64,000 nucleotides of DNA, from assembly GCA_017625935.1 (NCBI GenBank), contig JAGALA010000030.1, positions 1 through 64,000 of the forward strand, read 5' to 3'. Positions 1-64,000 of the stretch are shown here, piece after piece (the first letter of the stretch is position 1; every line of letters starts with the position of its first letter). The stretch is from Clostridia bacterium. GTDB taxonomy: Bacteria; Bacillota; Clostridia; Oscillospirales; CAG-272. The notes under the pieces were generated by a model, which worked only from the letters and a program-made list of their open reading frames with translations, did no database searches and was not told the origin of the DNA. The position numbers were made by a program, and so were the translations under genes.

Positions 1-3000
1 AGAAAGAAACAGTCAATGGACGGTAATACCGCTGCCGCTACTGTCAGCTATGCGTTTACAGAGGTTGCTGCGATTTACCCAATCACACCATCAAGTGTTA
101 TGGCTGAGCTCACCGACTCATGGAGTGCTACAGGCTTAAAGAACATTTTTGGTGAACAAGTAAAGGTTACAGAGATGCAATCTGAGGCAGGTGCTGCCGG
201 TACAGTTCACGGCTCACTCGCTGCAGGTGCGCTCACAACAACCTACACAGCATCACAGGGCTTGCTCCTTATGATCCCTAACATGTACAAGATCGCAGGT
301 GAGCTTCTTCCAAACGTAATTCACGTTTCAGCTCGTTGTGTTGCATCACACGCACTTAACATTTTCGGTGACCACTCCGACGTATATGCTTGCCGTCAAA
401 CAGGTTATGCTATGATGGCTTGCACAAACCCACAAGAGGTTATGGACCTCGGTGCAGTTGCTCACTTATCAACAATTAAGGGCAGAGTTCCTGTTCTTAA
501 CTTCTTCGACGGCTTCCGTACCTCACACGAAATCCAAAAGATTGAGGTTTGGGACTACAAGGATCTTGAGGAAATGGTTGACAAGGACGCAATCGCTGCA
601 TTCCGCGCTCGTTCAATCAACCCTGAGCACCCTGTTCTTCGTGGCTCAGCTGAAAACGGCGACATCTTCTTCCAGCACAGAGAAGCTTGTAACCAATACT
701 ACGATAGATTCCCTGCTATCGTTGAGGACTACATGAACCAAGTAAATGAAAAGATCGGCACAGACTATAAGCTCTTTAACTACTACGGCGCACCCGATGC
801 TGAAAGAGTTATCGTTGCTATGGGTTCAATCTGTGACGTTTGCGAGGAGGTTATCGATTACCTCACAGCAAAGGGTGAAAAGGTTGGTCTTGTAAAGGTT
901 CGCCTTTACCGTCCATTCGTTGCAGACAAGCTCGTTGAGGCTATTCCTGCAACTGCTAAGAAGATTGCAGTTCTTGACAGAACCAAGGAGCCCGGCTCAC
1001 TTGGTGAACCGCTTTACCTCGATGTTGTTACATCACTCGCAGTTAAGGGCGTTAACGCTAAGGTTGTTGGCGGCCGTTACGGTCTTGGTTCAAAGGATAC
1101 AACTCCTGCTTCAATTTTCGCAGTATATGAGAACTTGAATCTTGACGAGCCAAAGGCTAACTTCACAATCGGTATCGTTGACGACGTTACAGGTCTTTCA
1201 CTTCCTGAAACCACAAACGTTGACACAAGCGCTAAGGGCACAATCTCCTGCAAGTTCTGGGGTCTTGGCGGCGACGGTACAGTTGGTGCTAACAAGAACT
1301 CAATTAAGATTATCGGTGACTACACAGATAAGTTTATTCAGGCTTACTTCCAGTACGACTCAAAGAAGACAGGCGGTGTTACAATTTCACACCTTCGCTT
1401 CGGTGATTCTGTAATTAAGAGCCCATATTACATCACAAAGGCAGACTTCGTTGCTTGTCATAACCCTTCATACATGCTTAAGGGCTACAAGATTGTAAAC
1501 GACGTTAAGCCGGGCGGTACATTCTTACTCAACTGCCAATGGACAGAGGCTGAGCTTGATGCTCACTTGCCTGCAGAGGTTAAGAGATACATCGCTGAAA
1601 ACAACATTCAATTCTACATTGTAAACGCTATTGACAAGGCTATTGAAATCGGTATGGGTAAGAGAACAAACACAATTCTCCAATCCGCTTTCTTTGCACT
1701 TGCTAACATTATGCCTATCGATGAAGCAATCGAGAAGATGAAGTATATGGCTAAGAAGTCATATCTCAAGAAGGGCGAGGCTGTAGTTGAAATGAACTAC
1801 AAGGCTATCGACGCAGGTAAGGACTGCCTCGTTAAGGTTAACGTTCCTGCTTCTTGGGCAACAATCGAGGTTAAGGACGTTAAGGAAGCCGTTGAGGGCA
1901 AGCGTCCTGAGCTTGTTAAGTACGTTGAAAACGTGCTTCTCCCTGTATCAAAGATGGAGGGTGACAAGCTTCCTGTTTCTGCATTCGTTGACTACGTTGA
2001 CGGTACATTCCCACAGGGTGCTGCCGCATACGAAAAGCGCGGTGTTGCAGTTACTGTTCCTGAGTGGATTCCTGAAAACTGTATCCAATGTAACCAATGC
2101 TCATACGTATGTCCACACGCAACAATCCGTCCATTCGCTATGAACGCGAACGAGGCTGCTAACGCTCCTGCATCAACTAAGTTTGCAGCAAAGATGACAG
2201 GTAAGGGCTGTGAGGACTACAAGTTCACAATCGCTATCAGCCCACTTGACTGTATGGGTTGCGGTCTTTGTGTAAACGTTTGTCCTGTTGCTATCAAGGC
2301 TAAGGCAAACGGCACTCCTGAAAAGACACCTATCAGAATGGTTCCACAAGCAAGCCAGCTCGATCAACAATCAGCATTTGACTATGCAGTTGCAAACGTT
2401 TCTAAGAAGGAGCTTCCATTTAACGAAATTTCAGTTAAGGGTAGCCAATTCAACCAGCCGTTACTTGAGTTCTCAGGCTCATGCGCAGGCTGTGCTGAAA
2501 CATCATATGCTCGTCTTATCACTCAGCTCTTCGGTGAGAGAATGTATATCTCTAACGCAACAGGCTGTTCATCCATTTGGGGTGGCTCAGCTCCTGCAAC
2601 ACCATACACAGTAAACAAGGATAGCTTACGCGGTCCGGCTTGGGCTAACTCACTCTTTGAGGATAACGCAGAGCACGGTCTTGGTATGTACCTCGGTCAA
2701 AAGACTCTCCGTGAAAAGCTCATCCGCAAGGTTGCTGAAATGGCAGAGAGCGAAAAGGCTTCTGACGAATTTAAGGCAGCAGCAAAAGCTTACCTCGACA
2801 CAGTTGACGACGGTAAGGCAAACGAGACAGCTACAAAGGCTCTTATCGTAGAGCTTGAAAAGGCTGCAGCTGCAGGTTGTCCTGTTGCTCCAGAAGTACT
2901 CGCTGAAAAGACCTACCTCGCTAAGAAGTCCGTTTGGATCTTCGGTGGTGACGGTTGGGCTTACGATATCGGCTTCGGCGGTCTTGACCACGTTCTTGCT

Positions 3001-3579
3001 TCAGGCGAAGACGTTAACGTAATGGTATTCGACACAGAGGTTTACTCAAATACAGGTGGACAGGCTTCAAAGGCTTCTAACCTCGGTCAGGTTGCTCAGT
3101 TCGCAGCAGCAGGTAAGGCTATCGGCAAGAAGAACCTTGCTGAAATCGCAATGTCCTACGGCTACGTATATGTTGCACAAATCGCTATGGGCGCTGACCC
3201 TGCACAAACCATCAAGGCAATTGCAGAGGCAGAGGCTTATAAGGGACCGTCACTTATCATCGGTTATGCTCCATGCGAAATGCACGGACTTAAGGGTGGT
3301 ATGACAAACTGCCAAGGCGAAATGAAGAAGGCAGTTGAGGCTGGTTATTGGGATCTCTTCAGATACAACCCATCACTCAAGGCAGAGGGCAAGAATCCAT
3401 TCTCACTCGACTCCAAGGAGCCAACAGGCGACTACCGTGCATTCCTTACAAACGAAACACGTTACAGCCGTCTTGCTCAACAGTTCCCGGACAGAGCAGA
3501 GAAGCTCTTTACAGCAAGCGAAGAAGCAGCTAAGGCGAAGTACGAAAGACTTAAGAGATTCATCGAGCTCTACAAGTGA
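1..3579 (+). CDS. nifJ: Pyruvate:ferredoxin (flavodoxin) oxidoreductase, 5'-truncated
   Basis: Oxidatively decarboxylates pyruvate with CoA to acetyl-CoA and CO2, passing electrons to ferredoxin; the central fermentative enzyme of anaerobes, cytosolic. The frame is open to base 1 and five in-frame residues precede the MDGNTAA motif at 16, which in this family lies a few residues after the true start, so the start codon is just outside the window. Counting from that Met: YPITPSS near residue 21 (pyruvate/TPP domain), two ferredoxin-type clusters beginning CIQCNQC at about 689 and CMGCGLC at about 746, the proximal-cluster motif CAGCAE at about 823, and the TPP/Mg motif GDGWAYDIG near 976. About 1190 residues matches the one-chain family. 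Codon use is strongly biased (AAG for Lys, GTT for Val), as in highly expressed genes. A terminator follows directly. Confidence 0.97.
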   Translation, partial: RKKQSMDGNTAAATVSYAFTEVAAIYPITPSSVMAELTDSWSATGLKNIFGEQVKVTEMQSEAGAAGTVHGSLAAGALTTTYTASQGLLLMIPNMYKIAGELLPNVIHVSARCVASHALNIFGDHSDVYACRQTGYAMMACTNPQEVMDLGAVAHLSTIKGRVPVLNFFDGFRTSHEIQKIEVWDYKDLEEMVDKDAIAAFRARSINPEHPVLRGSAENGDIFFQHREACNQYYDRFPAIVEDYMNQVNEKIGTDYKLFNYYGAPDAERVIVAMGSICDVCEEVIDYLTAKGEKVGLVKVRLYRPFVADKLVEAIPATAKKIAVLDRTKEPGSLGEPLYLDVVTSLAVKGVNAKVVGGRYGLGSKDTTPASIFAVYENLNLDEPKANFTIGIVDDVTGLSLPETTNVDTSAKGTISCKFWGLGGDGTVGANKNSIKIIGDYTDKFIQAYFQYDSKKTGGVTISHLRFGDSVIKSPYYITKADFVACHNPSYMLKGYKIVNDVKPGGTFLLNCQWTEAELDAHLPAEVKRYIAENNIQFYIVNAIDKAIEIGMGKRTNTILQSAFFALANIMPIDEAIEKMKYMAKKSYLKKGEAVVEMNYKAIDAGKDCLVKVNVPASWATIEVKDVKEAVEGKRPELVKYVENVLLPVSKMEGDKLPVSAFVDYVDGTFPQGAAAYEKRGVAVTVPEWIPENCIQCNQCSYVCPHATIRPFAMNANEAANAPASTKFAAKMTGKGCEDYKFTIAISPLDCMGCGLCVNVCPVAIKAKANGTPEKTPIRMVPQASQLDQQSAFDYAVANVSKKELPFNEISVKGSQFNQPLLEFSGSCAGCAETSYARLITQLFGERMYISNATGCSSIWGGSAPATPYTVNKDSLRGPAWANSLFEDNAEHGLGMYLGQKTLREKLIRKVAEMAESEKASDEFKAAAKAYLDTVDDGKANETATKALIVELEKAAAAGCPVAPEVLAEKTYLAKKSVWIFGGDGWAYDIGFGGLDHVLASGEDVNVMVFDTEVYSNTGGQASKASNLGQVAQFAAAGKAIGKKNLAEIAMSYGYVYVAQIAMGADPAQTIKAIAEAEAYKGPSLIIGYAPCEMHGLKGGMTNCQGEMKKAVEAGYWDLFRYNPSLKAEGKNPFSLDSKEPTGDYRAFLTNETRYSRLAQQFPDRAEKLFTASEEAAKAKYERLKRFIELYK

Positions 3580-3602
3580 TTCTAAAATCGCAAATATAAA
3601 AC

Positions 3603-3632
3603 AAAAAGCCACGGATTTTCCGTGGCTTTTTT
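3603..3632 (+). terminator. Rho-independent terminator after nifJ
   Basis: An 11-bp stem AAAGCCACGGA with TCCGTGGCTTT, loop TTT, followed by a T run. The same sequence recurs at 4050-4077, beyond the regulator gene. It can work in both directions and may also end the minus-strand regulator gene. Confidence 0.9.
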
Positions 3633-3666
3633 GCGCCTCAATATTAAATCTCCGTATGGTAGGATA

Positions 3667-3918
3667 TTATTCTTCCTCTTTGCGGTTCTCTTGTGTGCGC
3701 ATCTCAAACATTTCGCTTGGTAAAATTCCAAACTCCTTGTTGATTAAAATTATAACATTCGTCTTTAACCTTGGTGGCATAATGCCGTTTTCTAAGGATA
3801 CCAAGGTCTTGGTGCTGATTTTGAGCATTTGAGCCATTTTTCTTTTTGATAGCTTCTTTTCAAGTCGTAATGCTTTAATGTTTTTGCAAAAAATTGCAAT
3901 TTCAACTTCGTTTTTCAT
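3667..3918 (-). CDS. Small XRE-family HTH transcriptional regulator
   Basis: An 83-aa single-domain DNA-binding protein. Residues about 10-65 form a Cro/C1-type helix-turn-helix: IKALRLEKKLSKRKMAQMLK, then an S-x-x-T-x-x-S-L-E-N-G recognition segment. The tail is charged (RTQENRKEEE). There is no ligand or peptidase domain, so the signal and targets cannot be told. The ATG is preceded by AAAGGA, and upstream lies an extended -10 (TGCTATAAT on the minus strand, 3949-3957) without a good -35. The gene stands alone between two identical terminators. It is probably a local or autoregulatory repressor; that is inference. Confidence 0.85.
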   Translation of the reverse strand: MKNEVEIAIFCKNIKALRLEKKLSKRKMAQMLKISTKTLVSLENGIMPPRLKTNVIILINKEFGILPSEMFEMRTQENRKEEE

Positions 3919-3948
3919 ATTGCAGTCCTTTCATTTTAATACAGCTTG

Positions 3949-3957
3949 ATTATAGCA
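3949..3957 (-). promoter_or_regulatory. Extended -10 promoter of the XRE gene
   Basis: On the minus strand TGC precedes TATAAT, about 30 bp upstream of the start codon. No convincing -35 hexamer is seen 16-18 bp upstream, so this rests on the extended -10 alone. Confidence 0.5.
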
Positions 3958-4049
3958 CGAATAATTTAGAATATTGGATTTTAACCTGAATCAGATTATA
4001 ATTTTTATAAATTGGGCGAAACTGACAAAAAGACCGCTATAAATAAATC

Positions 4050-4077
4050 AAAAGCCACGGATTTTCCGTGGCTTTTT
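4050..4077. terminator. Second copy of the nifJ-type terminator
   Basis: Stem AAAGCCACGGA with TCCGTGGCTTT and loop TTT, identical to the hairpin at 3603-3632, with a T run on the plus strand and an A run on the other side. No gene reads into it from either side at close range, which makes its presence odd. Confidence 0.75.
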
Positions 4078-4325
4078 TATATGCCTTCCCTAGCAGGGAA
4101 GGTGTCACGGAGTGACGGATGAGTAGTTCATTACATGAATTATCTGATTGTTTGTTAAAACACAGGGGCGAGCGCCTTGTAATAATTGGTACGTACCGAT
4201 AGCAGGACGTCGAGGCGCCGTCACCTATGAATAAATCAACGCGTAGCGTTAAAATAAGATTGACCAAATGATGCGAAACAACGCCATTCCACATATTGCA
4301 TTCATAATTTTTAATAAAGTTCACA
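4078..4325. repeat. Intergenic palindromic repeat cluster
   Basis: Gene-free stretch. First comes a two-hairpin unit at 4084-4123 (CCTTCCC with GGGAAGG, then GTCAC with GTGAC, then GGATGAG), related to 57708-57757. Then come the perfect palindrome GGTACGTACC at 4188-4197 and the hairpin AACGC-gta-GCGTT at 4238-4250. A 95-codon frame on the minus strand crosses the terminator and these palindromes and is not credible as a gene. The rest of the gap up to 4458 is AT-rich and holds the promoter region of the next gene. Confidence 0.6.
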
Positions 4326-4342
4326 AAAATTTAATAAAATAG

Positions 4343-4431
4343 TGCTATACTTATTGATAGTTTATATTAAGTTTATATTATTTAATATAATATTAAAGGA
4401 AATAGGCGCGCGTGCGCGATGATACTATAAT
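4343..4431 (+). promoter_or_regulatory. Probable promoter and leader region of the activase gene
   Basis: Three -10-like boxes are present: TGCTATACT (4343-4351, extended), TATAAT at 4386-4391 and TATAAT at 4426-4431. None has a convincing -35 at 17 bp. A GCGC-rich hairpin at 4406-4417 lies about 8 nt after the start that the 4386 box would give. Which box is used cannot be decided by eye. Confidence 0.4.
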
Positions 4432-4458
4432 GAAAAAAGCTTGAAAGGGGGTAAGGAA

Positions 4459-7400
4459 ATGAAGATATACCGTGTTGGCATTGATATCGGCTCAACAACC
4501 GTTAAGGTTGCGGCGATAAACGACGGGGGAGAAATCGTATTCGGAAAATACGAAAGACACCTATCTCATACACAGGATAAGCTGTTTTCACTTCTTTGCG
4601 ACCTGAAGGCTGCGCTTGGTGAATGTGAAATCAAAGCGAAAATCACAGGCTCGGGTGCCATAAACTTAGGCAAGGCGCTTGGCATTGGCTTTGTGCAGGA
4701 GGTTAGCGCAGTTGCCGAGGCACTCAAGCATTTAGCGCCCGAGACCGACGTCGCAATAGAGCTTGGCGGCGAGGATGCCAAGATTATATATTTTGAGGGT
4801 GATAACGTCGAGGAGCGAATGAACGGTATTTGTGCAGGCGGCACAGGCTCGTTTATTGACCAAATGGCAGCGCTTTTGCAAACGGATGCCACGGGACTTA
4901 ACGAGGAAGCAAAGAAATACGAGCGCATTTACCCAATTGCCGCACGTTGCGGAGTCTTTGCAAAGACGGATATTCAGCCACTTATTAACGAGGGTGCATC
5001 AAAGCCCGACCTTGCCGCTTCCATTTTCCAAGCGGTTGTAAATCAAACCGTATCGGGTCTTGCGTGCGGTAAGCCGATTCGCGGCACGGTTGCATTTCTT
5101 GGCGGCCCACTCCACTTTTTGACGGAATTAAAGGCAGCGTTTGTCAGAACCTTAAAGCTCACGCCCGAAACAACCGTTGACCCCGAAAGCTCACACCTTT
5201 TCGCCGCTTACGGCTCAGCACTTGAAGCATACGATAGTGAGGCGGTTTCGCTAAGCGCACTTATCGAAAGCCTTAACCAAGGCGTAAAAATGAAATTTGA
5301 ATTAAAGCGCCTCGAGCCTTTATTTAAGGATGAGGATGAGTATCGCGCTTTCACGGACAGACACGCAGGCGCACGCGTTGCGCGTGGTGATATAAAAACG
5401 TACTCAGGCAATGCGTATCTTGGCATTGACGCAGGCTCAACAACAACCAAGCTTGCCTTAATTGGCGAAGACGGCGAGCTGCTTTATTCATTCTATGAAA
5501 GTAATCAAGGCTCACCGATTGATGCCGCAAAGCGCGCAATGGGCGAGCTTTCAGGTCTTATAAACGAAAACACAAAAATCGCCTACGCCTGCTCAACGGG
5601 CTACGGCGAAAAGCTGCTAAAATCCGCATTTAATCTTGATATGGGCGAGGTTGAAACGATTGCCCACTGTACCGCCGCATCCTTCTTCGATCCCGAGGTT
5701 GACTGCGTGCTTGATATCGGCGGACAGGATATGAAATGCATTAAGCTCAAAAACGGCTCCGTTGACAATATTCTCTTAAATGAGGCTTGCTCCTCGGGCT
5801 GTGGCTCGTTTATCGAGTCGTTTGCAAATTCCCTCGGCTTCAGTGCATGTGATTTTGCAAGAGAAGCCATTTTTGCACAAAATCCAATAGACCTCGGCAC
5901 ACGCTGTACGGTCTTTATGAACTCAAACGTAAAGCAGGCACAAAAGGAAGGCGCGACCGTGCCCGATATTTCCTCAGGGCTTGCTTATTCCGTTATCAAA
6001 AACGCACTATTTAAGGTTATAAAGCTGAATACCGCGGACGACCTTGGACACCACGTTGTTGTGCAGGGCGGCACGTTTTATAACCACGCAGTGCTTCGTG
6101 CGCTTGAAAAAATTGCAGGCGTTAACGTAACCTGCCCCGATATTTCGGGTATAATGGGCGCATTTGGCGCTGCACTTATCGCACGCGAAAATGCAAGCGG
6201 AAAGGGAAGCGGGATTCTTTCCTTTGAGGAAATCGAAAGATTGACCTATACCGCCAAAAACGTGCGCTGTAAGGGTTGTTCAAACCAATGCATTTTAACC
6301 GTCAATACATTTGACGGCGGCAGAAAATACATAACGGGCAACCGTTGTGAAAGGGGCGCACAGGATGAAAAATCAACCGTGCGAGGAGAAAGCGTTGCGG
6401 AGTATAAATTACATAGAATCTTTGATTACGCACCGCTCTCGCCAAACGAAGCACCGCGTGGCGTTATCGGAATTCCGCGTGCATTAAATATCTATGAGAA
6501 CTACCCATTCTGGGCAACGTTTTTTAGGGAGCTTGGCTTTAGCGTTATGCTCTCGCCAAAATCAACAAAGCAAATTTACGAAATGGGAATGGAAACAATC
6601 CCGTCCGAGTCGGAGTGCTATCCTGCAAAGATGACGCACGGACATATAAAGTGGCTTATCGAAAACGGCGCAAAAACAATCTTCTACCCCTGTATTCTTT
6701 ATGAAAACCAGGAGTCACCAAGCGCGCAAAACCACTACAACTGTCCTATTGTTGTGTCAAACTCCGAGAATATAAAGAATAATTTTGAGGAAATAATAGA
6801 CGGAAAAATTAATTATCTTCGTCCGTTTATTGCATTTACAAATGAAAAAACGGTAGCTGACCGCTTGGTGAATTTCTTCGGTGAACGCTTTGGCGTCCCG
6901 GGCATCCCTGCACGTGAGGTTAGGCGCGCCGTTTCGCTTGCTTGGGCAGAGCAGAAAAAAGCCAAGGCGGATATTAAGGCGGAGGGCAAGCGCGTGCTTG
7001 ACGAGCTTGAAAAGAACGGCGGCCGCGGCATTGTGCTTGCAGGCAGACCTTATCACCTCGACCCCGAAATTAACCACGGCATTCCCGAGCTTATAGCCTC
7101 GTACGGCTTTGCGGTTCTTACCGAGGACTCACTGCCCGAGGTATATGACGAGATAAAGAAGCTACGTGTAAATGACCAATGGGTTTACCACACACGCCTA
7201 TACAACGCGGCGGCGTACGTGCGCTCACGTGAGCATCTTGAACTAATTCAGCTAAACTCCTTCGGCTGCGGCATTGATGCCGTTACAACCGACCAGGTGT
7301 CTGAAATTCTTGACGGCAGCGGCAAGCTCTATACCTCGCTTAAAATCGACGAGGTGAACAATCTTGGTGCTATAAGAATCCGCGTGCGTAGCTTAATATC

Positions 7401-8745
7401 CGCTATGAATATGCGCGCAAAGAAGGGTATCCATCCACACCCCACGGAAATTAACTACAAGCGTGCAGAGTACACCAAGGAGATGTTTGATAAAAGCTAT
7501 ACAATCTTAGCGCCTCAAATGTCTCCGATACACTTCAGCCTGCTTGAGCCGCTTTTCAGAAAATACAACTACAATTTTGTTGTCCTCTCCAACACCACTA
7601 AGGACGCAATTGACACAGGACTTAAGTACGTAAACAACGATGCGTGCTTCCCGTCAATTTCAATGGTCGGACAGATAATGCACGCCGTTTTGTCGGGCGA
7701 GTACGACACGGACAGGCTTGCAATAATTATGACACAAACGGGCGGCTGCTGCCGTGCAAGCAACTACGTCAGCTTCATTCGCCGTGCGCTTGATAGGGTA
7801 AATCTCAGCCACATCCCCGTCATTTCCGTTAATTTAACGGGCATTGAGAAAAATCCGGGCTTCAAAATTCCAACCGCCGCACTTGCAGGCGCTGTTAAGG
7901 TGATGGTCTTTGGCGATTTGCTTATGCGTTGCCTATACCGCACGCGCCCGTACGAGAGGGAAAAGGACTCAGCAAACGCGCTTTACGAAAAGTGGAATAA
8001 AATCTGCATTGATAACATAACAGGTAAAAAAGGACATATGTCCTATCACAAAATATGCGAAAAAATTGTCGAGGAGTTTGACAATTTACCGCTTATAGAG
8101 GGTCTTACTAAGCCGCGCGTTGGTATTGTCGGTGAGATACTTGTAAAGTATATGCCGCTTGCAAACAACCATCTCGTCGAGGTGCTTGAGAGCGAGGGCG
8201 CTGAGGCGGTTGTGCCCGATATGCTTGACTTTTTTGCATATTGCGTGTATAATTCAGAGTATAAGCACAAATATCTCGGCTTTGGCAAAAAGAGCAAGCT
8301 CATTTCCAAAATCGGTGTTAATTTCATCGAGCTGATTCGCTCACCCGCAAAAGCGGCGCTCAAAAAGAGCAAGCGCTTCGGTGAGCCTGTGCGCGTTGAC
8401 AAAATAGCAAATAAATCAAAGCCGTTTTTGTCGATAGGCAATCAATACGGTGAGGGCTGGTTCTTAGCGGGCGAGATGATTGAGCTTATCGAGATGGGCG
8501 TTACAAACGTTATTTGTATTCAGCCGTTTGGCTGCTTGCCGAACCACGTTGTCGGCAAGGGCGTAATAAAAAGAGTGCGTACGTCTTATCCCGAATCAAA
8601 CATCGTTGCAGTTGACTACGACCCCGGTGCGTCCGAGGTTAATCAGCTGAACAGAATTAAGCTTATGCTATCGGTAGCAAAGAAAAAAACAGAGAAAGGA
8701 AGCTTGGCACAAAATAACGTGCCAAAGGATATCTATGAAAAATAA
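4459..8745 (+). CDS. 2-hydroxyacyl-CoA dehydratase activase fusion protein (double ATPase, DUF2229/HgdB-like)
   Basis: A 1428-aa cytosolic protein of the HgdC/BcrAD/BadFG type. Two ASKHA ATPase domains are seen: GIDIGSTTVK near residue 7 with GGEDAK, CAGGTGSF and RCGVFAKTD; and GIDAGSTTTK near 321 with GGQDMK, CSSGCGSF and RCTVFMNSN. Both keep the cysteines that in activases hold the bridging [4Fe-4S] cluster. From about 640 comes the activase-related region (GIPRALNIYENYPFW, ESECYP), then a dehydratase-subunit-like C-terminal half with further conserved cysteines (NDACFPS, GGCCRAS). In the family ATP hydrolysis drives electron injection into a dehydratase; the substrate here is unknown. Start chosen at the ATG with AAAGGGGG seven bases upstream rather than an in-frame TTG at 4441. 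The stop overlaps the next gene by 11 bp. Confidence 0.9.
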   Translation: MKIYRVGIDIGSTTVKVAAINDGGEIVFGKYERHLSHTQDKLFSLLCDLKAALGECEIKAKITGSGAINLGKALGIGFVQEVSAVAEALKHLAPETDVAIELGGEDAKIIYFEGDNVEERMNGICAGGTGSFIDQMAALLQTDATGLNEEAKKYERIYPIAARCGVFAKTDIQPLINEGASKPDLAASIFQAVVNQTVSGLACGKPIRGTVAFLGGPLHFLTELKAAFVRTLKLTPETTVDPESSHLFAAYGSALEAYDSEAVSLSALIESLNQGVKMKFELKRLEPLFKDEDEYRAFTDRHAGARVARGDIKTYSGNAYLGIDAGSTTTKLALIGEDGELLYSFYESNQGSPIDAAKRAMGELSGLINENTKIAYACSTGYGEKLLKSAFNLDMGEVETIAHCTAASFFDPEVDCVLDIGGQDMKCIKLKNGSVDNILLNEACSSGCGSFIESFANSLGFSACDFAREAIFAQNPIDLGTRCTVFMNSNVKQAQKEGATVPDISSGLAYSVIKNALFKVIKLNTADDLGHHVVVQGGTFYNHAVLRALEKIAGVNVTCPDISGIMGAFGAALIARENASGKGSGILSFEEIERLTYTAKNVRCKGCSNQCILTVNTFDGGRKYITGNRCERGAQDEKSTVRGESVAEYKLHRIFDYAPLSPNEAPRGVIGIPRALNIYENYPFWATFFRELGFSVMLSPKSTKQIYEMGMETIPSESECYPAKMTHGHIKWLIENGAKTIFYPCILYENQESPSAQNHYNCPIVVSNSENIKNNFEEIIDGKINYLRPFIAFTNEKTVADRLVNFFGERFGVPGIPAREVRRAVSLAWAEQKKAKADIKAEGKRVLDELEKNGGRGIVLAGRPYHLDPEINHGIPELIASYGFAVLTEDSLPEVYDEIKKLRVNDQWVYHTRLYNAAAYVRSREHLELIQLNSFGCGIDAVTTDQVSEILDGSGKLYTSLKIDEVNNLGAIRIRVRSLISAMNMRAKKGIHPHPTEINYKRAEYTKEMFDKSYTILAPQMSPIHFSLLEPLFRKYNYNFVVLSNTTKDAIDTGLKYVNNDACFPSISMVGQIMHAVLSGEYDTDRLAIIMTQTGGCCRASNYVSFIRRALDRVNLSHIPVISVNLTGIEKNPGFKIPTAALAGAVKVMVFGDLLMRCLYRTRPYEREKDSANALYEKWNKICIDNITGKKGHMSYHKICEKIVEEFDNLPLIEGLTKPRVGIVGEILVKYMPLANNHLVEVLESEGAEAVVPDMLDFFAYCVYNSEYKHKYLGFGKKSKLISKIGVNFIELIRSPAKAALKKSKRFGEPVRVDKIANKSKPFLSIGNQYGEGWFLAGEMIELIEMGVTNVICIQPFGCLPNHVVGKGVIKRVRTSYPESNIVAVDYDPGASEVNQLNRIKLMLSVAKKKTEKGSLAQNNVPKDIYEK

Positions 8746-9745
8746 GGTATTAAGAATTACACTAATTACAGTTGTTGCACTTATGCTTCTTGTGATTTGC
8801 TTGCTTGCAGGAGTAAAGCTCGGCGAAAGAATCCTTTTTGCAAAGTTTTATTTCAACGCATCAACGGAATTTAAAACACCCGGCGTTTCCGACGGATTTA
8901 TTCAGCAGGGCTTTGACTTCGTAGAGGAGGAAAATGTTTATTTAACCTCAGGCTATATGAAGGACGGCTCATCCTCACGCGTTTACATCACCTCAAAGGA
9001 CGGAAAAACTCTCGGCTTTACAAAGCTTAGAAACCAAACAGGCGGCAGAAACGATACACACGCGGGCGGTATTGCTCATTACGGAGAGTTCGTTTACGTT
9101 TGTAACGGAAGCGGCTCAAACGGCATTGAGGTTTTCCGCTTAAGCGACATTTTGTCAAAGAACGAGGCACGCTGCATTGGTACAATCGACCTTGGCATTG
9201 CCCCTGCATTCGTTTACGTTGATAAAGCAACCAACACCCTTTATTCGGGTAACTTCCATAAGGACGAGTCAGTTTATCTCTCCCCCGAGGAATATAAGAT
9301 GACAACTCCCTCAGGTGACAGTAACACCGCGCTTATCGGCGCATACGACCTTGACCCGAACGCAAAAGCAACCTTCGGCGTAAAGGACGAAAATGCAGAG
9401 AGAGTATATTCAATTCCTTCAAAGGTACAGGGTATGCTCATAACTCCCGATAACAAGCTCGTGCTTACAACATCTTGGGGCGTTTCAAAATCACACCTTC
9501 TCATTTACGATTTTGCAGAAATTAACGAAAGCACAGACAAGACAACACGTGCGCTTGGCTACACAACACCGCTTTATTTCGTTGACTCCGCAAATCTTGT
9601 AAAGGACGTAAAGGCACCGCCAATGGCAGAGGAAGTGGTTTATATGGACGGCAAGATTTATATCATGAACGAGTCCGCCTCATCTAAATACATCTTCGGT
9701 AAGTTTACAAGCGGTAATTATGTAAACGCATATATTTACGAATAA
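8735..9745 (+). CDS. Membrane-anchored extracytoplasmic protein, propeller-like
   Basis: A 336-aa protein with an uncleaved-looking N-terminal membrane segment (residues about 7-27, LITVVALMLLVICLLAG) and a large outside domain. The domain has repeated beta-strand segments of the form VYxxxx-DGK, HAGGIAHYGEFVYVCNG, LYSGNFHKDES, MLITPDNKLVLTTSWG and EEVVYMDGKIYIMNES, suggesting a six- or seven-bladed beta-propeller sensor or binding domain. That reading is by pattern only and I do not recognise the family. The start lies inside the 3' end of the activase gene, so the two are co-transcribed and probably translationally coupled. A functional link to the cytosolic activase is not obvious. Confidence 0.75.
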   Translation: MKNKVLRITLITVVALMLLVICLLAGVKLGERILFAKFYFNASTEFKTPGVSDGFIQQGFDFVEEENVYLTSGYMKDGSSSRVYITSKDGKTLGFTKLRNQTGGRNDTHAGGIAHYGEFVYVCNGSGSNGIEVFRLSDILSKNEARCIGTIDLGIAPAFVYVDKATNTLYSGNFHKDESVYLSPEEYKMTTPSGDSNTALIGAYDLDPNAKATFGVKDENAERVYSIPSKVQGMLITPDNKLVLTTSWGVSKSHLLIYDFAEINESTDKTTRALGYTTPLYFVDSANLVKDVKAPPMAEEVVYMDGKIYIMNESASSKYIFGKFTSGNYVNAYIYE

Positions 9746-9750
9746 CGATT

Positions 9751-9780
9751 AAAACGGCTTGAAATTCAAGCCGTTTTGTT
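9751..9780 (+). terminator. Terminator after the anchored protein gene
   Basis: Stem AAAACGGCTTGA with TCAAGCCGTTTT around loop AAT. Its loop side also holds the -35 box of the next promoter. Confidence 0.85.
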
Positions 9781-9787
9781 ATATAAT
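9759..9787 (+). promoter_or_regulatory. Promoter of the InlB-repeat protein gene, overlapping a terminator
   Basis: TTGAAA at 9759-9764 and TATAAT at 9782-9787 are separated by exactly 17 bp. The -35 sits in the loop and 3' half of the preceding terminator hairpin. Confidence 0.75.
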
Positions 9788-9829
9788 AGAAGCATCTTAT
9801 TTTGATTGACACCGAAAGTGAGAAAGACA

Positions 9830-11401
9830 ATGGCGAAAAAAGAGAGAATAAAAGAAAGAAAAAGAACAGGCGGTGAGCGTGCTTCAATTTGGCTCATTTC
9901 GCTTTTTCTTGCTTTTTTAATGATAGCTACCGTGGCGCTCTATGCCGCTTGCGGCTTGGTCCTTGGCGTGGGCGCGTTTCTTGGCGTCGGCGCGCTGAAT
10001 TTGACGGAGAACGGGATGTTCCGCTCATCAGTTCTTAGCGTGGTTGACAAGCTTTTGGAAAACGATATAATCAAGCCGTCAGGCGGAAATTCAAACACGT
10101 ATGAGGTGATTTTCGACCCCAACGGCGGTGAAATGCCCGAGGGGGTAAGGACGGAAAGATACGTTGTCAAGGGAAAGACTATAGGTGCTTTGCCCGTACC
10201 CGAGAAGGAGGGCTACATCTTCGTCGGCTGGTTTGAGCCTGATTATGACAAGCTTGTCGAGATAGAAGCAACATCTACCGTTGACTACGATATGGAGCTT
10301 ATCGCTATATGGGGCGAGGGCGTTAATATATACCTAAACGCAAACGGCGGCACACTCCCCAAAAACCACGAGGTGCACGAGGCAATAGTGGGCAGGAGCA
10401 TCGGTCATTTGCCAACGCCTGTGCGCGCGGGTTATGAGTTCCTCGGCTGGTATGAAAGCGGAACTGACACCCTTGTAAACAGCGTTAGCGTGGCAAATAA
10501 CGATATTGAAATTGTGGCGCGTTGGAATCCGCTTGATGTTATCTTGGCGGTTGAGTTTAACGTAGGACAGGGGGAAGAGTTTTTCGGCACAACACCGTAT
10601 TTTGAAATTGTGCGCGGAGAAAGAATTGCTTCAATCCTTCAAACGCTACCGACAGCGGGCAGCGATGGCTACAGATTTATTGGCTGGCAGGACCAAAACG
10701 GCGTTGACATCACCTTGACCTCAAAGGTAGAGGGTGATTTGGTTTTGACACCGATTTGGGAAAAAATCATATACTGCAGTGACAATACTGAAAACCACCA
10801 TTTCGGCCCGTGGAACGATTATAGCGATGCCACCTGTACCGAATCTGCAAAGCGCGCCCGTCAATGCACGGTTTGCGGTCACTACGAATTTTATGAAACG
10901 CTTCCTTCAACGGGACACACGTTTAACAGATGGGCCGTTTCGATGGATGAATATAATATGCTTGTAAGAGAGCGCAAGTGTAAATCCTGTAGCTTGACCG
11001 AAACGGAGCTTCTTGAAAGCATCACCTATTCAAGCTTCAAAACTCCCATAATCGACGGTGAGGTGTACGGGGACAAGCCGGATCCGGGCACACTCATAAA
11101 CGGCTTGTATAACGACACAAACATCGCAGGCAAGGGCACAAGCCCCGTTACCGTTATTATGGAAGCGAAAGCGCCAACATACGTCGATATTTTCACCGTA
11201 ACAGGACAGGGCTCTTCATCATATGAGGTAATCGTAACCTACGAGGACGGTACAGAGCAAACAGTCGGTGTTTCCTCATTTGGTGAAACGCGTCCGTTTG
11301 AAATCAAAGCAACCGTAACCAAAATAGTCGTGCGTATGAATAATCCTTCAAACGGCACAGACTACTGGCAGGAGCTTGGCTGCTTTGTAATTGAAAAATA
11401 A
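9830..11401 (+). CDS. Cell-surface protein with InlB B-repeats
   Basis: A 523-aa protein with a basic N terminus (KKERIKERKRTGG), a membrane segment at about residues 18-45 and an extracellular part. Three Listeria-Bacteroides (InlB B / Flg_new) repeats at about 90-160, 163-230 and 235-310 show the signature FDPNGG / LNANGG, then GYxFxGWxE and a closing xLxxIW. Next is a cysteine-containing segment (CTVCGHYE, CKSCSLTE) of a type common in clostridial surface proteins, then a C-terminal beta-sandwich-like domain that may bind carbohydrate. The role is presumably adhesion or wall function. The ATG at 9830 was chosen; in-frame GTG 9818 and TTG 9806 are possible because the ribosome site (GAGAAAG) is weak. 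It has its own promoter and terminator. Confidence 0.85.
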   Translation: MAKKERIKERKRTGGERASIWLISLFLAFLMIATVALYAACGLVLGVGAFLGVGALNLTENGMFRSSVLSVVDKLLENDIIKPSGGNSNTYEVIFDPNGGEMPEGVRTERYVVKGKTIGALPVPEKEGYIFVGWFEPDYDKLVEIEATSTVDYDMELIAIWGEGVNIYLNANGGTLPKNHEVHEAIVGRSIGHLPTPVRAGYEFLGWYESGTDTLVNSVSVANNDIEIVARWNPLDVILAVEFNVGQGEEFFGTTPYFEIVRGERIASILQTLPTAGSDGYRFIGWQDQNGVDITLTSKVEGDLVLTPIWEKIIYCSDNTENHHFGPWNDYSDATCTESAKRARQCTVCGHYEFYETLPSTGHTFNRWAVSMDEYNMLVRERKCKSCSLTETELLESITYSSFKTPIIDGEVYGDKPDPGTLINGLYNDTNIAGKGTSPVTVIMEAKAPTYVDIFTVTGQGSSSYEVIVTYEDGTEQTVGVSSFGETRPFEIKATVTKIVVRMNNPSNGTDYWQELGCFVIEK

Positions 11402-11414
11402 TCTTAATATAACA

Positions 11415-11445
11415 AAAACGGCTTCACTCGAAGCCGTTTTAATTT
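11415..11445. terminator. Bidirectional terminator between converging genes
   Basis: Stem AAAACGGCTTC with GAAGCCGTTTT, loop ACTC, with T-rich flanks on both strands. It ends the InlB-repeat gene and probably also the opposing small gene. The stem is nearly the same as the one at 9751-9777. Confidence 0.85.
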
Positions 11446-11477
11446 TATATGTGAAAAAAGAGTTCTTCCTTGGCGCA

Positions 11478-11873
11478 CTACATCATTTGCGCGATTTTTG
11501 CAATTATTTTAGAAATCTTTTTTCTTACGCCCTCCTCGGAGTAGCCAATTTCAAGCCCAATTTTCCAATACGGTGTACCGTTTATTACGCAATCGACAAT
11601 TATTCCTCGGTCGATAAGCGGCAAGGAATTTATCACCGCCATATATTTTTCCTCAAGCGCGCAGGCGCATTCTATAACCTCGGGAGCCTTGGATGATAAA
11701 ATCAGCGCTTTTTCCCTTCCAATAAGGCGCTTTATCTTGTCGCTGCCCCCGACTGACTCAAGGAGCTTGATTCTTGCAAGGTGAGTCCTTTGGGCGCACT
11801 CAAGCTGCTTTATCGCGTGTGTATATTTTTTTAATTCTCTTAAATCCTTTTTTACCTCGTTTATTCCTTTCAT
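11478..11873 (-). CDS. Small sigma-70 region 4-like HTH protein
   Basis: A 131-aa protein. The N-terminal half is a charged helical region (KKDLRELKKYTHAIKQLECA). The C-terminal half, about residues 80-131, resembles sigma region 4: LPLIDRGIIVDCVINGTPYW, followed by KIGLEIGYSEEGVRKKISK. The pattern is that of phage-type or orphan RNA polymerase sigma-like proteins in Firmicutes. No region 2 is visible, so it is not a complete sigma factor. Start at the ATG with AGGAAG upstream; an in-frame TTG at 11900 is less likely. No phage genes lie next to it. Function unknown; it may be a remnant of a mobile element. Confidence 0.65.
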   Translation of the reverse strand: MKGINEVKKDLRELKKYTHAIKQLECAQRTHLARIKLLESVGGSDKIKRLIGREKALILSSKAPEVIECACALEEKYMAVINSLPLIDRGIIVDCVINGTPYWKIGLEIGYSEEGVRKKISKIIAKIAQMM

Positions 11874-11948
11874 TTCTCGCTTCCTATTTAATAAAAACAA
11901 CGGTGGAAATTAAATAGCCTTCTAAAGGTCAAGGTGGAGAAGAAACGC

Positions 11949-11977
11949 TTGACTTTTAGTTAAATCAACTCTATAAT
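11949..11977 (+). promoter_or_regulatory. Promoter with a long leader before the editing-protein gene
   Basis: TTGACT at 11949-11954 and TATAAT at 11972-11977, spacer 17 bp. Transcription would start near 11984, giving a leader of about 257 nt before the ATG at 12242. Confidence 0.75.
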
Positions 11978-11983
11978 TATATT

Positions 11984-12241
11984 ATATAGTATAGAGGATA
12001 AATTTTTTGTCAAAGAGTGTCGCAAGCACCAAAAAATATTAAAAATTTGACAAAAAAGGGCAAACGGGGGAAGCCCTGTCCGCTACATATATCGCGGCCC
12101 TAGTGACGGTGGACGTCACACTTATATTTTACCGCTAATGATACTCGGTGTCAACCGAAAAAACAGGCTAAAAGCGGTGCAGTCGCAAAAATACGACACA
12201 ACAAAAATTATGACGTTTGCAAGGCAAAAAAAGGAGAGAAA
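11984..12241 (+). ncRNA. Long structured 5' leader, candidate cis-regulatory RNA
   Basis: Gene-free. Hairpins in order: a perfect 12-bp stem TTTTTTGTCAAA (12003-12014) with TTTGACAAAAAA (12046-12057); GGGC with GCCC at 12058-12076; GTGACG with CGTCAC near 12101-12117; a nested element ACCGCT ... AGCGGT (about 12131-12177) with CGGT-gtca-ACCG inside; then GTCG with CGAC. No T-box signature and no riboswitch consensus that I know is visible, and no terminator precedes the start codon. AAGGAGAG sits just upstream of the ATG. Confidence 0.5.
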
Positions 12242-12796
12242 ATGCAGGTTTATATAGGACGCACAGGGGTAGGCGAGGGACGCTTGCCCAAGGAAATGAG
12301 AGTTTACGATTTGCTTGACAGCTTGGGAGTTGAGTATTATAGAATAGACCATAGCGAAGCTGACACTATGGAAAAATGCGAAAAGATAGAAAAGGAATTA
12401 AACACAGTAATTTGTAAGAATCTTTTTCTGTGCAACCGCCAAAGAACCGAATATTTTCTTCTTATGATGCCGGGAAATAAGGTTTTCAAAACCAAGGACT
12501 TTTCCCCGCTTATGGGCTCGTCGCGCTTGTCCTTTGCATCAAGCGAGGATTTACTTGAAATTCTTGACTTAACCCCCGGCTCAGTTAGCATAATGGGACT
12601 GATGAACGATAAGGCGGGCAGGGTGCGCCTGGCAATTGACGAGGACGTCTTAAAGCCCGAGTTTATCGGCTGCCATCCGTCAATCAACACCTCAAGCCTA
12701 AAAATCAGAACGAGCCACTTGCTTGAAAAATATTTGCCCGCGGTAAATCATACACCGACAATAGTAACTCTGCCACGATACGAGGAGGAAAACTAA
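12242..12796 (+). CDS. Prolyl-tRNA editing (YbaK/ProX-type) domain protein
   Basis: A 184-aa single-domain protein of the YbaK/EbsC/ProXp class, closest in layout to the free-standing ProX/PrdX proteins that hydrolyse Ala-tRNA(Pro). Seen: an N-terminal LLDSLGVEYYRIDHSEADTM, KNLFLCNRQRTEYFLLMMPG (family form KNLFLxD), KDFSPLMGSSRLSFASSEDL, LTPGSVSIMGLMND (family form GxVSPFGLxND) and FIGCHPSINTSSL (family form HPxxNTxT). All hallmark segments are present at the usual length. It acts in trans in the cytosol in translation quality control. The next gene starts directly after its stop, with GAGGAGG inside its last codons. Confidence 0.88.
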   Translation: MQVYIGRTGVGEGRLPKEMRVYDLLDSLGVEYYRIDHSEADTMEKCEKIEKELNTVICKNLFLCNRQRTEYFLLMMPGNKVFKTKDFSPLMGSSRLSFASSEDLLEILDLTPGSVSIMGLMNDKAGRVRLAIDEDVLKPEFIGCHPSINTSSLKIRTSHLLEKYLPAVNHTPTIVTLPRYEEEN

Positions 12797-14692
12797 ATGG
12801 CTTTTGAAAGCGCAAAATGGATCTGGATAGATAACGAAAACGCACCCGACACCTACGGTGAATTTTGCTTCACCCTTAAAAAAGGACGGGGGACGTATAT
12901 GAATTTGAGCTGTGACGGCGACTATACGCTATTTATAAACGGTGAATACGTGTCCTCGGGTCAGTACGGTGACTACGAGCATTATAAAATCTACGATACC
13001 GTATCGCTTGATAAATATTTAACTAATGAAGAAAACCGCGTTTGTATCCTCGTTTGGCATATCGGCGTTGATTCGTCAAGGTATAGACCATATAAGGCGG
13101 GCGTGATTTTCGAGGTATGTAACGAAAACGGAATGGTGCTTTCAAGCGATGAGTCCATTCTTTCGAGAAAATCACGCGCGTACAAAAACGGTCTTTGCAA
13201 GCAAATCACCTCTCAGCTCGGCATTGGCTACAGCTACGATTTTACGAAGGAGGACGGCTGGCTTTTTCACACCTCTGACGGGTTTTCACCCTCACACGTG
13301 GTCGAAAAGAGCGCAAAGCTCTATCCGCGTCCAATAAAAAAGCACTACCTTGACGCGTTCAAAGCAACAACGCAAATCGGCACCTCTCGCGTTTACGATT
13401 TAGGCAGAGAATACGTTGGCTTCCTTTGCTTTGAAATAGAAGCCGAGGACGAGGGAGAAATAAATATCGCATATGGCGAATGTCTTGAGGGCGGCAGAGT
13501 AAAGCGCAAATTAGGTGACCGAGATTTCAGCGTTGACTGTAAGCTGAAAAAGGGCAAAAACGCGCACACCTCATATATGCTTCGCTTTGCTTGCCGTTAC
13601 CTTGAAATTGACACAGACGTGAAGATATGTGTATTAAAGCTGGGTATAATTCCGCAAAAATACGACGTAAAGAGAACGAGCTTCAAGCCATCCTCGGAGC
13701 TTGATGCCAAAATATACGATACGTGCGTAAACACCTTGGAGCTTTGTATGATGGAGCACTATGTTGATTGCCCGTGGCGTGAGCAATGTCTTTACGCATT
13801 TGATTCAAGAAACCAAATGCTCACAGGCTACTACGCGTTTGAGGGCGGAAATTACGAATACGCACGCGCAAATCTGTTGCTTATGTCCAAGGACGACAGG
13901 TGTGATAACCTTTTGTCAATTTGCTTCCCTTGTGGAATAGACCTTACAATTCCGTCCTTTTCCCTTTACTACGTAATTTCCCTTTACGAATACTTAATTC
14001 ACACAGGCGACAAGGAGCTTGTTTTGGCGGTGAATTCAAAGGTTAAGGGACTGCTTGATGTGTTCTGCGCAAATATTGAAGGCTCGCTACAGATGAATTT
14101 TGAGGGCGCACAGTATTGGAATTTCTTTGACTGGTCGGACCGCCTCGACGGAGCAATCTTTTCAAGCGAAAAGAAAAAGGTTGATATTATGCTCTCGCTT
14201 TTAACCGTTATCGCCTTGAAAGCATACAAGGAAATTTGCAAAATTTCAGAGCTGGAATTTTCCTACCAAATCGTGATTGACGAGCTGTCACAGGAGTTTA
14301 AGAAAAAGCTCTATGACGAAAAAAGCGGACTCGTTTTGCTAAACGGCAAAGCACTTGAGCTTCCAAACGCGCTCGCGGTATTATCAGGCATTTTAAATAA
14401 GGACGAGGAACAAAAAATCTGCAAGGCGATAATGTCGGGCAAGCTTGGTGAATGCTCACTCAGTATGAAATGCTTCGTTTATGATGCGCTCATAAAAAGC
14501 GGAGAAGGGGCGAAGGAATACATCATTTCAAAAATCCGCGAAAATTACGAAAGAATGGTAGAAACAGGCACAGTTTGGGAAACATTAAACGGCACGCACG
14601 AGTTTGACAACGCAGGCAGCCTGTGCCACGGCTGGAGCGCTGTGCCCGTGTACTATTACAATCTTTTTTACAACATAGACCGCAATAAATAA
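12797..14692 (+). CDS. Alpha-L-rhamnosidase-like (GH78-type) glycoside hydrolase
   Basis: A 631-aa protein with no signal peptide. The N-terminal part has the beta-sandwich look of bacterial rhamnosidases (SAKWIWIDNENAPDTYGEFC, DGDYTLFINGEYVSSGQYGDY). From about residue 290 comes the (alpha/alpha)6-barrel catalytic region with HYVDCPWREQCLYAFDSRNQ, equivalent to the DCPxRDE/GWxGD catalytic block. The Glu and Asp pattern is altered compared with the textbook motif, so the exact sugar is uncertain. The C-terminal WETLNGTHEFDNAGSLCHGW matches the second catalytic region. It is translationally coupled to the editing-protein gene, an odd pairing. It would trim rhamnose-like sugars from imported oligosaccharides. 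Confidence 0.78.
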   Translation: MAFESAKWIWIDNENAPDTYGEFCFTLKKGRGTYMNLSCDGDYTLFINGEYVSSGQYGDYEHYKIYDTVSLDKYLTNEENRVCILVWHIGVDSSRYRPYKAGVIFEVCNENGMVLSSDESILSRKSRAYKNGLCKQITSQLGIGYSYDFTKEDGWLFHTSDGFSPSHVVEKSAKLYPRPIKKHYLDAFKATTQIGTSRVYDLGREYVGFLCFEIEAEDEGEINIAYGECLEGGRVKRKLGDRDFSVDCKLKKGKNAHTSYMLRFACRYLEIDTDVKICVLKLGIIPQKYDVKRTSFKPSSELDAKIYDTCVNTLELCMMEHYVDCPWREQCLYAFDSRNQMLTGYYAFEGGNYEYARANLLLMSKDDRCDNLLSICFPCGIDLTIPSFSLYYVISLYEYLIHTGDKELVLAVNSKVKGLLDVFCANIEGSLQMNFEGAQYWNFFDWSDRLDGAIFSSEKKKVDIMLSLLTVIALKAYKEICKISELEFSYQIVIDELSQEFKKKLYDEKSGLVLLNGKALELPNALAVLSGILNKDEEQKICKAIMSGKLGECSLSMKCFVYDALIKSGEGAKEYIISKIRENYERMVETGTVWETLNGTHEFDNAGSLCHGWSAVPVYYYNLFYNIDRNK

Positions 14693-14696
14693 AAAG

Positions 14697-14724
14697 AAGG
14701 AGCAAGCCACTTGGCTTGCCCCTT
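14697..14724. terminator. Bidirectional terminator
   Basis: GCAAGCC with GGCTTGC around ACTT, extended by AAGG with CCTT, and T-rich or A-rich flanks. It lies between converging genes. Confidence 0.75.
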
Positions 14725-14733
14725 TTGAGTTGA

Positions 14734-16863
14734 TTATTTCTTGATTACGTATTTAACGTGTGTGGGTGAACCGCCAACAAGACGAATCATCTTAATTGCG
14801 GTGTCTGAGAACTCGCCAGCCTTAATCTTAAGTGGCTTATCAAGTGTTCCTCTTGCCAAAACCTTTACGAATTTAGCATTCTTAACGATAAGCTTCTTTT
14901 CCTTAAGGGAAGCAATGTTAACAATTTCACCCGCGTGGTACGCCTTTGAAATTGAGTCAATGTTTACAATAACCTTCTTTGTGTCCTTAGCGGTGATGTA
15001 GTCAATGCCCTCATCCATTGTTGCGTCAATGTGTTGCTCCTCGGCAATCTTGTCTGCCTCCTCAGAGCTTACCTCTTCAACGATAGCCTCATGAATCTCG
15101 AAAGCCTCTTCTTCTTGAGCAGGCTCCTCGACAACAGGTTCCTCTACAACAGGCTCCTCAGCTACAGGCTCCTCAGCTACAGGTTCCTCTTGAGCAGGTT
15201 CCTCGACAACAGGTTCCTCAACTACAGGTTCCTCAACAACGGGTTCCTCGATTACAGGCTCTTCAACCACCGGTTCCGGCTCTTTTTCCTTTGTTGAAAC
15301 AACAACAACGTCACCGTCAGCCTCCAAAATCTTAACAAGCTTGCGTGCTAAGAGCGCCTCTGTCTCCTCATATGGATACTCAGCTACGTAGTCAATTGTC
15401 TTCGCCTTTGGATTTTGCTCAATGCCGAACTTAGCCATTACGATGTCAACAACCTCTTTTGCCTTACGCAAGCCCAATCCGCTCTTAACCTTGAGAAGGG
15501 TTGGAACGTCAGCAAAAATCTTTGCGTTGATAGCTTCGTGGTGGTACTTAGCCTTGTCAAGCTCCTCAGGGTCGATTGCGCAGTAGAGAAGGATTGTCTT
15601 ACCGCGGAATTTAATCTTAAAGAGCTGATCTCTGCCTCTGTTATAGCTGTCAAACTTCCAGCTGATCTTGGACTTCACACCCTTATATGAAAGGATATGG
15701 TTCTTTAACTGACTGTAGTAGTCCTTAACTGTGTCATCGCTTTGGATGAGGTTTGCAGTAAAGCTACGGCTGTACTTAATGTCAATCTTGTTGCCTTCAT
15801 TATCGAAGTATGTAGGAATAACGGTTGGAACGATTTCAACAGGCTCCTCTTGAACAGGTTCTTCTTGAACAGGTTCTTCAGCCACGGGCTCTTCAACCAC
15901 AGGCTCTTCAACCACAGGCTCTTCAACCACAGGTTCTTCAGCTACAGGTTCTTCAACGATTTCTTCTTCAACAACCTCTTCAGGAATTTGCTCTTCAACT
16001 GCTACCTCCTCGGCAACAGGAGCAACGTATGGCTCGTCAACGAGAACAGCTTGAACCTCGCCGTCAACGGAGAAGAGCTGAATTGTAAATACAGCATCGT
16101 CGTCGCCACGCTCTATAATCGCCTCACCGTTTGGCTCAACAGCCCAACCAACGAAGGTTGAATTTGTGTTCCAAGCCTCGGGAATTTCAAGGTCGAAGTA
16201 GTGTGATTCCTTGTAAATAAATGAATCTGTGTTGCTATCAATAAAGAGAAGCTCACAAACAACGTCACCGTCAAATGCTACATTGCTTGTTGATTTTTCG
16301 TCAAATACAGGGTAAAGGTTGATTGAGAAAACAGCACTTGCATTCTCGCCTGCCAAAACAGCCTTGCCGCCCTTTTCAAATGCCCAGCCGTTAACCTTAA
16401 CGCCGATTTCTTGATTTTCGGGAAGAACAGTGTTTGCCTTGTAAATGCAGGATTTAACAACGTCCTCACCCTCAGCGTCGAGATAGTTAAGCTGAATAAA
16501 TACACCCTCGCCGTCCTTTGCAACCTTGGTTTCATCCTTCCAAATTGCGTAAAGAACGTATGTATGTGTGAGCATAAACTCAGGCTCGGTCACCATATTT
16601 TCGCCCTTAGGATCAAGGCTCCAGCCAACAAAGCTCTTACCAAGCTTAAATGCGGGGCGAAGAACAACCTTTGAGAGCCATTTTTTCTTTTCAAATTCGA
16701 TTTCGTAGTCTCCTTCAGGGTCCACGTAAACAACCTGACAACGAATGAGTGCGGCGATTACGGCAACCAATATGCATAAAACTGCAATCACAGCACAGCT
16801 GACAACGCTGATATTAAAAATGTTAATACCTGCGCTGAATAGAATTGAGTTAACAAATTCCAT
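14734..16863 (-). CDS. Membrane-anchored acidic-repeat protein with C-terminal L15-like domain
   Basis: A 709-aa protein with an N-terminal membrane segment (about residues 18-42), then three InlB-like GW modules (FVGWSLDPKGEN, VNGWAFEKGG, FVGWAVEPNGEA), an acidic repeat block of EEPVV/EEPVA/EEPVQ units (about 280-345), and a globular domain (RSFTANLIQSDDTVKDYYSQ through KSKISWKFDSYNRGRDQLFK). A second EEPV block (about 530-590) follows, then a C-terminal domain of about 80 residues that resembles the C-terminal half of ribosomal protein L15 (SLKEKKLIVKNAKFVKVLAR, then GTLDKPLKIKAGEFS and IRLVGGSPTHVKYV). It is not a ribosomal gene. Role unknown; an envelope protein with a stalk-like spacer is my inference. 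GGAGG precedes the ATG. Confidence 0.75.
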   Translation of the reverse strand: MEFVNSILFSAGINIFNISVVSCAVIAVLCILVAVIAALIRCQVVYVDPEGDYEIEFEKKKWLSKVVLRPAFKLGKSFVGWSLDPKGENMVTEPEFMLTHTYVLYAIWKDETKVAKDGEGVFIQLNYLDAEGEDVVKSCIYKANTVLPENQEIGVKVNGWAFEKGGKAVLAGENASAVFSINLYPVFDEKSTSNVAFDGDVVCELLFIDSNTDSFIYKESHYFDLEIPEAWNTNSTFVGWAVEPNGEAIIERGDDDAVFTIQLFSVDGEVQAVLVDEPYVAPVAEEVAVEEQIPEEVVEEEIVEEPVAEEPVVEEPVVEEPVVEEPVAEEPVQEEPVQEEPVEIVPTVIPTYFDNEGNKIDIKYSRSFTANLIQSDDTVKDYYSQLKNHILSYKGVKSKISWKFDSYNRGRDQLFKIKFRGKTILLYCAIDPEELDKAKYHHEAINAKIFADVPTLLKVKSGLGLRKAKEVVDIVMAKFGIEQNPKAKTIDYVAEYPYEETEALLARKLVKILEADGDVVVVSTKEKEPEPVVEEPVIEEPVVEEPVVEEPVVEEPAQEEPVAEEPVAEEPVVEEPVVEEPAQEEEAFEIHEAIVEEVSSEEADKIAEEQHIDATMDEGIDYITAKDTKKVIVNIDSISKAYHAGEIVNIASLKEKKLIVKNAKFVKVLARGTLDKPLKIKAGEFSDTAIKMIRLVGGSPTHVKYVIKK
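15101..15276 (-). repeat. 15-nt tandem coding repeats, block 2 (EEPV units)
   Basis: About ten imperfect 15-bp units encode EEPV plus V, A, Q or I. The units vary at third positions, so they are old rather than freshly expanded. Confidence 0.85.
15831..16017 (-). repeat. 15-nt tandem coding repeats, block 1 (EEPV units)
   Basis: About ten imperfect 15-bp units, the same kind as at 15101-15276, grading into EEIVEEEIPEEVV-type sequence upstream in the protein. The two blocks flank the globular domain. Confidence 0.85.
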
Positions 16864-17090
16864 ATCAAAACCTCCGTAAATATACTATGCTTGGGTAGTG
16901 AATATATTCACACACGCCAAGAATATTGATAACTTAATTATACAGTAATTAACACTTTTTGTCAACAATTTTTATTCAATTTTTTTCAAAAATCGTACAC
17001 TTGACGGCACTTTTTTGATAAAACAGCACTTTTTGACTGTCTTTTTTGGAATCGTGCAGATGCTATCTAAACTAAAAACTGAAAAAAGTA

Positions 17091-17119
17091 TTGATTTTGG
17101 CGGTCGGATAATGTATAAT
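17091..17119 (+). promoter_or_regulatory. Promoter of glyA
   Basis: TTGATT at 17091-17096 and TATAAT at 17114-17119, spacer 17 bp; the leader is about 30 nt. The preceding stretch 16864-17090 is AT-rich and I see no gene in it. Confidence 0.8.
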
Positions 17120-17154
17120 ACATAATATATTTATACCCGAGGGGAGAGACAAAA

Positions 17155-18396
17155 ATGGTAAACGAAATCATCGAAACACTCGCTTTGCACGACAAGGACG
17201 TGGCAGACGCAGTTGCAAGCGAGCTTAAAAGACAGAGAAGAGGACTTGAGCTTATCGCATCGGAAAACTTAGTTTCAGAGGCGGTTATGATAGCAATGGG
17301 TACACCTCTTACGAATAAATACGCAGAGGGCTATCCCGATAAAAGATACTACGGCGGATGTGAATGCGTTGACGTGGTTGAAAAAATCGCAATCGAGCGC
17401 GCATGCAAGCTCTTTGGTGCTGAGCATGCAAACGTTCAGCCGCACTCAGGTGCACAGGCAAATCTCGCGGTTTATTTCGCGCTTATTAAGCCGGGCGACA
17501 CAGTCCTCGGTATGAATCTTGCACACGGCGGACACTTAACACACGGCAGCCCTGTAAATATGTCAGGCTCATACTACAATTTCGTTCCTTACGGAGTTGG
17601 CGACGACGGCTTTATTGATTACGACGAATTTGAAAGAGTAGCAAAGGAAGCACAGCCAAAGCTCATCGTTGCAGGTGCATCGGCTTATCCGAGAGTTATC
17701 GATTTTGAAAGAATTTCAAAGGTAGCAAAAGAGGTTGGCGCACTCTTTATGGTTGATATGGCGCATATTGCAGGTCTTGTTGCGGCAGGACTTCACCCAT
17801 CACCCGTTCCGTACGCTGACGTTGTTACAACCACAACACATAAAACACTTCGCGGTCCGCGCGGCGGTCTTATCCTCTGCCGTGAGGAATACGCCAAGGC
17901 TATTGACAAGGCAATCTTCCCGGGAACACAGGGCGGACCTCTTATGCATACAATTGCATCAAAGGCTGTTTGCTTCGGCGAGGCATTAAAGCCCGAGTTT
18001 AAGGAATACCAAGCGCAAATCGTTAAAAATGCGAAGGCTCTTGCCGACACGCTTCTTTCAGAGGGCTTTGACCTCGTTTCGGGCGGCACGGACAACCACC
18101 TGATGCTTCTTGACCTTCGCCCCTTCAAAATCACGGGCAAGGAGCTTGAAAAGCGCCTTGACGAATGCTACATCACAGTAAACAAAAACGCAATTCCCAA
18201 CGACCCAGAGAAGCCGTTTGTTACAAGCGGTGTAAGAATAGGCACTCCTGCCGTTACCTCTCGCGGTCTTAAGGAGGAAGATATGGTTACGCTCGGTAAG
18301 CTCATCAAGCTTTGCGCAACCGAGTTTGAAGAAAAAGCGGATTACATCAGAGATGAGGTTACAAAAATCTGCGAGAAGTATCCGATTTACGAGTAA
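17155..18396 (+). CDS. glyA: Serine hydroxymethyltransferase
   Basis: PLP enzyme that interconverts serine and glycine while loading a one-carbon unit on tetrahydrofolate. It is 413 aa, the usual bacterial length. Family segments seen: [14 protein letters not shown] near the N terminus, [45 protein letters not shown], the PLP-lysine block [14 protein letters not shown] (Lys near residue 229) and [27 protein letters not shown] precedes the ATG. A Fur-family gene follows after only three bases, so the two form one transcript. Confidence 0.98.
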
Positions 18397-18399
18397 TTT

Positions 18400-18837
18400 A
18401 TGCGCGAATATTCAACTAAGCCGCGCGCCTTGATTTTGGAAATTCTTTCAAAAGCACAAGGGCACATCTCGGCTAAGGAAATTATAGCGCAGCTCAAAAA
18501 TCACGGGCAGGCAGCTTCAACGGCTACTGTATATAGGACACTTTCTATGCTTGAAGCGCAGGGCGTGGTCAAAAAAATGACCGTAGGCACAGGACCTGCC
18601 TGCTATCAGTATATGAGCGAGCGCGCGTGTCAAGAGCATTTTCACTTAAAGTGTACCGAGTGCGGGGCGCTTATCCACTTAAGCTGTGAATTTCTGCATC
18701 TACTTGAAAATCACATTTTTGAAAAGCACGCATTCACAATATCATCGGGCAAGACCGTAATTTACGGTAAGTGCGCAAAATGTGCGGGCGTTGACGAAAA
18801 AAGCGGTGTATGCGAGGCTTCGGAGCATCGTTTTTAA
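18400..18837 (+). CDS. Fur-family metalloregulator
   Basis: A 145-aa Fur/PerR/Zur-type DNA-binding protein. The winged helix covers about residues 1-80 (PRALILEILSKAQGHISAKE, STATVYRTLSMLEAQGVVKK). The C-terminal dimer and metal domain has HFHLKCTECGALIHLSCEF and GKCAKC, giving two CxxC pairs that would hold structural zinc. Histidines in EHFHLKC are candidate sensing ligands. The sequence does not separate Fur, Zur and PerR safely. It follows glyA closely with a weak ribosome site, so coupled translation is likely. Targets unknown. Confidence 0.9.
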   Translation: MREYSTKPRALILEILSKAQGHISAKEIIAQLKNHGQAASTATVYRTLSMLEAQGVVKKMTVGTGPACYQYMSERACQEHFHLKCTECGALIHLSCEFLHLLENHIFEKHAFTISSGKTVIYGKCAKCAGVDEKSGVCEASEHRF

Positions 18838-18866
18838 AACATTTTCGAAAAAAATTATTTTTGCTA

Positions 18867-18895
18867 TTGATTTTTCAAAATGTTTGTGTTATAAT
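18867..18895 (+). promoter_or_regulatory. Promoter of secG
   Basis: TTGATT at 18867-18872, 17-bp spacer, TGT just before TATAAT at 18890-18895 (extended -10). The leader is about 90 nt and holds a stem ATTTGCC (18922-18928) with GGCAAAT (18969-18975), continued by CAGA with TCTG. It ends next to the AGGAGG site and could affect initiation. Confidence 0.8.
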
Positions 18896-18989
18896 GCTAT
18901 CGCTTATACGAAAATTATAAAATTTGCCAAGGCAGACACGCTTGACGAGGGCTTAGTCCATTTCTGTCGGCAAATAATAGGAGGATTAT

Positions 18990-19388
18990 ATGGACGGAAG
19001 AGAAATATTCTACTTAGTATCTAGTATCATTTTGCTTATTAGTGCTATTGTTCTCGTGGTAGTTATTCTTATTCAAAGCAACTCATCAAAGGGTCTTTCA
19101 GGCGCAATTGCAGGCGGCTCTGACACATTCTACGGAAGAAATAAGGGCAAGTCAATTGACAAGAAGCTTATGATTGTTACCATCGTTTTGACTGTAGTGT
19201 TTGCAATTCTTTCACTTGCAGTATTTTCACTCCAAACCAACTCTGCTACAATTCAGGATTGGTGGAATGACCTCATCAACAACTCACAAAGCAGCTCAGG
19301 CGGCTCTGTTACCGAGGACGAGGAGGACGCAAAGGATACAAGCAGCGAAACAACTGAGGGCGAAGGTAGCGCTGAGGTAACCGAATAA
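18990..19388 (+). CDS. secG: Preprotein translocase subunit SecG
   Basis: Small membrane subunit that aids SecYE-mediated protein export. Two membrane segments are seen (about residues 8-28 and 58-80), separated by the family loop LIQSNSSKGLSGAIAGGSDTFYG. The typical protein is 75-80 aa; here an extra C-terminal tail of about 50 residues is acidic and rich in Ser and Thr (SSGGSVTEDEEDAKDTSSE), probably disordered. AGGAGG lies 6 bp before the ATG. As in many Firmicutes it precedes rnr; smpB is not found after rnr here. Confidence 0.93.
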   Translation: MDGREIFYLVSSIILLISAIVLVVVILIQSNSSKGLSGAIAGGSDTFYGRNKGKSIDKKLMIVTIVLTVVFAILSLAVFSLQTNSATIQDWWNDLINNSQSSSGGSVTEDEEDAKDTSSETTEGEGSAEVTE

Positions 19389-19397
19389 TTTGACATT

Positions 19398-19434
19398 AAC
19401 CGCTTTGGGACAAAACCAAGGCGGTTTTATCTTT
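19398..19434 (+). terminator. Terminator after secG
   Basis: AACCGC-t-TTGG pairs with CCAA-g-GCGGTT, followed by TTTATCTTTT. Confidence 0.75.
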
Positions 19435-19450
19435 TATTTGTGCATAAGCT

Positions 19451-19542
19451 CTGCATATGCAGCTACATATGTACTACATATTGAAACTGTAACTGAAACT
19501 ATAACTGAAACTGTAAATGAAAATAGAAATGATAGATATAAT
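19451..19542 (+). repeat. Palindromes and decaying 12-bp tandem repeat upstream of rnr
   Basis: The perfect palindrome CTGCATATGCAG (19451-19462) and TACATATGTA (19464-19473) are followed by five 12-bp units starting GAAACTGTAACT at 19483. The units decay towards GATAGATATAAT at 19531-19542, which contains a TATAAT that may serve as a -10. No -35 is evident. Confidence 0.6.
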
Positions 19543-19565
19543 AAATATAGTAAAAGGAGAAAAAT

Positions 19566-21857
19566 ATGGACGTAAAAAAGCTGATACTTGATACGGTTGA
19601 TGGACAGGGCTACGTTCCGCTCTCACCGTATGATATGCACAGTATGCTTTTGCCGCTTGGCGTTGACGAGAGTGAGTTTTGGCGCGCACTTTCCGCGCTT
19701 GAGCTTGACTACGAAATACAGTTCACCAAAAAGGGAAAAATCGCAAAGGGCACGGATATGGGCTTTTTCAAGGCGAAAATCAGCGCCTCATCGCGTGGAG
19801 ATTTCGGCTTTGCCGTAACCGACGACGGTGAATTTTTCATTCCGCCGAGATTTATGCGCGGCGCTTACCACGGCGACACGGTCGTTATAAAAAGGATAGA
19901 CTATCTCTCAAAATACTACGGCAAGGGTAACGAGGCAGAGGTTGTCGAAATACTTGAGCGCGGTGCTAACGAAGCTGTCGGCACGCTCACCGTTTACGGA
20001 AACGGCAGACGGTTTGTCGCATACGTCACCCCCGAAAACGAGCGCTTGCACCTGAAAATCAAGGTGAACAGCAAAAATTTGGTGGCGAGTGACGGTGACA
20101 AGGTCGTTGTAAAAATAAATCAATACCCCAAGGATGAAAACGATTTTGCGCTCGGAGAAATTACCGAGGTGCTTGGCAGGAGCGACTCCTTAGAGGGCAA
20201 CTACCGCGCAATTTTGCACTCAAACGGAATTGCCACCTCGTTTAGAGACGAAACGGTGGACGAGGCTCGTGCGGTTTCAAGCGAGCCGCTTGATATAACG
20301 GGCCGCCTTGATTTAAGAAACGAAACGGTATTTACAATAGACTCAGCCGATGCAAAGGACCTTGACGACGCAATTTCGTTGAAAATTACCGAAAACGGAT
20401 ACGTCCTCGGCGTTCACATCGCGGACGTTTCTCATTACGTGCGTCCGGGCTCTTATCTTGACAAGGAAGCAATCGAGCGCGGCACAAGCGTATATTTCGT
20501 TGACAAGGTTGTGCCGATGCTTCCGCGTGAGCTTTCAAACGGAATCTGTTCGTTAAACGGAGGCGAGGATCGTCTGACGCTTTCCTGCTTCGTCACACTT
20601 GACAAAAGCGGCACTATGATTTCAAGCGAGATAAGAAAGAGCGTAATTAATTCCAAGGTGCGCGGTGTTTATGCGGAGCTGAACGACATTATCGCAAACG
20701 GCGAAAATAGCGAATTTTTCCCGAAATACAGACACGTAATGGACGATTTTTCGAAAATGATGGAGCTTTATCGCATCCTTCGCCAAAGGAGCGAGCAAAA
20801 AGGAGCAATGGAGCTTGAGAGTGATGAGGTTAAAATCGTTCTTGACGAAAACGGCTTGCCGACAAAAATAGAGAAGCGCGAGCGCGGCGAGAGCGAGCGA
20901 CTTATTGAGCAATTTATGCTATGTGCAAACGAGGCGGTTGCCACCTATATGTACAATGCGTGCGTGCCGTGCGTTTTCCGCGTGCACGAGGAGCCCGACC
21001 GCGAAAAAATAAACTCCTTTGCAATTTTTGCAAAAAATCTCGGTGTTGACGTTTCCCTCTTGCGCACGAAAAATACGATAACTCCAATGCAGCTGTCCCG
21101 CGTGCTTGCAAGCTCCGAGGAAAAGGGATACTCTGCAATCGTTTCAAGTGTGCTCCTTCGCGCACTTATGAAGGCGAAATATTCCGCCGTTCAGCGCCCA
21201 CACTTCGGCTTGAATACGGAGTATTACTGCCATTTCACCTCACCGATAAGACGTTATCCCGACTTAAGCGTGCATAGAATTTTGAAAGCATTCTTGGACG
21301 GAGAGCTTGACGGTGCGTCAATTGAAAAATACGAGCGCTTTGCAAATTTAAGCGCGGAGCTTTCAAGTGAAAACGAGGTTAAAGCAATCCACGCCGAGCG
21401 CGATATTGAGCAGCTCTACAAGTGCGTATATATGCAGGCGCAGGAGGGAGAGGAAATGGAAGCGGTTATTTCATCCGTTGCCTCATTCGGCTTGTTTGCA
21501 AAAACCGAGAATCTTTGCGAGGGCTTAATCCCTGTTGACTCCCTTGGCGGCGGCTTCTATTACGACAAGGACAACTACACCTTGTCACGCGGAAAAACAA
21601 CCTACCGCTTAGGTCAAAAAGTCAAAATCCGCGTTGACTCCGTCGATATTGCGCTTCGCCAAATCAATTTTGAATTAGTGCGTGAGAAAAAGCAGGAAGA
21701 TACAGAGGGTGAGGAAGCAACCGTGAAAAACGAGATCTCCTTGCGTAATAGCGCGAACGCAAAGGAAAGCGCTCAAAGGGACAGAGCCCACCGACGCACA
21801 AGCGCCTCAAAAAAGCACACATTGAGAAAGGGCACGCAAAGAAAATACCGAAGATAA
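19566..21857 (+). CDS. rnr: Ribonuclease R (RNB-family 3'-5' exoribonuclease)
   Basis: Processive 3'-5' exonuclease that degrades structured RNA and takes part in trans-translation and rRNA quality control. It is 763 aa. Order seen: N-terminal winged-helix (LILDTVDGQGYVPLSPYDMH), cold-shock-like OB domains (RGDFGFAVTDDGEFFIPPRF), the RNB catalytic domain with IDSADAKDLDDAISL near residue 258 (the acidic Mg ligands), HFTSPIRRYPDLSVHR, and an S1 domain from about 625. A basic, probably disordered tail ends RKGTQRKYRR. AAAAGGAG precedes the ATG. It lies downstream of secG but has its own upstream region. Confidence 0.96.
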   Translation: MDVKKLILDTVDGQGYVPLSPYDMHSMLLPLGVDESEFWRALSALELDYEIQFTKKGKIAKGTDMGFFKAKISASSRGDFGFAVTDDGEFFIPPRFMRGAYHGDTVVIKRIDYLSKYYGKGNEAEVVEILERGANEAVGTLTVYGNGRRFVAYVTPENERLHLKIKVNSKNLVASDGDKVVVKINQYPKDENDFALGEITEVLGRSDSLEGNYRAILHSNGIATSFRDETVDEARAVSSEPLDITGRLDLRNETVFTIDSADAKDLDDAISLKITENGYVLGVHIADVSHYVRPGSYLDKEAIERGTSVYFVDKVVPMLPRELSNGICSLNGGEDRLTLSCFVTLDKSGTMISSEIRKSVINSKVRGVYAELNDIIANGENSEFFPKYRHVMDDFSKMMELYRILRQRSEQKGAMELESDEVKIVLDENGLPTKIEKRERGESERLIEQFMLCANEAVATYMYNACVPCVFRVHEEPDREKINSFAIFAKNLGVDVSLLRTKNTITPMQLSRVLASSEEKGYSAIVSSVLLRALMKAKYSAVQRPHFGLNTEYYCHFTSPIRRYPDLSVHRILKAFLDGELDGASIEKYERFANLSAELSSENEVKAIHAERDIEQLYKCVYMQAQEGEEMEAVISSVASFGLFAKTENLCEGLIPVDSLGGGFYYDKDNYTLSRGKTTYRLGQKVKIRVDSVDIALRQINFELVREKKQEDTEGEEATVKNEISLRNSANAKESAQRDRAHRRTSASKKHTLRKGTQRKYRR

Positions 21858-21858
21858 T

Positions 21859-21888
21859 AGCATAATGCTCCAAGCGGAGTATTATGCT
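21859..21888 (+). terminator. Long hairpin after rnr
   Basis: AGCATAATGCTCC pairs with GGAGTATTATGCT (one G-T wobble) around AAGC, directly after the rnr stop. No T run follows, so it may protect the 3' end rather than terminate. Confidence 0.5.
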
Positions 21889-21889
21889 A

Positions 21890-21973
21890 AGTGATGTTGC
21901 CTTCGGCAATGATGTTCACTGCGTGAATGATGTTGTGCCTTTAGCACAGTGTGCAAGCATCACATTATACATC
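21890..21973. repeat. Array of three small hairpins with TGATGT spacers
   Basis: Units TGATGT plus TGCC-ttc-GGCA, TGATGT plus TCAC-tgc-GTGA, and TGATGT plus TGTGC-cttta-GCACA stand in tandem. The array is closed by GTGATG (21891-21896) pairing with CATCAC (21958-21963), so it could fold as a multi-branched element. The following bases up to 22070 are AT-rich with nothing recognisable. Confidence 0.6.
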
Positions 21974-22071
21974 GTTTTTTGTTGTTATTTTATAAATTTT
22001 AGCATTCATATTTGTTAATTTCTGTTAAAATACCAAAAAATCGTCAAAACTGAAAAAAATTAAAAAAAATA

Positions 22072-22100
22072 TTCCATTTTTATAAATTATGTGTTATAAT
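22072..22100 (+). promoter_or_regulatory. Extended -10 promoter of ppdK
   Basis: TGT followed by TATAAT at 22095-22100; the -35 position (TTCCAT, spacer 17) is poor. The predicted leader begins with two GC-rich hairpins: TGCGCG with CGCGCA (22108-22126) and GCGCAT-aca-ATGCGC (about 22134-22148). Confidence 0.65.
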
Positions 22101-22188
22101 AGCACTGTGCGCGCATATGACGCGCAAACACTCGCGCATACAATGCGCATATAACAATTGCTAAATTATTTATGGAGGTACTTAAGAG

Positions 22189-24822
22189 ATGAGTACAAAG
22201 AAGTATGTTTACCTTTTTTCAGAAGGTAACGCAAAGATGAGAGAAATTCTCGGCGGTAAGGGTGCTAACCTTGCTGAAATGACACACATCGGTCTTCCTG
22301 TTCCACAGGGCTTCACAATTTCTACTGAGGCTTGTACACAGTACTACGAGGACGGCAGACAAATCAACGATGAAATCCAAGCACAAATTATGGAATACAT
22401 TGACAAGATGGAGGGCATCACAGGCAAGAAGTTCGGTGATAAGGAAAACCCACTTCTCGTTTCCGTTCGTTCAGGCGCTCGTGCATCAATGCCCGGTATG
22501 ATGGACACAATCCTTAACCTCGGTCTTAACGAAGAGGTTGTTAATGTAATCGCTGAAAAGTCAGGCAACGCTCGTTGGGCTTGGGACTGCTACAGAAGAT
22601 TTATCCAAATGTACTCCGACGTTGTTATGGAGGTTGGTAAGAAGTACTTTGAGGAGCTCATCGATAAGATGAAGGAAGAAAAGGGTGTAACTCTCGACGT
22701 TGAGCTTACAGCTGAAGACTTAAAGGAGCTTGCAAACCAATTCAAGGCAGAGTACAAGGCAAAGATCGGCACAGACTTCCCATCTGATCCTAAGGAGCAA
22801 TTAATGGGTGCTGTTAAGGCAGTATTCCGTTCATGGGATAACCCACGTGCTAACTACTACAGAATGCAAAACGAAATCCCATATTCTTGGGGTACCGCTG
22901 TTAACGTACAAGCAATGGCTTTCGGTAACATGGGTGATGACTGCGGTACAGGTGTTGCATTTACTCGTGACCCCGCAACAGGCGAAAAGAAGCTCATGGG
23001 TGAGTTCCTTACAAACGCACAGGGCGAGGACGTTGTTGCAGGTGTTCGTACACCAATGCCAATTTCAGAAATGGCTAAGACATTCCCTGAGGCATATAAG
23101 CAATTCGTTGAGGTTTGCAATATCCTTGAAAACCACTATAGAGATATGCAGGATATGGAATTTACTGTTGAACACGGTAAGCTCTATATGCTCCAAACAA
23201 GAAACGGTAAGAGAACAGCTGCTGCTGCTCTTAAGATCGCAGTTGACCTCGTTAACGAGGGTATGATTTCTAAGGAGCAGGCTATCCTTATGATCGATCC
23301 TAAGCAGCTCGACGCACTTCTCCACCCACAATTCGACGCTAAGGCTCTTAAGGCTGCTACACCTGTTTCAAAGGCACTTCCTGCTTCACCCGGAGCTGCT
23401 TGCGGTAAGGTTGTATTCACAGCTGAGGATGCAGTTGAAGAGGGCAAGAAGGGCGAGAAGGTTATCCTCGTTCGTCTTGAAACATCACCTGAGGATATCG
23501 AGGGTATGCACTACTCACAAGGTATCTTGACTGTTCGTGGCGGTATGACATCACACGCAGCCGTTGTTGCTCGTGGTATGGGTACTTGCTGTGTATCAGG
23601 TTGCGGCGACATTAAGATGGACGAAGAAAACAAGAAGTTCGTTCTCGCCGGCAAGACATACGTTGAAGGCGACTACATCTCACTCGACGGCTCAACAGGT
23701 AACATCTACGGTGAGGCTATTCCTACCGTTCCTGCTACAATCGGCGGCGAGTTTGGTACAATCATGGCTTGGGCTGATGAGTACAGACAGCTCCAAGTAA
23801 GAACAAATGCTGACACACCTAAGGACGCAGCTCAAGCAAGAGCATTCGGTGCTGAGGGTATCGGTCTTTGCCGTACAGAGCATATGTTCTTCGAGCCTGA
23901 AAGAATCGGCGCATTCCGTGAAATGATCTGCGCTGACAGCGTTGAAGAGAGAGAAGCAGCTCTTGCTAAGATTCTCCCAATGCAACAAAGCGACTTCGAG
24001 AAGCTCTACGAGGCACTTGAGGGTAACCCTGTTACAATCCGTTTCCTCGATCCACCGCTTCACGAGTTCGTTCCTACAACTGAAGAGGATATCGCTGCTC
24101 TTGCAGAAACACAAGGCAAGACAGTTCAAGATATCAAGGCTCTTATCGAATCACTTCACGAGTTCAACCCAATGATGGGTCACCGTGGATGCCGTCTCAC
24201 AGTAACATATCCTGAAATTGCAGTAATGCAAACAAGAGCTGTTATCCGTGCGGCTATCGCAGTTAAGAAGAATCATCCTGATTGGAACCTCGTTCCTGAA
24301 ATCATGATCCCATTGGTTGGCGAATACAAGGAGTTCGTATTCTGCAAGAAGCTCGTTGTTGCTGCTGCTGACGAGGAAATCTCAAATGCAGGCGTTGAGC
24401 TTAAGTATGAAGTTGGTACAATGATGGAAATTCCACGTGCTTGCTTGACAGCTGATGAAATCGCTAAGGAAGCTGAGTTCTTCTGCTTCGGTACAAATGA
24501 CTTAACACAGATGACATTCGGCTTCAGCCGTGATGACGCTGGTAAGTTCTTGACAGCATACTACGAGAGCAAGATTTACGAAAACGATCCATTTGCAAGA
24601 ATCGACCAAAACGGTGTTGGTAAGCTTATGGATATGGCAGTTGATATGGGTAAGGCAGTTCGTCCTGAAATGCACATCGGTATTTGCGGCGAGCACGGCG
24701 GCGACCCAACATCTGTTGAATTCTGCCACAGAATCGGCCTCAGCTACGTTTCATGCTCACCATTCAGAGTTCCGATTGCACGTCTTGCTGCTGCACAGGC
24801 TGCTATTAAGAACCCTCGCTAA
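22189..24822 (+). CDS. ppdK: Pyruvate, phosphate dikinase
   Basis: Interconverts PEP and pyruvate with AMP/PPi and ATP/Pi through a phosphohistidine. At 877 aa it has the usual length. Order: N-terminal ATP-grasp (KGANLAEMTHIGLPVPQGFT, SVRSGARASMPGMMDTILNL), the swivelling phosphohistidine domain with GGMTSHAAVVARGMG (His near residue 456), and the PEP/pyruvate barrel (GIGLCRTEHMFFE, NPMMGHRGCRL, FGTNDLTQMTFGFSRDD, GICGEHGGDP with the catalytic Cys). Codon use is strongly biased, like nifJ, and suggests high expression. With PFOR it connects PEP to acetyl-CoA. GGAGGT lies about 11 bases before the ATG. Confidence 0.98.
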   Translation: MSTKKYVYLFSEGNAKMREILGGKGANLAEMTHIGLPVPQGFTISTEACTQYYEDGRQINDEIQAQIMEYIDKMEGITGKKFGDKENPLLVSVRSGARASMPGMMDTILNLGLNEEVVNVIAEKSGNARWAWDCYRRFIQMYSDVVMEVGKKYFEELIDKMKEEKGVTLDVELTAEDLKELANQFKAEYKAKIGTDFPSDPKEQLMGAVKAVFRSWDNPRANYYRMQNEIPYSWGTAVNVQAMAFGNMGDDCGTGVAFTRDPATGEKKLMGEFLTNAQGEDVVAGVRTPMPISEMAKTFPEAYKQFVEVCNILENHYRDMQDMEFTVEHGKLYMLQTRNGKRTAAAALKIAVDLVNEGMISKEQAILMIDPKQLDALLHPQFDAKALKAATPVSKALPASPGAACGKVVFTAEDAVEEGKKGEKVILVRLETSPEDIEGMHYSQGILTVRGGMTSHAAVVARGMGTCCVSGCGDIKMDEENKKFVLAGKTYVEGDYISLDGSTGNIYGEAIPTVPATIGGEFGTIMAWADEYRQLQVRTNADTPKDAAQARAFGAEGIGLCRTEHMFFEPERIGAFREMICADSVEEREAALAKILPMQQSDFEKLYEALEGNPVTIRFLDPPLHEFVPTTEEDIAALAETQGKTVQDIKALIESLHEFNPMMGHRGCRLTVTYPEIAVMQTRAVIRAAIAVKKNHPDWNLVPEIMIPLVGEYKEFVFCKKLVVAAADEEISNAGVELKYEVGTMMEIPRACLTADEIAKEAEFFCFGTNDLTQMTFGFSRDDAGKFLTAYYESKIYENDPFARIDQNGVGKLMDMAVDMGKAVRPEMHIGICGEHGGDPTSVEFCHRIGLSYVSCSPFRVPIARLAAAQAAIKNPR

Positions 24823-24866
24823 TAGGGCGCAATAGAGGGCGTAGAACAAAAAGCACAATAAAATAA

Positions 24867-24896
24867 AGGGAGGGGCTTGCTCCTCCCTTGTTTTTT
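24867..24896 (+). terminator. Terminator after ppdK
   Basis: AAGGGAGG pairs with CCTCCCTT, followed by GTTTTTT. Confidence 0.88.
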
Positions 24897-24911
24897 GAAA
24901 CATTCAAGGTG

Positions 24912-24941
24912 GAAAACAGGCGATTTACCTGTTTTCTTTTT
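24912..24941 (+). terminator. Second, tandem terminator after ppdK
   Basis: GAAAACAGG pairs with CCTGTTTTC around CGATTTA, followed by a T run. It backs up the first terminator of this apparently strongly expressed gene. Confidence 0.75.
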
Positions 24942-25116
24942 ATGTGCTTTTTTAATCGCGAGTGGCATCTCTGCCGTACACCAGTACGCCGACGAGACTG
25001 CCCCTCACACTTTCTACACCCACTCTTGTCCCTATTAGGTGACGCCTTACAAACGCTAAAATCACCGCTCCACGAAATTGTAGGGACAGGCGTCCTCGAC
25101 TGTCCGTTTTAGGTTA
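24942..25116. other. Gene-free stretch with a short inverted repeat
   Basis: No credible gene. A short imperfect inverted repeat GGGACAGGCG ... CGACTGTCC lies near 25083-25106, the kind of small dispersed palindrome common in clostridial gaps. Everything else is unassigned. Confidence 0.45.
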
Positions 25117-25145
25117 TTGACAACGAGGGCGATTGGGTATATAAT
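25117..25145 (+). promoter_or_regulatory. Consensus promoter of the LRR protein gene
   Basis: TTGACA at 25117-25122 and TATAAT at 25140-25145, spacer exactly 17 bp: a perfect sigma-A consensus. Confidence 0.92.
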
Positions 25146-25173
25146 AAAGGTAGAAAAGTATAGGAGGGCTATT

Positions 25174-25974
25174 ATGGAGAAAAAAGAGAAGTATTCGACA
25201 AAGCGATTTGTTTTATCGATTGTAGCAATCGCGGTTTTGTTTTGCGTTTTGATGTGCTTCTTTTGGACAGCACTTGGGCTGCTTGCTATTGTCGTTGTAG
25301 GCGGTACGGTTGCGCTTATTATATATAATGGAAGAGAAGGCTCACTTCAGCTTACCTATGAGGATTGTCCGGGCGGACTTTTAGTTACAGGTACAACCGT
25401 TTTTGAAACGAGGCGCATCGTTATCCCAAGCGAGGTTGACGGTGTCCCTGTAATAGGCATTGACGAGGGCGCGTTTGAGGACAACGATAAGCTCATTGAA
25501 ATTGTATTCCCCGACACCTTAAAATCAATCGAATCAAACGCGTTTTACGGATGTGATTCACTAAGTAAGGTGAACCTTCCCGACTCACTTGAATATATAG
25601 GTGATGAAGCATTTTTCGGCTGTACGGAGCTAAAGGAGGTAACGCTTGGTAAGAGCACGCGTTATATCGGTAACGGCGCATTTAGTGACTGCGTGATGCT
25701 TGAAAAAATAGACCTCTTAAACGTAGAGGAAATCGGTATGCAAGCGTTTTACTCCTGTGAGTCACTTGATGAGGTTATAATAACCGAAACGGTTGACAAA
25801 ATCGGAATGGGCGCGTTTTTCGGCTGCTCATCGATCGAACGCTTGGAAATTTACGGCGGAGAATTTTTGGCGGGCGGTAAATACGAAGTGACCGCCGAAG
25901 AGCTTTCAATGACCGCACATATGATAAATCTTTTGACTGATTCTCTCAGCCAATACGATTGGGAGCGCGGATAA
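25174..25974 (+). CDS. BspA-like leucine-rich repeat (LRR_5) membrane protein
   Basis: A 266-aa protein with two adjacent membrane segments at about residues 12-52, then an extracellular part of five to six LRR_5 repeats. Each repeat has the form AFxxCxxLxxVxxPxSLxxIG: AFEDNDKLIEIVFPDTLKSI, AFYGCDSLSKVNLPDSLEYI, AFFGCTELKEVTLGKSTRYI, AFSDCVMLEKIDLLNVEEIG, AFYSCESLDEVIITETVDKI. Such BspA-type repeats mediate binding at the surface of gut and oral bacteria. Start at the ATG with AGGAGGG five bases upstream; an in-frame TTG at 25117 is the -35 box and cannot be the start. It is monocistronic. Confidence 0.88.
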   Translation: MEKKEKYSTKRFVLSIVAIAVLFCVLMCFFWTALGLLAIVVVGGTVALIIYNGREGSLQLTYEDCPGGLLVTGTTVFETRRIVIPSEVDGVPVIGIDEGAFEDNDKLIEIVFPDTLKSIESNAFYGCDSLSKVNLPDSLEYIGDEAFFGCTELKEVTLGKSTRYIGNGAFSDCVMLEKIDLLNVEEIGMQAFYSCESLDEVIITETVDKIGMGAFFGCSSIERLEIYGGEFLAGGKYEVTAEELSMTAHMINLLTDSLSQYDWERG

Positions 25975-25977
25975 AAC

Positions 25978-26008
25978 AAAAACCTTGGAGAAAATCCAAG
26001 GTTTTTTA
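25978..26008. terminator. Bidirectional terminator
   Basis: AAAACCTTGGA pairs with TCCAAGGTTTT around GAAAA, followed by T residues; it lies between converging genes. Confidence 0.85.
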
Positions 26009-26019
26009 TTATAATAGTT

Positions 26020-27501
26020 TTATTCTGTTATTTCCGCTTTTGCTTCAACGGGTGCATCCTCATTTTTGATTTCGGTCGGGGGAGTGTCTGATTTTTCGTT
26101 TGAAGCTACTTCATCCATTGTGCTTTCAATTTGCTTTTTAGCAAGAGAATTGCAAACACACTTGGCAACGAGTGCCACAACTGAAACCGCCCAAATAAAT
26201 ATTGGGAAGGACATGCTTGGCAACGTTCTTACCGTCGCGCTTATAAAGTCGGCAAAAATTTCAAAGAAGTTATTCTTCACCGCTTCCATAAATTGCGCAA
26301 CCGTAGAGTAATTGTCTATAACCGAGCGCGCAACGTCAAGCGAGCAGATTGTGAATGAAATTGTGAGGAAAATCGATGCTAAAACCGCATATGCAACAGT
26401 TGCGTATTTCTTTGACAAAACGTGTCTATAAAGAGTTTTTTCCTCTCTTGAAACGTAGTTGATGTAGCACGCTTCCTTAAAGCTCTTTTTAAGAGCTTTT
26501 ATGTTGTTTGAAAGAAGGATAAGCCCAAATATCATAGCGGGGAAAGCAAGCAATGCTGCAAATGCGTAGAATATCTCTGCGATATCGTTTCCTTCCAAGA
26601 CAAAATATATGCGTTTGTAGTAATCATAGCATCTGAAGCCTGTAAACGCAAGCGCGGTAACAAGTGAAAAAACAAGCATAGCGAGTGAGAATATCGCACC
26701 AAAGCCCGCCTTCTTGCTGACAAACTGCTTCTTTATGCTTTCCGCAAAGGAAATAGCGCAGGCTGCAAGCATAAGTAAAATAGACAAGCCAAGCATTAAT
26801 TTCATTGAGGAGGAAAGCTTAACATCAAGCGCGTTTGAAGAAAGAATGCTTGAATATAAAGCGAAGGACAAAATCGCGATAAGCGACTTAAGCGCCTTGC
26901 TTGTGATGTTGTAGGATTTTCCCTTGGCAAAATTTATTGTCGAGGTGATAATTGAAACAAATGAAACAATCGATAAAACAATGAAATAAATAATCAAACC
27001 GATTGCAAATATTGCACGTATTATAACCGCAAGACCAACATTAGAGAAGTTAAAGAGCCAATCAAGGCTTGAAAGAATTTGAATTATGCCCCAAAGATAG
27101 CCTGTTGGATATTGCACGAAAGTGCCGAACAGCTTAAAGCCCGGGCTATAGATTGCGCCCGACATTTCAACAAAGCTGATAAATGGGAAAACAAGCAAAA
27201 TGGCGGTTGCGATAAAAAGAAGCATATCGGAAATTTTTCTTAGCTTCGTGCGCTCCTTGCCGCTTGTAATAATTTCCTTTGAAGCGTCGGTCTTTTCTTT
27301 TAATGATGATTTAAGTGCTTTTTCTGCCTTTTTGTTAAGAGGTGCACCGCAAGCTTGGCAAAACTCGCTGCCCGGCTTTACCTCAGCACCGCATTCACGG
27401 CAGAAAACCTTTTCGTCCATTTTTGCACCGCACTTAGCGCAAAATGCGCTATCGATGTCACCGTGCGCGCCGCATTTAGGACAAATCTTTTCGTTTTCCA
27501 T
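26020..27501 (-). CDS. Zinc-ribbon multi-pass membrane protein
   Basis: A 493-aa protein with two N-terminal zinc ribbons (CPKCG ... CAKCG and CRECG ... CQACG, residues about 5-55), a charged linker, and about eight to ten hydrophobic segments from residue 95 on. The C-terminal tail is polar (TPPTEIKNEDAPVEAKAEIT). The ribbon-plus-membrane layout is common in Firmicutes without a settled role. Start at the ATG with AAGGAGAG upstream; the longer frame would begin inside the -35 box. It has its own consensus promoter and stands alone. Confidence 0.78.
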   Translation of the reverse strand: MENEKICPKCGAHGDIDSAFCAKCGAKMDEKVFCRECGAEVKPGSEFCQACGAPLNKKAEKALKSSLKEKTDASKEIITSGKERTKLRKISDMLLFIATAILLVFPFISFVEMSGAIYSPGFKLFGTFVQYPTGYLWGIIQILSSLDWLFNFSNVGLAVIIRAIFAIGLIIYFIVLSIVSFVSIITSTINFAKGKSYNITSKALKSLIAILSFALYSSILSSNALDVKLSSSMKLMLGLSILLMLAACAISFAESIKKQFVSKKAGFGAIFSLAMLVFSLVTALAFTGFRCYDYYKRIYFVLEGNDIAEIFYAFAALLAFPAMIFGLILLSNNIKALKKSFKEACYINYVSREEKTLYRHVLSKKYATVAYAVLASIFLTISFTICSLDVARSVIDNYSTVAQFMEAVKNNFFEIFADFISATVRTLPSMSFPIFIWAVSVVALVAKCVCNSLAKKQIESTMDEVASNEKSDTPPTEIKNEDAPVEAKAEITE

Positions 27502-27529
27502 AAAACTCTCCTTATAATAAGATAAATAT

Positions 27530-27558
27530 ATTATATAATATAATACAAAAGTTGTCAA
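27530..27558 (-). promoter_or_regulatory. Consensus promoter of the zinc-ribbon protein gene
   Basis: On the minus strand TTGACA (27553-27558) and TATAAT (27530-27535) are separated by 17 bp, a perfect consensus. Confidence 0.9.
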
Positions 27559-27601
27559 TATCCTGTTTTCCCAAGTACTTGATTTTTCAAAAAACTAAAG
27601 T

Positions 27602-27627
27602 AAAAAGAGGTTCGCCTGAACCTCTTT
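27602..27627 (-). terminator. Terminator of the second XRE gene
   Basis: AAAAGAGGTTC pairs with GAACCTCTTTT around GCCT. The stem is identical to that of the terminator at 28225-28254 on the other side of the divergent pair. Confidence 0.85.
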
Positions 27628-27629
27628 TA

Positions 27630-27848
27630 TCATTTTTTGGGAGTATTACTTAATTCGGCAATATAGTCAATATTTACATCGTAAAATTTTGCAAGAGTAA
27701 TTACGTGATGAAAAGGTATTTCTTGAACGCCTCTCTCGTACTTGTTGTATTGCTCTCTTGCTGTGCCGAGTAGCTTTGCGATTTGCTCCTGCGTCATATC
27801 CTTGTCGTTTCTTAAATCCTTCAAGCGCTTATAATACAACATCATCAC
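27630..27848 (-). CDS. Small XRE-family HTH regulator
   Basis: A 72-aa Cro/C1-type regulator: YYKRLKDLRNDKDMTQEQIA, then KLLGTAREQYNKYERGVQEI and PFHHVITLAKFYDVNIDYI. It covers the whole HTH_3 domain and nothing else. AAAAAGGAG lies just before the first of three successive ATG codons. It is divergent from an 88-aa gene, with a perfect-armed palindrome in the neighbour's promoter, so it is very likely an autoregulatory or neighbour-controlling repressor. An extended -10 (TGATATAAT on the minus strand, 27872-27880) may drive it. Confidence 0.9.
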   Translation of the reverse strand: MMMLYYKRLKDLRNDKDMTQEQIAKLLGTAREQYNKYERGVQEIPFHHVITLAKFYDVNIDYIAELSNTPKK

Positions 27849-27898
27849 TCCTTTTTACTTATACTGAAAAAATTATATCACATATTTTGAAAAAACTC

Positions 27899-27927
27899 TT
27901 GAAAAGTGACTGATAAGTCACTATAAT
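27899..27927 (+). promoter_or_regulatory. Promoter with an operator filling its spacer
   Basis: TTGAAA at 27899-27904 and TATAAT at 27922-27927, spacer 17 bp. The spacer together with the first base of the -10 is the palindrome AGTGACT-gata-AGTCACT (27905-27922). Binding there would block RNA polymerase, and the divergent XRE protein is the obvious candidate. Confidence 0.75.
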
Positions 27928-27956
27928 ATAATTAAACAGTCTTTGGAGGTGTAAAA

Positions 27957-28223
27957 ATGAAGAATACGATAAAGAAAATTTATAGAAGCGATGCGTTTTT
28001 GATTGAAAAGTGCGGAATACATAATAAAAAGCTAAAGGAGCTTGAAGCAAAAAAGGATTTGCTTCAAAGGAACATACGAAATCAAGTGGGTAGAGAAGTT
28101 AAAGCTATCCTACAGGAATATGAGGAGATATTATTTGAAATAAGTAATCAATATAATGAGGAATATTTCGCAAAGGGTTTTGAAATCGGTGCAAAAATAG
28201 CAACCGAGACGTTTTATAAGTAA
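27957..28223 (+). CDS. Small uncharacterised protein (DUF6809-like layout)
   Basis: An 88-aa, mostly helical, charged protein: a possible coiled coil at residues 20-45 (HNKKLKELEAKKDLLQRNI) and an end segment EEYFAKGFEIGAKIATETF. That ending resembles small clostridial proteins of the DUF6809 type, a tentative resemblance from memory. GGAGGT lies before the ATG. Transcription comes from a promoter whose spacer is an operator palindrome, facing the XRE gene. The pair resembles a small repressor-controlled module, but nothing shows a toxin, antitoxin or phage role. Confidence 0.65.
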   Translation: MKNTIKKIYRSDAFLIEKCGIHNKKLKELEAKKDLLQRNIRNQVGREVKAILQEYEEILFEISNQYNEEYFAKGFEIGAKIATETFYK

Positions 28224-28224
28224 T

Positions 28225-28254
28225 AAAAAAGAGGTTCAAGCGAACCTCTTTTTT
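28225..28254. terminator. Bidirectional terminator
   Basis: AAAAAAGAGGTTC pairs with GAACCTCTTTTTT around AAGC. It serves both the 88-aa gene and the five-gene minus-strand operon that ends at 28260. Confidence 0.9.
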
Positions 28255-28259
28255 GCGTT

Positions 28260-30599
28260 TTATTTTACAGTAACCAAAACCTTGTGTGTTTTGCCGTCCT
28301 TGAAGTCCGGGATGATAATGCCGTCAATTGATTTACCGTCAACGGTGATTTCAAGGCTGTCTGCCTTGTATTTTACGCTTGGGTTAGAGATTGAAACCTC
28401 GTAGGTTGCACCGCGGAACTCGCGCTTCATTTTTGCGCCGTCGAATGGGAGATGCGGGTCAACCACAAGTCCCTCGTAGGTTGGACGCAAGCCAACGAGA
28501 TAATTTTCCATTGTGTTGGTGTACCAAGCAACCGAGCCGGTGATCCAGCTGTATTCCATCTGGAACGCGCTGTTTCTATGCTCAGGGCCAAAGTAGCAGT
28601 TTGAGAACATATAAGGCAAGCACTTGTTCTTGATTTCTGCGTTGTCACCGATGATATAGCCCGGTGCAATCTTCTTAAAGAGCTCGTAGCCGAGGTCTGC
28701 CTTGCCGTATTTGAGAAGACCGAGAATCATCCAAATGTTTGTATGTGAGTAGATTGTGCCGTTTTCGCAAATGCCCGGCTCCATTGAGGAAATACGGCCG
28801 ATGGTTGGGTCAAATTCCTTGTAGGACGGAGTGAGCAAAAGGTATCCGACAGGAGTTGCCATATGCTCGTTCATTGCGTTAATTATTGTGTTTGCGCGCT
28901 CCTCTGATGCAACACCCGAGATGAGCGACCAGCATTGCGGCTCCATAAACATCTTTGCGTACTTGTTTTCCTTAGAGCCGAGAGGTGAACCGTTGTCTGT
29001 GTAGCAGCGTCTGTACCATTCGCCGTCCCACGCGTTTTCGTTAATTGCGTTCTTTATCGCTTCGCGGCGGGATAGATAATTCTTTTCCTTATCGGGCATA
29101 CCGAGGAATTTTGCAAGCTCTGCCATTTCGAGAAGTGCCTGCGCGTAAGCAATTGAAAGCCATACGCTCTCACCGCGTCCCTCTTTACCAACGCCCGTGA
29201 GTGAGTCATTCCAGTCGCCGAACTTGATAAGAAGGAGATTATGCTCGCCCTTGTTTGACTCAAGGAAGTCAAGCGCACGGTCCATATGACCGAGCACGGT
29301 ATCCTCGCCCTCGTCTCTGAATGGGTAAACCTCGTTTAAGAACTCAACGTCACCCGTTTCACGCAGGTAAGCGGTAAGCGTAAATTCAAGCCAAAGGGCA
29401 GAGTCGGAGTATGCCTTTGTGTCAACAGGGTTCCAACCGCGAACCGCCATACCGCTTGAATATTGGTTTTGAATTGCTTCTCTTAAAATCTGCTTTGTTC
29501 TTGCATTCTTAAAGGAAACAACGCCAAAGCCGTGTTGAACGATATCACGGTAGCCGTTATAGCCCCAACGGCACCAGGTAGCACCGAAGTGTGTTGCGTG
29601 CTTGCCCCAATAGTTGATAAGGCGGTCAAAATGCTCGTCATTTGTTGTGATATGGTTCTTGTTGTATAAGTCCTTATAATAATTCTTTGTAGCTTCAAAG
29701 TATTCGTCCTGTGAAGAGAGGTACTTGTCAGCAAATCTTACGCTGTCGTCCTCGCACTCGCCTGCGCCAAGGAGCATTGAGATATCCTTATTCTCACCTG
29801 CTTCAAGCGTAATATCAAAGCGGAGTGAGCAAATTGTTGCGTTAGCTGAGCCTATTGAGCCGCGGCTGACACCTGTGCGTACAACCTCGGGTGAGGCGAT
29901 AGTGCCGTATTCACCGATAAATACGTTTTGGCAGCCCTCACTGCCTGTAATCTTTTCGTCAGCAACCATAAATGCGGTTAAGTAGTTATGTGGCTTAATG
30001 AATGGGTGCTTGTTCATATAGAAGGTGTTTCTTCCCTCGTCAAAGCGTGTGCCGCGGTACATTGTGTCGCCGTAGCTGTCAAAGCCCCATTTGAACTTGA
30101 ACTGAATTTGGCTGTATGTAAAAATAGAGTAAGAGCGCTTTTTATCCGCTTCGTTCTTTACTGAAAGCTTCCAAATCTCGCACGCATCGTTTCCGACAGG
30201 CACGAAAAGACGGAGCTTCGCCATTGTGTCGCAGGTTTTGTTCTCAACTATTGTGTAGCCAAGACCCTGTGTGCATTTGTAGCTTTGGTATGGGTGGCAA
30301 ACGGGCTCCCAGTTAAGAGTCCAGAACTCACCCGTTTCATTGTCACGGATGAAAACAAGGCGGTTGTAGAGGTGGTCCTTGCCGAAAACGTCGTAGTCGC
30401 AGATACGACCAACGCCTGTGTAGAGCTGAATTCCCTCTGTGCCGTTAATTTGATAGTCGAAGCAGCCAATACCCGTTTGATGTACGTTTGCGTAGCAAGC
30501 GTCGTTGAACAAAAAGTTGTCAAATGGGCGTGGAGTGTTTGGTGCTGTAATTATAAATTCATCTCCACTTTCGTTGAAATAACCGTATTTGTATTCCAT
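28260..30599 (-). CDS. GH94-family glycoside phosphorylase (cellobiose-phosphorylase-like)
   Basis: Cytosolic phosphorolysis of beta-linked disaccharides or oligosaccharides, releasing a sugar 1-phosphate. At 779 aa it has the usual length. The N-terminal half is the beta-sandwich domain (YGYFNESGDEFIITAPNTPR, YNRLVFIRDNETGEFWTLNW). The (alpha/alpha)6 barrel holds the catalytic block KFGDWNDSLTG (residues about 460-464; the Asp is the proton donor), GYRDIVQHG, NGTIYSHTNIW and GPEHRNSAFQMEYSWITGS, which line the phosphate and sugar sites. The exact substrate is not readable. It is the last gene of the operon with the ABC/GldG/DUF4340 genes, 12 bases after the DUF4340 stop, with GAGAGGT upstream of its ATG. 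Confidence 0.9.
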   Translation of the reverse strand: MEYKYGYFNESGDEFIITAPNTPRPFDNFLFNDACYANVHQTGIGCFDYQINGTEGIQLYTGVGRICDYDVFGKDHLYNRLVFIRDNETGEFWTLNWEPVCHPYQSYKCTQGLGYTIVENKTCDTMAKLRLFVPVGNDACEIWKLSVKNEADKKRSYSIFTYSQIQFKFKWGFDSYGDTMYRGTRFDEGRNTFYMNKHPFIKPHNYLTAFMVADEKITGSEGCQNVFIGEYGTIASPEVVRTGVSRGSIGSANATICSLRFDITLEAGENKDISMLLGAGECEDDSVRFADKYLSSQDEYFEATKNYYKDLYNKNHITTNDEHFDRLINYWGKHATHFGATWCRWGYNGYRDIVQHGFGVVSFKNARTKQILREAIQNQYSSGMAVRGWNPVDTKAYSDSALWLEFTLTAYLRETGDVEFLNEVYPFRDEGEDTVLGHMDRALDFLESNKGEHNLLLIKFGDWNDSLTGVGKEGRGESVWLSIAYAQALLEMAELAKFLGMPDKEKNYLSRREAIKNAINENAWDGEWYRRCYTDNGSPLGSKENKYAKMFMEPQCWSLISGVASEERANTIINAMNEHMATPVGYLLLTPSYKEFDPTIGRISSMEPGICENGTIYSHTNIWMILGLLKYGKADLGYELFKKIAPGYIIGDNAEIKNKCLPYMFSNCYFGPEHRNSAFQMEYSWITGSVAWYTNTMENYLVGLRPTYEGLVVDPHLPFDGAKMKREFRGATYEVSISNPSVKYKADSLEITVDGKSIDGIIIPDFKDGKTHKVLVTVK

Positions 30600-30611
30600 A
30601 AAAAACCTCTC

Positions 30612-32441
30612 TTACTTTAATATATCTTCATCGGGGAGTAATTCCTCACCCGCTAAAAGCTTGTCAATTGCGTTTGTTACACGGCGGATTTGCTCTTTTT
30701 CGCAAATACTGCCGTAGCTCGGCTCACCGAATACGATCTCGCCATCCTTTACCTTGCCCTCCTCAACCATTTCAACCGCAAGCGTTGCGGAAATAGAGTA
30801 GTATGAGTGGCGGATAACGGTTTCGTCGTTTCTTTGTGATGTAATAGAATAAACTAAATTTTCATCCTTTATATATTCCAAGGTGTCAGTGTCTGACATC
30901 TCGTTAAAGCTGTAAATAAAGGGAAAATATAGCATATAAACGTATAAATTTCTGAATTTATTTCTTTCAAAGGAATTGCCCTGTGTGTTGTCGTCCTTGA
31001 AAATAAGATTTGCATTTTGTGCAAGCACGGTGAGCTCATCACTTGACGCGTCATAGCTGAGCACAAAGGTCTCGTTGTTATTTGGAGTTACCACAAAAAT
31101 TTTTTCAAGTCCGGGTGCTTCTTCTGTTTGCGTGAGCGTTTCAAAGAAGCCCGTTTTAACAGAGGTTGTGTCCGTCCATTTAAGGAGCAAAAACGAACTC
31201 TCACCAAGGAAGGAAAGTGTTTCTGCATCAACGCGCACAACCGCCTTCACACCGTAGTATTCCGACATAACGTAATATGAATCATCAATCTTACGGCTGA
31301 TGTACAAGCTTGGCTCCTTGTTTTTGTATGAGCTTTTTGAAAAGGTCGCGTTTTCCGAAAACTCTACGTTTATAAAGTATTTTTCCTCGCTGTCGTTAAG
31401 ACCGAATTCTTTAAGATCGTCATCCGTTGGGTTTATCGCAACAACCTCGCTGCCTGAAAATGCAGTATAAAGCGTTGAAAAGACCGTGTTTAAATATGAC
31501 GTTGCGGCAATCGTTGTTCTGCGTCTGCCAAGTGAGTCAGGACCGTAAATCGCCTTAAATTCAACACTTGTTTCGCCCTTTTCGTTTACTCTTATAGAAA
31601 TTATGTCGTTTAGCTTTGTGTTTGTTCCGTCGGTAAGATAAATATCAAAGCGATCAACTCCCATAATTGCCTGCGTTGCGCCTGCAAAAAACGTATTTAT
31701 AACAGGGGAAAGATATTCAAGCTTACCGTATGATGTGTAATTTACAACATCGGGCGAAATTTTATAAATGTGATTTCTACCCTCATAGTATGCGTAGTAA
31801 ACTCCGCTTGAAAGCGACGTTTGCTCACCTATTCTCATCGTGTGGGATTTTTCAACGCCGTTTTCGGTATAGTAAACGGTAAAGCCGTTTTCATTTGCTT
31901 TGTCAACTCCGTAGGCTTCAAGCTCACTTTCCTTTACGTTTCGTATCGGATCCTTTGTAGTCACCGTGCAAAGCCACATGCGAAGCATTTCAAACGACGT
32001 TGCATTGAGGTCTATAGCCTCAAGCCCCTCAACTCGCCAGTCGTATTTGCCGAGATTTTCGTCCCACGCCTTAATAAAGGAGTATTTTTCACCGTCCCTA
32101 TATATGTCCATTTTGGTAACGGTGTCCTCCTCGACAAGCGGATACACAAGGTGCGCCGCCAAGCCGTAGGCATCCTCGCCCTCCCAAACGTCAAAGGGTG
32201 GCTCTTGTACACCCTCGTCGGGCTTGAAAATAAGCAGAAGTGCAAGTGCAACTATCAGTGCGGCAAGAAAAACACCAAGAACGGAGAAAACAACAACTGT
32301 TTTTGCGTTGCTCTTTTTCGCTGTGACGATACCTGACGGTGCGATGTCATCCTCACTTTTAAAAAGCGTGCTTTTCTTTTGTTCGTTATTTATGAGCGTG
32401 CTTTTTTGCTCCTCGCCGTTTTTGTTAAATAGCTCGCTCAT
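30612..32441 (-). CDS. DUF4340 membrane-anchored protein
   Basis: A 609-aa protein. A polar N terminus of about 50 residues, holding a duplicated KSTLINNEQKKSTLFKSEDD segment, precedes one membrane segment (about residues 52-75). A long extracytoplasmic region follows with the DUF4340 pattern: KYSFIKAWDENLGKYDWRVE, NATSFEMLRMWLC, ESELEAYGVDKANENGFTVY and the lipid-free beta-rich continuation. DUF4340 proteins typically accompany GldG-like ABC systems, as here. Its ATG overlaps the stop of the GldG-like gene (ATGA), so translation is coupled. It is probably an accessory subunit of the transporter. An in-frame upstream ATG lacks a ribosome site. Confidence 0.83.
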   Translation of the reverse strand: MSELFNKNGEEQKSTLINNEQKKSTLFKSEDDIAPSGIVTAKKSNAKTVVVFSVLGVFLAALIVALALLLIFKPDEGVQEPPFDVWEGEDAYGLAAHLVYPLVEEDTVTKMDIYRDGEKYSFIKAWDENLGKYDWRVEGLEAIDLNATSFEMLRMWLCTVTTKDPIRNVKESELEAYGVDKANENGFTVYYTENGVEKSHTMRIGEQTSLSSGVYYAYYEGRNHIYKISPDVVNYTSYGKLEYLSPVINTFFAGATQAIMGVDRFDIYLTDGTNTKLNDIISIRVNEKGETSVEFKAIYGPDSLGRRRTTIAATSYLNTVFSTLYTAFSGSEVVAINPTDDDLKEFGLNDSEEKYFINVEFSENATFSKSSYKNKEPSLYISRKIDDSYYVMSEYYGVKAVVRVDAETLSFLGESSFLLLKWTDTTSVKTGFFETLTQTEEAPGLEKIFVVTPNNNETFVLSYDASSDELTVLAQNANLIFKDDNTQGNSFERNKFRNLYVYMLYFPFIYSFNEMSDTDTLEYIKDENLVYSITSQRNDETVIRHSYYSISATLAVEMVEEGKVKDGEIVFGEPSYGSICEKEQIRRVTNAIDKLLAGEELLPDEDILK

Positions 32442-34096
32442 CTTCTTTTTCTCCTGATTATGATAAATGTGCCGACACCCGCACAAAGCACAGGTAAAAG
32501 AAGCGTGGAGATTAGGAAGAATGTAACCGCCTGATTGCCTGAAATATCAAGCGCATAGGAGTTAAACACCTTCATATCAATGCTTGACGAGTAGATTTGA
32601 ACGCCTGTCATAGGACGAATGAGCGCGCGCATTAGGCTTGTGTTTGTATTCGCGCTTGTTTCATCCTTCAAAAGTGAAGCAAAGCCGCTCGTTGAAACAA
32701 AGAGGTAAGAGGTGAACTCGTCCTCACCGATGGTTTCGTCGGGGTTGGCAAGATAGCTTTCCGATTTTGTAATTGCCATTAATGTATGGTTGCCCGCTTT
32801 TCCGTTAAAGAAGATATTTGAAGGAGTTCTTACAAGCTCCGTTGTCGTTCTTTGTACGTTAAAGCCCGTTTCGATGTTGCCCTCCAAAAATCTCGGATCA
32901 AGCTCAAGCGTTATAGCATCCTCAAAGAATGGGCTGAGCTGAAGCGAAAGAAGGTCGGAAAAATAGGTCTTTGTTGCATCGTTTTCGGGGATATAGCCCT
33001 TAAATTCAGTCTCGTTCAAGCTTGTTGACGCAACGCCCTTGCCGTAATTTACGCCAATGCCGCCCCAAACCTTGAGCCACTCGTAGAAGGTATCAAGCTT
33101 CGCCTCGTGGTTTAAGAAGGTCATTACTGCGCCGTAGCTTGAAAGATAGCTCTCAAGCATGACAAGCTCCTTTTCCTCAAAGTCGATAACAGGCTCGTTT
33201 ATAACCAAGGCGCGTGCGTTATCGGGTAAGCGTGTGCGCTCCTTAAGCATTGAGTCGGTGATTGTAACCTTCCCCTTGCCGCATTCGCATTCAAAGTCGC
33301 GCGCAACAAGCAAATCGCTTGAGCCCGCCGTCACAGGCTCGCGCTCGGTTTCATTTGTAATTCCAAAATCGTATTTAGGGCTGTAGTGTAGCCCGCACTC
33401 GCAGATATATACCTTTTCGGTTAAATCAATTTCCTTTAGCACAAAGCCTGCATTTTCAAAAAGCATAGCCAAATTAAAGCCCGTTTCACCGTGATTTGAT
33501 GTGAAATATACGGTTGGCTCATCATCCGTTGAAAGACGGATAACCGCCTCAAGCAGCTTAACCTCGCCGTTGTATGCAAATAGCGCGCCCGTTTCATCAA
33601 ACGCGTAGAAGGATGCAGGCAAATACGTCTCAAACTGTGAGCCCTCGCCTGTGGTTCTTCTTATAATAACGGTTTTTTCATTTATTACACCCGCATCGCG
33701 GAATTGGCTTACAAACTCGCGCTCATCGAGTGAATGGTATGAAACCGTCACACCGTCAAGCTTTCTTGAAAGATCTATTGCGGTTTGATGCACGTAGGCA
33801 AGTCCAACCATACCGTTAACCGATGCGTGGTCGTTTGAAACCGTATCCCTTTCGTCAAAGAAAATAATTTCAAGCTCTGCCTTTTGGTTTACTCTTTCAA
33901 TGGTATTAACAAACTCGTCGGATGCCGAGTAAAATTGCTCGTCAGTCATATCGAAAAAGAGGTTAAAGCGTGAGCCGAGAATTGAAATAATCGAGTTGAA
34001 AACAACTACAATTGTGAGCACAATTGCCAAAAAGGCGGCGAGCACCGCACCGTATTTAATTTTGCTTTTAGCTCCGAATTTACTTAAAAAATCCAT
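32438..34096 (-). CDS. GldG-like ABC transporter auxiliary protein with cysteine insertion
   Basis: A 552-aa protein with a membrane segment near the N terminus (about 17-40) and one at the C terminus (about 520-545). Between them lies an extracytoplasmic GldG/IFT52-like domain: TDEQFYSASDEFVNTIERVN, AELEIIFFDERD, YFTSNHGETGFNLAMLFENA and LVINEPVIDFEEKELVMLES. Unusual is an insertion at about residues 228-280 with two CxCG motifs, ICECGLH and ECECGKG, separated by about 45 residues, which could bind a metal. GGAGG precedes the ATG. Third gene of the operon. In related systems such proteins pair with an ABC-2 permease to move an unknown envelope substrate. Confidence 0.83.
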   Translation of the reverse strand: MDFLSKFGAKSKIKYGAVLAAFLAIVLTIVVVFNSIISILGSRFNLFFDMTDEQFYSASDEFVNTIERVNQKAELEIIFFDERDTVSNDHASVNGMVGLAYVHQTAIDLSRKLDGVTVSYHSLDEREFVSQFRDAGVINEKTVIIRRTTGEGSQFETYLPASFYAFDETGALFAYNGEVKLLEAVIRLSTDDEPTVYFTSNHGETGFNLAMLFENAGFVLKEIDLTEKVYICECGLHYSPKYDFGITNETEREPVTAGSSDLLVARDFECECGKGKVTITDSMLKERTRLPDNARALVINEPVIDFEEKELVMLESYLSSYGAVMTFLNHEAKLDTFYEWLKVWGGIGVNYGKGVASTSLNETEFKGYIPENDATKTYFSDLLSLQLSPFFEDAITLELDPRFLEGNIETGFNVQRTTTELVRTPSNIFFNGKAGNHTLMAITKSESYLANPDETIGEDEFTSYLFVSTSGFASLLKDETSANTNTSLMRALIRPMTGVQIYSSSIDMKVFNSYALDISGNQAVTFFLISTLLLPVLCAGVGTFIIIRRKRR

Positions 34097-34108
34097 AGTA
34101 GCGCCTCC

Positions 34109-34852
34109 TTATATAAGTCTGCGCGCTTGGAAGTGGCGCTCTGTCAAAAGTAACAAAATGAATGTAACGGAAATATAGTAGATTAGCGAAGGAATATCGA
34201 AATAGCCAAAGACAAACGCGTCAAAGCGCGCAAAAATCGAAATCCAGTCGATAACAACGCGTATAACCTCTGCAAAGCCGTCGCCCTGTAAGAATGAAAG
34301 GCCCGAGATGCCGTTTATCAAAAGAAGTCCAAAGAGCGTGGCAACAGTAATTACCGCCGAGGCAAACATATTCTCAGTAAGAGAGGAAATGAAAATGCCG
34401 ATTGCGATAAAGCACATTCCGACAAGCACAAGGGCGATAAAATTGCCAATAATCATAGCAACGTTAGGGCCCGCAGCACCCTCAGCAACGAATGCAAAAA
34501 GCGGAATGAAATTGAAAAGTGAGAGCGCAAGATATATAAGGAACATACAAAGTGCGCTCAAAAATTTACCGAAAACAAGTGAAAAAATAGACACAGGTGA
34601 GGTGAAAAGGAGTTGGTCTGTCTTTGTTCTTCTTTCGTCACTAAAGCTTCTCATTGTGAGAATAGGTAAAAACACCATAGACATAATAAGAACGATAGAG
34701 AAGTAGTTTGAGGTGTCGGAGGATGGGTCAGCCGACATAAAGGTTGTGATGGAAAGGACAAAGCCCGAGATAAGAAGCGCAACGCCTAAAAAAACGTATC
34801 CCGTTACTGTTGTAAAGTAGCTTTTCATTTCCTTTTTGAAAACAGCAATCAC
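34109..34852 (-). CDS. ABC-2 type (GldF-like) permease
   Basis: A 247-aa integral membrane protein with six predicted membrane segments: GYVFLGVALLISGFVLSITT, IVLIMSMVFLPILTMRSFSD, then about 95-120, 130-155, 165-185 and 210-235. The motif TMRSFSDERRTKTDQLLFTS after the second helix is typical of GldF/ABC-2 permeases. It starts with GTG, whose last bases overlap the TGA of the ATPase gene (GTGA), a four-base coupling. Together with the ATPase it forms the core transporter; the substrate is unknown. Confidence 0.88.
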   Translation of the reverse strand: MIAVFKKEMKSYFTTVTGYVFLGVALLISGFVLSITTFMSADPSSDTSNYFSIVLIMSMVFLPILTMRSFSDERRTKTDQLLFTSPVSIFSLVFGKFLSALCMFLIYLALSLFNFIPLFAFVAEGAAGPNVAMIIGNFIALVLVGMCFIAIGIFISSLTENMFASAVITVATLFGLLLINGISGLSFLQGDGFAEVIRVVIDWISIFARFDAFVFGYFDIPSLIYYISVTFILLLLTERHFQARRLI

Positions 34853-35793
34853 CTTTTCTCCTCCTCTCCGTCAATGAGCTTAACGAACAAGTCCTCAAGG
34901 GAAATATCAACGCCCTCCATAGCAAGTATGGGCCAGCCCTTGTCCGCAAGCGCACGGAACATCATTTTTCTAATATCAATACTGCCCGAATATTCAACGA
35001 TATAAGGGAATGCATCACCCTCGCGCGCGCCGTCCTGTGTTACGCGCGTAACGCCGTGGATGGACTTAAGCAGGTTTAGAACCTCGCGGCTCGGACCTGA
35101 AATTTTAACGCGGAAGCGGTTGCTTTGACCGAGTGCCTCGCTTAATTTCGCCGTCTTTTCGTCTGCGATAATCTTGCCCGCGTTTATAACCACGATTCTG
35201 TCGCAAACGGCTTGCACCTCGGAAAGAATATGCGTGGAGAGAATTATTGTGCGCTCCTTGGAAAGTGCGCGAAGCAAGCTTCTGATTTCAATAATCTGCT
35301 TCGGGTCAAGACCAACCGTCGGCTCGTCAAAAATAAGCACATCGGGTCCGCCGATAATGGCAGCGGCAATTCCAACCCTTTGCTTATAGCCCTTTGAAAG
35401 ATTCTTGATTAAGCGGTTTTTAACATCGGTAATTTTTACAAGCTCGCAAATTTCCGAAAGGTGCGCTGACTTGTTCATCTTACAGCCCTTTAATTCGTAA
35501 ACAAAGCAAAGATACTCCCAAACGGTCATATCGATATAAAGCGGTGGCTGCTCAGGCAAAAAGCCAATCATTTTCTTCACCTTCATCGGCTCGGAAAAAA
35601 CGTCAACTCCGCCAACGGTGACAGAACCGCTTGTCGGTGAAATATAACCCGTGATAATGTTCATCGTGGTTGATTTTCCCGCACCGTTAGGGCCGAGAAA
35701 GCCAACAATTTCTCCCTTTTTAATGGAGAAGGAAACACCGTCAAGGGCGTATTTTTTGCCAAATTTCTTGACAAGGTTATTAATCTCAATCAT
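34849..35793 (-). CDS. ABC transporter ATP-binding protein (GldA-like)
   Basis: A 314-aa nucleotide-binding subunit. Walker A GPNGAGKST near residue 37, Q-loop GFLPEQPPLY, signature LSKGYKQRVGIA, Walker B VLIFDEPTVGLDP, and switch His in ILSTHILSEV. A C-terminal regulatory domain of about 90 residues follows (VKISGPSREVLNLLKSIHGV), as in GldA/CcmA types. First gene of a five-gene operon with permease, GldG-like, DUF4340 and GH94 genes. Start placed at the ATG giving MIEINNLVKKFG; an upstream in-frame ATG at 35838 would add the 5' hairpin region and is less likely. The ribosome site is weak (GAAAGGT, distant). Confidence 0.93.
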   Translation of the reverse strand: MIEINNLVKKFGKKYALDGVSFSIKKGEIVGFLGPNGAGKSTTMNIITGYISPTSGSVTVGGVDVFSEPMKVKKMIGFLPEQPPLYIDMTVWEYLCFVYELKGCKMNKSAHLSEICELVKITDVKNRLIKNLSKGYKQRVGIAAAIIGGPDVLIFDEPTVGLDPKQIIEIRSLLRALSKERTIILSTHILSEVQAVCDRIVVINAGKIIADEKTAKLSEALGQSNRFRVKISGPSREVLNLLKSIHGVTRVTQDGAREGDAFPYIVEYSGSIDIRKMMFRALADKGWPILAMEGVDISLEDLFVKLIDGEEEKR

Positions 35794-35851
35794 AAATATG
35801 TATATACCTTTCGCGTGCGCGCGTGGGTGTGCGCACATTACTTCAAATTAA

Positions 35852-35880
35852 AGTATATCATACGCGCGCAAATAAATCAA
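35852..35880 (-). promoter_or_regulatory. Promoter of the ABC-GldG-DUF4340-GH94 operon
   Basis: On the minus strand TTGATT (35875-35880), 17-bp spacer ending in TGA, and TATACT (35852-35857). The leader carries a hairpin GTGCGC (35831-35836) with GCGCAC (35815-35820) about nine bases after the predicted start. Confidence 0.78.
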
Positions 35881-35925
35881 TAAGAATATTTTAACAAAAT
35901 AGTTTTTTACAATTTTTTAACACGG

Positions 35926-35954
35926 TTGACATATCGAAAAATTAGTGGTAAAAT
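35926..35954 (+). promoter_or_regulatory. Promoter of cysK
   Basis: TTGACA at 35926-35931, 17-bp spacer with TGG at its end (extended -10), TAAAAT at 35949-35954. No leader motif of a cysteine or SAM switch is seen. Confidence 0.85.
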
Positions 35955-35986
35955 GTAATAAATCATCTTAAAGGAGAGGGAAGCCT

Positions 35987-36901
35987 ATGATTTATAAATC
36001 GGTTGAGGAGCTTATCGGCAATACACCAATTTTGGAGCTTACGAATATTGAAAAAGAATTCGGGCTGAAAACCCGTCTTCTTGCAAAGCTTGAAGCGTTT
36101 AACCCTGCAGCGAGCGCGAAGGACAGAGTGGCAAAGGAAATTATTTTAAGCGCCGAGCGTGAGGGAAAAATAAAGAAGGGCGGCACGGTAATTGAGGCAA
36201 CGTCGGGAAATACGGGAATTGCCCTTGCTATGATAGGAGCTGCACGTGGCTATAAGGTTATAATAGTTATGCCGGACTCAATGTCGAAGGAGCGCATACA
36301 GGCAATCTCGGCGTATGGCGCTGAAATTGTTCTGACCCCGGGGTGTGAGGGAATGAACGGCGCGGTGAAAAAGGCGCGCGAAATTGCAAGCGAAACAGAA
36401 AATTCCTATCTTGCCTCACAGTTTGAAAACCCCGCAAATCCCGAAGCGCATTTTTTAACCACAGGACCCGAAATTTATGAAAACACCGAGGGGAGTGTCG
36501 ATATTTTCGTGTGTACGATAGGTACAGGCGGCACAATTTCAGGCACCTCAAAATACCTAAAGAGCAAAAAACCGAGCGTAAGGGTGTATGGTGTTGAGCC
36601 AAGCGCCTCGCCGCTTATTTCGCAAGGCAAGGCAGGCGCACATAAAATCCAAGGCATTGGCGCAAACTTTGTGCCAAGCACCTTTGACCCCAGCGTCTGT
36701 GACGAGATTATCACAGTTAGCGACGAGGATGCGTACGAATATGCAAGGCTGCTTGCAAAGCGCGAGGGGCTCTTGGTCGGCATATCCTCGGGTGCGGCTT
36801 TACGCGCGGCTGTTGAGGTTGCAAAAAAAGAGGAAAACAAAACCGTAGTTGTGCTATTTCCGGACACAGGGCTGCGTTATTTTTCATCTGACCTCTTTTG
36901 A
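35987..36901 (+). CDS. cysK: Cysteine synthase A (O-acetylserine sulfhydrylase)
   Basis: PLP enzyme forming cysteine from O-acetylserine and sulfide. It is 304 aa, the family length. Seen: IGNTPILELTNI, the PLP-lysine block FNPAASAKDRVAKEI (Lys near 43), TSGNTGIALAMIGAARGYKV, GTGGTISGTSKYLK (phosphate-binding loop), GVEPSASPLIS, HKIQGIGANFVP, GISSGAALRAA and the end FPDTGLRYFSSDLF. GGAGAGGGAAG precedes the ATG. A HAD phosphatase gene follows 58 bp later with no terminator, probably co-transcribed. Confidence 0.97.
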   Translation: MIYKSVEELIGNTPILELTNIEKEFGLKTRLLAKLEAFNPAASAKDRVAKEIILSAEREGKIKKGGTVIEATSGNTGIALAMIGAARGYKVIIVMPDSMSKERIQAISAYGAEIVLTPGCEGMNGAVKKAREIASETENSYLASQFENPANPEAHFLTTGPEIYENTEGSVDIFVCTIGTGGTISGTSKYLKSKKPSVRVYGVEPSASPLISQGKAGAHKIQGIGANFVPSTFDPSVCDEIITVSDEDAYEYARLLAKREGLLVGISSGAALRAAVEVAKKEENKTVVVLFPDTGLRYFSSDLF

Positions 36902-36959
36902 AAATCATAAAATAATCGCTGAAATATAGAAAAGCATCTCACAATTTAAGGAGAAAAAT

Positions 36960-37640
36960 ATGGCAAACAATTTAGTAATATTTGACCTTGACGGCACTCT
37001 TGCCGACACAATGGACGACCTTCATACCGCAATATCGGGTATGCTTGTCCGCCTTGGCTATCCCACGAGAACGAAAGAGGAGCTGCTCGGCTTTATAAAC
37101 AACGGTGCAAGAGAGTTTGTGCGCCGCTCACTTCCGAGCGACGTTCAAGAAAGCGAGCTTATCATTGACACCGCGGTTGGCGTTTACGATGAGGAGTACG
37201 CAAAGTGCTTCGCCGAAAAAACGCATCTGTATGAGGGAATTTACGAGGCGCTGAGTGAATTAAAGGAAGAAACAGGCTGCAAATTCGCCGTTTTATCAAA
37301 CAAACAGGACAGATTTGTAAAGGAAATTATAAGAAAGCTCTTTCCCGAAAAGTTTTTTGCGATAGTGCAAGGACAAGTTAAGGGCGTGCCAACAAAGCCC
37401 GACCCCACTGCGCTCCTTGAAATTTGCCGACTGCTCCGCACAAAAACAGAAAACTGCACACTTGTCGGTGACTCCGACGTTGATATTAAAACCGCAATTA
37501 ATGCAGAGGTCAAGGGCATTGGCGTTAGCTGGGGCTATCGCGATGCATCAGTCTTGAAGGCGGCGGGCGCATCGGTTATCGCTGAGTCCCCCGAGCAGCT
37601 TTATGACTATTTGCTTCTCAAAATCAGAGATAACATATAG
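36960..37640 (+). CDS. HAD-family phosphatase (phosphoglycolate-phosphatase-like)
   Basis: A 226-aa HAD hydrolase, subfamily IA. Motif I FDLDGTLADT (nucleophile Asp near residue 9), a helical cap (GMLVRLGYPTRTKEELLGFI), motif II VLSNK, motif III Lys in KGVPTKPDP, and motif IV VGDSDVDIKTA. This layout fits Gph/PGPase or other small-phosphate phosphatases; the substrate cannot be told. TTTAAGGAGA lies before the ATG. It lies behind cysK, and no pathway link is evident. Confidence 0.9.
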   Translation: MANNLVIFDLDGTLADTMDDLHTAISGMLVRLGYPTRTKEELLGFINNGAREFVRRSLPSDVQESELIIDTAVGVYDEEYAKCFAEKTHLYEGIYEALSELKEETGCKFAVLSNKQDRFVKEIIRKLFPEKFFAIVQGQVKGVPTKPDPTALLEICRLLRTKTENCTLVGDSDVDIKTAINAEVKGIGVSWGYRDASVLKAAGASVIAESPEQLYDYLLLKIRDNI

Positions 37641-37650
37641 AACAAAAATC

Positions 37651-37685
37651 ACCGTATGAGAGATGTCTTTCATACGGTTGTTTTT
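37651..37685 (+). terminator. Terminator after cysK-HAD
   Basis: ACCGTATGA pairs with TCATACGGT, followed by TGTTTTT. Confidence 0.8.
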
Positions 37686-37693
37686 AATGTGAA

Positions 37694-37724
37694 ATAAAAA
37701 AAGAGGAACGAAATTCGTTCCTCT
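37694..37724 (-). terminator. Terminator after rplL
   Basis: On the minus strand AGAGGAACGA pairs with TCGTTCCTCT, then a run of T residues (A run on the plus strand at 37695-37702). Confidence 0.85.
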
Positions 37725-37745
37725 AATTTTGCATGTAAAGCTAAA

Positions 37746-38117
37746 TTATTTAACTTCTGCCTTAGCGCCAGCTGCTGTAAGCTGCTTAGCGATGTCTTCA
37801 GCTGTTTCCTTAGAAACTGCTTCCTTGATTGTCTTAGGAGCGCTCTCAACGAGATCCTTAGCTTCCTTAAGACCAAGACCTGTAAGCTCTCTTACAACCT
37901 TGATAACGTTGAGCTTAGATGCACCTGCTTCAACAAGTACAACGTCAAACTCTGTCTTCTCCTCAACAGGAGCAGCTGCAACTGCAGCACCGGCAACTGC
38001 AACAGGAGCAGCGCTTACGCCGAACTCTTCCTCAACTGCCTTTACGAGGTCAGCAAGCTCGAGAATTGAAAGTGTTTTGATTTCTTCAAGAATATTAGTA
38101 ACTTTTTCGTTAGCCAT
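37746..38117 (-). CDS. rplL: 50S ribosomal protein L7/L12
   Basis: Stalk protein of the large subunit that recruits translation GTPases; 123 aa. The N-terminal dimerisation part ([20 protein letters not shown]), an Ala-rich hinge ([20 protein letters not shown]) and the conserved C-terminal domain ([20 protein letters not shown], then [19 protein letters not shown]-like) are all there. GGAGG precedes the ATG. It is followed by a terminator, not by rpoB. Confidence 0.98.
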
Positions 38118-38190
38118 GATAATTTATCCTCCATTAATTTAGATAATATAATTTTTTAATTTAATTTTACGTTTCTAAGCAACGTAGAGC

Positions 38191-38712
38191 TTATTCAGCA
38201 GCGATAGCCTCTGCGCCGCCGTTCTTTTGGTCGATAACAGCTTGGATAGCACGAGCAAAGCCTGAGATAGGACCTTGGATGCTGCCGAGGAATCTTGCAA
38301 GAAGAACTTCCTTTGAAGGAATGTCAGCAAGAGCCTTAACTGTGTTTGCATCAACAACCGCGTTTTCAAGGAAACCGCCCTTGATTTCAAAGGTTTCAAC
38401 CTTATCAGCGTATTCTTTAGCAATCTTTGCAGGAGCAATAGGATCGTCGTAACCGATAGCGATAGCGCTCATACCGTTAAGATTTTCCTTCATTGCCTCG
38501 TAGCCAACCTCGTCACAAGCACGGCCTATAAGAGTATTCTTAATTACCATATAGTCAACGCCGGCTTTTCTGAAGGCAGCACGCATTTTAGTATCGTTTT
38601 CAACTGTGATACCTTGGTATTGAACAAGTACACCGCTTTGAGCCTTCTTGATTTTTTCAACAAGGTCAGCAACAACGGCTTTCTTTTGTTCAAGAACTGA
38701 ATTACTTGGCAT
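38191..38712 (-). CDS. rplJ: 50S ribosomal protein L10
   Basis: Base of the ribosomal stalk, binding 23S rRNA and L7/L12 dimers; 173 aa. Seen: KKAVVADLVEKIKKAQSGVL, YQGITVENDTKMRAAFRKAG, YMVIKNTLIGRA, and a C-terminal helix ending GFARAIQAVIDQKNGG that binds L7/L12. It is preceded by an L10-type leader and its own promoter, and the rplJ-rplL unit is not linked here to rplKA or rpoBC. GGAGG lies upstream of the ATG. Confidence 0.97.
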   Translation of the reverse strand: MPSNSVLEQKKAVVADLVEKIKKAQSGVLVQYQGITVENDTKMRAAFRKAGVDYMVIKNTLIGRACDEVGYEAMKENLNGMSAIAIGYDDPIAPAKIAKEYADKVETFEIKGGFLENAVVDANTVKALADIPSKEVLLARFLGSIQGPISGFARAIQAVIDQKNGGAEAIAAE

Positions 38713-38877
38713 AATTAACCTCCTTGTTTATTTTTCGCAGGAAAAAGAAAAATCTTTTCTCGGGAAAAGACGCAAATATCCACACCGAAAAAAGATTTAT
38801 AAGCTATAAAATTATATAAATTCTTCCTCGGCAGGGAGCTAAACGCAATTACCGAAACCTGCTGTCTTTGGATTTGC
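38713..38877 (-). ncRNA. L10 leader (autoregulatory 5' UTR of rplJ-rplL)
   Basis: On the minus strand, just after the promoter, AAGACAGCAGG ... TTAGCTCCCTGCCGAGG matches the conserved kink-turn region of the L10 leader that binds L10(L12)4. It is followed by an attenuator hairpin AAATCTTTTTTCGG (38785-38798) with the arm at 38750-38763, and TTTTTCTTTTT. Excess stalk complex would favour termination, as known for this leader in Firmicutes. Confidence 0.85.
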
Positions 38878-38883
38878 CTCAAC

Positions 38884-38912
38884 ATTATAGCACGTGATGC
38901 GTGCTTTGTCAA
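38884..38912 (-). promoter_or_regulatory. Promoter of rplJ-rplL
   Basis: On the minus strand TTGACA (38907-38912), 17-bp spacer, TATAAT (38884-38889): a perfect consensus, fitting a ribosomal-protein operon. Confidence 0.9.
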
Positions 38913-38941
38913 GTGTTTTTTGAAAATTTTTGAAATACAAT

Positions 38942-39901
38942 TTATTTTGTCTTTTTAACCTGTCTTATATCCTTGCCCTGAAACATTTTTATGTTAAATT
39001 CGCCGAAAAGACGGCTTGTTATTCTGTCATGATATTTTTGGCGCAGCTCCTTTGACGAAAAGTTGGTGCTTGCAATAATAGGCAGATTTTTGTTAAGACG
39101 TGTGTTGATGATATTATAAAGGCACGAAACGCTAAAGGCACTTATGTTTTCCGCGCCCAAATCGTCAATTATGAGTAGGTCGCAGTCAAGATATTTTGTA
39201 GAAACGGGCTCCTCGCCGCCAAAGCGGTCAAGGAAGCGGTCGCTCTCAAAATCAAAGAACACGTTTTGCGCGCACTCAAAAACGACGTTGTGCCCGCTTT
39301 CGATAAGTGCTTTTGCAATTGCTGTTGAAATATGCGTCTTACCAAGTCCCGTGCCGCCAACAAGGAGCACGTTTTCCTTAATTTTATCAAAATTCTTAAC
39401 GTAGTTTACCGCGTAATTATAAAGCTCCTTCATTTCCTCGCAGTTTTCGTAAAGGTCAACGGAAAAGGTTTCAAAGCTTTGTGTTTTAACAAGTGATGAA
39501 ATGCCCGATTGCTTAAACTGCTCCTCGATAATTCTTGTTTTGTAGCAGGAGCACATCTTGCCGTTATACGCACCGTAGTCTTGGCAAATTGGGCAATCGT
39601 ATTTTAGGTCGGTGTAGTCCTCAGCGTAGCCTGTCGACAAAAGCAGCTCTGCGCGCGCTCTTTGCAATTCAAGGTTTCTTTCTTTAAGCGCATTTAGGCG
39701 CTCGCTAAGACCTTCCTTACCGCCCATTGCGCACGCCATAGCGTTAACGCCTGTCTTTGAAAGCTCCTTGTCGATTTTTTCAAGCTCGGGAAGCGCGGAG
39801 TAAGCCTCGTTTAAGCGCGCTTGTCTTTGGCTCTCGTTTTTTAAGCGCTTTGCCTCAAACTCTTCATTTACTATATTAATACATTTTCTTGAATAGCTCA
39901 T
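38942..39901 (-). CDS. DnaC/DnaI-like helicase-loader ATPase
   Basis: A 319-aa AAA+ protein that would load the replicative helicase. An N-terminal helical region contains a cysteine cluster YDCPICQDYG ... MCSCYKTR (about residues 102-120) like the zinc-binding part of DnaI. The AAA+ core has Walker A VGGTGLGKTH near 184, Walker B LLIIDDLGAE, sensor STNFSSKEL and Arg-finger RITSRLFG. It overlaps the end of the DnaD-like gene by four bases (ATGA). Pairing DnaD-like and DnaI-like genes is the usual Firmicute primosome arrangement. Confidence 0.92.
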   Translation of the reverse strand: MSYSRKCINIVNEEFEAKRLKNESQRQARLNEAYSALPELEKIDKELSKTGVNAMACAMGGKEGLSERLNALKERNLELQRARAELLLSTGYAEDYTDLKYDCPICQDYGAYNGKMCSCYKTRIIEEQFKQSGISSLVKTQSFETFSVDLYENCEEMKELYNYAVNYVKNFDKIKENVLLVGGTGLGKTHISTAIAKALIESGHNVVFECAQNVFFDFESDRFLDRFGGEEPVSTKYLDCDLLIIDDLGAENISAFSVSCLYNIINTRLNKNLPIIASTNFSSKELRQKYHDRITSRLFGEFNIKMFQGKDIRQVKKTK

Positions 39902-40848
39902 TCCTTACTCCTTTCCTTTATTCTTTCACTTGAACGCTTGAGCGCCGCCTCGAAAAATTCGTCGGTGTCAAACGATGACATCGTAGTCTTGGATTTATAG
40001 CTTGCGAGTGATTTTTCCGCATCCTCAACCGTTTTTATACCTTGTGTGTGCCAGTTTTCGAGAATTTTGCCTATATAGCTCCAGCTTGTGCCCTTGCCGT
40101 TGTCAATGGAAATTTCGTACGCGCGCTTCACCAAATCAAAGCTGTGCTTAAGCTCCACCCACTTGTCAAAATAGGTGCGCTCGCGCTTTGTAAACTCGCG
40201 GTAGCCAACACCGAAAAGCTTCCTTATTTTATATTCAAAGGAGCGCTTGTTCTTTCTTGCCGCCAAGTGAGCTTCAAGCTTTTCGTATGTGTCAACGCCC
40301 TCGTCGTAGAGGATTTTTGATGTTTTTCTTATGTAAGCCCAGCTTGCCCTGTCGCTCTCACAGCAATGCTGAAGGAGCATAAGTATATATTCGTCGCTGA
40401 AGCCGTAAAATTCCTTAATTTCAAGGAGTGAATTGAAGTCGGTCGGTGTAAAATCCTTGCCAAGCACGCCCATTGCACAGTCCGCAAGCATCTTGAAATC
40501 GGGATTTTTATCAACCATTCTTAAAATCTGCTCACCCGTGTAGGACGGTGCTTCGTTTGTTTTCGCTGAGGCAGCCGAAACCGCCGAGGCAGTCGGCTCA
40601 ACCGCACCCTCAATTGACAAAACTCCCGCACCCTGCCAGAATTTCAGCGCACCGCTTACCTCGTTTAAGGTCAAGTCAAGCCTCTCGGCAAGGAGCGGTA
40701 ATGCCATTTCAAAATCGTTAAAATGGCTTGAAAACGCGAAAATGCCGATAATGACCTTCATTTCAGCTTCGCCCGCCTCGTTAAGATGAAGGGCAACAGT
40801 ATCGGGCAAATTGATAATTCCGCCGCTATATTTAACTGTAATTTTCAT
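39898..40848 (-). CDS. DnaD/DnaB-like primosome protein
   Basis: A 316-aa protein. The N-terminal winged helix (AEMKVIIGIFAFSSHFNDFE, LDLTLNEVSGALKFWQGAGVL) is followed by two DnaD-type helical domains: LLEIKEFYGFSDEYILMLLQ with YIRKTSKILYDEGVDTYEKL, and VELKHSFDLVKRAYEISIDN with SYIGKILENWHTQGIKTVED. The YxxxILxxWxxxGIxTxE signature occurs in both. It acts in replication restart or initiation with the helicase loader encoded next to it. It starts one base after the tsaD stop codon. Confidence 0.9.
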   Translation of the reverse strand: MKITVKYSGGIINLPDTVALHLNEAGEAEMKVIIGIFAFSSHFNDFEMALPLLAERLDLTLNEVSGALKFWQGAGVLSIEGAVEPTASAVSAASAKTNEAPSYTGEQILRMVDKNPDFKMLADCAMGVLGKDFTPTDFNSLLEIKEFYGFSDEYILMLLQHCCESDRASWAYIRKTSKILYDEGVDTYEKLEAHLAARKNKRSFEYKIRKLFGVGYREFTKRERTYFDKWVELKHSFDLVKRAYEISIDNGKGTSWSYIGKILENWHTQGIKTVEDAEKSLASYKSKTTMSSFDTDEFFEAALKRSSERIKERSKE

Positions 40849-40849
40849 A

Positions 40850-41851
40850 TCAGCTTGGGTAGGCGTTTAAGTCCTCGCCCGCTCTCCTTCCGTCAAGAAA
40901 TTCATAGTAGCCCTGCGCGCCAATCATCGCGGCGTTATCTCCGCAAAGAGAAAGCTCGGGCACGAAAAGCTCCGCACCGAGTGAGTCGCAAAGCGATTTT
41001 AGCTCGCGACGTATATGTGAGTTTGCGCTAACGCCGCCTGCCACAACAACCTTTTTGTAGCCGCTCTCCTTTATTGCGCGCGCAACCTTATCGCGAATTG
41101 ATTCCGTTATAGTGTAGGTAAGGGAGGCGCAAACATCATCGCGCGAAATCTCCTCGCCCTTTTGATTTTTCGTGTTCAGATAATTTATAACCGCGGTTTT
41201 AAGTCCGCTGAAGGAAAAGTCAAGCGTTTCCTTGTTAATAGACGGGGACGGGAACACAACCGCGTGCTTGTTTCCTCTCGTTGCAAGCTCGTCAACCGCC
41301 TTGCCACCGGGATAGGGAAGACCCATAACCCTGCCAACCTTGTCAAAGCATTCACCGATGGCGTCGTCACGCGTTGAGGCGATTTCCTCAAAGGACGTGT
41401 ACGATTTTATATCAAAAAACGATGTATGGCCGCCCGAAATTACGAAAGCCAAAAACGGAGGCTCAAGCTTTTTATGCGTTAAATAGTTTGCGGCAACATG
41501 ACCTCTTATGTGGTCAACGGGCACGAGCGGAATTCCGTTTGCAAACGCAAGTGATTTTGCAAAGTTCACCGCCACCAAAAGCGCACCGATAAGCCCGGGG
41601 CCGTTTGTAACTGCGATTAGATCAATATCCTTTATTGTAACGCCCGCCGTATCAAGCGCTTCGTATGTAATTTTAGAAATTGCCTCTATGTGCGCGCGGC
41701 TTGCAATCTCGGGTACGACTCCACCGTAAAGTGATTGAATATCAACAGAGGAGGCAATAATATTCGATTTTATTTCGCGCCGACCGTTGCCCATTTCCAA
41801 AACGGCAGCGGCGGTTTCGTCGCACGATGATTCAAAACTTAAAACGTACAT
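40850..41851 (-). CDS. tsaD: tRNA N6-adenosine threonylcarbamoyltransferase
   Basis: Catalyses the last step of t6A37 formation on ANN-decoding tRNAs, with TsaB and TsaE. It is 333 aa. Seen: SFESSCDETAAAVLE at the N terminus, GVVPEIASRAHIEAI, the metal motif VDHIRGHVAANYL (His near 110 and 114), FVISGGHTSFFDI, GKAVDELATRGN, FSFSGLKTAVIN, VAGGVSANSHIR, and CGDNAAMIGAQGYYEF. GGAGGG precedes the ATG. It is part of a tight operon with rimI and DNA-replication genes; tsaB and tsaE are not in the window. Confidence 0.98.
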   Translation of the reverse strand: MYVLSFESSCDETAAAVLEMGNGRREIKSNIIASSVDIQSLYGGVVPEIASRAHIEAISKITYEALDTAGVTIKDIDLIAVTNGPGLIGALLVAVNFAKSLAFANGIPLVPVDHIRGHVAANYLTHKKLEPPFLAFVISGGHTSFFDIKSYTSFEEIASTRDDAIGECFDKVGRVMGLPYPGGKAVDELATRGNKHAVVFPSPSINKETLDFSFSGLKTAVINYLNTKNQKGEEISRDDVCASLTYTITESIRDKVARAIKESGYKKVVVAGGVSANSHIRRELKSLCDSLGAELFVPELSLCGDNAAMIGAQGYYEFLDGRRAGEDLNAYPS

Positions 41852-41940
41852 AAATTATCCCTCCAAATTATTCGGCACTGATTAGATGTCGTTGATTTTA
41901 TTAGCAAAAAAGTCAACCCTGTGTCGCTTTTTTGACAAAA

Positions 41941-42381
41941 TTAGAGCATTAAGCTCATTAAAAGTGCATTTTCCGTCGGCTTTGAGTAGTGGTTTTTGGA
42001 AACACCCACCTCCAAAAAGCCGAATTTTTTATAAAGCCCTATCGCGGGTATGTTTGACTCCCTTACCTCAAGGTAAACGCTCCCCACGCCCTTTTCCTTT
42101 ATGTAGCTTAAAAAATGTGTGATTATTTGCGAGCCAATGCCACGTCCACGTGCGGAATTTGTCACCGCCACGTTTACAATTTGGCATTCGTCCAAAATCA
42201 CCGTAAAGCTGATATAGCCAACAACTAAGTCTCCGTCGCGTGCAACCAAAAAGTGCCAAATAGGACTTTCGATGTAGCTTAAAATATCGTCCTCGCTAAA
42301 CGGCACGGAAAAGCATTCCTTTTCTATTTGGGCGACACGCGGTGCGTCATTTTTTGTGATTTCACCTATTGAAACGGTCAT
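41941..42381 (-). CDS. rimI: Ribosomal protein S18-alanine N-acetyltransferase (GNAT)
   Basis: A 146-aa GNAT acetyltransferase. Seen: IEKECFSVPFSEDDILSYIE, VGYISFTVILDECQIVNVAV, the acetyl-CoA loop NSARGRGIGSQIITHFL, VYLEVRESNIPAIGLYKKFG and FLEVGVSKNHY, all typical of RimI, usually encoded next to tsaD as here. The ATG lies one base after the stop of the deaminase gene, giving coupled translation; an in-frame TTG at 42393 is the less likely start. Confidence 0.92.
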   Translation of the reverse strand: MTVSIGEITKNDAPRVAQIEKECFSVPFSEDDILSYIESPIWHFLVARDGDLVVGYISFTVILDECQIVNVAVTNSARGRGIGSQIITHFLSYIKEKGVGSVYLEVRESNIPAIGLYKKFGFLEVGVSKNHYSKPTENALLMSLML

Positions 42382-42382
42382 A

Positions 42383-42871
42383 TCAGTAGCCAAACTTACC
42401 GCTTAGGCTGTCGTCGTCCTTGATCCAGTCGCCAACCAAAATTTCCGTGTAGTCCTCGTCTGTGTTTCGGATAATAACCTTGGCAATGCCCGCGTTTATA
42501 ATTTGGCGCTTGCACATCATACAGCTATTCATTCCGCCAATTACTGCGCCTGTTTTTGGATCGGTGCAGCACATATAAAGCGTAGCACCGAGCATTTGCT
42601 CACGTGATGCGGCAATAATGGCATTCGCCTCCGCGTGCACGCTTCTGCAAAGCTCATAACGTTCACCCTTCGGAATACCGAGTGAATCGCGGTAGCAGGA
42701 GCCGATTTCGTTGCAATTGAGGCGTCCTCTCGGCGCGCCGTTGTATCCTGTAGAAACGATGACGTCGTTTTTTACGATAATTGCACCAAAGCGGCGGCGA
42801 AGACAGGTGCTTCTTTCAGATACCGTCTCGGCAATATCAAGATAGTAGTTATGCTTAGAAACTCTTTCCAT
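42383..42871 (-). CDS. dCMP deaminase family protein (ComEB-like)
   Basis: A 162-aa zinc deaminase converting dCMP to dUMP for dTTP supply. Zinc and catalytic residues: CRSVHAEANAIIAA (His, Glu) and MNSCMMCKRQIINAG (Cys-x-x-Cys). Also RSTCLRRRFGAIIVKNDVIV and STGYNGAPRGRLNC, typical of the ComE operon protein 2 group. GAGGGAGA precedes the ATG. It heads the operon deaminase-rimI-tsaD-dnaD-dnaI. The leader holds a hairpin GAGG-gcaa-CCTC just upstream. Confidence 0.93.
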   Translation of the reverse strand: MERVSKHNYYLDIAETVSERSTCLRRRFGAIIVKNDVIVSTGYNGAPRGRLNCNEIGSCYRDSLGIPKGERYELCRSVHAEANAIIAASREQMLGATLYMCCTDPKTGAVIGGMNSCMMCKRQIINAGIAKVIIRNTDEDYTEILVGDWIKDDDSLSGKFGY

Positions 42872-42953
42872 AGCTTTATCTCCCTCTGCGAGGTTGCCCT
42901 CGTATAATTAATCTTAAAATACCGCACCCTGTGTGCGTAATTTGATAAATTTC

Positions 42954-45062
42954 TTAGCTGAAATCGAAAACAACCTTGCCGTTTTCGTCAAGCTTCAGAA
43001 CCGCATCAAAGCTTTTTCCGTTTTTAGAGGTGAAGCCCTGAATTTTGCTTGTTTTGCCCGTTGCAAGAAGCATTTTTACGTTAGAAACTGAAATTGTGCG
43101 CTTGCAAATTGATTTATTAACTGAAAATTTACAGCCGTTTTCCTTATAGCCGGAGCAGCCGTAGCCAAAGCGCGTTCTTATAACGTCGTGCTCACAAAGC
43201 GGGCACTTGCCGACAACCTCGCCGAAAACACCGATGTTGATGTCCATCTCGGGGGATTTATCGCGTGATGATTCAAAAACCTCGCCAATTTCCTTTTCGG
43301 CAAGGGAAACACTGCCCTCAACACTAAGCTCTCCGCGGAACACTCGCTTTAACGCTTGACCCATTTGGCTCGTCTTGTATTTGTCCATGCTGATGCCAAG
43401 CTGGGATAGCGATTCTATAAGATATTCACCGTCCGGCAAAATGTAGTACGAGTCTTTTTTAAGCATAATGTATGCGCTCTTGCACGCGTTTTCTATAATG
43501 CCTGTGCGCGTTGCCTCTGTGCCAAGCTCAAGTCCCTCGAAGATAGCCTTGTAGTCCTCGTCGTCACTCTCGTCGGCATTTTGCTTGTCTTCCTTAAAAG
43601 GATTTTTAAGGTAAGAGTTCAAGGTCTCGATTGTGTAATGCTTTGGCGGAGTTGTCTCCTTTTCCTGTGGCTTGAAGTCTATATTTACCGTGTCACCCTT
43701 TGAAAGCTTTGGCAGTAGCTTGTCCTTTGGCGTATAATCGTCAAATTTTGTCCAGCCCGCCTGAGTAATGACGGTGCCCTTTAATGTAAACTCGTCAAGC
43801 TCACCGAGCTTAATCTTAATTTCACTGCTCTCGCTTTTGCATTCCTCCTCGCAGAAAACCGCAACAAAACGGCGGAGCACGGTTGAATAAACCTGCTTTT
43901 CCTTCTCGGTAAGCTCCTTTGGATTTGGAATTTTATATGTTGGCGTGAGTGCCGAGTGGCTCTCAATTTTCGAATCGTCAAAGATTGATTTTGCGAATCT
44001 GAACGACACAGGGTAGCCCATTTTTGCAACACTTGCAATAATTGACTTCATTTTTCCCTGCTCCGCAGTCGCTAAATATTCCGAGTTGGTACGCGGATAG
44101 GTAACGTAGCCCGCCTCGTATAGCTTTTGAAGCGTGGAGAGCGAGTCGTCCATTGACATTTTGTATTTTTTGCCGAGATAGCTTTGCAGCTTCGATAGCG
44201 AAAAGAGCTTCGGCGGGGAAATAGTCCCCTTTTTTGTTTTCACCGATGAAACGGTTGCAGTCTCACCGTTATATTTTTCGCACGCCTCAAGTGCTTTTTG
44301 GTATTCGTCCTTGGTAAACCTTAGTTTTGGAGTCAAGTCAACAAATTCATCACCCGTTTTTTCGTGCGAGGTGATAACGTAGTATTTTTCGGGTGTGAAG
44401 TTTCTAATCTCCATATCCCTGTCGTAAATTGCCTTGACAATAGGCACAATAACTCGCCCAACGCGAAGCAGCTTGCCCGTCTTAATAGTGGCAAAGCGCG
44501 TCAGGTTAACGCCGTAAAGCCAGTCAATATAGGTCCTTGCAAAGCCCTCGTTTGCAAGGGAGAGATATTCCCCCTCGTCCTTCATTGCACCAAGCCCCTC
44601 GGAAATGGTCTCGGGTGTTTGGTCGGGGAGCCATAGGCGCACAAACGATTTTTCACTCTCAAGCGCGTGAGAAACTGCAAGACGTACGATGATTTCGCCC
44701 TCGCGGTCTGCGTCTCCTGCGTTTACGATAGTGTCAATGTCTTTTCTGTTGCAAAGATATTTTATAGTGTTAAATTGCTTTTTAACGCCGGGGTCAACCT
44801 CTTTTTTGTCATTCTTCTTTAAGGCGAATTTAAATTCCTTTGGAAAGCAGGGGAGAATATCAAGTGTCCATTTGCCAACGGGCGTGCCTGTATAGTCCTC
44901 AATGTCGGCAAGAGAGAAGAGATGACCGAAAACCCAGGTAACCACGTAGTCGCCACCCTCATAGTAGCCGTCGCGCCTTACCATTTGATTGTCCTGCAAG
45001 CGCGCAATGCCCGCAATAATGTTGCGCGCGAGCGATGGCTTTTCCGCAATAATCAGCTTCAT
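42954..45062 (-). CDS. topB: DNA topoisomerase III
   Basis: Type IA topoisomerase that decatenates DNA. It is 702 aa, starting MKLIIAEKPSLARNI. TOPRIM acidic motif GDADREGE near residue 115, the active-site Tyr in YVTYPRTNSEYLA near 322, SYLGKKYKMSMDDSLSTLQK, and TRTGIIENACK. A C-terminal zinc-ribbon-like segment (CPLCEHDVIRTRFGYGCSGY) is followed by a Toprim_Crpt-type tail (GKTSKIQGFTSKNGKSFDAV). Start chosen at the ATG with GGGAGGAAG upstream; the frame upstream of it overlaps the promoter. Monocistronic. Confidence 0.96.
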   Translation of the reverse strand: MKLIIAEKPSLARNIIAGIARLQDNQMVRRDGYYEGGDYVVTWVFGHLFSLADIEDYTGTPVGKWTLDILPCFPKEFKFALKKNDKKEVDPGVKKQFNTIKYLCNRKDIDTIVNAGDADREGEIIVRLAVSHALESEKSFVRLWLPDQTPETISEGLGAMKDEGEYLSLANEGFARTYIDWLYGVNLTRFATIKTGKLLRVGRVIVPIVKAIYDRDMEIRNFTPEKYYVITSHEKTGDEFVDLTPKLRFTKDEYQKALEACEKYNGETATVSSVKTKKGTISPPKLFSLSKLQSYLGKKYKMSMDDSLSTLQKLYEAGYVTYPRTNSEYLATAEQGKMKSIIASVAKMGYPVSFRFAKSIFDDSKIESHSALTPTYKIPNPKELTEKEKQVYSTVLRRFVAVFCEEECKSESSEIKIKLGELDEFTLKGTVITQAGWTKFDDYTPKDKLLPKLSKGDTVNIDFKPQEKETTPPKHYTIETLNSYLKNPFKEDKQNADESDDEDYKAIFEGLELGTEATRTGIIENACKSAYIMLKKDSYYILPDGEYLIESLSQLGISMDKYKTSQMGQALKRVFRGELSVEGSVSLAEKEIGEVFESSRDKSPEMDINIGVFGEVVGKCPLCEHDVIRTRFGYGCSGYKENGCKFSVNKSICKRTISVSNVKMLLATGKTSKIQGFTSKNGKSFDAVLKLDENGKVVFDFS

Positions 45063-45114
45063 TGTGCTTCCTCCCTCTAAAGTGAATTGACCCGAAAAAA
45101 GTCGATACAAAACA

Positions 45115-45143
45115 ATTGTACCACATATAATAAAATTTTTCAA
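45115..45143 (-). promoter_or_regulatory. Promoter of topB
   Basis: On the minus strand TTGAAA (45138-45143), 17-bp spacer ending TGG, TACAAT (45115-45120). The stretch GTGGTACAATTGT is shared exactly with the promoter at 55128-55156. Confidence 0.8.
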
Positions 45144-45154
45144 GTATAATATAT

Positions 45155-45187
45155 ATAAAAAAGCGCCCAAATAAAATCAGGCGCTCA
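45155..45187 (-). terminator. Terminator after the UPF0291 gene
   Basis: On the minus strand AGCGCC and GGCGCT-type arms (45162-45168 and 45179-45185) are followed by a T run. Confidence 0.75.
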
Positions 45188-45235
45188 TTTAATATTAAAT
45201 TAAGCGGTATTTTTGTAAGACTTACCGTGCTTTGA

Positions 45236-45439
45236 CTATTTCTTTTTTGACAGGCTTTCGCGTGTTCCGTCCGGACGCTCAATTACTGTGTTGCCGAGAG
45301 TTGAACGCAGGTTTCTGCGATAGCCCTCGAGGTATTCCTCGTAAAGCGCTTTTTGCTCCTTGAGCTCGTTTTCAGTAAGTCCCTCTTCCTTCTTTTTCTT
45401 TGCCAAAAAGTTTATTCTGTCGATTTTTTTCTTTTCCAT
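45236..45439 (-). CDS. UPF0291 (YnzC/DUF896) family small protein
   Basis: A 67-aa basic helical-hairpin protein. It carries the family core [20 protein letters not shown], then [20 protein letters not shown] and the end [17 protein letters not shown]. Bacillus members are linked to the SOS regulon, but their role is undefined. It lies 82 bp behind mnmA on the same strand and is probably the last gene of that unit, ended by the hairpin at 45155-45187. Confidence 0.92.
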
Positions 45440-45521
45440 AAATATCTCTTTCTAAGCTGTTTTAATCGTGCCAAATCTCAGCGAGCTGACAAATTATCGA
45501 CACAGGGTAACGCTTTTTGTA

Positions 45522-46589
45522 TTATTCAAGCTCTGTTTTTGAAATTATGCCGCCACCAAGGACCGTGTCGCCGTCGTATAGAACAACGCTTTGTCCCTTG
45601 CATATGGCTCTTTGTCCCTCGTCGAATATAACGTGCAAAAGCCCGTTTTCCATTCGCGCCCATGCATCTTTTTCGCTTTGGTTGTATCTTACCTTGGCGC
45701 GCACACGAATTGGCTCGTCGATACTGTCGATGGCGGTGAGATTTACCTCACTTGCCCAAAGCTCGCGTGAAAACAAGTCCTCGTTTTCGCCGATTACTAC
45801 CTCGTTTTTATCAAGCTTCTTTTGGCAAACGTACATGGAGTGAGGGAGTGCTAAGCCGAGCCCCTTCCTTTGACCTATTGTGTACCTTATAATACCCTTG
45901 TGCTTGCCGAGAAATTTGCCGTCTTTAGTGACAAAATCTCCCACAGGGTAGGTCTTTTTTGTGTAATTTTCAATAAATTTTGCGTAGTCGCCATCGGGCA
46001 CAAAGCAAATATCCTGACTGTCCTTTTTTCTTGAAATATCAAGATCGATGTCGCCAAGAAGGGCGCGCACCTCGTCCTTTGTGTCAAAATCTCCAAGTGG
46101 GAAAAGTGTTTTTTGCAAATTTTCGCGGCTTATTCTGTATAAAACGTAGCTTTGGTCCTTTTTCTCATTTTTTCCCTTTTTAAGGACACATCGTCCGTAT
46201 TTTTCGTCGTATTCAACCTTGGCGTAGTGTCCTGTGGCAACAAAATCGCATCCAAGCTCGGCAGCCATATCGAAAAGCTTATCGAATTTTAAGTGACAGT
46301 TGCACTCAATGCACGGGTTTGGTGTTGCACCGTTTTCGTACGATTTTATGAAATTATCAATAACAAATTCTTCAAAATAACTTGAAAAATCAGACACGTG
46401 GTGCGGCATTTCAAGCAAATCGCACACACGCTTGGCATCCTTGGCATCCTTAAGCCCCGAGCATTTTGCATCGCCGCCACTGTGCAAAAGCATTGTCGCG
46501 CCAATACATATATTTCCTTGTGATTTAAGCAGTTTTGCGCAGGCGGAGCTGTCAACCCCGCCGCTCATTGCAACTAATATTTTTTTCAA
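45522..46589 (-). CDS. mnmA: tRNA-specific 2-thiouridylase
   Basis: Adds sulfur to U34 of Lys, Glu and Gln tRNAs. It is 355 aa. ATP-binding P-loop VAMSGGVDSSACAKLL at the very N terminus, catalytic Cys in TPNPCIECNCHLKF (about 90-103) and the persulfide Cys in SQDICFVPDGDY (near 190), ATGHYAKVEYD, and the closing KGQSVVLYDGDTVLGGG. Start taken at TTG (46589), giving MKKILVAMSGG as in other MnmA. It lies one base after the stop of the upstream GH78 gene, so initiation is probably coupled. A longer frame to 46637 would overlap that gene. Confidence 0.95.
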   Translation of the reverse strand: MKKILVAMSGGVDSSACAKLLKSQGNICIGATMLLHSGGDAKCSGLKDAKDAKRVCDLLEMPHHVSDFSSYFEEFVIDNFIKSYENGATPNPCIECNCHLKFDKLFDMAAELGCDFVATGHYAKVEYDEKYGRCVLKKGKNEKKDQSYVLYRISRENLQKTLFPLGDFDTKDEVRALLGDIDLDISRKKDSQDICFVPDGDYAKFIENYTKKTYPVGDFVTKDGKFLGKHKGIIRYTIGQRKGLGLALPHSMYVCQKKLDKNEVVIGENEDLFSRELWASEVNLTAIDSIDEPIRVRAKVRYNQSEKDAWARMENGLLHVIFDEGQRAICKGQSVVLYDGDTVLGGGIISKTELE

Positions 46590-46590
46590 T

Positions 46591-48726
46591 TTAGAAAACG
46601 TAGCTTCCTTTCTTAACCTCGCGGACGCATCCGTCAATTATAACTGTTGTGTCCACAGGTGTTGTAATTTCGTATCTGAACGTGTTACCCTCCAAATACC
46701 AAGCACTTGATACTGTGCCGTGTCTTGTTTCGATTTTTGCGCTTAAATAATTAAGCTTTTTCGTTGGATGTGGGGCGATAACGATTTTTTCAAAGCCTGG
46801 ATACTCCTCGACGGTTTGAATACCGCATGCAACGCCGTAAACCCAGTCCGCAACCGAGCCGAAGGCGTAGTGGTTGAAGGAGTTCATATCCTTGGACCAA
46901 AATTCTCCCTTGTCGTTCATTCCGTCCCAGTGCTCCCAAATTGTTGTTGCACCCTGCTTAACGGAATAAAGCCACGATGGAAATTCCTCCTGTAAAAGCA
47001 AATCGTATGCAAGCTCGGTGTAGCCGTTTTGTGAGAGCGCGTGCAAAAGATACGGAGTGCCAACAAAGCCTGTTTTAAGACGCTTGCCGTTTTCTATTAT
47101 CATATTTGCAAGCTTATGTGCAACCGCCTTCTTATCCGTTGCAAAGTCGAAATAAAGCGCAACCACACATTCGGTTTGCGTTTTGAACTCGGTGAATTTT
47201 TTTCTGCCCGCTTCCAAAATTTTTGCATGGAGCTTTTCATATTTGGTTACGTTTTTGCCAAGCACCTTACCCGCCTTAATAACGAGCGAAACTGAGTAGG
47301 CATAGAAAATCGTAGCAATTATATCGGGATCGCTCGAGCCCTTGTAGCTGCCTGCGGGGGCGTCAAGTCCGAGCCAATCTCCAAAGTGCCAACAGCCGTA
47401 CCAAAGATATTTTTCCTTGGTGATTCTGCCAATCTCGTCTACGTAGTCGCACATAGACTTAAACTGTCTTGCCAAAATTTTTTTGTTTGCATAGGTTAAA
47501 TAAATTTGCCAAGGGCAAATGGTTGAAGCGTCGCTCCAAACAGCCGTTGAGCTTCCGGGTCTTTCGTGCACCTGTGGGATACAGAATGGTATTAAGCCCT
47601 CGCGCTTTTGCTCTAAGCGAAGGTCCTCAAGCCATTTGTCAAAGAATTTTTCAACGTCATAGTTATAGGACGCGGTTCTGATAAATACCTGCGCATCTCC
47701 CGTCCAACCGAGTCTTTCATCTCTTTGAGGACAGTCAGTGGGGATATCAAGGAAGTTGCCCTTTTGTCCCCAAACAATATTTGAAAACAGCTTGTTAAGT
47801 AATGGACTTGAGGAGCTTAAATATCCCGTTCTTTTCAGCTCGGAATGAACCACGATTGCCTTTATGCTGCTTTTTGTAAGCTCGCAAGGAAACTCGTCCA
47901 CGCGAATGTATCTAAAGCCCCAAAAGCAAAGCTTCGGCTTATATACCTGATGACCGTCGTCGCATACGTATTCGAATTTTGCTTTTGCCGAGCGGAAGTT
48001 TTCGTTATAAAAGTTGCCCTCCTTGTCAAGCACCTCGGCAAAGGATAGGGAAACCCTGTCGCCTCTTTTGGCATTAAGGTCAATTTCAAAATATCCCGTC
48101 ATATCCTGCCCAAAGTCGATAACCGTTTCGCCCTTCGGTGTTTTAAAGATGGATCTTGGGTAAATAATTTCCTGCTCCTTGACGGTTTCACCCTGTTGCT
48201 TAACCACCTTAAATTCGCCGTAGCTTTGCACCTTTACGGGCACGAATTTTTCCTCGTAGGTCGAGTCGTAGCTCTCTCCATCGTATATATCGGAGAAGGT
48301 GATTTTGCTAAGCGAGCATTCCCACTCCTCGTTGGAATAAATATATTCCTTTGTATTATCCGCGTAGACAATCTCCATTTCGCAAATCAGCGCAGGGTAT
48401 ACGTTTGGCAAATCTTTTCTGTTTCTTATATTGATTCTGCCGTTGAACCAACCCGAGGAAAGCGTTATTCTGATTTCGTTTTCGCTCTTTAACATATGGG
48501 AAATATCATAAGCTTGCATTTGGGCGCGCTTATAGTACGTCCAACCCGGAGCTAAAATAAAATCGCCAACGCGCGCACCGTTTATTTCGGCATAGTAGCA
48601 GCCGAGAGAGGTGATTTTTAACGTTGCTTTTTTAATCTGCTTGTCTGCGGCAAATTTCTTTTTAAATACGGGACAGGTGTAGTCCTCCTTGGTGGGATAA
48701 GAAATCCATTTGGAATTATTAAGCAT
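46591..48726 (-). CDS. Alpha-L-rhamnosidase (GH78)
   Basis: A 711-aa inverting rhamnosidase without signal peptide, so probably cytosolic. N-terminal beta domains (WISYPTKEDYTCPVFKKKFA, YAEINGARVGDFILAPGWTY) precede the (alpha/alpha)6 barrel. The catalytic block DIPTDCPQRDERLGWTGDAQ near residue 330 carries the general acid Asp/Glu, and the second block GATTIWEHWDGMNDKGEFW lies near 600. The C-terminal beta domain ends at TTVIIDGCVREVKKGSYVF. AGGAGG sits directly before the ATG and next to a hairpin TGTGCGC with GCGCACA. It would release rhamnose from plant or bacterial glycans and is transcribed together with mnmA. Confidence 0.93.
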   Translation of the reverse strand: MLNNSKWISYPTKEDYTCPVFKKKFAADKQIKKATLKITSLGCYYAEINGARVGDFILAPGWTYYKRAQMQAYDISHMLKSENEIRITLSSGWFNGRINIRNRKDLPNVYPALICEMEIVYADNTKEYIYSNEEWECSLSKITFSDIYDGESYDSTYEEKFVPVKVQSYGEFKVVKQQGETVKEQEIIYPRSIFKTPKGETVIDFGQDMTGYFEIDLNAKRGDRVSLSFAEVLDKEGNFYNENFRSAKAKFEYVCDDGHQVYKPKLCFWGFRYIRVDEFPCELTKSSIKAIVVHSELKRTGYLSSSSPLLNKLFSNIVWGQKGNFLDIPTDCPQRDERLGWTGDAQVFIRTASYNYDVEKFFDKWLEDLRLEQKREGLIPFCIPQVHERPGSSTAVWSDASTICPWQIYLTYANKKILARQFKSMCDYVDEIGRITKEKYLWYGCWHFGDWLGLDAPAGSYKGSSDPDIIATIFYAYSVSLVIKAGKVLGKNVTKYEKLHAKILEAGRKKFTEFKTQTECVVALYFDFATDKKAVAHKLANMIIENGKRLKTGFVGTPYLLHALSQNGYTELAYDLLLQEEFPSWLYSVKQGATTIWEHWDGMNDKGEFWSKDMNSFNHYAFGSVADWVYGVACGIQTVEEYPGFEKIVIAPHPTKKLNYLSAKIETRHGTVSSAWYLEGNTFRYEITTPVDTTVIIDGCVREVKKGSYVF

Positions 48727-48737
48727 ACTATCCTCCT

Positions 48738-48763
48738 TGTGCGCAAGCATCCTTTGGCGCACA
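48738..48763 (-). promoter_or_regulatory. 5' hairpin abutting the ribosome binding site of the GH78 gene
   Basis: On the minus strand TGTGCGC (48757-48763) pairs with GCGCACA (48738-48744). The hairpin starts about four bases after the predicted transcript start and ends exactly at AGGAGG. Confidence 0.6.
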
Positions 48764-48773
48764 TACTACTCCA

Positions 48774-48802
48774 ATTATACCAATAAAATAATATAAAATC
48801 AA
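48774..48802 (-). promoter_or_regulatory. Promoter of the GH78-mnmA unit
   Basis: On the minus strand TTGATT (48797-48802), 17-bp spacer ending TGG, TATAAT (48774-48779). Confidence 0.82.
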
Positions 48803-48865
48803 TAAAATTACTTATAAATAGGAAGGAAATTGCGCAAAAAATGAAGAAAATCTATTAAAAGGGTA

Positions 48866-48918
48866 TTGACAAGAGAAAAAATATGGTTTAAAATAAACAT
48901 ATGAACAATTGCTCATAT
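48866..48918 (+). promoter_or_regulatory. Promoter and ArsR-type operator of the metal efflux unit
   Basis: TTGACA at 48866-48871, 17-bp spacer, TAAAAT at 48889-48894. The 20-bp palindrome at 48899-48918 (ATATGA, one variable base, CAATTG, one variable base, TCATAT) covers the start site. It has the TGAACA-type half-sites of SmtB/CzrA operators. Bound repressor would block initiation. Confidence 0.82.
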
Positions 48919-48984
48919 AAGCAAACGTGCGAATATACATAATTTGAACGTGCAAAATCAAAAATGAGCATAAAAGGAGAAAAA

Positions 48985-49305
48985 ATGGACAATTCAATTT
49001 CAAAAATCCAAGGCGCTATCACCCGTAATAGCGAGCTTTTTGAGGAGCTTGCGAGTCTTTACAAGATTTTCGGTGATGCATCTCGCGTTAAAATTCTTTG
49101 CGCGCTCACACAAAGTGAAATGTGCGTTAGCGAAATCTCCGCATTTTTGTCAATTTCTCAATCTGCGGTTTCGCATCAGCTTCGCATCCTCAAAACAAGC
49201 AATCTTGTTAAGACGCGCCGCGATGGCAAGAATATTATTTATTCATTAACCGATGAGCATATAAAAACAATTATTGACTGTGGTATGGAGCACATTGCAG
49301 GATAA
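48985..49305 (+). CDS. ArsR/SmtB-family metal-responsive repressor
   Basis: A 106-aa winged-helix repressor that releases DNA on metal binding. HTH: LYKIFGDASRVKILCALTQS, EISAFLSISQSAVSHQLRIL, and the wing TRRDGKNIIYSLTD. The C-terminal helix has D-x-H followed ten residues later by H (DEHIKTIIDCGMEH), close to the alpha-5 zinc/cobalt site of SmtB/CzrA; the final ligand position is Gly. MCVSE lies where alpha-3 sensors have ELCVCDL, but only one Cys remains. It probably senses zinc or a similar ion. The ATG at 48985 has AAAAGGAG upstream. An operator lies over its promoter and an efflux ATPase follows. Confidence 0.92.
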   Translation: MDNSISKIQGAITRNSELFEELASLYKIFGDASRVKILCALTQSEMCVSEISAFLSISQSAVSHQLRILKTSNLVKTRRDGKNIIYSLTDEHIKTIIDCGMEHIAG

Positions 49306-49306
49306 A

Positions 49307-51166
49307 ATGAAAAAGCTTTTAAAAAACAGTAAGGCGAAAATGATACGGCTGCTTTTCTCGGCGTGCCTTATCATATTAGGCGTTTCCATCGGGATTTTTA
49401 ACGAGCAGGCGTCTATATTTATTTTTCTCTCCGCCTACGTCTTAAACGGCTATACCGTTATCGGCAAAGCCGTGCGTGATCTCTTTAAGAAAAAAGAGGT
49501 TGGAGAAAATATGCTGATAACGGTTGTATCTTTCGGTGCCTTGGCCGTTGGCTCGTATTTTGAAGCCGCGTTTATTATGGCGCTGTATTTGGTTGGTGAG
49601 CTTATTGAGGAATTTTCAAGTGAGCTTACCAAAAAATCGGTAAAAACGCTTGCTTCTTTAATTCCAAGCTTGGTTCGCATAAAGGGCAAGGATGAGCTCG
49701 TGCGCGCAAGCGAGGTTTGCGAGGGCGATATAATTGAGGTTTACGCAGGTGAGAGAATTCCGCTTGACGGAAGAGTTGTTGACGGTATCTCAGATGTTGA
49801 CACCTCGGTTGTTACCGGCGAAAGCATACCTGTGCCCGCACGTGTCGGTACTGACGTTTACGCAAGCCACCTTTGCTTAAACGGCACCTTGACGATAAAG
49901 GTTACCAAGCGCGCAAGTGACAGCATGGCACAAAGAATAGTTGACATTTCCTTAAAGGCAAAAACGAGAAAAACAAAAAGCGAGGCATTCCTTAAAAAAT
50001 TCTCGCGTATTTACACTCCGTCAGTTATCATTGCCACACTTCTTATCTTCTTAGTGCCGTCATTTTTCGGTGCTGATTTTGCAGATATGGCATATAAGGC
50101 GTTCTCAATTCTTGCAATTTCTTGCCCCTGTGCAGTCGTTATTTCTGTTCCCGTTGCGTACGCATCGGCTATCGGATATGCATCAAGAAAGGGAATTCTT
50201 ATCAAGGGCTCGCGTGTCATTGACTCTCTTTCAACGCTTAACACAATGGCATTTGACAAAACAGGCACGCTCACACAAACCGAGCCGCGTGTAACAAAGC
50301 TCGAGGCGTACGGTAAATACACAAAGATGGAATTGCTTGCCTTTGCGGCAATGGCTGAGAAAAAATCGAAGCATCCTATCGCACGCGCTATATTAAAGGA
50401 AGCAAAGCGCTTCAAGATAGACGTTCCGTCGGGCAAATGCTACCGCGAGGAGATTGGTTGTGGAATAGAGTGCGATACGCAAAACGGAAAAATCAAAACA
50501 GGAAGCTATCGCTATGCCGCCGAGGGCACGCCCCGTCAGTCAAAGGCAACCGTTTATGTTTCGGTAAACGGTGAGTGCATTGGCTACATCGGCGTTGGCG
50601 ACAACATCAAAGCGAACGGAAAAATCACCTTTGATAAGCTTCGTGAAAACGGAATTAAGAAAATTTACATCCTAAGCGGTGATAAAAAGGAAAAGGTTGA
50701 TATCGTTGCATCCTCACTCTATGCGGACGGAGCATATTCTCAGCTTTTGCCCAATCAAAAAATCGATGCTCTTGTCGATATAATTGAGGGTACAAGTGGC
50801 ACGAAAATCGGCTACTGCGGCGACGGCATTAACGACCTTCCCGCAATTATTCGCGCCGACGTTGGCTTTTCTATCAATGGAGTTAGCACCGATGCGGCGA
50901 TTGAGCATAGCGACGTTATAATTGCAGATGACGACCTTGAGAAGATTCCAAAGGCGGTGAAAATCGCCAAAAATGCAAAGGCGAGAATAACGGCTAACGT
51001 GATTTTTGCCCTCGTAGCAAAGCTTACCCTTGGCGCACTTAGCATTTTCTTGCCCGCGTTCCCTATGACCCTTGCGGTTATTGGCGACGTCGGAGTTATG
51101 CTTGTGACATTGATCAGTGCAATAAACGCAGGCAAAATCAAAAAACAGCAAATGCTTACCTTCTAA
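49307..51166 (+). CDS. Heavy-metal (Zn/Cd/Pb-type) P1B-ATPase
   Basis: A 619-aa membrane pump that exports divalent soft metals. Membrane helices at the N terminus (RLLFSACLIILGVSIGIFN), phosphatase motif TGES, ion-site CPC in ISCPCAVVISVP near residue 275, phosphorylation motif DKTGTLT near 316, HP motif KKSKHPIARAI, hinge GDGINDLPAI, and the last helices with VIGDVGVMLVTL. CPC plus a late-helix Asp-x-Gly marks the P1B-2 (ZntA/CadA) class. It has no N-terminal HMA domain, so it is at the short end of the family. It starts one base after the arsR stop and is coupled to it. Confidence 0.95.
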   Translation: MKKLLKNSKAKMIRLLFSACLIILGVSIGIFNEQASIFIFLSAYVLNGYTVIGKAVRDLFKKKEVGENMLITVVSFGALAVGSYFEAAFIMALYLVGELIEEFSSELTKKSVKTLASLIPSLVRIKGKDELVRASEVCEGDIIEVYAGERIPLDGRVVDGISDVDTSVVTGESIPVPARVGTDVYASHLCLNGTLTIKVTKRASDSMAQRIVDISLKAKTRKTKSEAFLKKFSRIYTPSVIIATLLIFLVPSFFGADFADMAYKAFSILAISCPCAVVISVPVAYASAIGYASRKGILIKGSRVIDSLSTLNTMAFDKTGTLTQTEPRVTKLEAYGKYTKMELLAFAAMAEKKSKHPIARAILKEAKRFKIDVPSGKCYREEIGCGIECDTQNGKIKTGSYRYAAEGTPRQSKATVYVSVNGECIGYIGVGDNIKANGKITFDKLRENGIKKIYILSGDKKEKVDIVASSLYADGAYSQLLPNQKIDALVDIIEGTSGTKIGYCGDGINDLPAIIRADVGFSINGVSTDAAIEHSDVIIADDDLEKIPKAVKIAKNAKARITANVIFALVAKLTLGALSIFLPAFPMTLAVIGDVGVMLVTLISAINAGKIKKQQMLTF

Positions 51167-51189
51167 AAAATAAGAATGGAAAAGATTTT

Positions 51190-52479
51190 ATGAAAATTAA
51201 AATGCGTGAGTTATCCTATGAAGAGGTATTAAAGCTGCCTCGCCTAAAGCATAAGAAGCCACTGAAACCAAGCCGTCTCCTTGCGGCAATTGTACGCGTA
51301 GTATCGGGACAAACGCTGAAAAAGATAGGCTTTTCATACACCACCGAGCGTATGGAGCTTGTTGGCAAAAAAGAGCCGTGCCTCATTTTGATGAACCATT
51401 CAAGCTTTACGGATATGAAGCTTGCCTATGGTATCTTTTACCCAAGGAGAATGGGCATTGTTACGTCCGTTGACGCAATGACAGGCATCCTTGGCAAGCT
51501 TATGCGCCTCCTTGGCTGTACGCCAACGCATAAGTACGTTTCGGATATTTCACTAATACACGATATAAAATATATGCTGAAGGAGAATAAGACAAGCGTG
51601 CTTATGTATCCCGAGGCGGGCTATTCCTTTGACGGACGCACAACAACTCTGCCGCGCGGTCTTGGCATTCTTATGAAGCGGCTTGATGTGCCCGTGGTAA
51701 CGGTTATTACAGAGGGCGCGTTCCATCGCGACCCGCTTTACAATATGCTTCAGATCCGCGACGTTAAGGTTAGCGCACACGTAAAATGTATTGCCACACC
51801 CGAGGAAATTAAGCAAAAATCCGTTGAGGAGCTTGACGCATTGCTTGATGAAGCATTTTCCTTTGATAACTTTGCTTGGCAAAGAGATAACAAAATTTCA
51901 ATTGACGTTCCCTTCCGCGCAGACGGACTACATAGGATTTTATATAAATGCCCAAAATGCGGTGCGGAGAATCAAATGGAGGGCAAGGGAACTACGCTCA
52001 CCTGTCACGCATGCCAAAAGGTATGGGAAATGGATGAGTACGGTCAGCTCGGCGCAAAAACGGGCGAAACTGAATATCCCCACATTCCCGATTGGTATTC
52101 CTGGCAAAGGGAGTGCGTAAAAAAAGAGCTTGAAAACGGTACGTATTTACTCGATACCGACGTTGATATCGCCGTGCAGGTTAACCTAAAGGGCGTTTGC
52201 AATATCGGCAAGGGACACCTAAGACACGATGAAAACGGCTTTCACCTAACAGGCGGAGACGGCAAGCTTGACTACAAGCAATCGCCCCTGTTTTCCCACA
52301 CCGTGTACTCGGATTATTATTGGTACGAGATAGGTGACGTTATAGGTATAGGAGATAACGAGTTTTCGTATTTCTGCTTCCCCGAAAAAAACGTCTCCGT
52401 TACCAAGGTGCGCTTAGCGTGCGAGGAGCTTTACAAAATGAAAAAGCATTCAAGGCATATACTTCACGAAAATAAATGA
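51190..52479 (+). CDS. PlsC-like acyltransferase with zinc ribbon
   Basis: A 429-aa protein. An acyltransferase domain at about residues 20-230 has the catalytic NHSSFTD motif (form NHxxxxD, near 69) and YPEAGYSFDG (form FPEG), as in lysophosphatidate acyltransferases. A zinc ribbon CPKCGAENQ ... LTCHACQ lies near 253-275, then about 150 residues of unknown fold with a WYSWQRECVKKELENGTYLL segment. This longer layout recurs in clostridia; the acceptor is not known. It lies 23 bp after the ATPase, probably in one transcript, though no functional connection is evident. Confidence 0.85.
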   Translation: MKIKMRELSYEEVLKLPRLKHKKPLKPSRLLAAIVRVVSGQTLKKIGFSYTTERMELVGKKEPCLILMNHSSFTDMKLAYGIFYPRRMGIVTSVDAMTGILGKLMRLLGCTPTHKYVSDISLIHDIKYMLKENKTSVLMYPEAGYSFDGRTTTLPRGLGILMKRLDVPVVTVITEGAFHRDPLYNMLQIRDVKVSAHVKCIATPEEIKQKSVEELDALLDEAFSFDNFAWQRDNKISIDVPFRADGLHRILYKCPKCGAENQMEGKGTTLTCHACQKVWEMDEYGQLGAKTGETEYPHIPDWYSWQRECVKKELENGTYLLDTDVDIAVQVNLKGVCNIGKGHLRHDENGFHLTGGDGKLDYKQSPLFSHTVYSDYYWYEIGDVIGIGDNEFSYFCFPEKNVSVTKVRLACEELYKMKKHSRHILHENK

Positions 52480-52491
52480 GAGGCAAAGGAT

Positions 52492-54141
52492 ATGAAAAAG
52501 AAAATTTTAATTACTGTTATTACAGCTGTAATGCTCTTTGCTTTACTTTCCGTTGCTGCGTTTGCAAAGACGGTGGTAAGCGAGGACAACATTGACGAAG
52601 ACGGCGATATTGTAGCAAGCGTGGAATATAGCTTTACAGGCGCAAAGAACTACTATTCGGTTGATATTACCTACACCGCAACAAGCGGTGAAACGAAAAG
52701 CGGCAAATTCTACTATCTTACAAGTGAGGGCTTGTATAATAACAAATTGCAGCTTGAGGGCGTATACGTGCCGAAGGACTTTGACCTTGCCCAAACCGTA
52801 TACATTTTTGACAAGGCAGACCTAAACGGCGACGGCGTGTTTAGCGAAACGGAAAAAATCAAGGGCTCAAACGGCGGCGGTGATTCAAAAAATCCGACAA
52901 TGCATTGGCGTACGTATGAAGCGTTTGACAAGACAGCGGGCGCCTTTGTCGGTGAAGTGACAGACGTAAGAACGCTTATTCAGTCGCTTTCATATTCAAA
53001 ATATATGCAGTACTTCGGACATTGGTTTTTGTGCCGCTGTGGCAGCTTGAAAACCGTTACGTATAACGGAAGGGAAGATGTAGAGGGTACGTTTATCGTT
53101 TCGCCAACAGTAAATGAATTGATGTCAAACACCTTTGGCGGTGACGGCTCAAACGTAAATATTTCAAGCCTCACTCCCGATTATACAAGAGTTATTTTTG
53201 AAGAGCGAGAGGGCTCGGTTTATTTCGGTCAGTACGCGCTTTGCCGCGGAGTTATTGAGGAAATTGTATTTTTAGGCGGCAACTATTCCTTCAAGGGTCA
53301 AGAAAGCATTGCATTTCAGTTCCTTGACGGCACAAGCACACCTTCGCTTAAAACAATAGTGCTTGATGAAGGCACAACCTTTAGCTCAGGCACGATTAAA
53401 TGGAACGTAGGCTCGTATGATATCGTATATTTGGGCAGCGAGGGTAGCTACTCCTACGATAATTACAGCTCCTGCTTGACAAACGCAACGGGAAGCGTAA
53501 TATATGAGGAAGATTGCTACGTATGGGGACATATCTCAGCCGAAAATGATTACAACTGCGAAACTGCGCTCGGATGTATATATGCGGGCGACGGCTGCGA
53601 TTTCTTATTTGAAGAAGCGCGCACTCACCAAATGGCAGAGGAATACACATATGCAAACGGCTATTTAGCTTTTGGTGAATACAAATACGCTTGCACAAAC
53701 GAAGGATGCAGCTGCGGCGAGACTGAAAAAATTCCTGCGCTTGCCACCTCAAAGGGCTACTCCGCAGAAGAGGGCACAAAGAACGGCGCTATTGTGTTCG
53801 GTATAGTCTTCAACCGTGATGCAATCTCGGCATATGAGAGCTATCTCGGTACGAAAATCGATTTTGGAGTTCTTGCTTCAAACGAAAAGGATAATCCGCT
53901 AAACGGTGACGCAAGCGCCAAAACGGGAACGATAAAATCCTCTTTTGCGAACACAGAGTACTCGATTTTCCAAATAAAGCTCACAAATATTCCGTCGGAA
54001 AAATATGACAGCTTGCTCCACCTCGGCGCATATCTTGTTGTAGGTGAGGAAATAAGCTACGTAAACAATAAGGAAATTTCCAAGGATTCCGCCTTGATTT
54101 CCTGCAATATAGTTATCTCACTCGTCGGTGATGAAGAGTAA
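52492..54141 (+). CDS. Secreted or surface protein of unknown function
   Basis: A 549-aa protein with a clear signal peptide (KKKILITVITAVMLFALLSV, then AAFAKT with cleavage after AFA). The mature part has an EF-hand-like DLNGDGVFSETEK loop near residue 105, beta-rich stretches reminiscent of degenerate LRR_5 repeats (GSVYFGQYALCRGVIEEIVF, LKTIVLDEGTTF), and a Cys-rich segment (YACTNEGCSCGETEKIPALA) of the kind found in clostridial surface proteins. No anchor motif is visible at the C terminus. I do not recognise a family over the full length. AAAGGA precedes the ATG; a strong terminator follows. Confidence 0.8.
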   Translation: MKKKILITVITAVMLFALLSVAAFAKTVVSEDNIDEDGDIVASVEYSFTGAKNYYSVDITYTATSGETKSGKFYYLTSEGLYNNKLQLEGVYVPKDFDLAQTVYIFDKADLNGDGVFSETEKIKGSNGGGDSKNPTMHWRTYEAFDKTAGAFVGEVTDVRTLIQSLSYSKYMQYFGHWFLCRCGSLKTVTYNGREDVEGTFIVSPTVNELMSNTFGGDGSNVNISSLTPDYTRVIFEEREGSVYFGQYALCRGVIEEIVFLGGNYSFKGQESIAFQFLDGTSTPSLKTIVLDEGTTFSSGTIKWNVGSYDIVYLGSEGSYSYDNYSSCLTNATGSVIYEEDCYVWGHISAENDYNCETALGCIYAGDGCDFLFEEARTHQMAEEYTYANGYLAFGEYKYACTNEGCSCGETEKIPALATSKGYSAEEGTKNGAIVFGIVFNRDAISAYESYLGTKIDFGVLASNEKDNPLNGDASAKTGTIKSSFANTEYSIFQIKLTNIPSEKYDSLLHLGAYLVVGEEISYVNNKEISKDSALISCNIVISLVGDEE

Positions 54142-54147
54142 AAAACA

Positions 54148-54180
54148 AAAGGCTGACACGAAAATGTGTCAGCCTTTTTG
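54148..54180. terminator. Bidirectional terminator
   Basis: AAAGGCTGACAC pairs with GTGTCAGCCTTT around GAAAAT, then T residues; it lies between converging genes. Confidence 0.9.
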
Positions 54181-55056
54181 CTATTTAATTTCAATTGAAA
54201 ATCCTGTTTTATGTACGCAGCCCGTATCGAGATGAATCATTTCGCGCTTGGTAAGCAGATTGTCAACCTCGCCGTCCTTTGATGGAATTGAACTCCACGG
54301 CTCAATGCAAACGTAGGGGGCGGGCTTTTTCGTTGCGTGCCAAAGCCCAACGTATTTCATTTTATTAAAGCGTACCGTCACCGCGCGCTTTCCAAGAGGG
54401 GAGTGGAGCGTTATCTTCTTTGGTACGTTATATAAGAAAATAGCATCGTTGTCAAAAAGCTCGTGCGCAAGCTTTATCGTTTTTGTGCCACCCTGTGTGT
54501 ATAATTTGTCCTCAAGGGTGCAAAAACAGGTTGGGGAAAGCTCAAGCTTGAATGCATCACACACCTTGTCAAACTCCACCACGTAATCTTCAAAATTAAG
54601 TCCTTCGTCAAGCGGCACGTTGAAGGCGGGGTGACCGCCAAGAGCAAAAATAAGTGTCTTTTCATCTGTGTTGGTTACCTTGTAGTCAACGAAAAGCTCA
54701 CCGCCCTTAAGCGAGAAGGTGATGTCAAATTTAAAATCAAACGGATATGATTTTTTGGTTTCCTCGTTTTCAACAAGCGTAAGAGTTATAGCATTTTCAG
54801 CCTCAGAGGAAAGAGAAAACTCGCTATGCCTTGCAAAGCCGTGAGAGCCCATTTCGTATTCCTTGCCGAGGTATGTATATTTGCCGCCGAAGAATCTGCC
54901 GCAAATCGGGAACATAATAGGCGCGCGGCCCGACCAAAATTCAGGATTGCCTTGATATAAATATTCACATCCGTCATTTGTTTTTATGCTTTGAAGCTCA
55001 GCGCCGAGGGAGCTGACTTCGACCGTCAAAAGCTCGTTTTTAATAGTGTAAATCAT
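54181..55056 (-). CDS. Aldose 1-epimerase-like (LacX-type) protein
   Basis: A 291-aa galactose-mutarotase-fold protein. Seen: SSLGAELQSIKTNDGCEYLY at the N terminus, FPICGRFFGGKYTYLGKEYE, the catalytic-region GGHPAFNVPLDEGLNFEDY, and CIEPWSSIPSKDGE with the Glu. It probably interconverts sugar anomers or phosphosugars. Start at the ATG with AGGAGTG upstream; extending the frame would run over the divergent promoter and neighbour. Divergent from a radical SAM gene. Confidence 0.88.
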   Translation of the reverse strand: MIYTIKNELLTVEVSSLGAELQSIKTNDGCEYLYQGNPEFWSGRAPIMFPICGRFFGGKYTYLGKEYEMGSHGFARHSEFSLSSEAENAITLTLVENEETKKSYPFDFKFDITFSLKGGELFVDYKVTNTDEKTLIFALGGHPAFNVPLDEGLNFEDYVVEFDKVCDAFKLELSPTCFCTLEDKLYTQGGTKTIKLAHELFDNDAIFLYNVPKKITLHSPLGKRAVTVRFNKMKYVGLWHATKKPAPYVCIEPWSSIPSKDGEVDNLLTKREMIHLDTGCVHKTGFSIEIK

Positions 55057-55087
55057 AAAAATCACTCCTTTTTTGGTATATATAAAT

Positions 55088-55116
55088 ATTATATCACAAT
55101 AATTGGCAAAATTCAA
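55088..55116 (-). promoter_or_regulatory. Promoter of the epimerase-like gene
   Basis: On the minus strand TTGAAT (55111-55116), 17-bp spacer ending TGA, TATAAT (55088-55093). Confidence 0.8.
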
Positions 55117-55127
55117 CCTCTCATGCC

Positions 55128-55156
55128 TTGAAAAAAAGGGGCGCGTGTGGTACAAT
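55128..55156 (+). promoter_or_regulatory. Promoter of the radical SAM-nnr unit
   Basis: TTGAAA at 55128-55133, 17-bp spacer ending TGG, TACAAT at 55151-55156. The -35 boxes of the two divergent promoters are 11 bp apart. Confidence 0.8.
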
Positions 55157-55198
55157 TGTGAAAAAGAGCATACCGAAAACGGATGCATGGAGGGCAAA

Positions 55199-56155
55199 AT
55201 GGCAAATATTATTCTTACCTCAAGATGTAATTTGAGCTGTGAATACTGCTTCGCGCACGAGCTCACCGAGAGCGACACACGTGATATAAAAATGGACGAT
55301 TTTTTAGAAATTCTCGATTTTGCAGGCGCGGACGGCGAAATTGGGCTTATCGGAGGCGAGCCGCTTTTGCATAAGCAAATTAACGATTTTATATCGATCC
55401 TGAACGGAAGATACGACGTGCATCGCGTGCTTCTTTTTACAAACGGAATTTTCCTTGATAGGCTTGATATGCGCCTTCTTTTGCCGAAAACGAGTGTGCT
55501 TGTCAATGTAAATTCATCGGAGTGCATTGGTAAGACTGCATACGAAAAAATGAAAAATAATATCCGTGCGCTTCTTGACTTTTTGCCAAAATCACGCGTA
55601 ACTCTCGGTATCAATATTTATAAAGAAAATCAAAATTTTGACGACCTTGTGTCGCTAATTCGCGAGCTTGGCGTAAAAAGAGTGAGAGTCAGCGTGGTAA
55701 TCCCAAAGGACAAAAGTGAAGGTGCGTTTAGCTATTTTGCGAGAATGAAAAAGACGCTTCTTTCTCTTGCAAAAACACTCGGAAAGCTCGGTGTTTGTCC
55801 TGCATATGACTGCAATGCAATTCCCGAATGTGTGTACACAAAAAAGGAAAAGGAGCTGCTTGCGTCCCTGCCGTACGAAAATGAGTTCGAAAAGAAAATT
55901 TTTATGGGTGAGGCGTCAGTTTGCGCACCCATTGTCGATATTTACCCCGACAAAAGCGCCGCGCGTTGCTTCGGCATGAGTGAGTACAAGGTGAAAATCG
56001 ATGATTTTAAGAATATAAATGACCTAAAAAATCATTTCTTTATGGAAATTGACACGCGCCTCGTGCATAAAAAATCGAAGGATGCGTGCTTGGACTGCTA
56101 CAAAAACAAGGTCTTTGGCTGCTTTGGCGGCTGCCTTTGCTACAAAAATAATTAA
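55199..56155 (+). CDS. Compact radical SAM protein with SPASM-like cysteine tail
   Basis: A 318-aa radical SAM enzyme. The [4Fe-4S]/SAM motif CNLSCEYC lies at residues 10-17, so the barrel begins almost at the N terminus; GGEPLLH (form GGE) near 57. Further cysteines: CPAYDCNAIPEC, CAPIVD, CFGMSEY and the end CLDCYKNKVFGCFGGCLC, a SPASM-like set that could bind auxiliary clusters. Such proteins modify peptides or other enzymes; no precursor peptide gene is visible nearby. GGAGGG before the ATG sets the start. An earlier in-frame ATG at 55187 lacks a ribosome site. Nine bases later nnr starts. Confidence 0.88.
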   Translation: MANIILTSRCNLSCEYCFAHELTESDTRDIKMDDFLEILDFAGADGEIGLIGGEPLLHKQINDFISILNGRYDVHRVLLFTNGIFLDRLDMRLLLPKTSVLVNVNSSECIGKTAYEKMKNNIRALLDFLPKSRVTLGINIYKENQNFDDLVSLIRELGVKRVRVSVVIPKDKSEGAFSYFARMKKTLLSLAKTLGKLGVCPAYDCNAIPECVYTKKEKELLASLPYENEFEKKIFMGEASVCAPIVDIYPDKSAARCFGMSEYKVKIDDFKNINDLKNHFFMEIDTRLVHKKSKDACLDCYKNKVFGCFGGCLCYKNN

Positions 56156-56164
56156 GGTGCAATT

Positions 56165-57658
56165 ATGATAGAGGTTTTAAGTGTAGAAAATATGAGAGAA
56201 AGCGACAAAGCTGCAATAATGGCGGGCACTCCCTCGCGTGAGCTTATGTGGCGCGCAGCTCTCGGTATATATGAAGCGATGGGTGAGGTCCTTGAAAAAA
56301 CGAAGAAAACGCTCATTATCGCAGGCACAGGGAATAACGCAGGTGACGGCTACGCCCTTGCGCTGATTTTGAAGGAAAATGGCTACCCCGTGTCGATATT
56401 ACAGCTAAAAGATAAGTATTCAAGTGACGGAAAATACTATTTTGACAAGTGCGTCGATGCGGGCATAGAGGTAGAGCTATTTAACAAAAATACCCTGCCA
56501 CGTGTCGATATTATCGTTGATTGCATCCTCGGCACAGGCTTTTTGGGTGAAGTAAACGACGAGGTGGGGGAGCTTATTGAAAAAATCAATGCGTCGGGTG
56601 CATACGTGGTCAGCGCTGACATGAACAGCGGCTTAAACGGTGACAGCGGAATGGGCACTTGCTCCGTAAAAAGTGATTTAACCGTATCAATAGGCTCATA
56701 TAAAAGCGGTCATTTTTTAAATATGGCAAAGGACAAAATCGGGAAATTGGTTAACTGTGATATAGGCATTTCGCATGTTTATCAGCCATATTATCTATTT
56801 CAAAAAGAGGATGCAAAAAAGCTCCTCGGTACGCGCCCACAGTTTTCCCATAAGGGAACTTACGGCTATATTACCTTAATTGGCGGCTCTTACGAATACT
56901 CGGGTGCTGTCAAGCTTGCAAACCTTGCCGCATCCTCTATGCGTGCAGGCGCAGGTGTTGTCAAGCTCGCTTGTCCGAAATCAATTGCCCACGCGGTAAT
57001 GCCGTATCTGCTTGAAAGCACGCTTTTTCCGCTTAGTGAGGAAAATGGGCACATAAAGCTTGATGAAAACGAGATAAAAGGCGCAATAAAGGGTGTTAAA
57101 GCCATAGGCGTTGGAATGGGACTTGGCACAGGCGAAGATAATGAAAAGCTCATTCGCTATTTGATGAACGAGGCGCAGGTCCCCCTGCTTTTAGATGCAG
57201 ATGCCTTAAACACTCTTGCAAAAATGGGCGAAATACCCAAGATGAAAGCACCGCTTATTTTAACTCCACATCCAAAGGAGCTTGAACGCTTAAGCGGTAA
57301 ATCTGTTGAAAAAATCCAAAATAATCCTGTTGACTCAGCAAAGGAATACGCCAAAAAAGCAGGCGCAATTTTGCTTCTCAAGGGAACTTCAACTGTTGTA
57401 ACTGACGGCGAAAAGGTCGTAATTATCGACACAGGGTGCGCAGGAATGGCAACTGCGGGCTCAGGGGACGTCCTCTCGGGTATTATCACCGCCACCTTAG
57501 CACAGCCGAATATATCTCCGTTTGATGCGGTCTGCCTCGGCGCGTATATAAACGGCTTAAGCGGAGAAATCGCCGAGGGCGAGCACACCGCGATATCAAT
57601 GCTTGCTTCCGACACAGCATTGTGCGTTGACAAAGCTATAAAACATATTTTGAAATAA
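56165..57658 (+). CDS. nnr: Bifunctional NAD(P)H-hydrate epimerase / ADP-dependent dehydratase
   Basis: Repairs damaged NAD(P)H hydrates. It is 497 aa. The N-terminal YjeF domain (about 1-210) has IIAGTGNNAGDGYALALIL and VDCILGTGFLGEV. The C-terminal ribokinase-like dehydratase has YGYITLIGGSYEYSGAVKLA, GAGVVKLACP, GVGMGLGTGEDNEKLIRYLM, LTPHPKELERLSG, and GCAGMATAGSGDVLSGII with the catalytic Asp. Full length for the fused form. AAGGTG precedes the ATG; it shares the transcript with the radical SAM gene. Confidence 0.96.
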   Translation: MIEVLSVENMRESDKAAIMAGTPSRELMWRAALGIYEAMGEVLEKTKKTLIIAGTGNNAGDGYALALILKENGYPVSILQLKDKYSSDGKYYFDKCVDAGIEVELFNKNTLPRVDIIVDCILGTGFLGEVNDEVGELIEKINASGAYVVSADMNSGLNGDSGMGTCSVKSDLTVSIGSYKSGHFLNMAKDKIGKLVNCDIGISHVYQPYYLFQKEDAKKLLGTRPQFSHKGTYGYITLIGGSYEYSGAVKLANLAASSMRAGAGVVKLACPKSIAHAVMPYLLESTLFPLSEENGHIKLDENEIKGAIKGVKAIGVGMGLGTGEDNEKLIRYLMNEAQVPLLLDADALNTLAKMGEIPKMKAPLILTPHPKELERLSGKSVEKIQNNPVDSAKEYAKKAGAILLLKGTSTVVTDGEKVVIIDTGCAGMATAGSGDVLSGIITATLAQPNISPFDAVCLGAYINGLSGEIAEGEHTAISMLASDTALCVDKAIKHILK

Positions 57659-57707
57659 AAACGAAAGCAAAAATTTTAAATATTATTAGTTTGGCAAAAC
57701 AAAAACG

Positions 57708-57757
57708 CCTTCCCCTTTGTTTGGAGGGGAAGGTGTCAGCTTTGCTGACGGATGAGG
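57708..57757. repeat. Dispersed two-hairpin repeat, second copy
   Basis: CCTTCCCCT (57708-57716) pairs with AGGGGAAGG (57725-57733); GTCAGC (57735-57740) pairs with GCTGAC (57744-57749); GGATGAGG follows. The unit matches 4084-4123 in order, with compensated changes in both stems. The remainder of the gap 57659-57832 holds a hairpin ATAGCTTTC with GAAAGCTAT (57796-57826) near the end of the hydrolase gene. Confidence 0.7.
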
Positions 57758-57832
57758 TGTAGTATCACATCCGCATAACTTGATAATATTGTGAAATAGC
57801 TTTCGTTTTTTAGTTGTGAAAGCTATCTCCGT

Positions 57833-58795
57833 TCAATTTTCCAAAAATTCGTAAATTCTTTTCCAAACGTCCTCGTTTTGCTCGGTGATTTTGTACCAAT
57901 CAAGGCTATTAACAAACGCTTCGCACTCCTCGGTGGTGGAAAGCTTGTTTTTCTTTTGTGCGCACTTTAATTTTGCTTGAAAATCGCGCTTTGCCTTGAC
58001 CGCCTCTTTTGTGTAGGTTGGGTTATGGTCAGCATCGGGCACGGTCAAAAACGAAATATTTTCTTTGTCCCCAAGCGCGTTTTTTAGCTTTACAAAATGC
58101 TTTTTGTATTTTACCATATGGTCGTTTGGAGAATGGATAATTAGCGCACACGTGTCGCTATTTCGAAGAATTTCAATGGCATTACAGCTCATATACTTGG
58201 GGTTTTTCGCAAGCTCATTTTCGTAAATGCGACGCCTGAATATCGATGCAATCCCCGAAAGATGCTGATAGATAATGTCCTTGGGGGAGATAAAGCCCGA
58301 AATTGGCACAATCTTTTTTATCTCGGGGTGAAATTTTGTAATGCAAAGCGTTGAAAACGCACCCCAGCTATGCCCAACCACAGAAATTTCGTAGTCCTTC
58401 AGCTCGGGAATCCTCTTAAGCACGGAAATAACCTCGTCAAGGTCGCAAAGTGAGCCCGAAAAGCCGCCCGTGTCCCCACCGCCCGACTCCATACAGCCCG
58501 TATGGTCGTATGCAAAAACGAGGTAGCCGCCCTGACAAAGCATCTCAATCTCGCGCATATAGCTTAAGTGTCCGCCAAACATACCGTGGTCAAAAACAAT
58601 CAGCCTGTTGGCCTTCGGCGTGCCGTAGTAGTAAAAGCGGCCGAAAAGCGTGTGCCCGCGCGCAGATTTTATCGGAAACTCGCGTGCACAAAGACATTCA
58701 AAATCATCCTTTGAGAAGAGGAAAACGTATGGCATGCGCTCAGCGCGTGAATAAACCGTTTTGTTAAAAATTGCTTCAATTTTACCGTATAGCAT
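57833..58795 (-). CDS. Alpha/beta hydrolase
   Basis: A 320-aa serine hydrolase of unknown substrate. Oxyanion region IVFDHGMFGGHLSY, nucleophile elbow VVGHSWGAFS (Ser near residue 144), acid IIHSPNDHMV and His in VPDADHNPTYT. An N-terminal strand segment (KSARGHTLFGRFYYYGTPKA) is as in lysophospholipase or dienelactone-like hydrolases. No signal peptide. It starts three bases after the stop of the Mrr-like nuclease gene, so the two are one operon; a shared role is possible but unproven. Confidence 0.87.
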   Translation of the reverse strand: MLYGKIEAIFNKTVYSRAERMPYVFLFSKDDFECLCAREFPIKSARGHTLFGRFYYYGTPKANRLIVFDHGMFGGHLSYMREIEMLCQGGYLVFAYDHTGCMESGGGDTGGFSGSLCDLDEVISVLKRIPELKDYEISVVGHSWGAFSTLCITKFHPEIKKIVPISGFISPKDIIYQHLSGIASIFRRRIYENELAKNPKYMSCNAIEILRNSDTCALIIHSPNDHMVKYKKHFVKLKNALGDKENISFLTVPDADHNPTYTKEAVKAKRDFQAKLKCAQKKNKLSTTEECEAFVNSLDWYKITEQNEDVWKRIYEFLEN

Positions 58796-58798
58796 AAT

Positions 58799-59800
58799 TC
58801 ATCCTGCAAAAATAGTAGTATCAAAAGTGTAACCGCCTGAGCTTATCTTTATTCCGTAACCCGTCTTTTTTACAAGCTCGAAAAGCTTGTGTCCGTCAAT
58901 TCCCACAAGGTCAGAAACGGAGTCAATAAAATCCTCAGCACTTTCGTGAAAGTATGTAGTGGTTACGTAAATTCCGCGTGTTGCACCCGATGCAATCATC
59001 GCCCCGTAGAACTCGCGCACCTCTTTTTCGGTTATGTGCGCGCGGTCTCTGCATTTTGTCTGTGCAGCAAATTTTTCGACAAAGCCGAGGTAGTCAACCG
59101 TTTCAAGCACAACGTCAATCCCGCCGTCATCGCTTCCGCCCGTTATATCGCAGTAAACAACCATCTGCCCCTTAAGTGTGTAATATTTCTCCAAAAGATT
59201 TGCAACAAAGCTCTCGAAAAATCTGCCACCCATGAGGAAAAGCTGCTTAAAGAAAATTGGTTTAAATTCATTTTCAGGCAGGGGAGTGTCTAATTTTGTG
59301 CATTTTTCGCGCTTTTTTGCGTATTTTGAACCGACAATTTCAAGTGTGTCGCTTGAAACAAGAGAGGCAAGCACACCGCCCGCAATTGTACGGAGTGAGT
59401 AGTCGTCCTTCAAGGAGAGCGTTTTGTCTGTGCCGAAGTGTTCTTCAAGCCTCTCGAAAATATCCTCCTTGGTATAGGCGTTGCACTCAAGCATTTTAAG
59501 GATTTCCTCCTCACACTCATCCTCGCGGATAATGACAACCTCGTCCTTTGCAAGCATATATCTTTCGCCCTCGCGCTTTATATCGCCCTTGATAATTAAG
59601 CTGTTGAGCGCGGTTGAAAGATAACTGCGCAATAAGCTGCTCTTGCTTTTAGGAGAAAAATTTTCAAGCTCGCTTTTTGAAAGCCCGTATGTAAGTAGTG
59701 CCCCTTCAATTAGCTCTGTGCGGGTCGCACTTTGATTTATCGATAGATAGCGTATAATTGCATTTGTCGCCTTTTTCTGCATTTTGTTTGTGTTACGCAT
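58799..59800 (-). CDS. Mrr-like (type IV-like) restriction endonuclease domain protein
   Basis: A 333-aa protein. The N-terminal half has winged-helix-like segments (RTELIEGALLTYGLSKSELE, LNSLIIKGDIKREGERYML). The C-terminal catalytic domain, about residues 195-320, shows the PD-(D/E)xK Mrr pattern: FFESFVANLLEKYYTLKGQM, SDDGGIDVVLE with the Asp, FAAQTKCRD (form QxK), then EVREFYGAMIASGATRGIYV and TTTYFHESAEDFI. All catalytic positions look intact. Mrr proteins cut modified foreign DNA; there is no methylase or NTPase beside it. GGTGAGG precedes the ATG. Confidence 0.88.
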   Translation of the reverse strand: MRNTNKMQKKATNAIIRYLSINQSATRTELIEGALLTYGLSKSELENFSPKSKSSLLRSYLSTALNSLIIKGDIKREGERYMLAKDEVVIIREDECEEEILKMLECNAYTKEDIFERLEEHFGTDKTLSLKDDYSLRTIAGGVLASLVSSDTLEIVGSKYAKKREKCTKLDTPLPENEFKPIFFKQLFLMGGRFFESFVANLLEKYYTLKGQMVVYCDITGGSDDGGIDVVLETVDYLGFVEKFAAQTKCRDRAHITEKEVREFYGAMIASGATRGIYVTTTYFHESAEDFIDSVSDLVGIDGHKLFELVKKTGYGIKISSGGYTFDTTIFAG

Positions 59801-59836
59801 ATCCTCACCGCCTTAGTATAATTTCTTCCTATATAC

Positions 59837-59865
59837 ATTTTATCATAAAATCACGTGCATTGCAA
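59837..59865 (-). promoter_or_regulatory. Promoter of the Mrr-hydrolase unit
   Basis: On the minus strand TTGCAA (59860-59865), 17-bp spacer ending TGA, TAAAAT (59837-59842). Confidence 0.7.
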
Positions 59866-59877
59866 CCGTGTAACAAA

Positions 59878-59903
59878 TCAAGCCCACAAAAATGTGGGCT
59901 TGA
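59878..59903 (-). terminator. Terminator after the cytidylate-kinase-like gene
   Basis: TCAAGCCCACA pairs with TGTGGGCTTGA around AAAA; the downstream T stretch on the minus strand is short and interrupted (TTTGTT). Confidence 0.75.
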
Positions 59904-59907
59904 AGGA

Positions 59908-60504
59908 TTATTTTTCGGTCTCCCTGCGGTAAATCTCCGCAATAAACTCAGCGGTTTTTTCAATTCCAAGCTCGGTGGAGTTTAGCATAACGGTGTAGTT
60001 CTCGCGCTCACCCCAGGTCTTGCCTGTGTAGTACTTGTAGTTGATGCTGCGCTTTTTGTCCGTTTCCTTGATTAGCTTTTTCGCCTCGCGCTCGCTCACG
60101 CCCTTAAAGTTCATCGTTCTTTTAACCTTGTCGGCGGTCGGTGCGTAAATAAAAACGTCAAGCGTATCGTAATTGCGAAGAATATAGTCCGCACTGCGTC
60201 CTACTATAACGCAAGGTCCCTTGTCTGCAAGCTCCTTAATAACCTTTTCCTGAATTGCAAAAATCTTGTCCTCAATTGACTCGCCCGATGCACCTCTGCC
60301 CACGAAGGAATAAGCAAAAATGCTCTTTGACGGCGCATACTCCGTTACGCGCTTGATAAAATCGTCAACAAAGCCTGACTCCTCGGCGATTTTTTCAATG
60401 ATATCTCTGTCATAGCAGGGGATACCAAGCTTTTTCGCGGTCAGAATACCGATGTATTTACCTCCGCTTCCAAATTCACGGCTGATAGTAATAATTTTGC
60501 TCAT
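59908..60504 (-). CDS. Cytidylate kinase-like family protein
   Basis: A 198-aa P-loop protein of the family often encoded in clostridia besides true Cmk. Seen: ITISREFGSGGKYIGILTAK (P-loop), PCYDRDIIEKIAEESGFVDD, GPCVIVGRSADYILR, VFIYAPTADKVKRTM, SEREAKKLIKETDKKRSINY and YYTGKTWGERENYTVMLNS. The natural substrate is unsettled. Start at the ATG with AAGGAGG upstream. Its 114-nt leader holds a terminator-like hairpin, hinting at transcriptional attenuation. Confidence 0.9.
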   Translation of the reverse strand: MSKIITISREFGSGGKYIGILTAKKLGIPCYDRDIIEKIAEESGFVDDFIKRVTEYAPSKSIFAYSFVGRGASGESIEDKIFAIQEKVIKELADKGPCVIVGRSADYILRNYDTLDVFIYAPTADKVKRTMNFKGVSEREAKKLIKETDKKRSINYKYYTGKTWGERENYTVMLNSTELGIEKTAEFIAEIYRRETEK

Positions 60505-60540
60505 ATAATTCCTCCTTTGCATTTTGCCATATTGTTTGAT

Positions 60541-60583
60541 AAAAAAAGCGCAATAATACGCCATATGGCAATTATTGTCGCAC
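60541..60583 (-). promoter_or_regulatory. Attenuator-like hairpin in the leader of the cytidylate-kinase-like gene
   Basis: On the minus strand CAATAATtGCC pairs with GGCgtATTATTG around ATAT, followed by CGC and a run of seven T residues, between promoter and start codon. Upstream, ACCG-aaggagct-CGGT competes with CGGTgAAAA pairing to TTTTACCG. Confidence 0.6.
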
Positions 60584-60624
60584 GGTAAAATATTAATTTT
60601 TCACCGAGCTCCTTCGGTACTTTT

Positions 60625-60654
60625 ATTTTATCATAACATGCGCCCCGTTGTCAA
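60625..60654 (-). promoter_or_regulatory. Promoter of the cytidylate-kinase-like gene
   Basis: On the minus strand TTGACA (60649-60654), 18-bp spacer ending TGA, TAAAAT (60625-60630). Confidence 0.75.
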
Positions 60655-60685
60655 TATTTTTTACAAAAAAAGGAAATTTCAGATA

Positions 60686-60725
60686 TAAAAGAGGACACTC
60701 TGCCCAAATCGGTCAAAGTGTCCGC
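60686..60725 (-). terminator. Terminator after the GT8-TagF gene
   Basis: On the minus strand GGACACTTTG and CAGAGTGTCC arms (60693-60723), followed by TCTTTTAT. Confidence 0.75.
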
Positions 60726-60738
60726 TATTTTTTTGAAT

Positions 60739-63216
60739 TTACTTGTCAAGCGAAAGGATTTTATCAAGCACCCTTTTGCAGTTGCCCCTGTCGTCGTAAG
60801 CAAAGAAGGTATCGTGGCGCGCTTTGTATATTTCCTTCATTTGGCAGCCGTTTTCCATATATGAAATGAGCGTGTCAACCGCGCCCTCAAGGTCGTAGGT
60901 CACCTCGCCGAAGCCGTCGCGCTCGTATTCAAAGTAGCCCGCCTTATATGAGTGCGAGGAGAAAAATTCATCCTTGTCAAAATGGCAGTAAACAACCGGC
61001 TTTTTAAGATAAGCAAAGTCAAACTGTGTCGAGGAGTAGTCCGTGAAAAGGAGCGCACCCTTTTTAAATACGTCGTTGTAGGTGTAGCCCTCGCTGCTAA
61101 CAAAAACCTCGTCAAGCTCACCGAAATACTTGTTTGACTCCTTCATCAAATGGTGTGGGTAGAAGCAAAGGCGGTAGCCGTTTTTCTTCGCCGCCGAAAT
61201 AAGTCGCTCGTTCTTTAAAAGTGCATTGTAGAACTTGAAATATGAGCTGTCCGTAAAGCCGCTTGCAAGCTCACCCGTTTGCATATTTGCAAGTGCGCTC
61301 TTACGCCACGTGGGCAGGAAGAAAATGAGCTTTTGTGCTTCATTTACAAGATTGTCAAAGCGCGGCAAACCCGTGAGCGCCGTTATTCTTTCACCGCAAA
61401 GATATTCATCATTGTAGGCAATTGAATTATATTCACCGTACGCCGAGGTGACGAAAATATGCATGTCGTCCGCCAAGCGGTTGTAGCACATCGATAAATC
61501 ATCCTTGATTATGCCGTGCTGTAAAAATACGTTTTTAACGTCTATTATATCCTTAAGATACGGACGGCAGAACAAGGGATTCATCACGTCAAACTCAAGC
61601 TGAGATGAAATGTTTTTCGTTGCAAAGGTATAGTAAAGCTTGTACTTCCACGTCTTTGGATGGAGCACCGTGCCGATTTTCTTTAAGCGCTTGCAGTCAG
61701 CGCTGTCCTTGTTTATAACAAAGCACGGCTTTACACCCTTAACCTTGTTTTTCTTAAGATACTTAAAGAATACCTCGCCGTTGTCGCCTGCTGAATCGCA
61801 TCTGTCGGACACGAGCCAAATTTCCTTTCTGAAAAAGTGCTTAACAAGCTTGTGCACGAAGCGGATGAGGCTTGCCTTCCTTGCGTAAGCATCCTTCTTT
61901 TCGCGGCACAAAAAGCGTACTCTTTTCTTGAATTGCTTTTTGCACTCCCCAAGCTTTTCTCTTGAATATGGCGAGAAAAACACCGCACCGCCCCTTGCGT
62001 GAATAATATAGTCACCCTTTTTTCTGTACGTCTCCGCGTTAATATCAACGTCAAAGGCAGGAGAGCTAACAACCAAATATTTAAGGCCTGTGTCCTTGCT
62101 GTAAAAATTAAGTGTTGTGTCGTTTTCAATTTCATCGAAAGGAATTTTGAATTTGAAAACGGAGCGGAAGAAATATTTTCCGCCAATATCAACGTTGTGC
62201 GAGGTGATGAAATTAAGCTCGCGCTCCTCACCGCCTGCCAAAATCGCAACGTTTTCGTGTGTTTCGCCCTCTATCGTGCAAAGAGACGCGGTGATTTCAA
62301 GATATCCGTCGCATAAATCGGCAAAATGAAGCGTGACGTAATTTTTTCTTGGGAGCTTGTTATATGCAGTAACTATTTTGTCCTTAAATGCGCACCTATC
62401 AACGTAGTCCCAATATTTTTGTGAAAGCGGAATCAGTCTGTTGTTCCACGGCTTTACCGAGCTTGTAAAGTGAAGAATATTAATATCCTTTGATTCTTTT
62501 TCGTATTTTTCCTGCTCCTCGGGTAAAAGATTGAGCGATTGGTCTCTTTTCTTTAAAAGATAATGCCAAATGAAGTTCCATTTGCGCTCAAGGAGCAAAA
62601 TTCTGCCACCGCAAACAATATTGATTAGGTCTTGGTCAGGGTATCTGAGATTTTGGCGCACCTTAAGCTCATCAAAAAGCTTGTCCTTGATTTTTTCCTC
62701 TCTGAAAAGCTTTGAGTTAATAAGCAAAACGCCCGAATTTATATATTTATCCGCATCAAGCCCAAGCTCACCCGTGACGTAGCTTTTTGACCTTTGGTGC
62801 ATAATATCATTCACACCGCCAAGAATACAGTCTCCAAGCTCCTTTTCGTAAAGCTCGGAAATATCACCGAGCACGCAGATATCGGAGTCAAGGTAAATTG
62901 CTTTGTCAAACTGAGTAAATATCTCGGGAATTAAAATTCTGTAGAACATTTCCTTTGAAAAATGGAAATTCGTGTACATCAGCTTCAATTCCTTCTCGAT
63001 AAAGCGAGCGATAGAAAAACACTTCACGCGCGCATTTTCATATTTCATTGACTCGAAAATATGAATATTTTCAAGGCTTAAATCCGTATGCAAAACGTAT
63101 ATTTCGTAAAAATAATCACGTGAGGAATTTTCCATAAGCGAGGTTATAGTAATTCCCGCGTGAGGAGCATAAGCATTATTAGGTGCCAAAAAAATCGGTA
63201 CAGTTGCCTTATACAT
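60739..63216 (-). CDS. Fusion of GT8 glycosyltransferase and CDP-glycerol glycerophosphotransferase (TagF-like)
   Basis: An 825-aa protein. Residues 1-270 are a GT8 domain: FLAPNNAYAPHAGITITSLM, FYRILIPEIF, the metal-binding DSD in KAIYLDSDICVLGDI (near 104), INSGVLLINSKLF and RYPDQDLINIVCGG. A linker region of about 180 residues follows. From about 470 comes a TagF/TarF-like domain: SDRCDSAGDNGEVFFKYLKK, NVFLQHGIIKDDL, ITALTGLPRFDNL, IFFLPTWRKS, YRLCFYPHH and LLFTDYSSTQFDFAYLKKPV. It likely builds a wall teichoic-acid-like or capsular polymer at the inner membrane face. GGAGG precedes the ATG. It is divergent from a GT2 gene. Confidence 0.9.
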   Translation of the reverse strand: MYKATVPIFLAPNNAYAPHAGITITSLMENSSRDYFYEIYVLHTDLSLENIHIFESMKYENARVKCFSIARFIEKELKLMYTNFHFSKEMFYRILIPEIFTQFDKAIYLDSDICVLGDISELYEKELGDCILGGVNDIMHQRSKSYVTGELGLDADKYINSGVLLINSKLFREEKIKDKLFDELKVRQNLRYPDQDLINIVCGGRILLLERKWNFIWHYLLKKRDQSLNLLPEEQEKYEKESKDINILHFTSSVKPWNNRLIPLSQKYWDYVDRCAFKDKIVTAYNKLPRKNYVTLHFADLCDGYLEITASLCTIEGETHENVAILAGGEERELNFITSHNVDIGGKYFFRSVFKFKIPFDEIENDTTLNFYSKDTGLKYLVVSSPAFDVDINAETYRKKGDYIIHARGGAVFFSPYSREKLGECKKQFKKRVRFLCREKKDAYARKASLIRFVHKLVKHFFRKEIWLVSDRCDSAGDNGEVFFKYLKKNKVKGVKPCFVINKDSADCKRLKKIGTVLHPKTWKYKLYYTFATKNISSQLEFDVMNPLFCRPYLKDIIDVKNVFLQHGIIKDDLSMCYNRLADDMHIFVTSAYGEYNSIAYNDEYLCGERITALTGLPRFDNLVNEAQKLIFFLPTWRKSALANMQTGELASGFTDSSYFKFYNALLKNERLISAAKKNGYRLCFYPHHLMKESNKYFGELDEVFVSSEGYTYNDVFKKGALLFTDYSSTQFDFAYLKKPVVYCHFDKDEFFSSHSYKAGYFEYERDGFGEVTYDLEGAVDTLISYMENGCQMKEIYKARHDTFFAYDDRGNCKRVLDKILSLDK

Positions 63217-63255
63217 CGTTTGCCTCCTTTGGTAATGGCGATTCTTGTCGTAAAA

Positions 63256-63284
63256 ATTATATCATACGCGAAAATAATTGTCAA
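63256..63284 (-). promoter_or_regulatory. Promoter of the GT8-TagF gene
   Basis: On the minus strand TTGACA (63279-63284), 17-bp spacer ending TGA, TATAAT (63256-63261). Confidence 0.88.
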
Positions 63285-63294
63285 GGAAGTATAT

Positions 63295-63323
63295 TTGACA
63301 AGCTTGGAATAATATGTTATAAT
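63295..63323 (+). promoter_or_regulatory. Promoter of the GT2 gene
   Basis: TTGACA at 63295-63300, 17-bp spacer ending TGT, TATAAT at 63318-63323. It is back to back with the GT8-TagF promoter, the -35 boxes 10 bp apart. Confidence 0.88.
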
Positions 63324-63350
63324 TAAAAAAACAACCAAGGAGGCGCAAAA

Positions 63351-64000
63351 ATGAAGCTGTCAATTATAGTTTGTATATACAACACACCAAGGGAATATCT
63401 GCGCGCCTCGCTAAAGAGCATTGTGCGTTCAACACTTGATAAATACGAGGGCGAATACGAGATTTGCATAGTTGACGACGGCTCAAGCATTGATTACGGC
63501 GATTTGGTGTCTGAGTTCGGCGCAAAATATACAAAAACCGAAAACCGCGGAATCTTAAAGGCGCGCCTTGGCGGCATTGAAATGTCAAGCGGCGAATATA
63601 TCGCGTTTTGCGATGCTGACGACACAGTATCGTCTCTTTATTACGCGCCAATGCTCGATTGCGCATATGAAAGCGGTGCGGATATAGTTATTAACGACTG
63701 GGCATACCACGCAGGCGAGAGAAAATATTACTGCAAAAACGACTTAACCGTGAAAAACAGTATTGACACTTCTGGCGACGACGCTTTGAAGCTTTTCTTT
63801 TCGGGAGAGGGCAAGCACCATTCGCTTTTTGTGTTGTGGAACAAAATTTACCGCGCGCAGCTCCTTAAAAGCGCAAAGGAGCAAATTGAAAAAAGCGCTC
63901 AGCTCGACAGCTCCTACGGTGAGGACGTATTAATAAACTTCCTTGCTTGGAGAAACGCAAAAAGAGTCAAAAACATCCACAGGGGCTACTATTTTTACAG
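63351..64000 (+). CDS. Family 2 glycosyltransferase, 3'-truncated by the window end
   Basis: The frame from ATG 63351 (AAGGAGG seven bases upstream) stays open to the last base: 216 codons visible. It begins MKLSIIVCIYNTPREYLRAS, the GT2/GT-A start, with ICIVDDGSS, ENRGILKARLGGIEMSSGEY and the DXD-type metal motif IAFCDADDTVSS near residue 88, then WNKIYRAQLL and YGEDVLINF. It transfers a nucleotide-sugar residue, presumably in the same surface-polymer pathway as the divergent GT8-TagF gene. The C-terminal part is missing. Confidence 0.93.
   Translation, partial: MKLSIIVCIYNTPREYLRASLKSIVRSTLDKYEGEYEICIVDDGSSIDYGDLVSEFGAKYTKTENRGILKARLGGIEMSSGEYIAFCDADDTVSSLYYAPMLDCAYESGADIVINDWAYHAGERKYYCKNDLTVKNSIDTSGDDALKLFFSGEGKHHSLFVLWNKIYRAQLLKSAKEQIEKSAQLDSSYGEDVLINFLAWRNAKRVKNIHRGYYFY

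Follow-up and report, generated by a model that had tools for sequence, protein, structure and literature searches.

The predicted mRNA of ppdK, the gene for pyruvate phosphate dikinase (PPDK), begins with a hairpin at its extreme 5′ end. By comparison of orthologous leaders, this hairpin is genuine and is retained in each species of the genus in which the promoter can be read. The gene lies in a stretch of 64 000 nt of a Clostridia bacterium (contig JAGALA010000030.1), termed here the window. Sequence comparison supports the position, structure and conservation of the hairpin and its restriction, within the genus, to ppdK; the start site is a predicted one, placed from the spacing to the −10 box, and the stabilizing function is putative. 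The hairpin probably protects or regulates this one metabolic mRNA.

Among the glycolytic enzymes of gut clostridia, PPDK is a key reversible one, and to our knowledge little is known of how its expression is set. A 5′ stem-loop at the exact predicted mRNA start across a genus offers a compact and testable element with which to study how stable mRNAs are in uncultured anaerobes. With the ppdK leaders comes a natural collection of about 24 variants that preserve its structure.

The ppdK leader and its 5′-terminal hairpin

The ppdK gene (22189..24822, plus strand) encodes a protein of 877 aa with the Pfam domains PF01326, PF00391 and PF02896. Its −10 box, TATAAT, is at 22095..22100 (plus strand) in the extended −10 form TGTTATAAT, and the position of this box relative to the hairpin is the same in 24/24 genus leaders. 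The −10 spacing places the predicted +1 at G22107. The inverted repeat TGTGCGCG CATATGA CGCGC is read from the window sequence at 22106-22125, and the complete 5′-terminal hairpin, which continues with AA ACA, spans 22106..22130 (plus strand); its core, TGTGCG..CGCAAACA, is conserved in the genus. A second hairpin, GCGCAT ACA ATGCGC, is found at 22134..22148 (plus strand) by sequence reading, folding and comparison of the genus leaders, and the near relatives G015 and G018 have at the equivalent place a second hairpin of other sequence. The remainder of the leader (22149..22188, plus strand) is an AU-rich, mostly unpaired spacer with a strong Shine-Dalgarno sequence (GGAGG, 22174-22178), conserved by alignment as TTATTTATGGAGGTACTT in the genus. 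Both the alignment and the centroid fold place GGAGG outside the hairpins, in an AU-rich stretch, which leaves the ribosome-binding site free.

Two other readings of the leader were considered and rejected. Transcription attenuation is unlikely because no intrinsic terminator was found in 21850-22200. The short upstream open reading frame at 22117-22164 (ATG ACG CGC ... TAA) was set aside because it has no Shine-Dalgarno sequence and its ATG is missing from near relatives, G015 and G018 among them. Further upstream, at 21900-21950 of the window and 3′ of the RNase R gene, there are short inverted-repeat units (TTCACTGCGTGAATGATGTT); similar units occur in intergenic DNA of relatives (L113, L154).

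Orthologues were identified by protein searches in 29 genomes of the genus and their leaders were then extracted, with extra contigs added for ppdK; the 24 genus genomes referred to here are those with a readable ppdK promoter. In 24/24 of these leaders GTGCG, GTACG or GTGTG follows the −10 box at a distance of exactly 6 nt, and the predicted ppdK transcript therefore starts with that sequence; G at +1 and T at +2 are invariant. Minimum-energy folds show the first nucleotides paired in a 5′-terminal hairpin of 15-53 nt in 23 of the 24, with the stem beginning between −1 and +2 of the start as inferred from the −10 spacing. A frequent form of the element is TGT-GCG-(inner pairs)-insert-CGC-AA-ACA. 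The insert measures 3 nt at its shortest (G027) and about 37 nt at its longest (G008, G023), and inserts often form stems of their own (e.g. G023, G008, G012, G025).

Base changes that keep pairing are found at several positions of the minimum-energy folds: G-C 18, G-U 1 and A-U 2 at +3; C-G 12, U-A 6 and G-U 2 at +6; and G-C 8, C-G 4, A-U 2 and G-U 2 at +7. In a hand-cut alignment of the arms (nine rows), five of the eight pairs are invariant, and 42 of 500 shuffles attain the observed covariation score; thus sequence conservation and pairing are not fully separable in the core. A duplex test of the arm against downstream sequence in the ppdK leaders gives a combined p of 7e-5 when relatedness is ignored, and a leader's own duplex partners are better than swapped ones (p 0.009). 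Single hairpins seldom surpass dinucleotide shuffles (p <= 0.05 in 5/20).

The element is specific to ppdK within the genus. The pattern TGTGCG N3-33 CGCAAACA has 21 matches in the 29 genomes, nine of which precede ppdK (9/29 genomes); the 12 matches elsewhere compare with 11 for a reversed control. A pattern match in G014 does not concern ppdK. TATAATN6GTGCG was also considered as a general promoter type of the genus and rejected, as its 56 matches, of which ~13 belong to ppdK, represent at most a slight excess over the 28 of a reversed control. The ppdK leaders are more structured than others, with a median z of −1.32 in the genus, −1.52 in other genera of the family and −1.09 in other clostridia, compared with −0.35 and −0.36 in control leader sets; relative to the −0.35 controls, p is 0.0006 for the genus and 0.008 for the other family genera.

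Outside the genus the picture is mixed. In other genera of the family, ppdK 5′ hairpins are frequent and of different sequence, and several leaders have no hairpin. Of sixty ppdK leaders taken from other families of the class, most have no GTGCG, and a hairpin is often missing too. Across 80 additional clostridial loci (562 kb), a −10 box followed after 5-7 nt by GTGCG occurs eight times, and seven of these are ppdK leaders, several of them from Lachnospiraceae (Blautia, Roseburia and a Eubacterium sp.). The Eubacterium leader carries TGTGCG..CGCAAACA itself. Blautia leaders have GTGCG in an apparently unpaired state, an observation for which a role in structure alone does not account. A different hairpin, CCGTA..TACGG, is situated ~8-11 nt past the ppdK −10 box in several Ruminococcus-type leaders (L025, L034, L035, L089, L026).

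Look-alike hairpins in the window and the genome

The original prediction grouped the ppdK hairpin with three others as a GTGCGC-type 5′ element common to unrelated mRNAs. All four GC-rich inverted repeats are present, although that of the activase gene has a stem of only 4 bp. GTGCGC/GCGCAC precedes an ABC transporter operon (35815..35836, minus strand), TGTGCGC/GCGCACA precedes a GH78 gene (48738..48763, minus strand), and the weak activase stem is GCGCGCGTGCGC (GCGC GCGT GCGC; 4406..4417, plus strand). With the most likely −10 boxes as reference, placement at the predicted transcript start applies to ppdK only; the hairpins of GH78 and of the ABC operon begin farther in, at about +5 and about +9, respectively. 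Placement of the activase element is ambiguous, as it lies 14 nt past one TATAAT yet upstream of a second (4426-4431). Taken singly, the four folds do not differ notably from dinucleotide shuffles (z −0.61 for ppdK, −0.60, −1.64 and, for the activase stem, +0.17).

Conservation in orthologous leaders likewise holds for ppdK and not for the rest. In up to 29 genus genomes, the GH78 hairpin is missing from all relatives, even from the leaders of 86-87% identical orthologues, and the activase hairpin is absent as well. At the ABC operon it is sporadic: CGCG palindromes occur close to the equivalent place in a few relatives, and most have none. From these comparisons, the ABC, GH78 and activase hairpins are lineage-specific and lie outside any shared element.

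Other conserved sequences were observed in these two regions. ABC operon leaders of the genus (L134-L161) keep a TATACT-TTAATTTGTAATATTATGT block just 3′ of the −10 box (35837-35860 of the window, minus strand). The palindrome ATATGAACAATTGCTCATAT is located at 48880-48985, between GH78 (minus strand) and an ArsR/SmtB gene (48985-49305, plus strand), and is also found upstream of GH78 orthologues in four relatives (L174, L179, L182, L185). Its neighbours are the ArsR/SmtB regulator and a heavy-metal P-type ATPase, and it looks like a candidate metal-sensor operator.

The genome (2.08 Mb, 61 contigs) was surveyed by pattern searches and by a 380-kb sample, which consists of the window and 20 further stretches (about 18% of the genome), with open reading frames and promoters called by simple rules of our own. 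GTGCGC N2-14 GCGCAC occurs at three genome sites, two of them in the window, versus five for the reversed pattern. The scan of leaders against shuffles that had been proposed was performed on the sample and reveals no excess: 3/101 leaders have a 5-bp GCGC-type stem, where shuffled leaders give 1.5, and a count of three is reached in 40 of the 200 shuffle sets. Between genes, the sample contains mildly more GTGCGC than expected from dinucleotides (14 versus 5), but this falls short of a leader element. A genome-wide class of GTGCGC hairpins is not supported by the exact pattern count, the leader shuffles or the orthologue comparison, and neither is the proposed general stabilizer or binding element. 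What is supported is a 5′ hairpin element of ppdK alone, which in 24 genomes keeps a strict position and changes in ways that preserve its structure. The case illustrates that look-alikes of a motif within a single window can hint at a genome-wide element where the genome has none.

Proposed function of the ppdK hairpin

On balance, the hairpin is best viewed as a gene-specific 5′ stem-loop of the ompA/aprE stabilizer type that shields the 5′ end, a reading of moderate confidence. The ppdK transcript would start at G22107 and fold at once into the 5′-terminal stem-loop, with the unpaired AU-rich spacer and strong Shine-Dalgarno sequence left free downstream. In Bacillus, mRNA is stabilized by a Shine-Dalgarno sequence or by a hairpin placed at or close to the 5′ end (PMC3997798). 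RppH prefers single-stranded 5′ ends, and pairing of the 5′ end in stabilizing leaders blocks both RNase J and pyrophosphohydrolases of the RppH type (PMC3997798). The base-paired ppdK 5′ end may similarly be a poor substrate for an RppH-type pyrophosphohydrolase and for the 5′-3′ exonuclease RNase J. Because it would be poorly attacked by these enzymes, the message for this central glycolytic enzyme would be longer lived, as with the ompA, aprE and ermC leaders.

The main rival to 5′-end protection is sequence recognition by a dedicated factor. An RNA-binding protein, sRNA or ligand might recognize the +1 GUGCG and the CGC-AA-ACA core and control ppdK expression; this is rather unlikely, even with a core conserved beyond the needs of pure base-pairing and with GTGCG placed 5-7 nt past the −10 box in seven ppdK leaders of other clostridia, several of them Lachnospiraceae, against a single other occurrence in 562 kb. 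GTACG and GTGTG variants within the genus argue against such recognition, as do the sister-genus hairpins of unrelated sequence (L237, L238, L247) and the absence of an Rfam match for the leader. The wider proposal of an undescribed, ppdK-specific regulatory RNA with this same core, common to the genus and Lachnospiraceae and tying the fate of the ppdK mRNA to a protein, sRNA or metabolite dedicated to it, is likewise rather unlikely.

The constraint might instead act on transcription, with the initially transcribed sequence (G at +1, U at +2) tuning initiation, e.g. to the GTP level. The invariant 6-nt spacing and the constant G and T in 24/24 leaders would fit, but the conserved 3′ arm CGCAAACA and the paired variable inserts are left unexplained, and the proposal appears quite improbable. 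Functionless GC-rich palindromes arising by chance in AT-rich leaders would account for the GH78 and activase hairpins and probably for that of the ABC operon, where there is neither genome-wide excess nor conservation; positional conservation in 24/24 leaders rejects this for ppdK, and as a general explanation chance is very unlikely. Least probable is a DNA operator bound by a dimeric repressor: the inverted repeat just 3′ of the −10 box is at a usual operator position, and LacI-type operators near transcription start sites are known in C. phytofermentans (PMC5171806), but half-sites 3 to about 37 nt apart across orthologues are incompatible with a fixed dimer geometry.

Comparison with known leader RNAs

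Rfam cis-regulatory leaders and riboswitches resemble the ppdK leader in that each is a conserved structured leader of one gene. The ppdK leader differs in having no Rfam match above chance: with Rfam 15 covariance models the best scores are 16.8 and 12.9 bits, far under the cut-off, and no family reaches its gathering score. It also differs in that neither a terminator nor an alternative structure sequestering the Shine-Dalgarno sequence was seen. The only Rfam match in the window is a ribosomal protein L10 leader (RF00557; 38738-38889, minus strand; 53.1 bits). No description of a ppdK leader RNA was found in the open literature.

The closer likeness is to the stabilizers of ompA in Escherichia coli and aprE in Bacillus subtilis (reviewed in PMC3997798): there, as in ppdK, a stem-loop at the very 5′ end is combined with an unpaired spacer and a strong Shine-Dalgarno sequence. 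As in these systems, the host genome itself encodes RNase J and RNase Y. The ppdK element departs from them in being gene-specific, with a sequence-conserved core, inserts of very variable length and, in many members, an asymmetric AA bulge; the likeness is one of anatomy only. From this anatomy we infer that the ppdK mRNA may be stabilized in a similar manner, and on the same anatomical basis its leader can be placed with the known 5′ stem-loop leaders.
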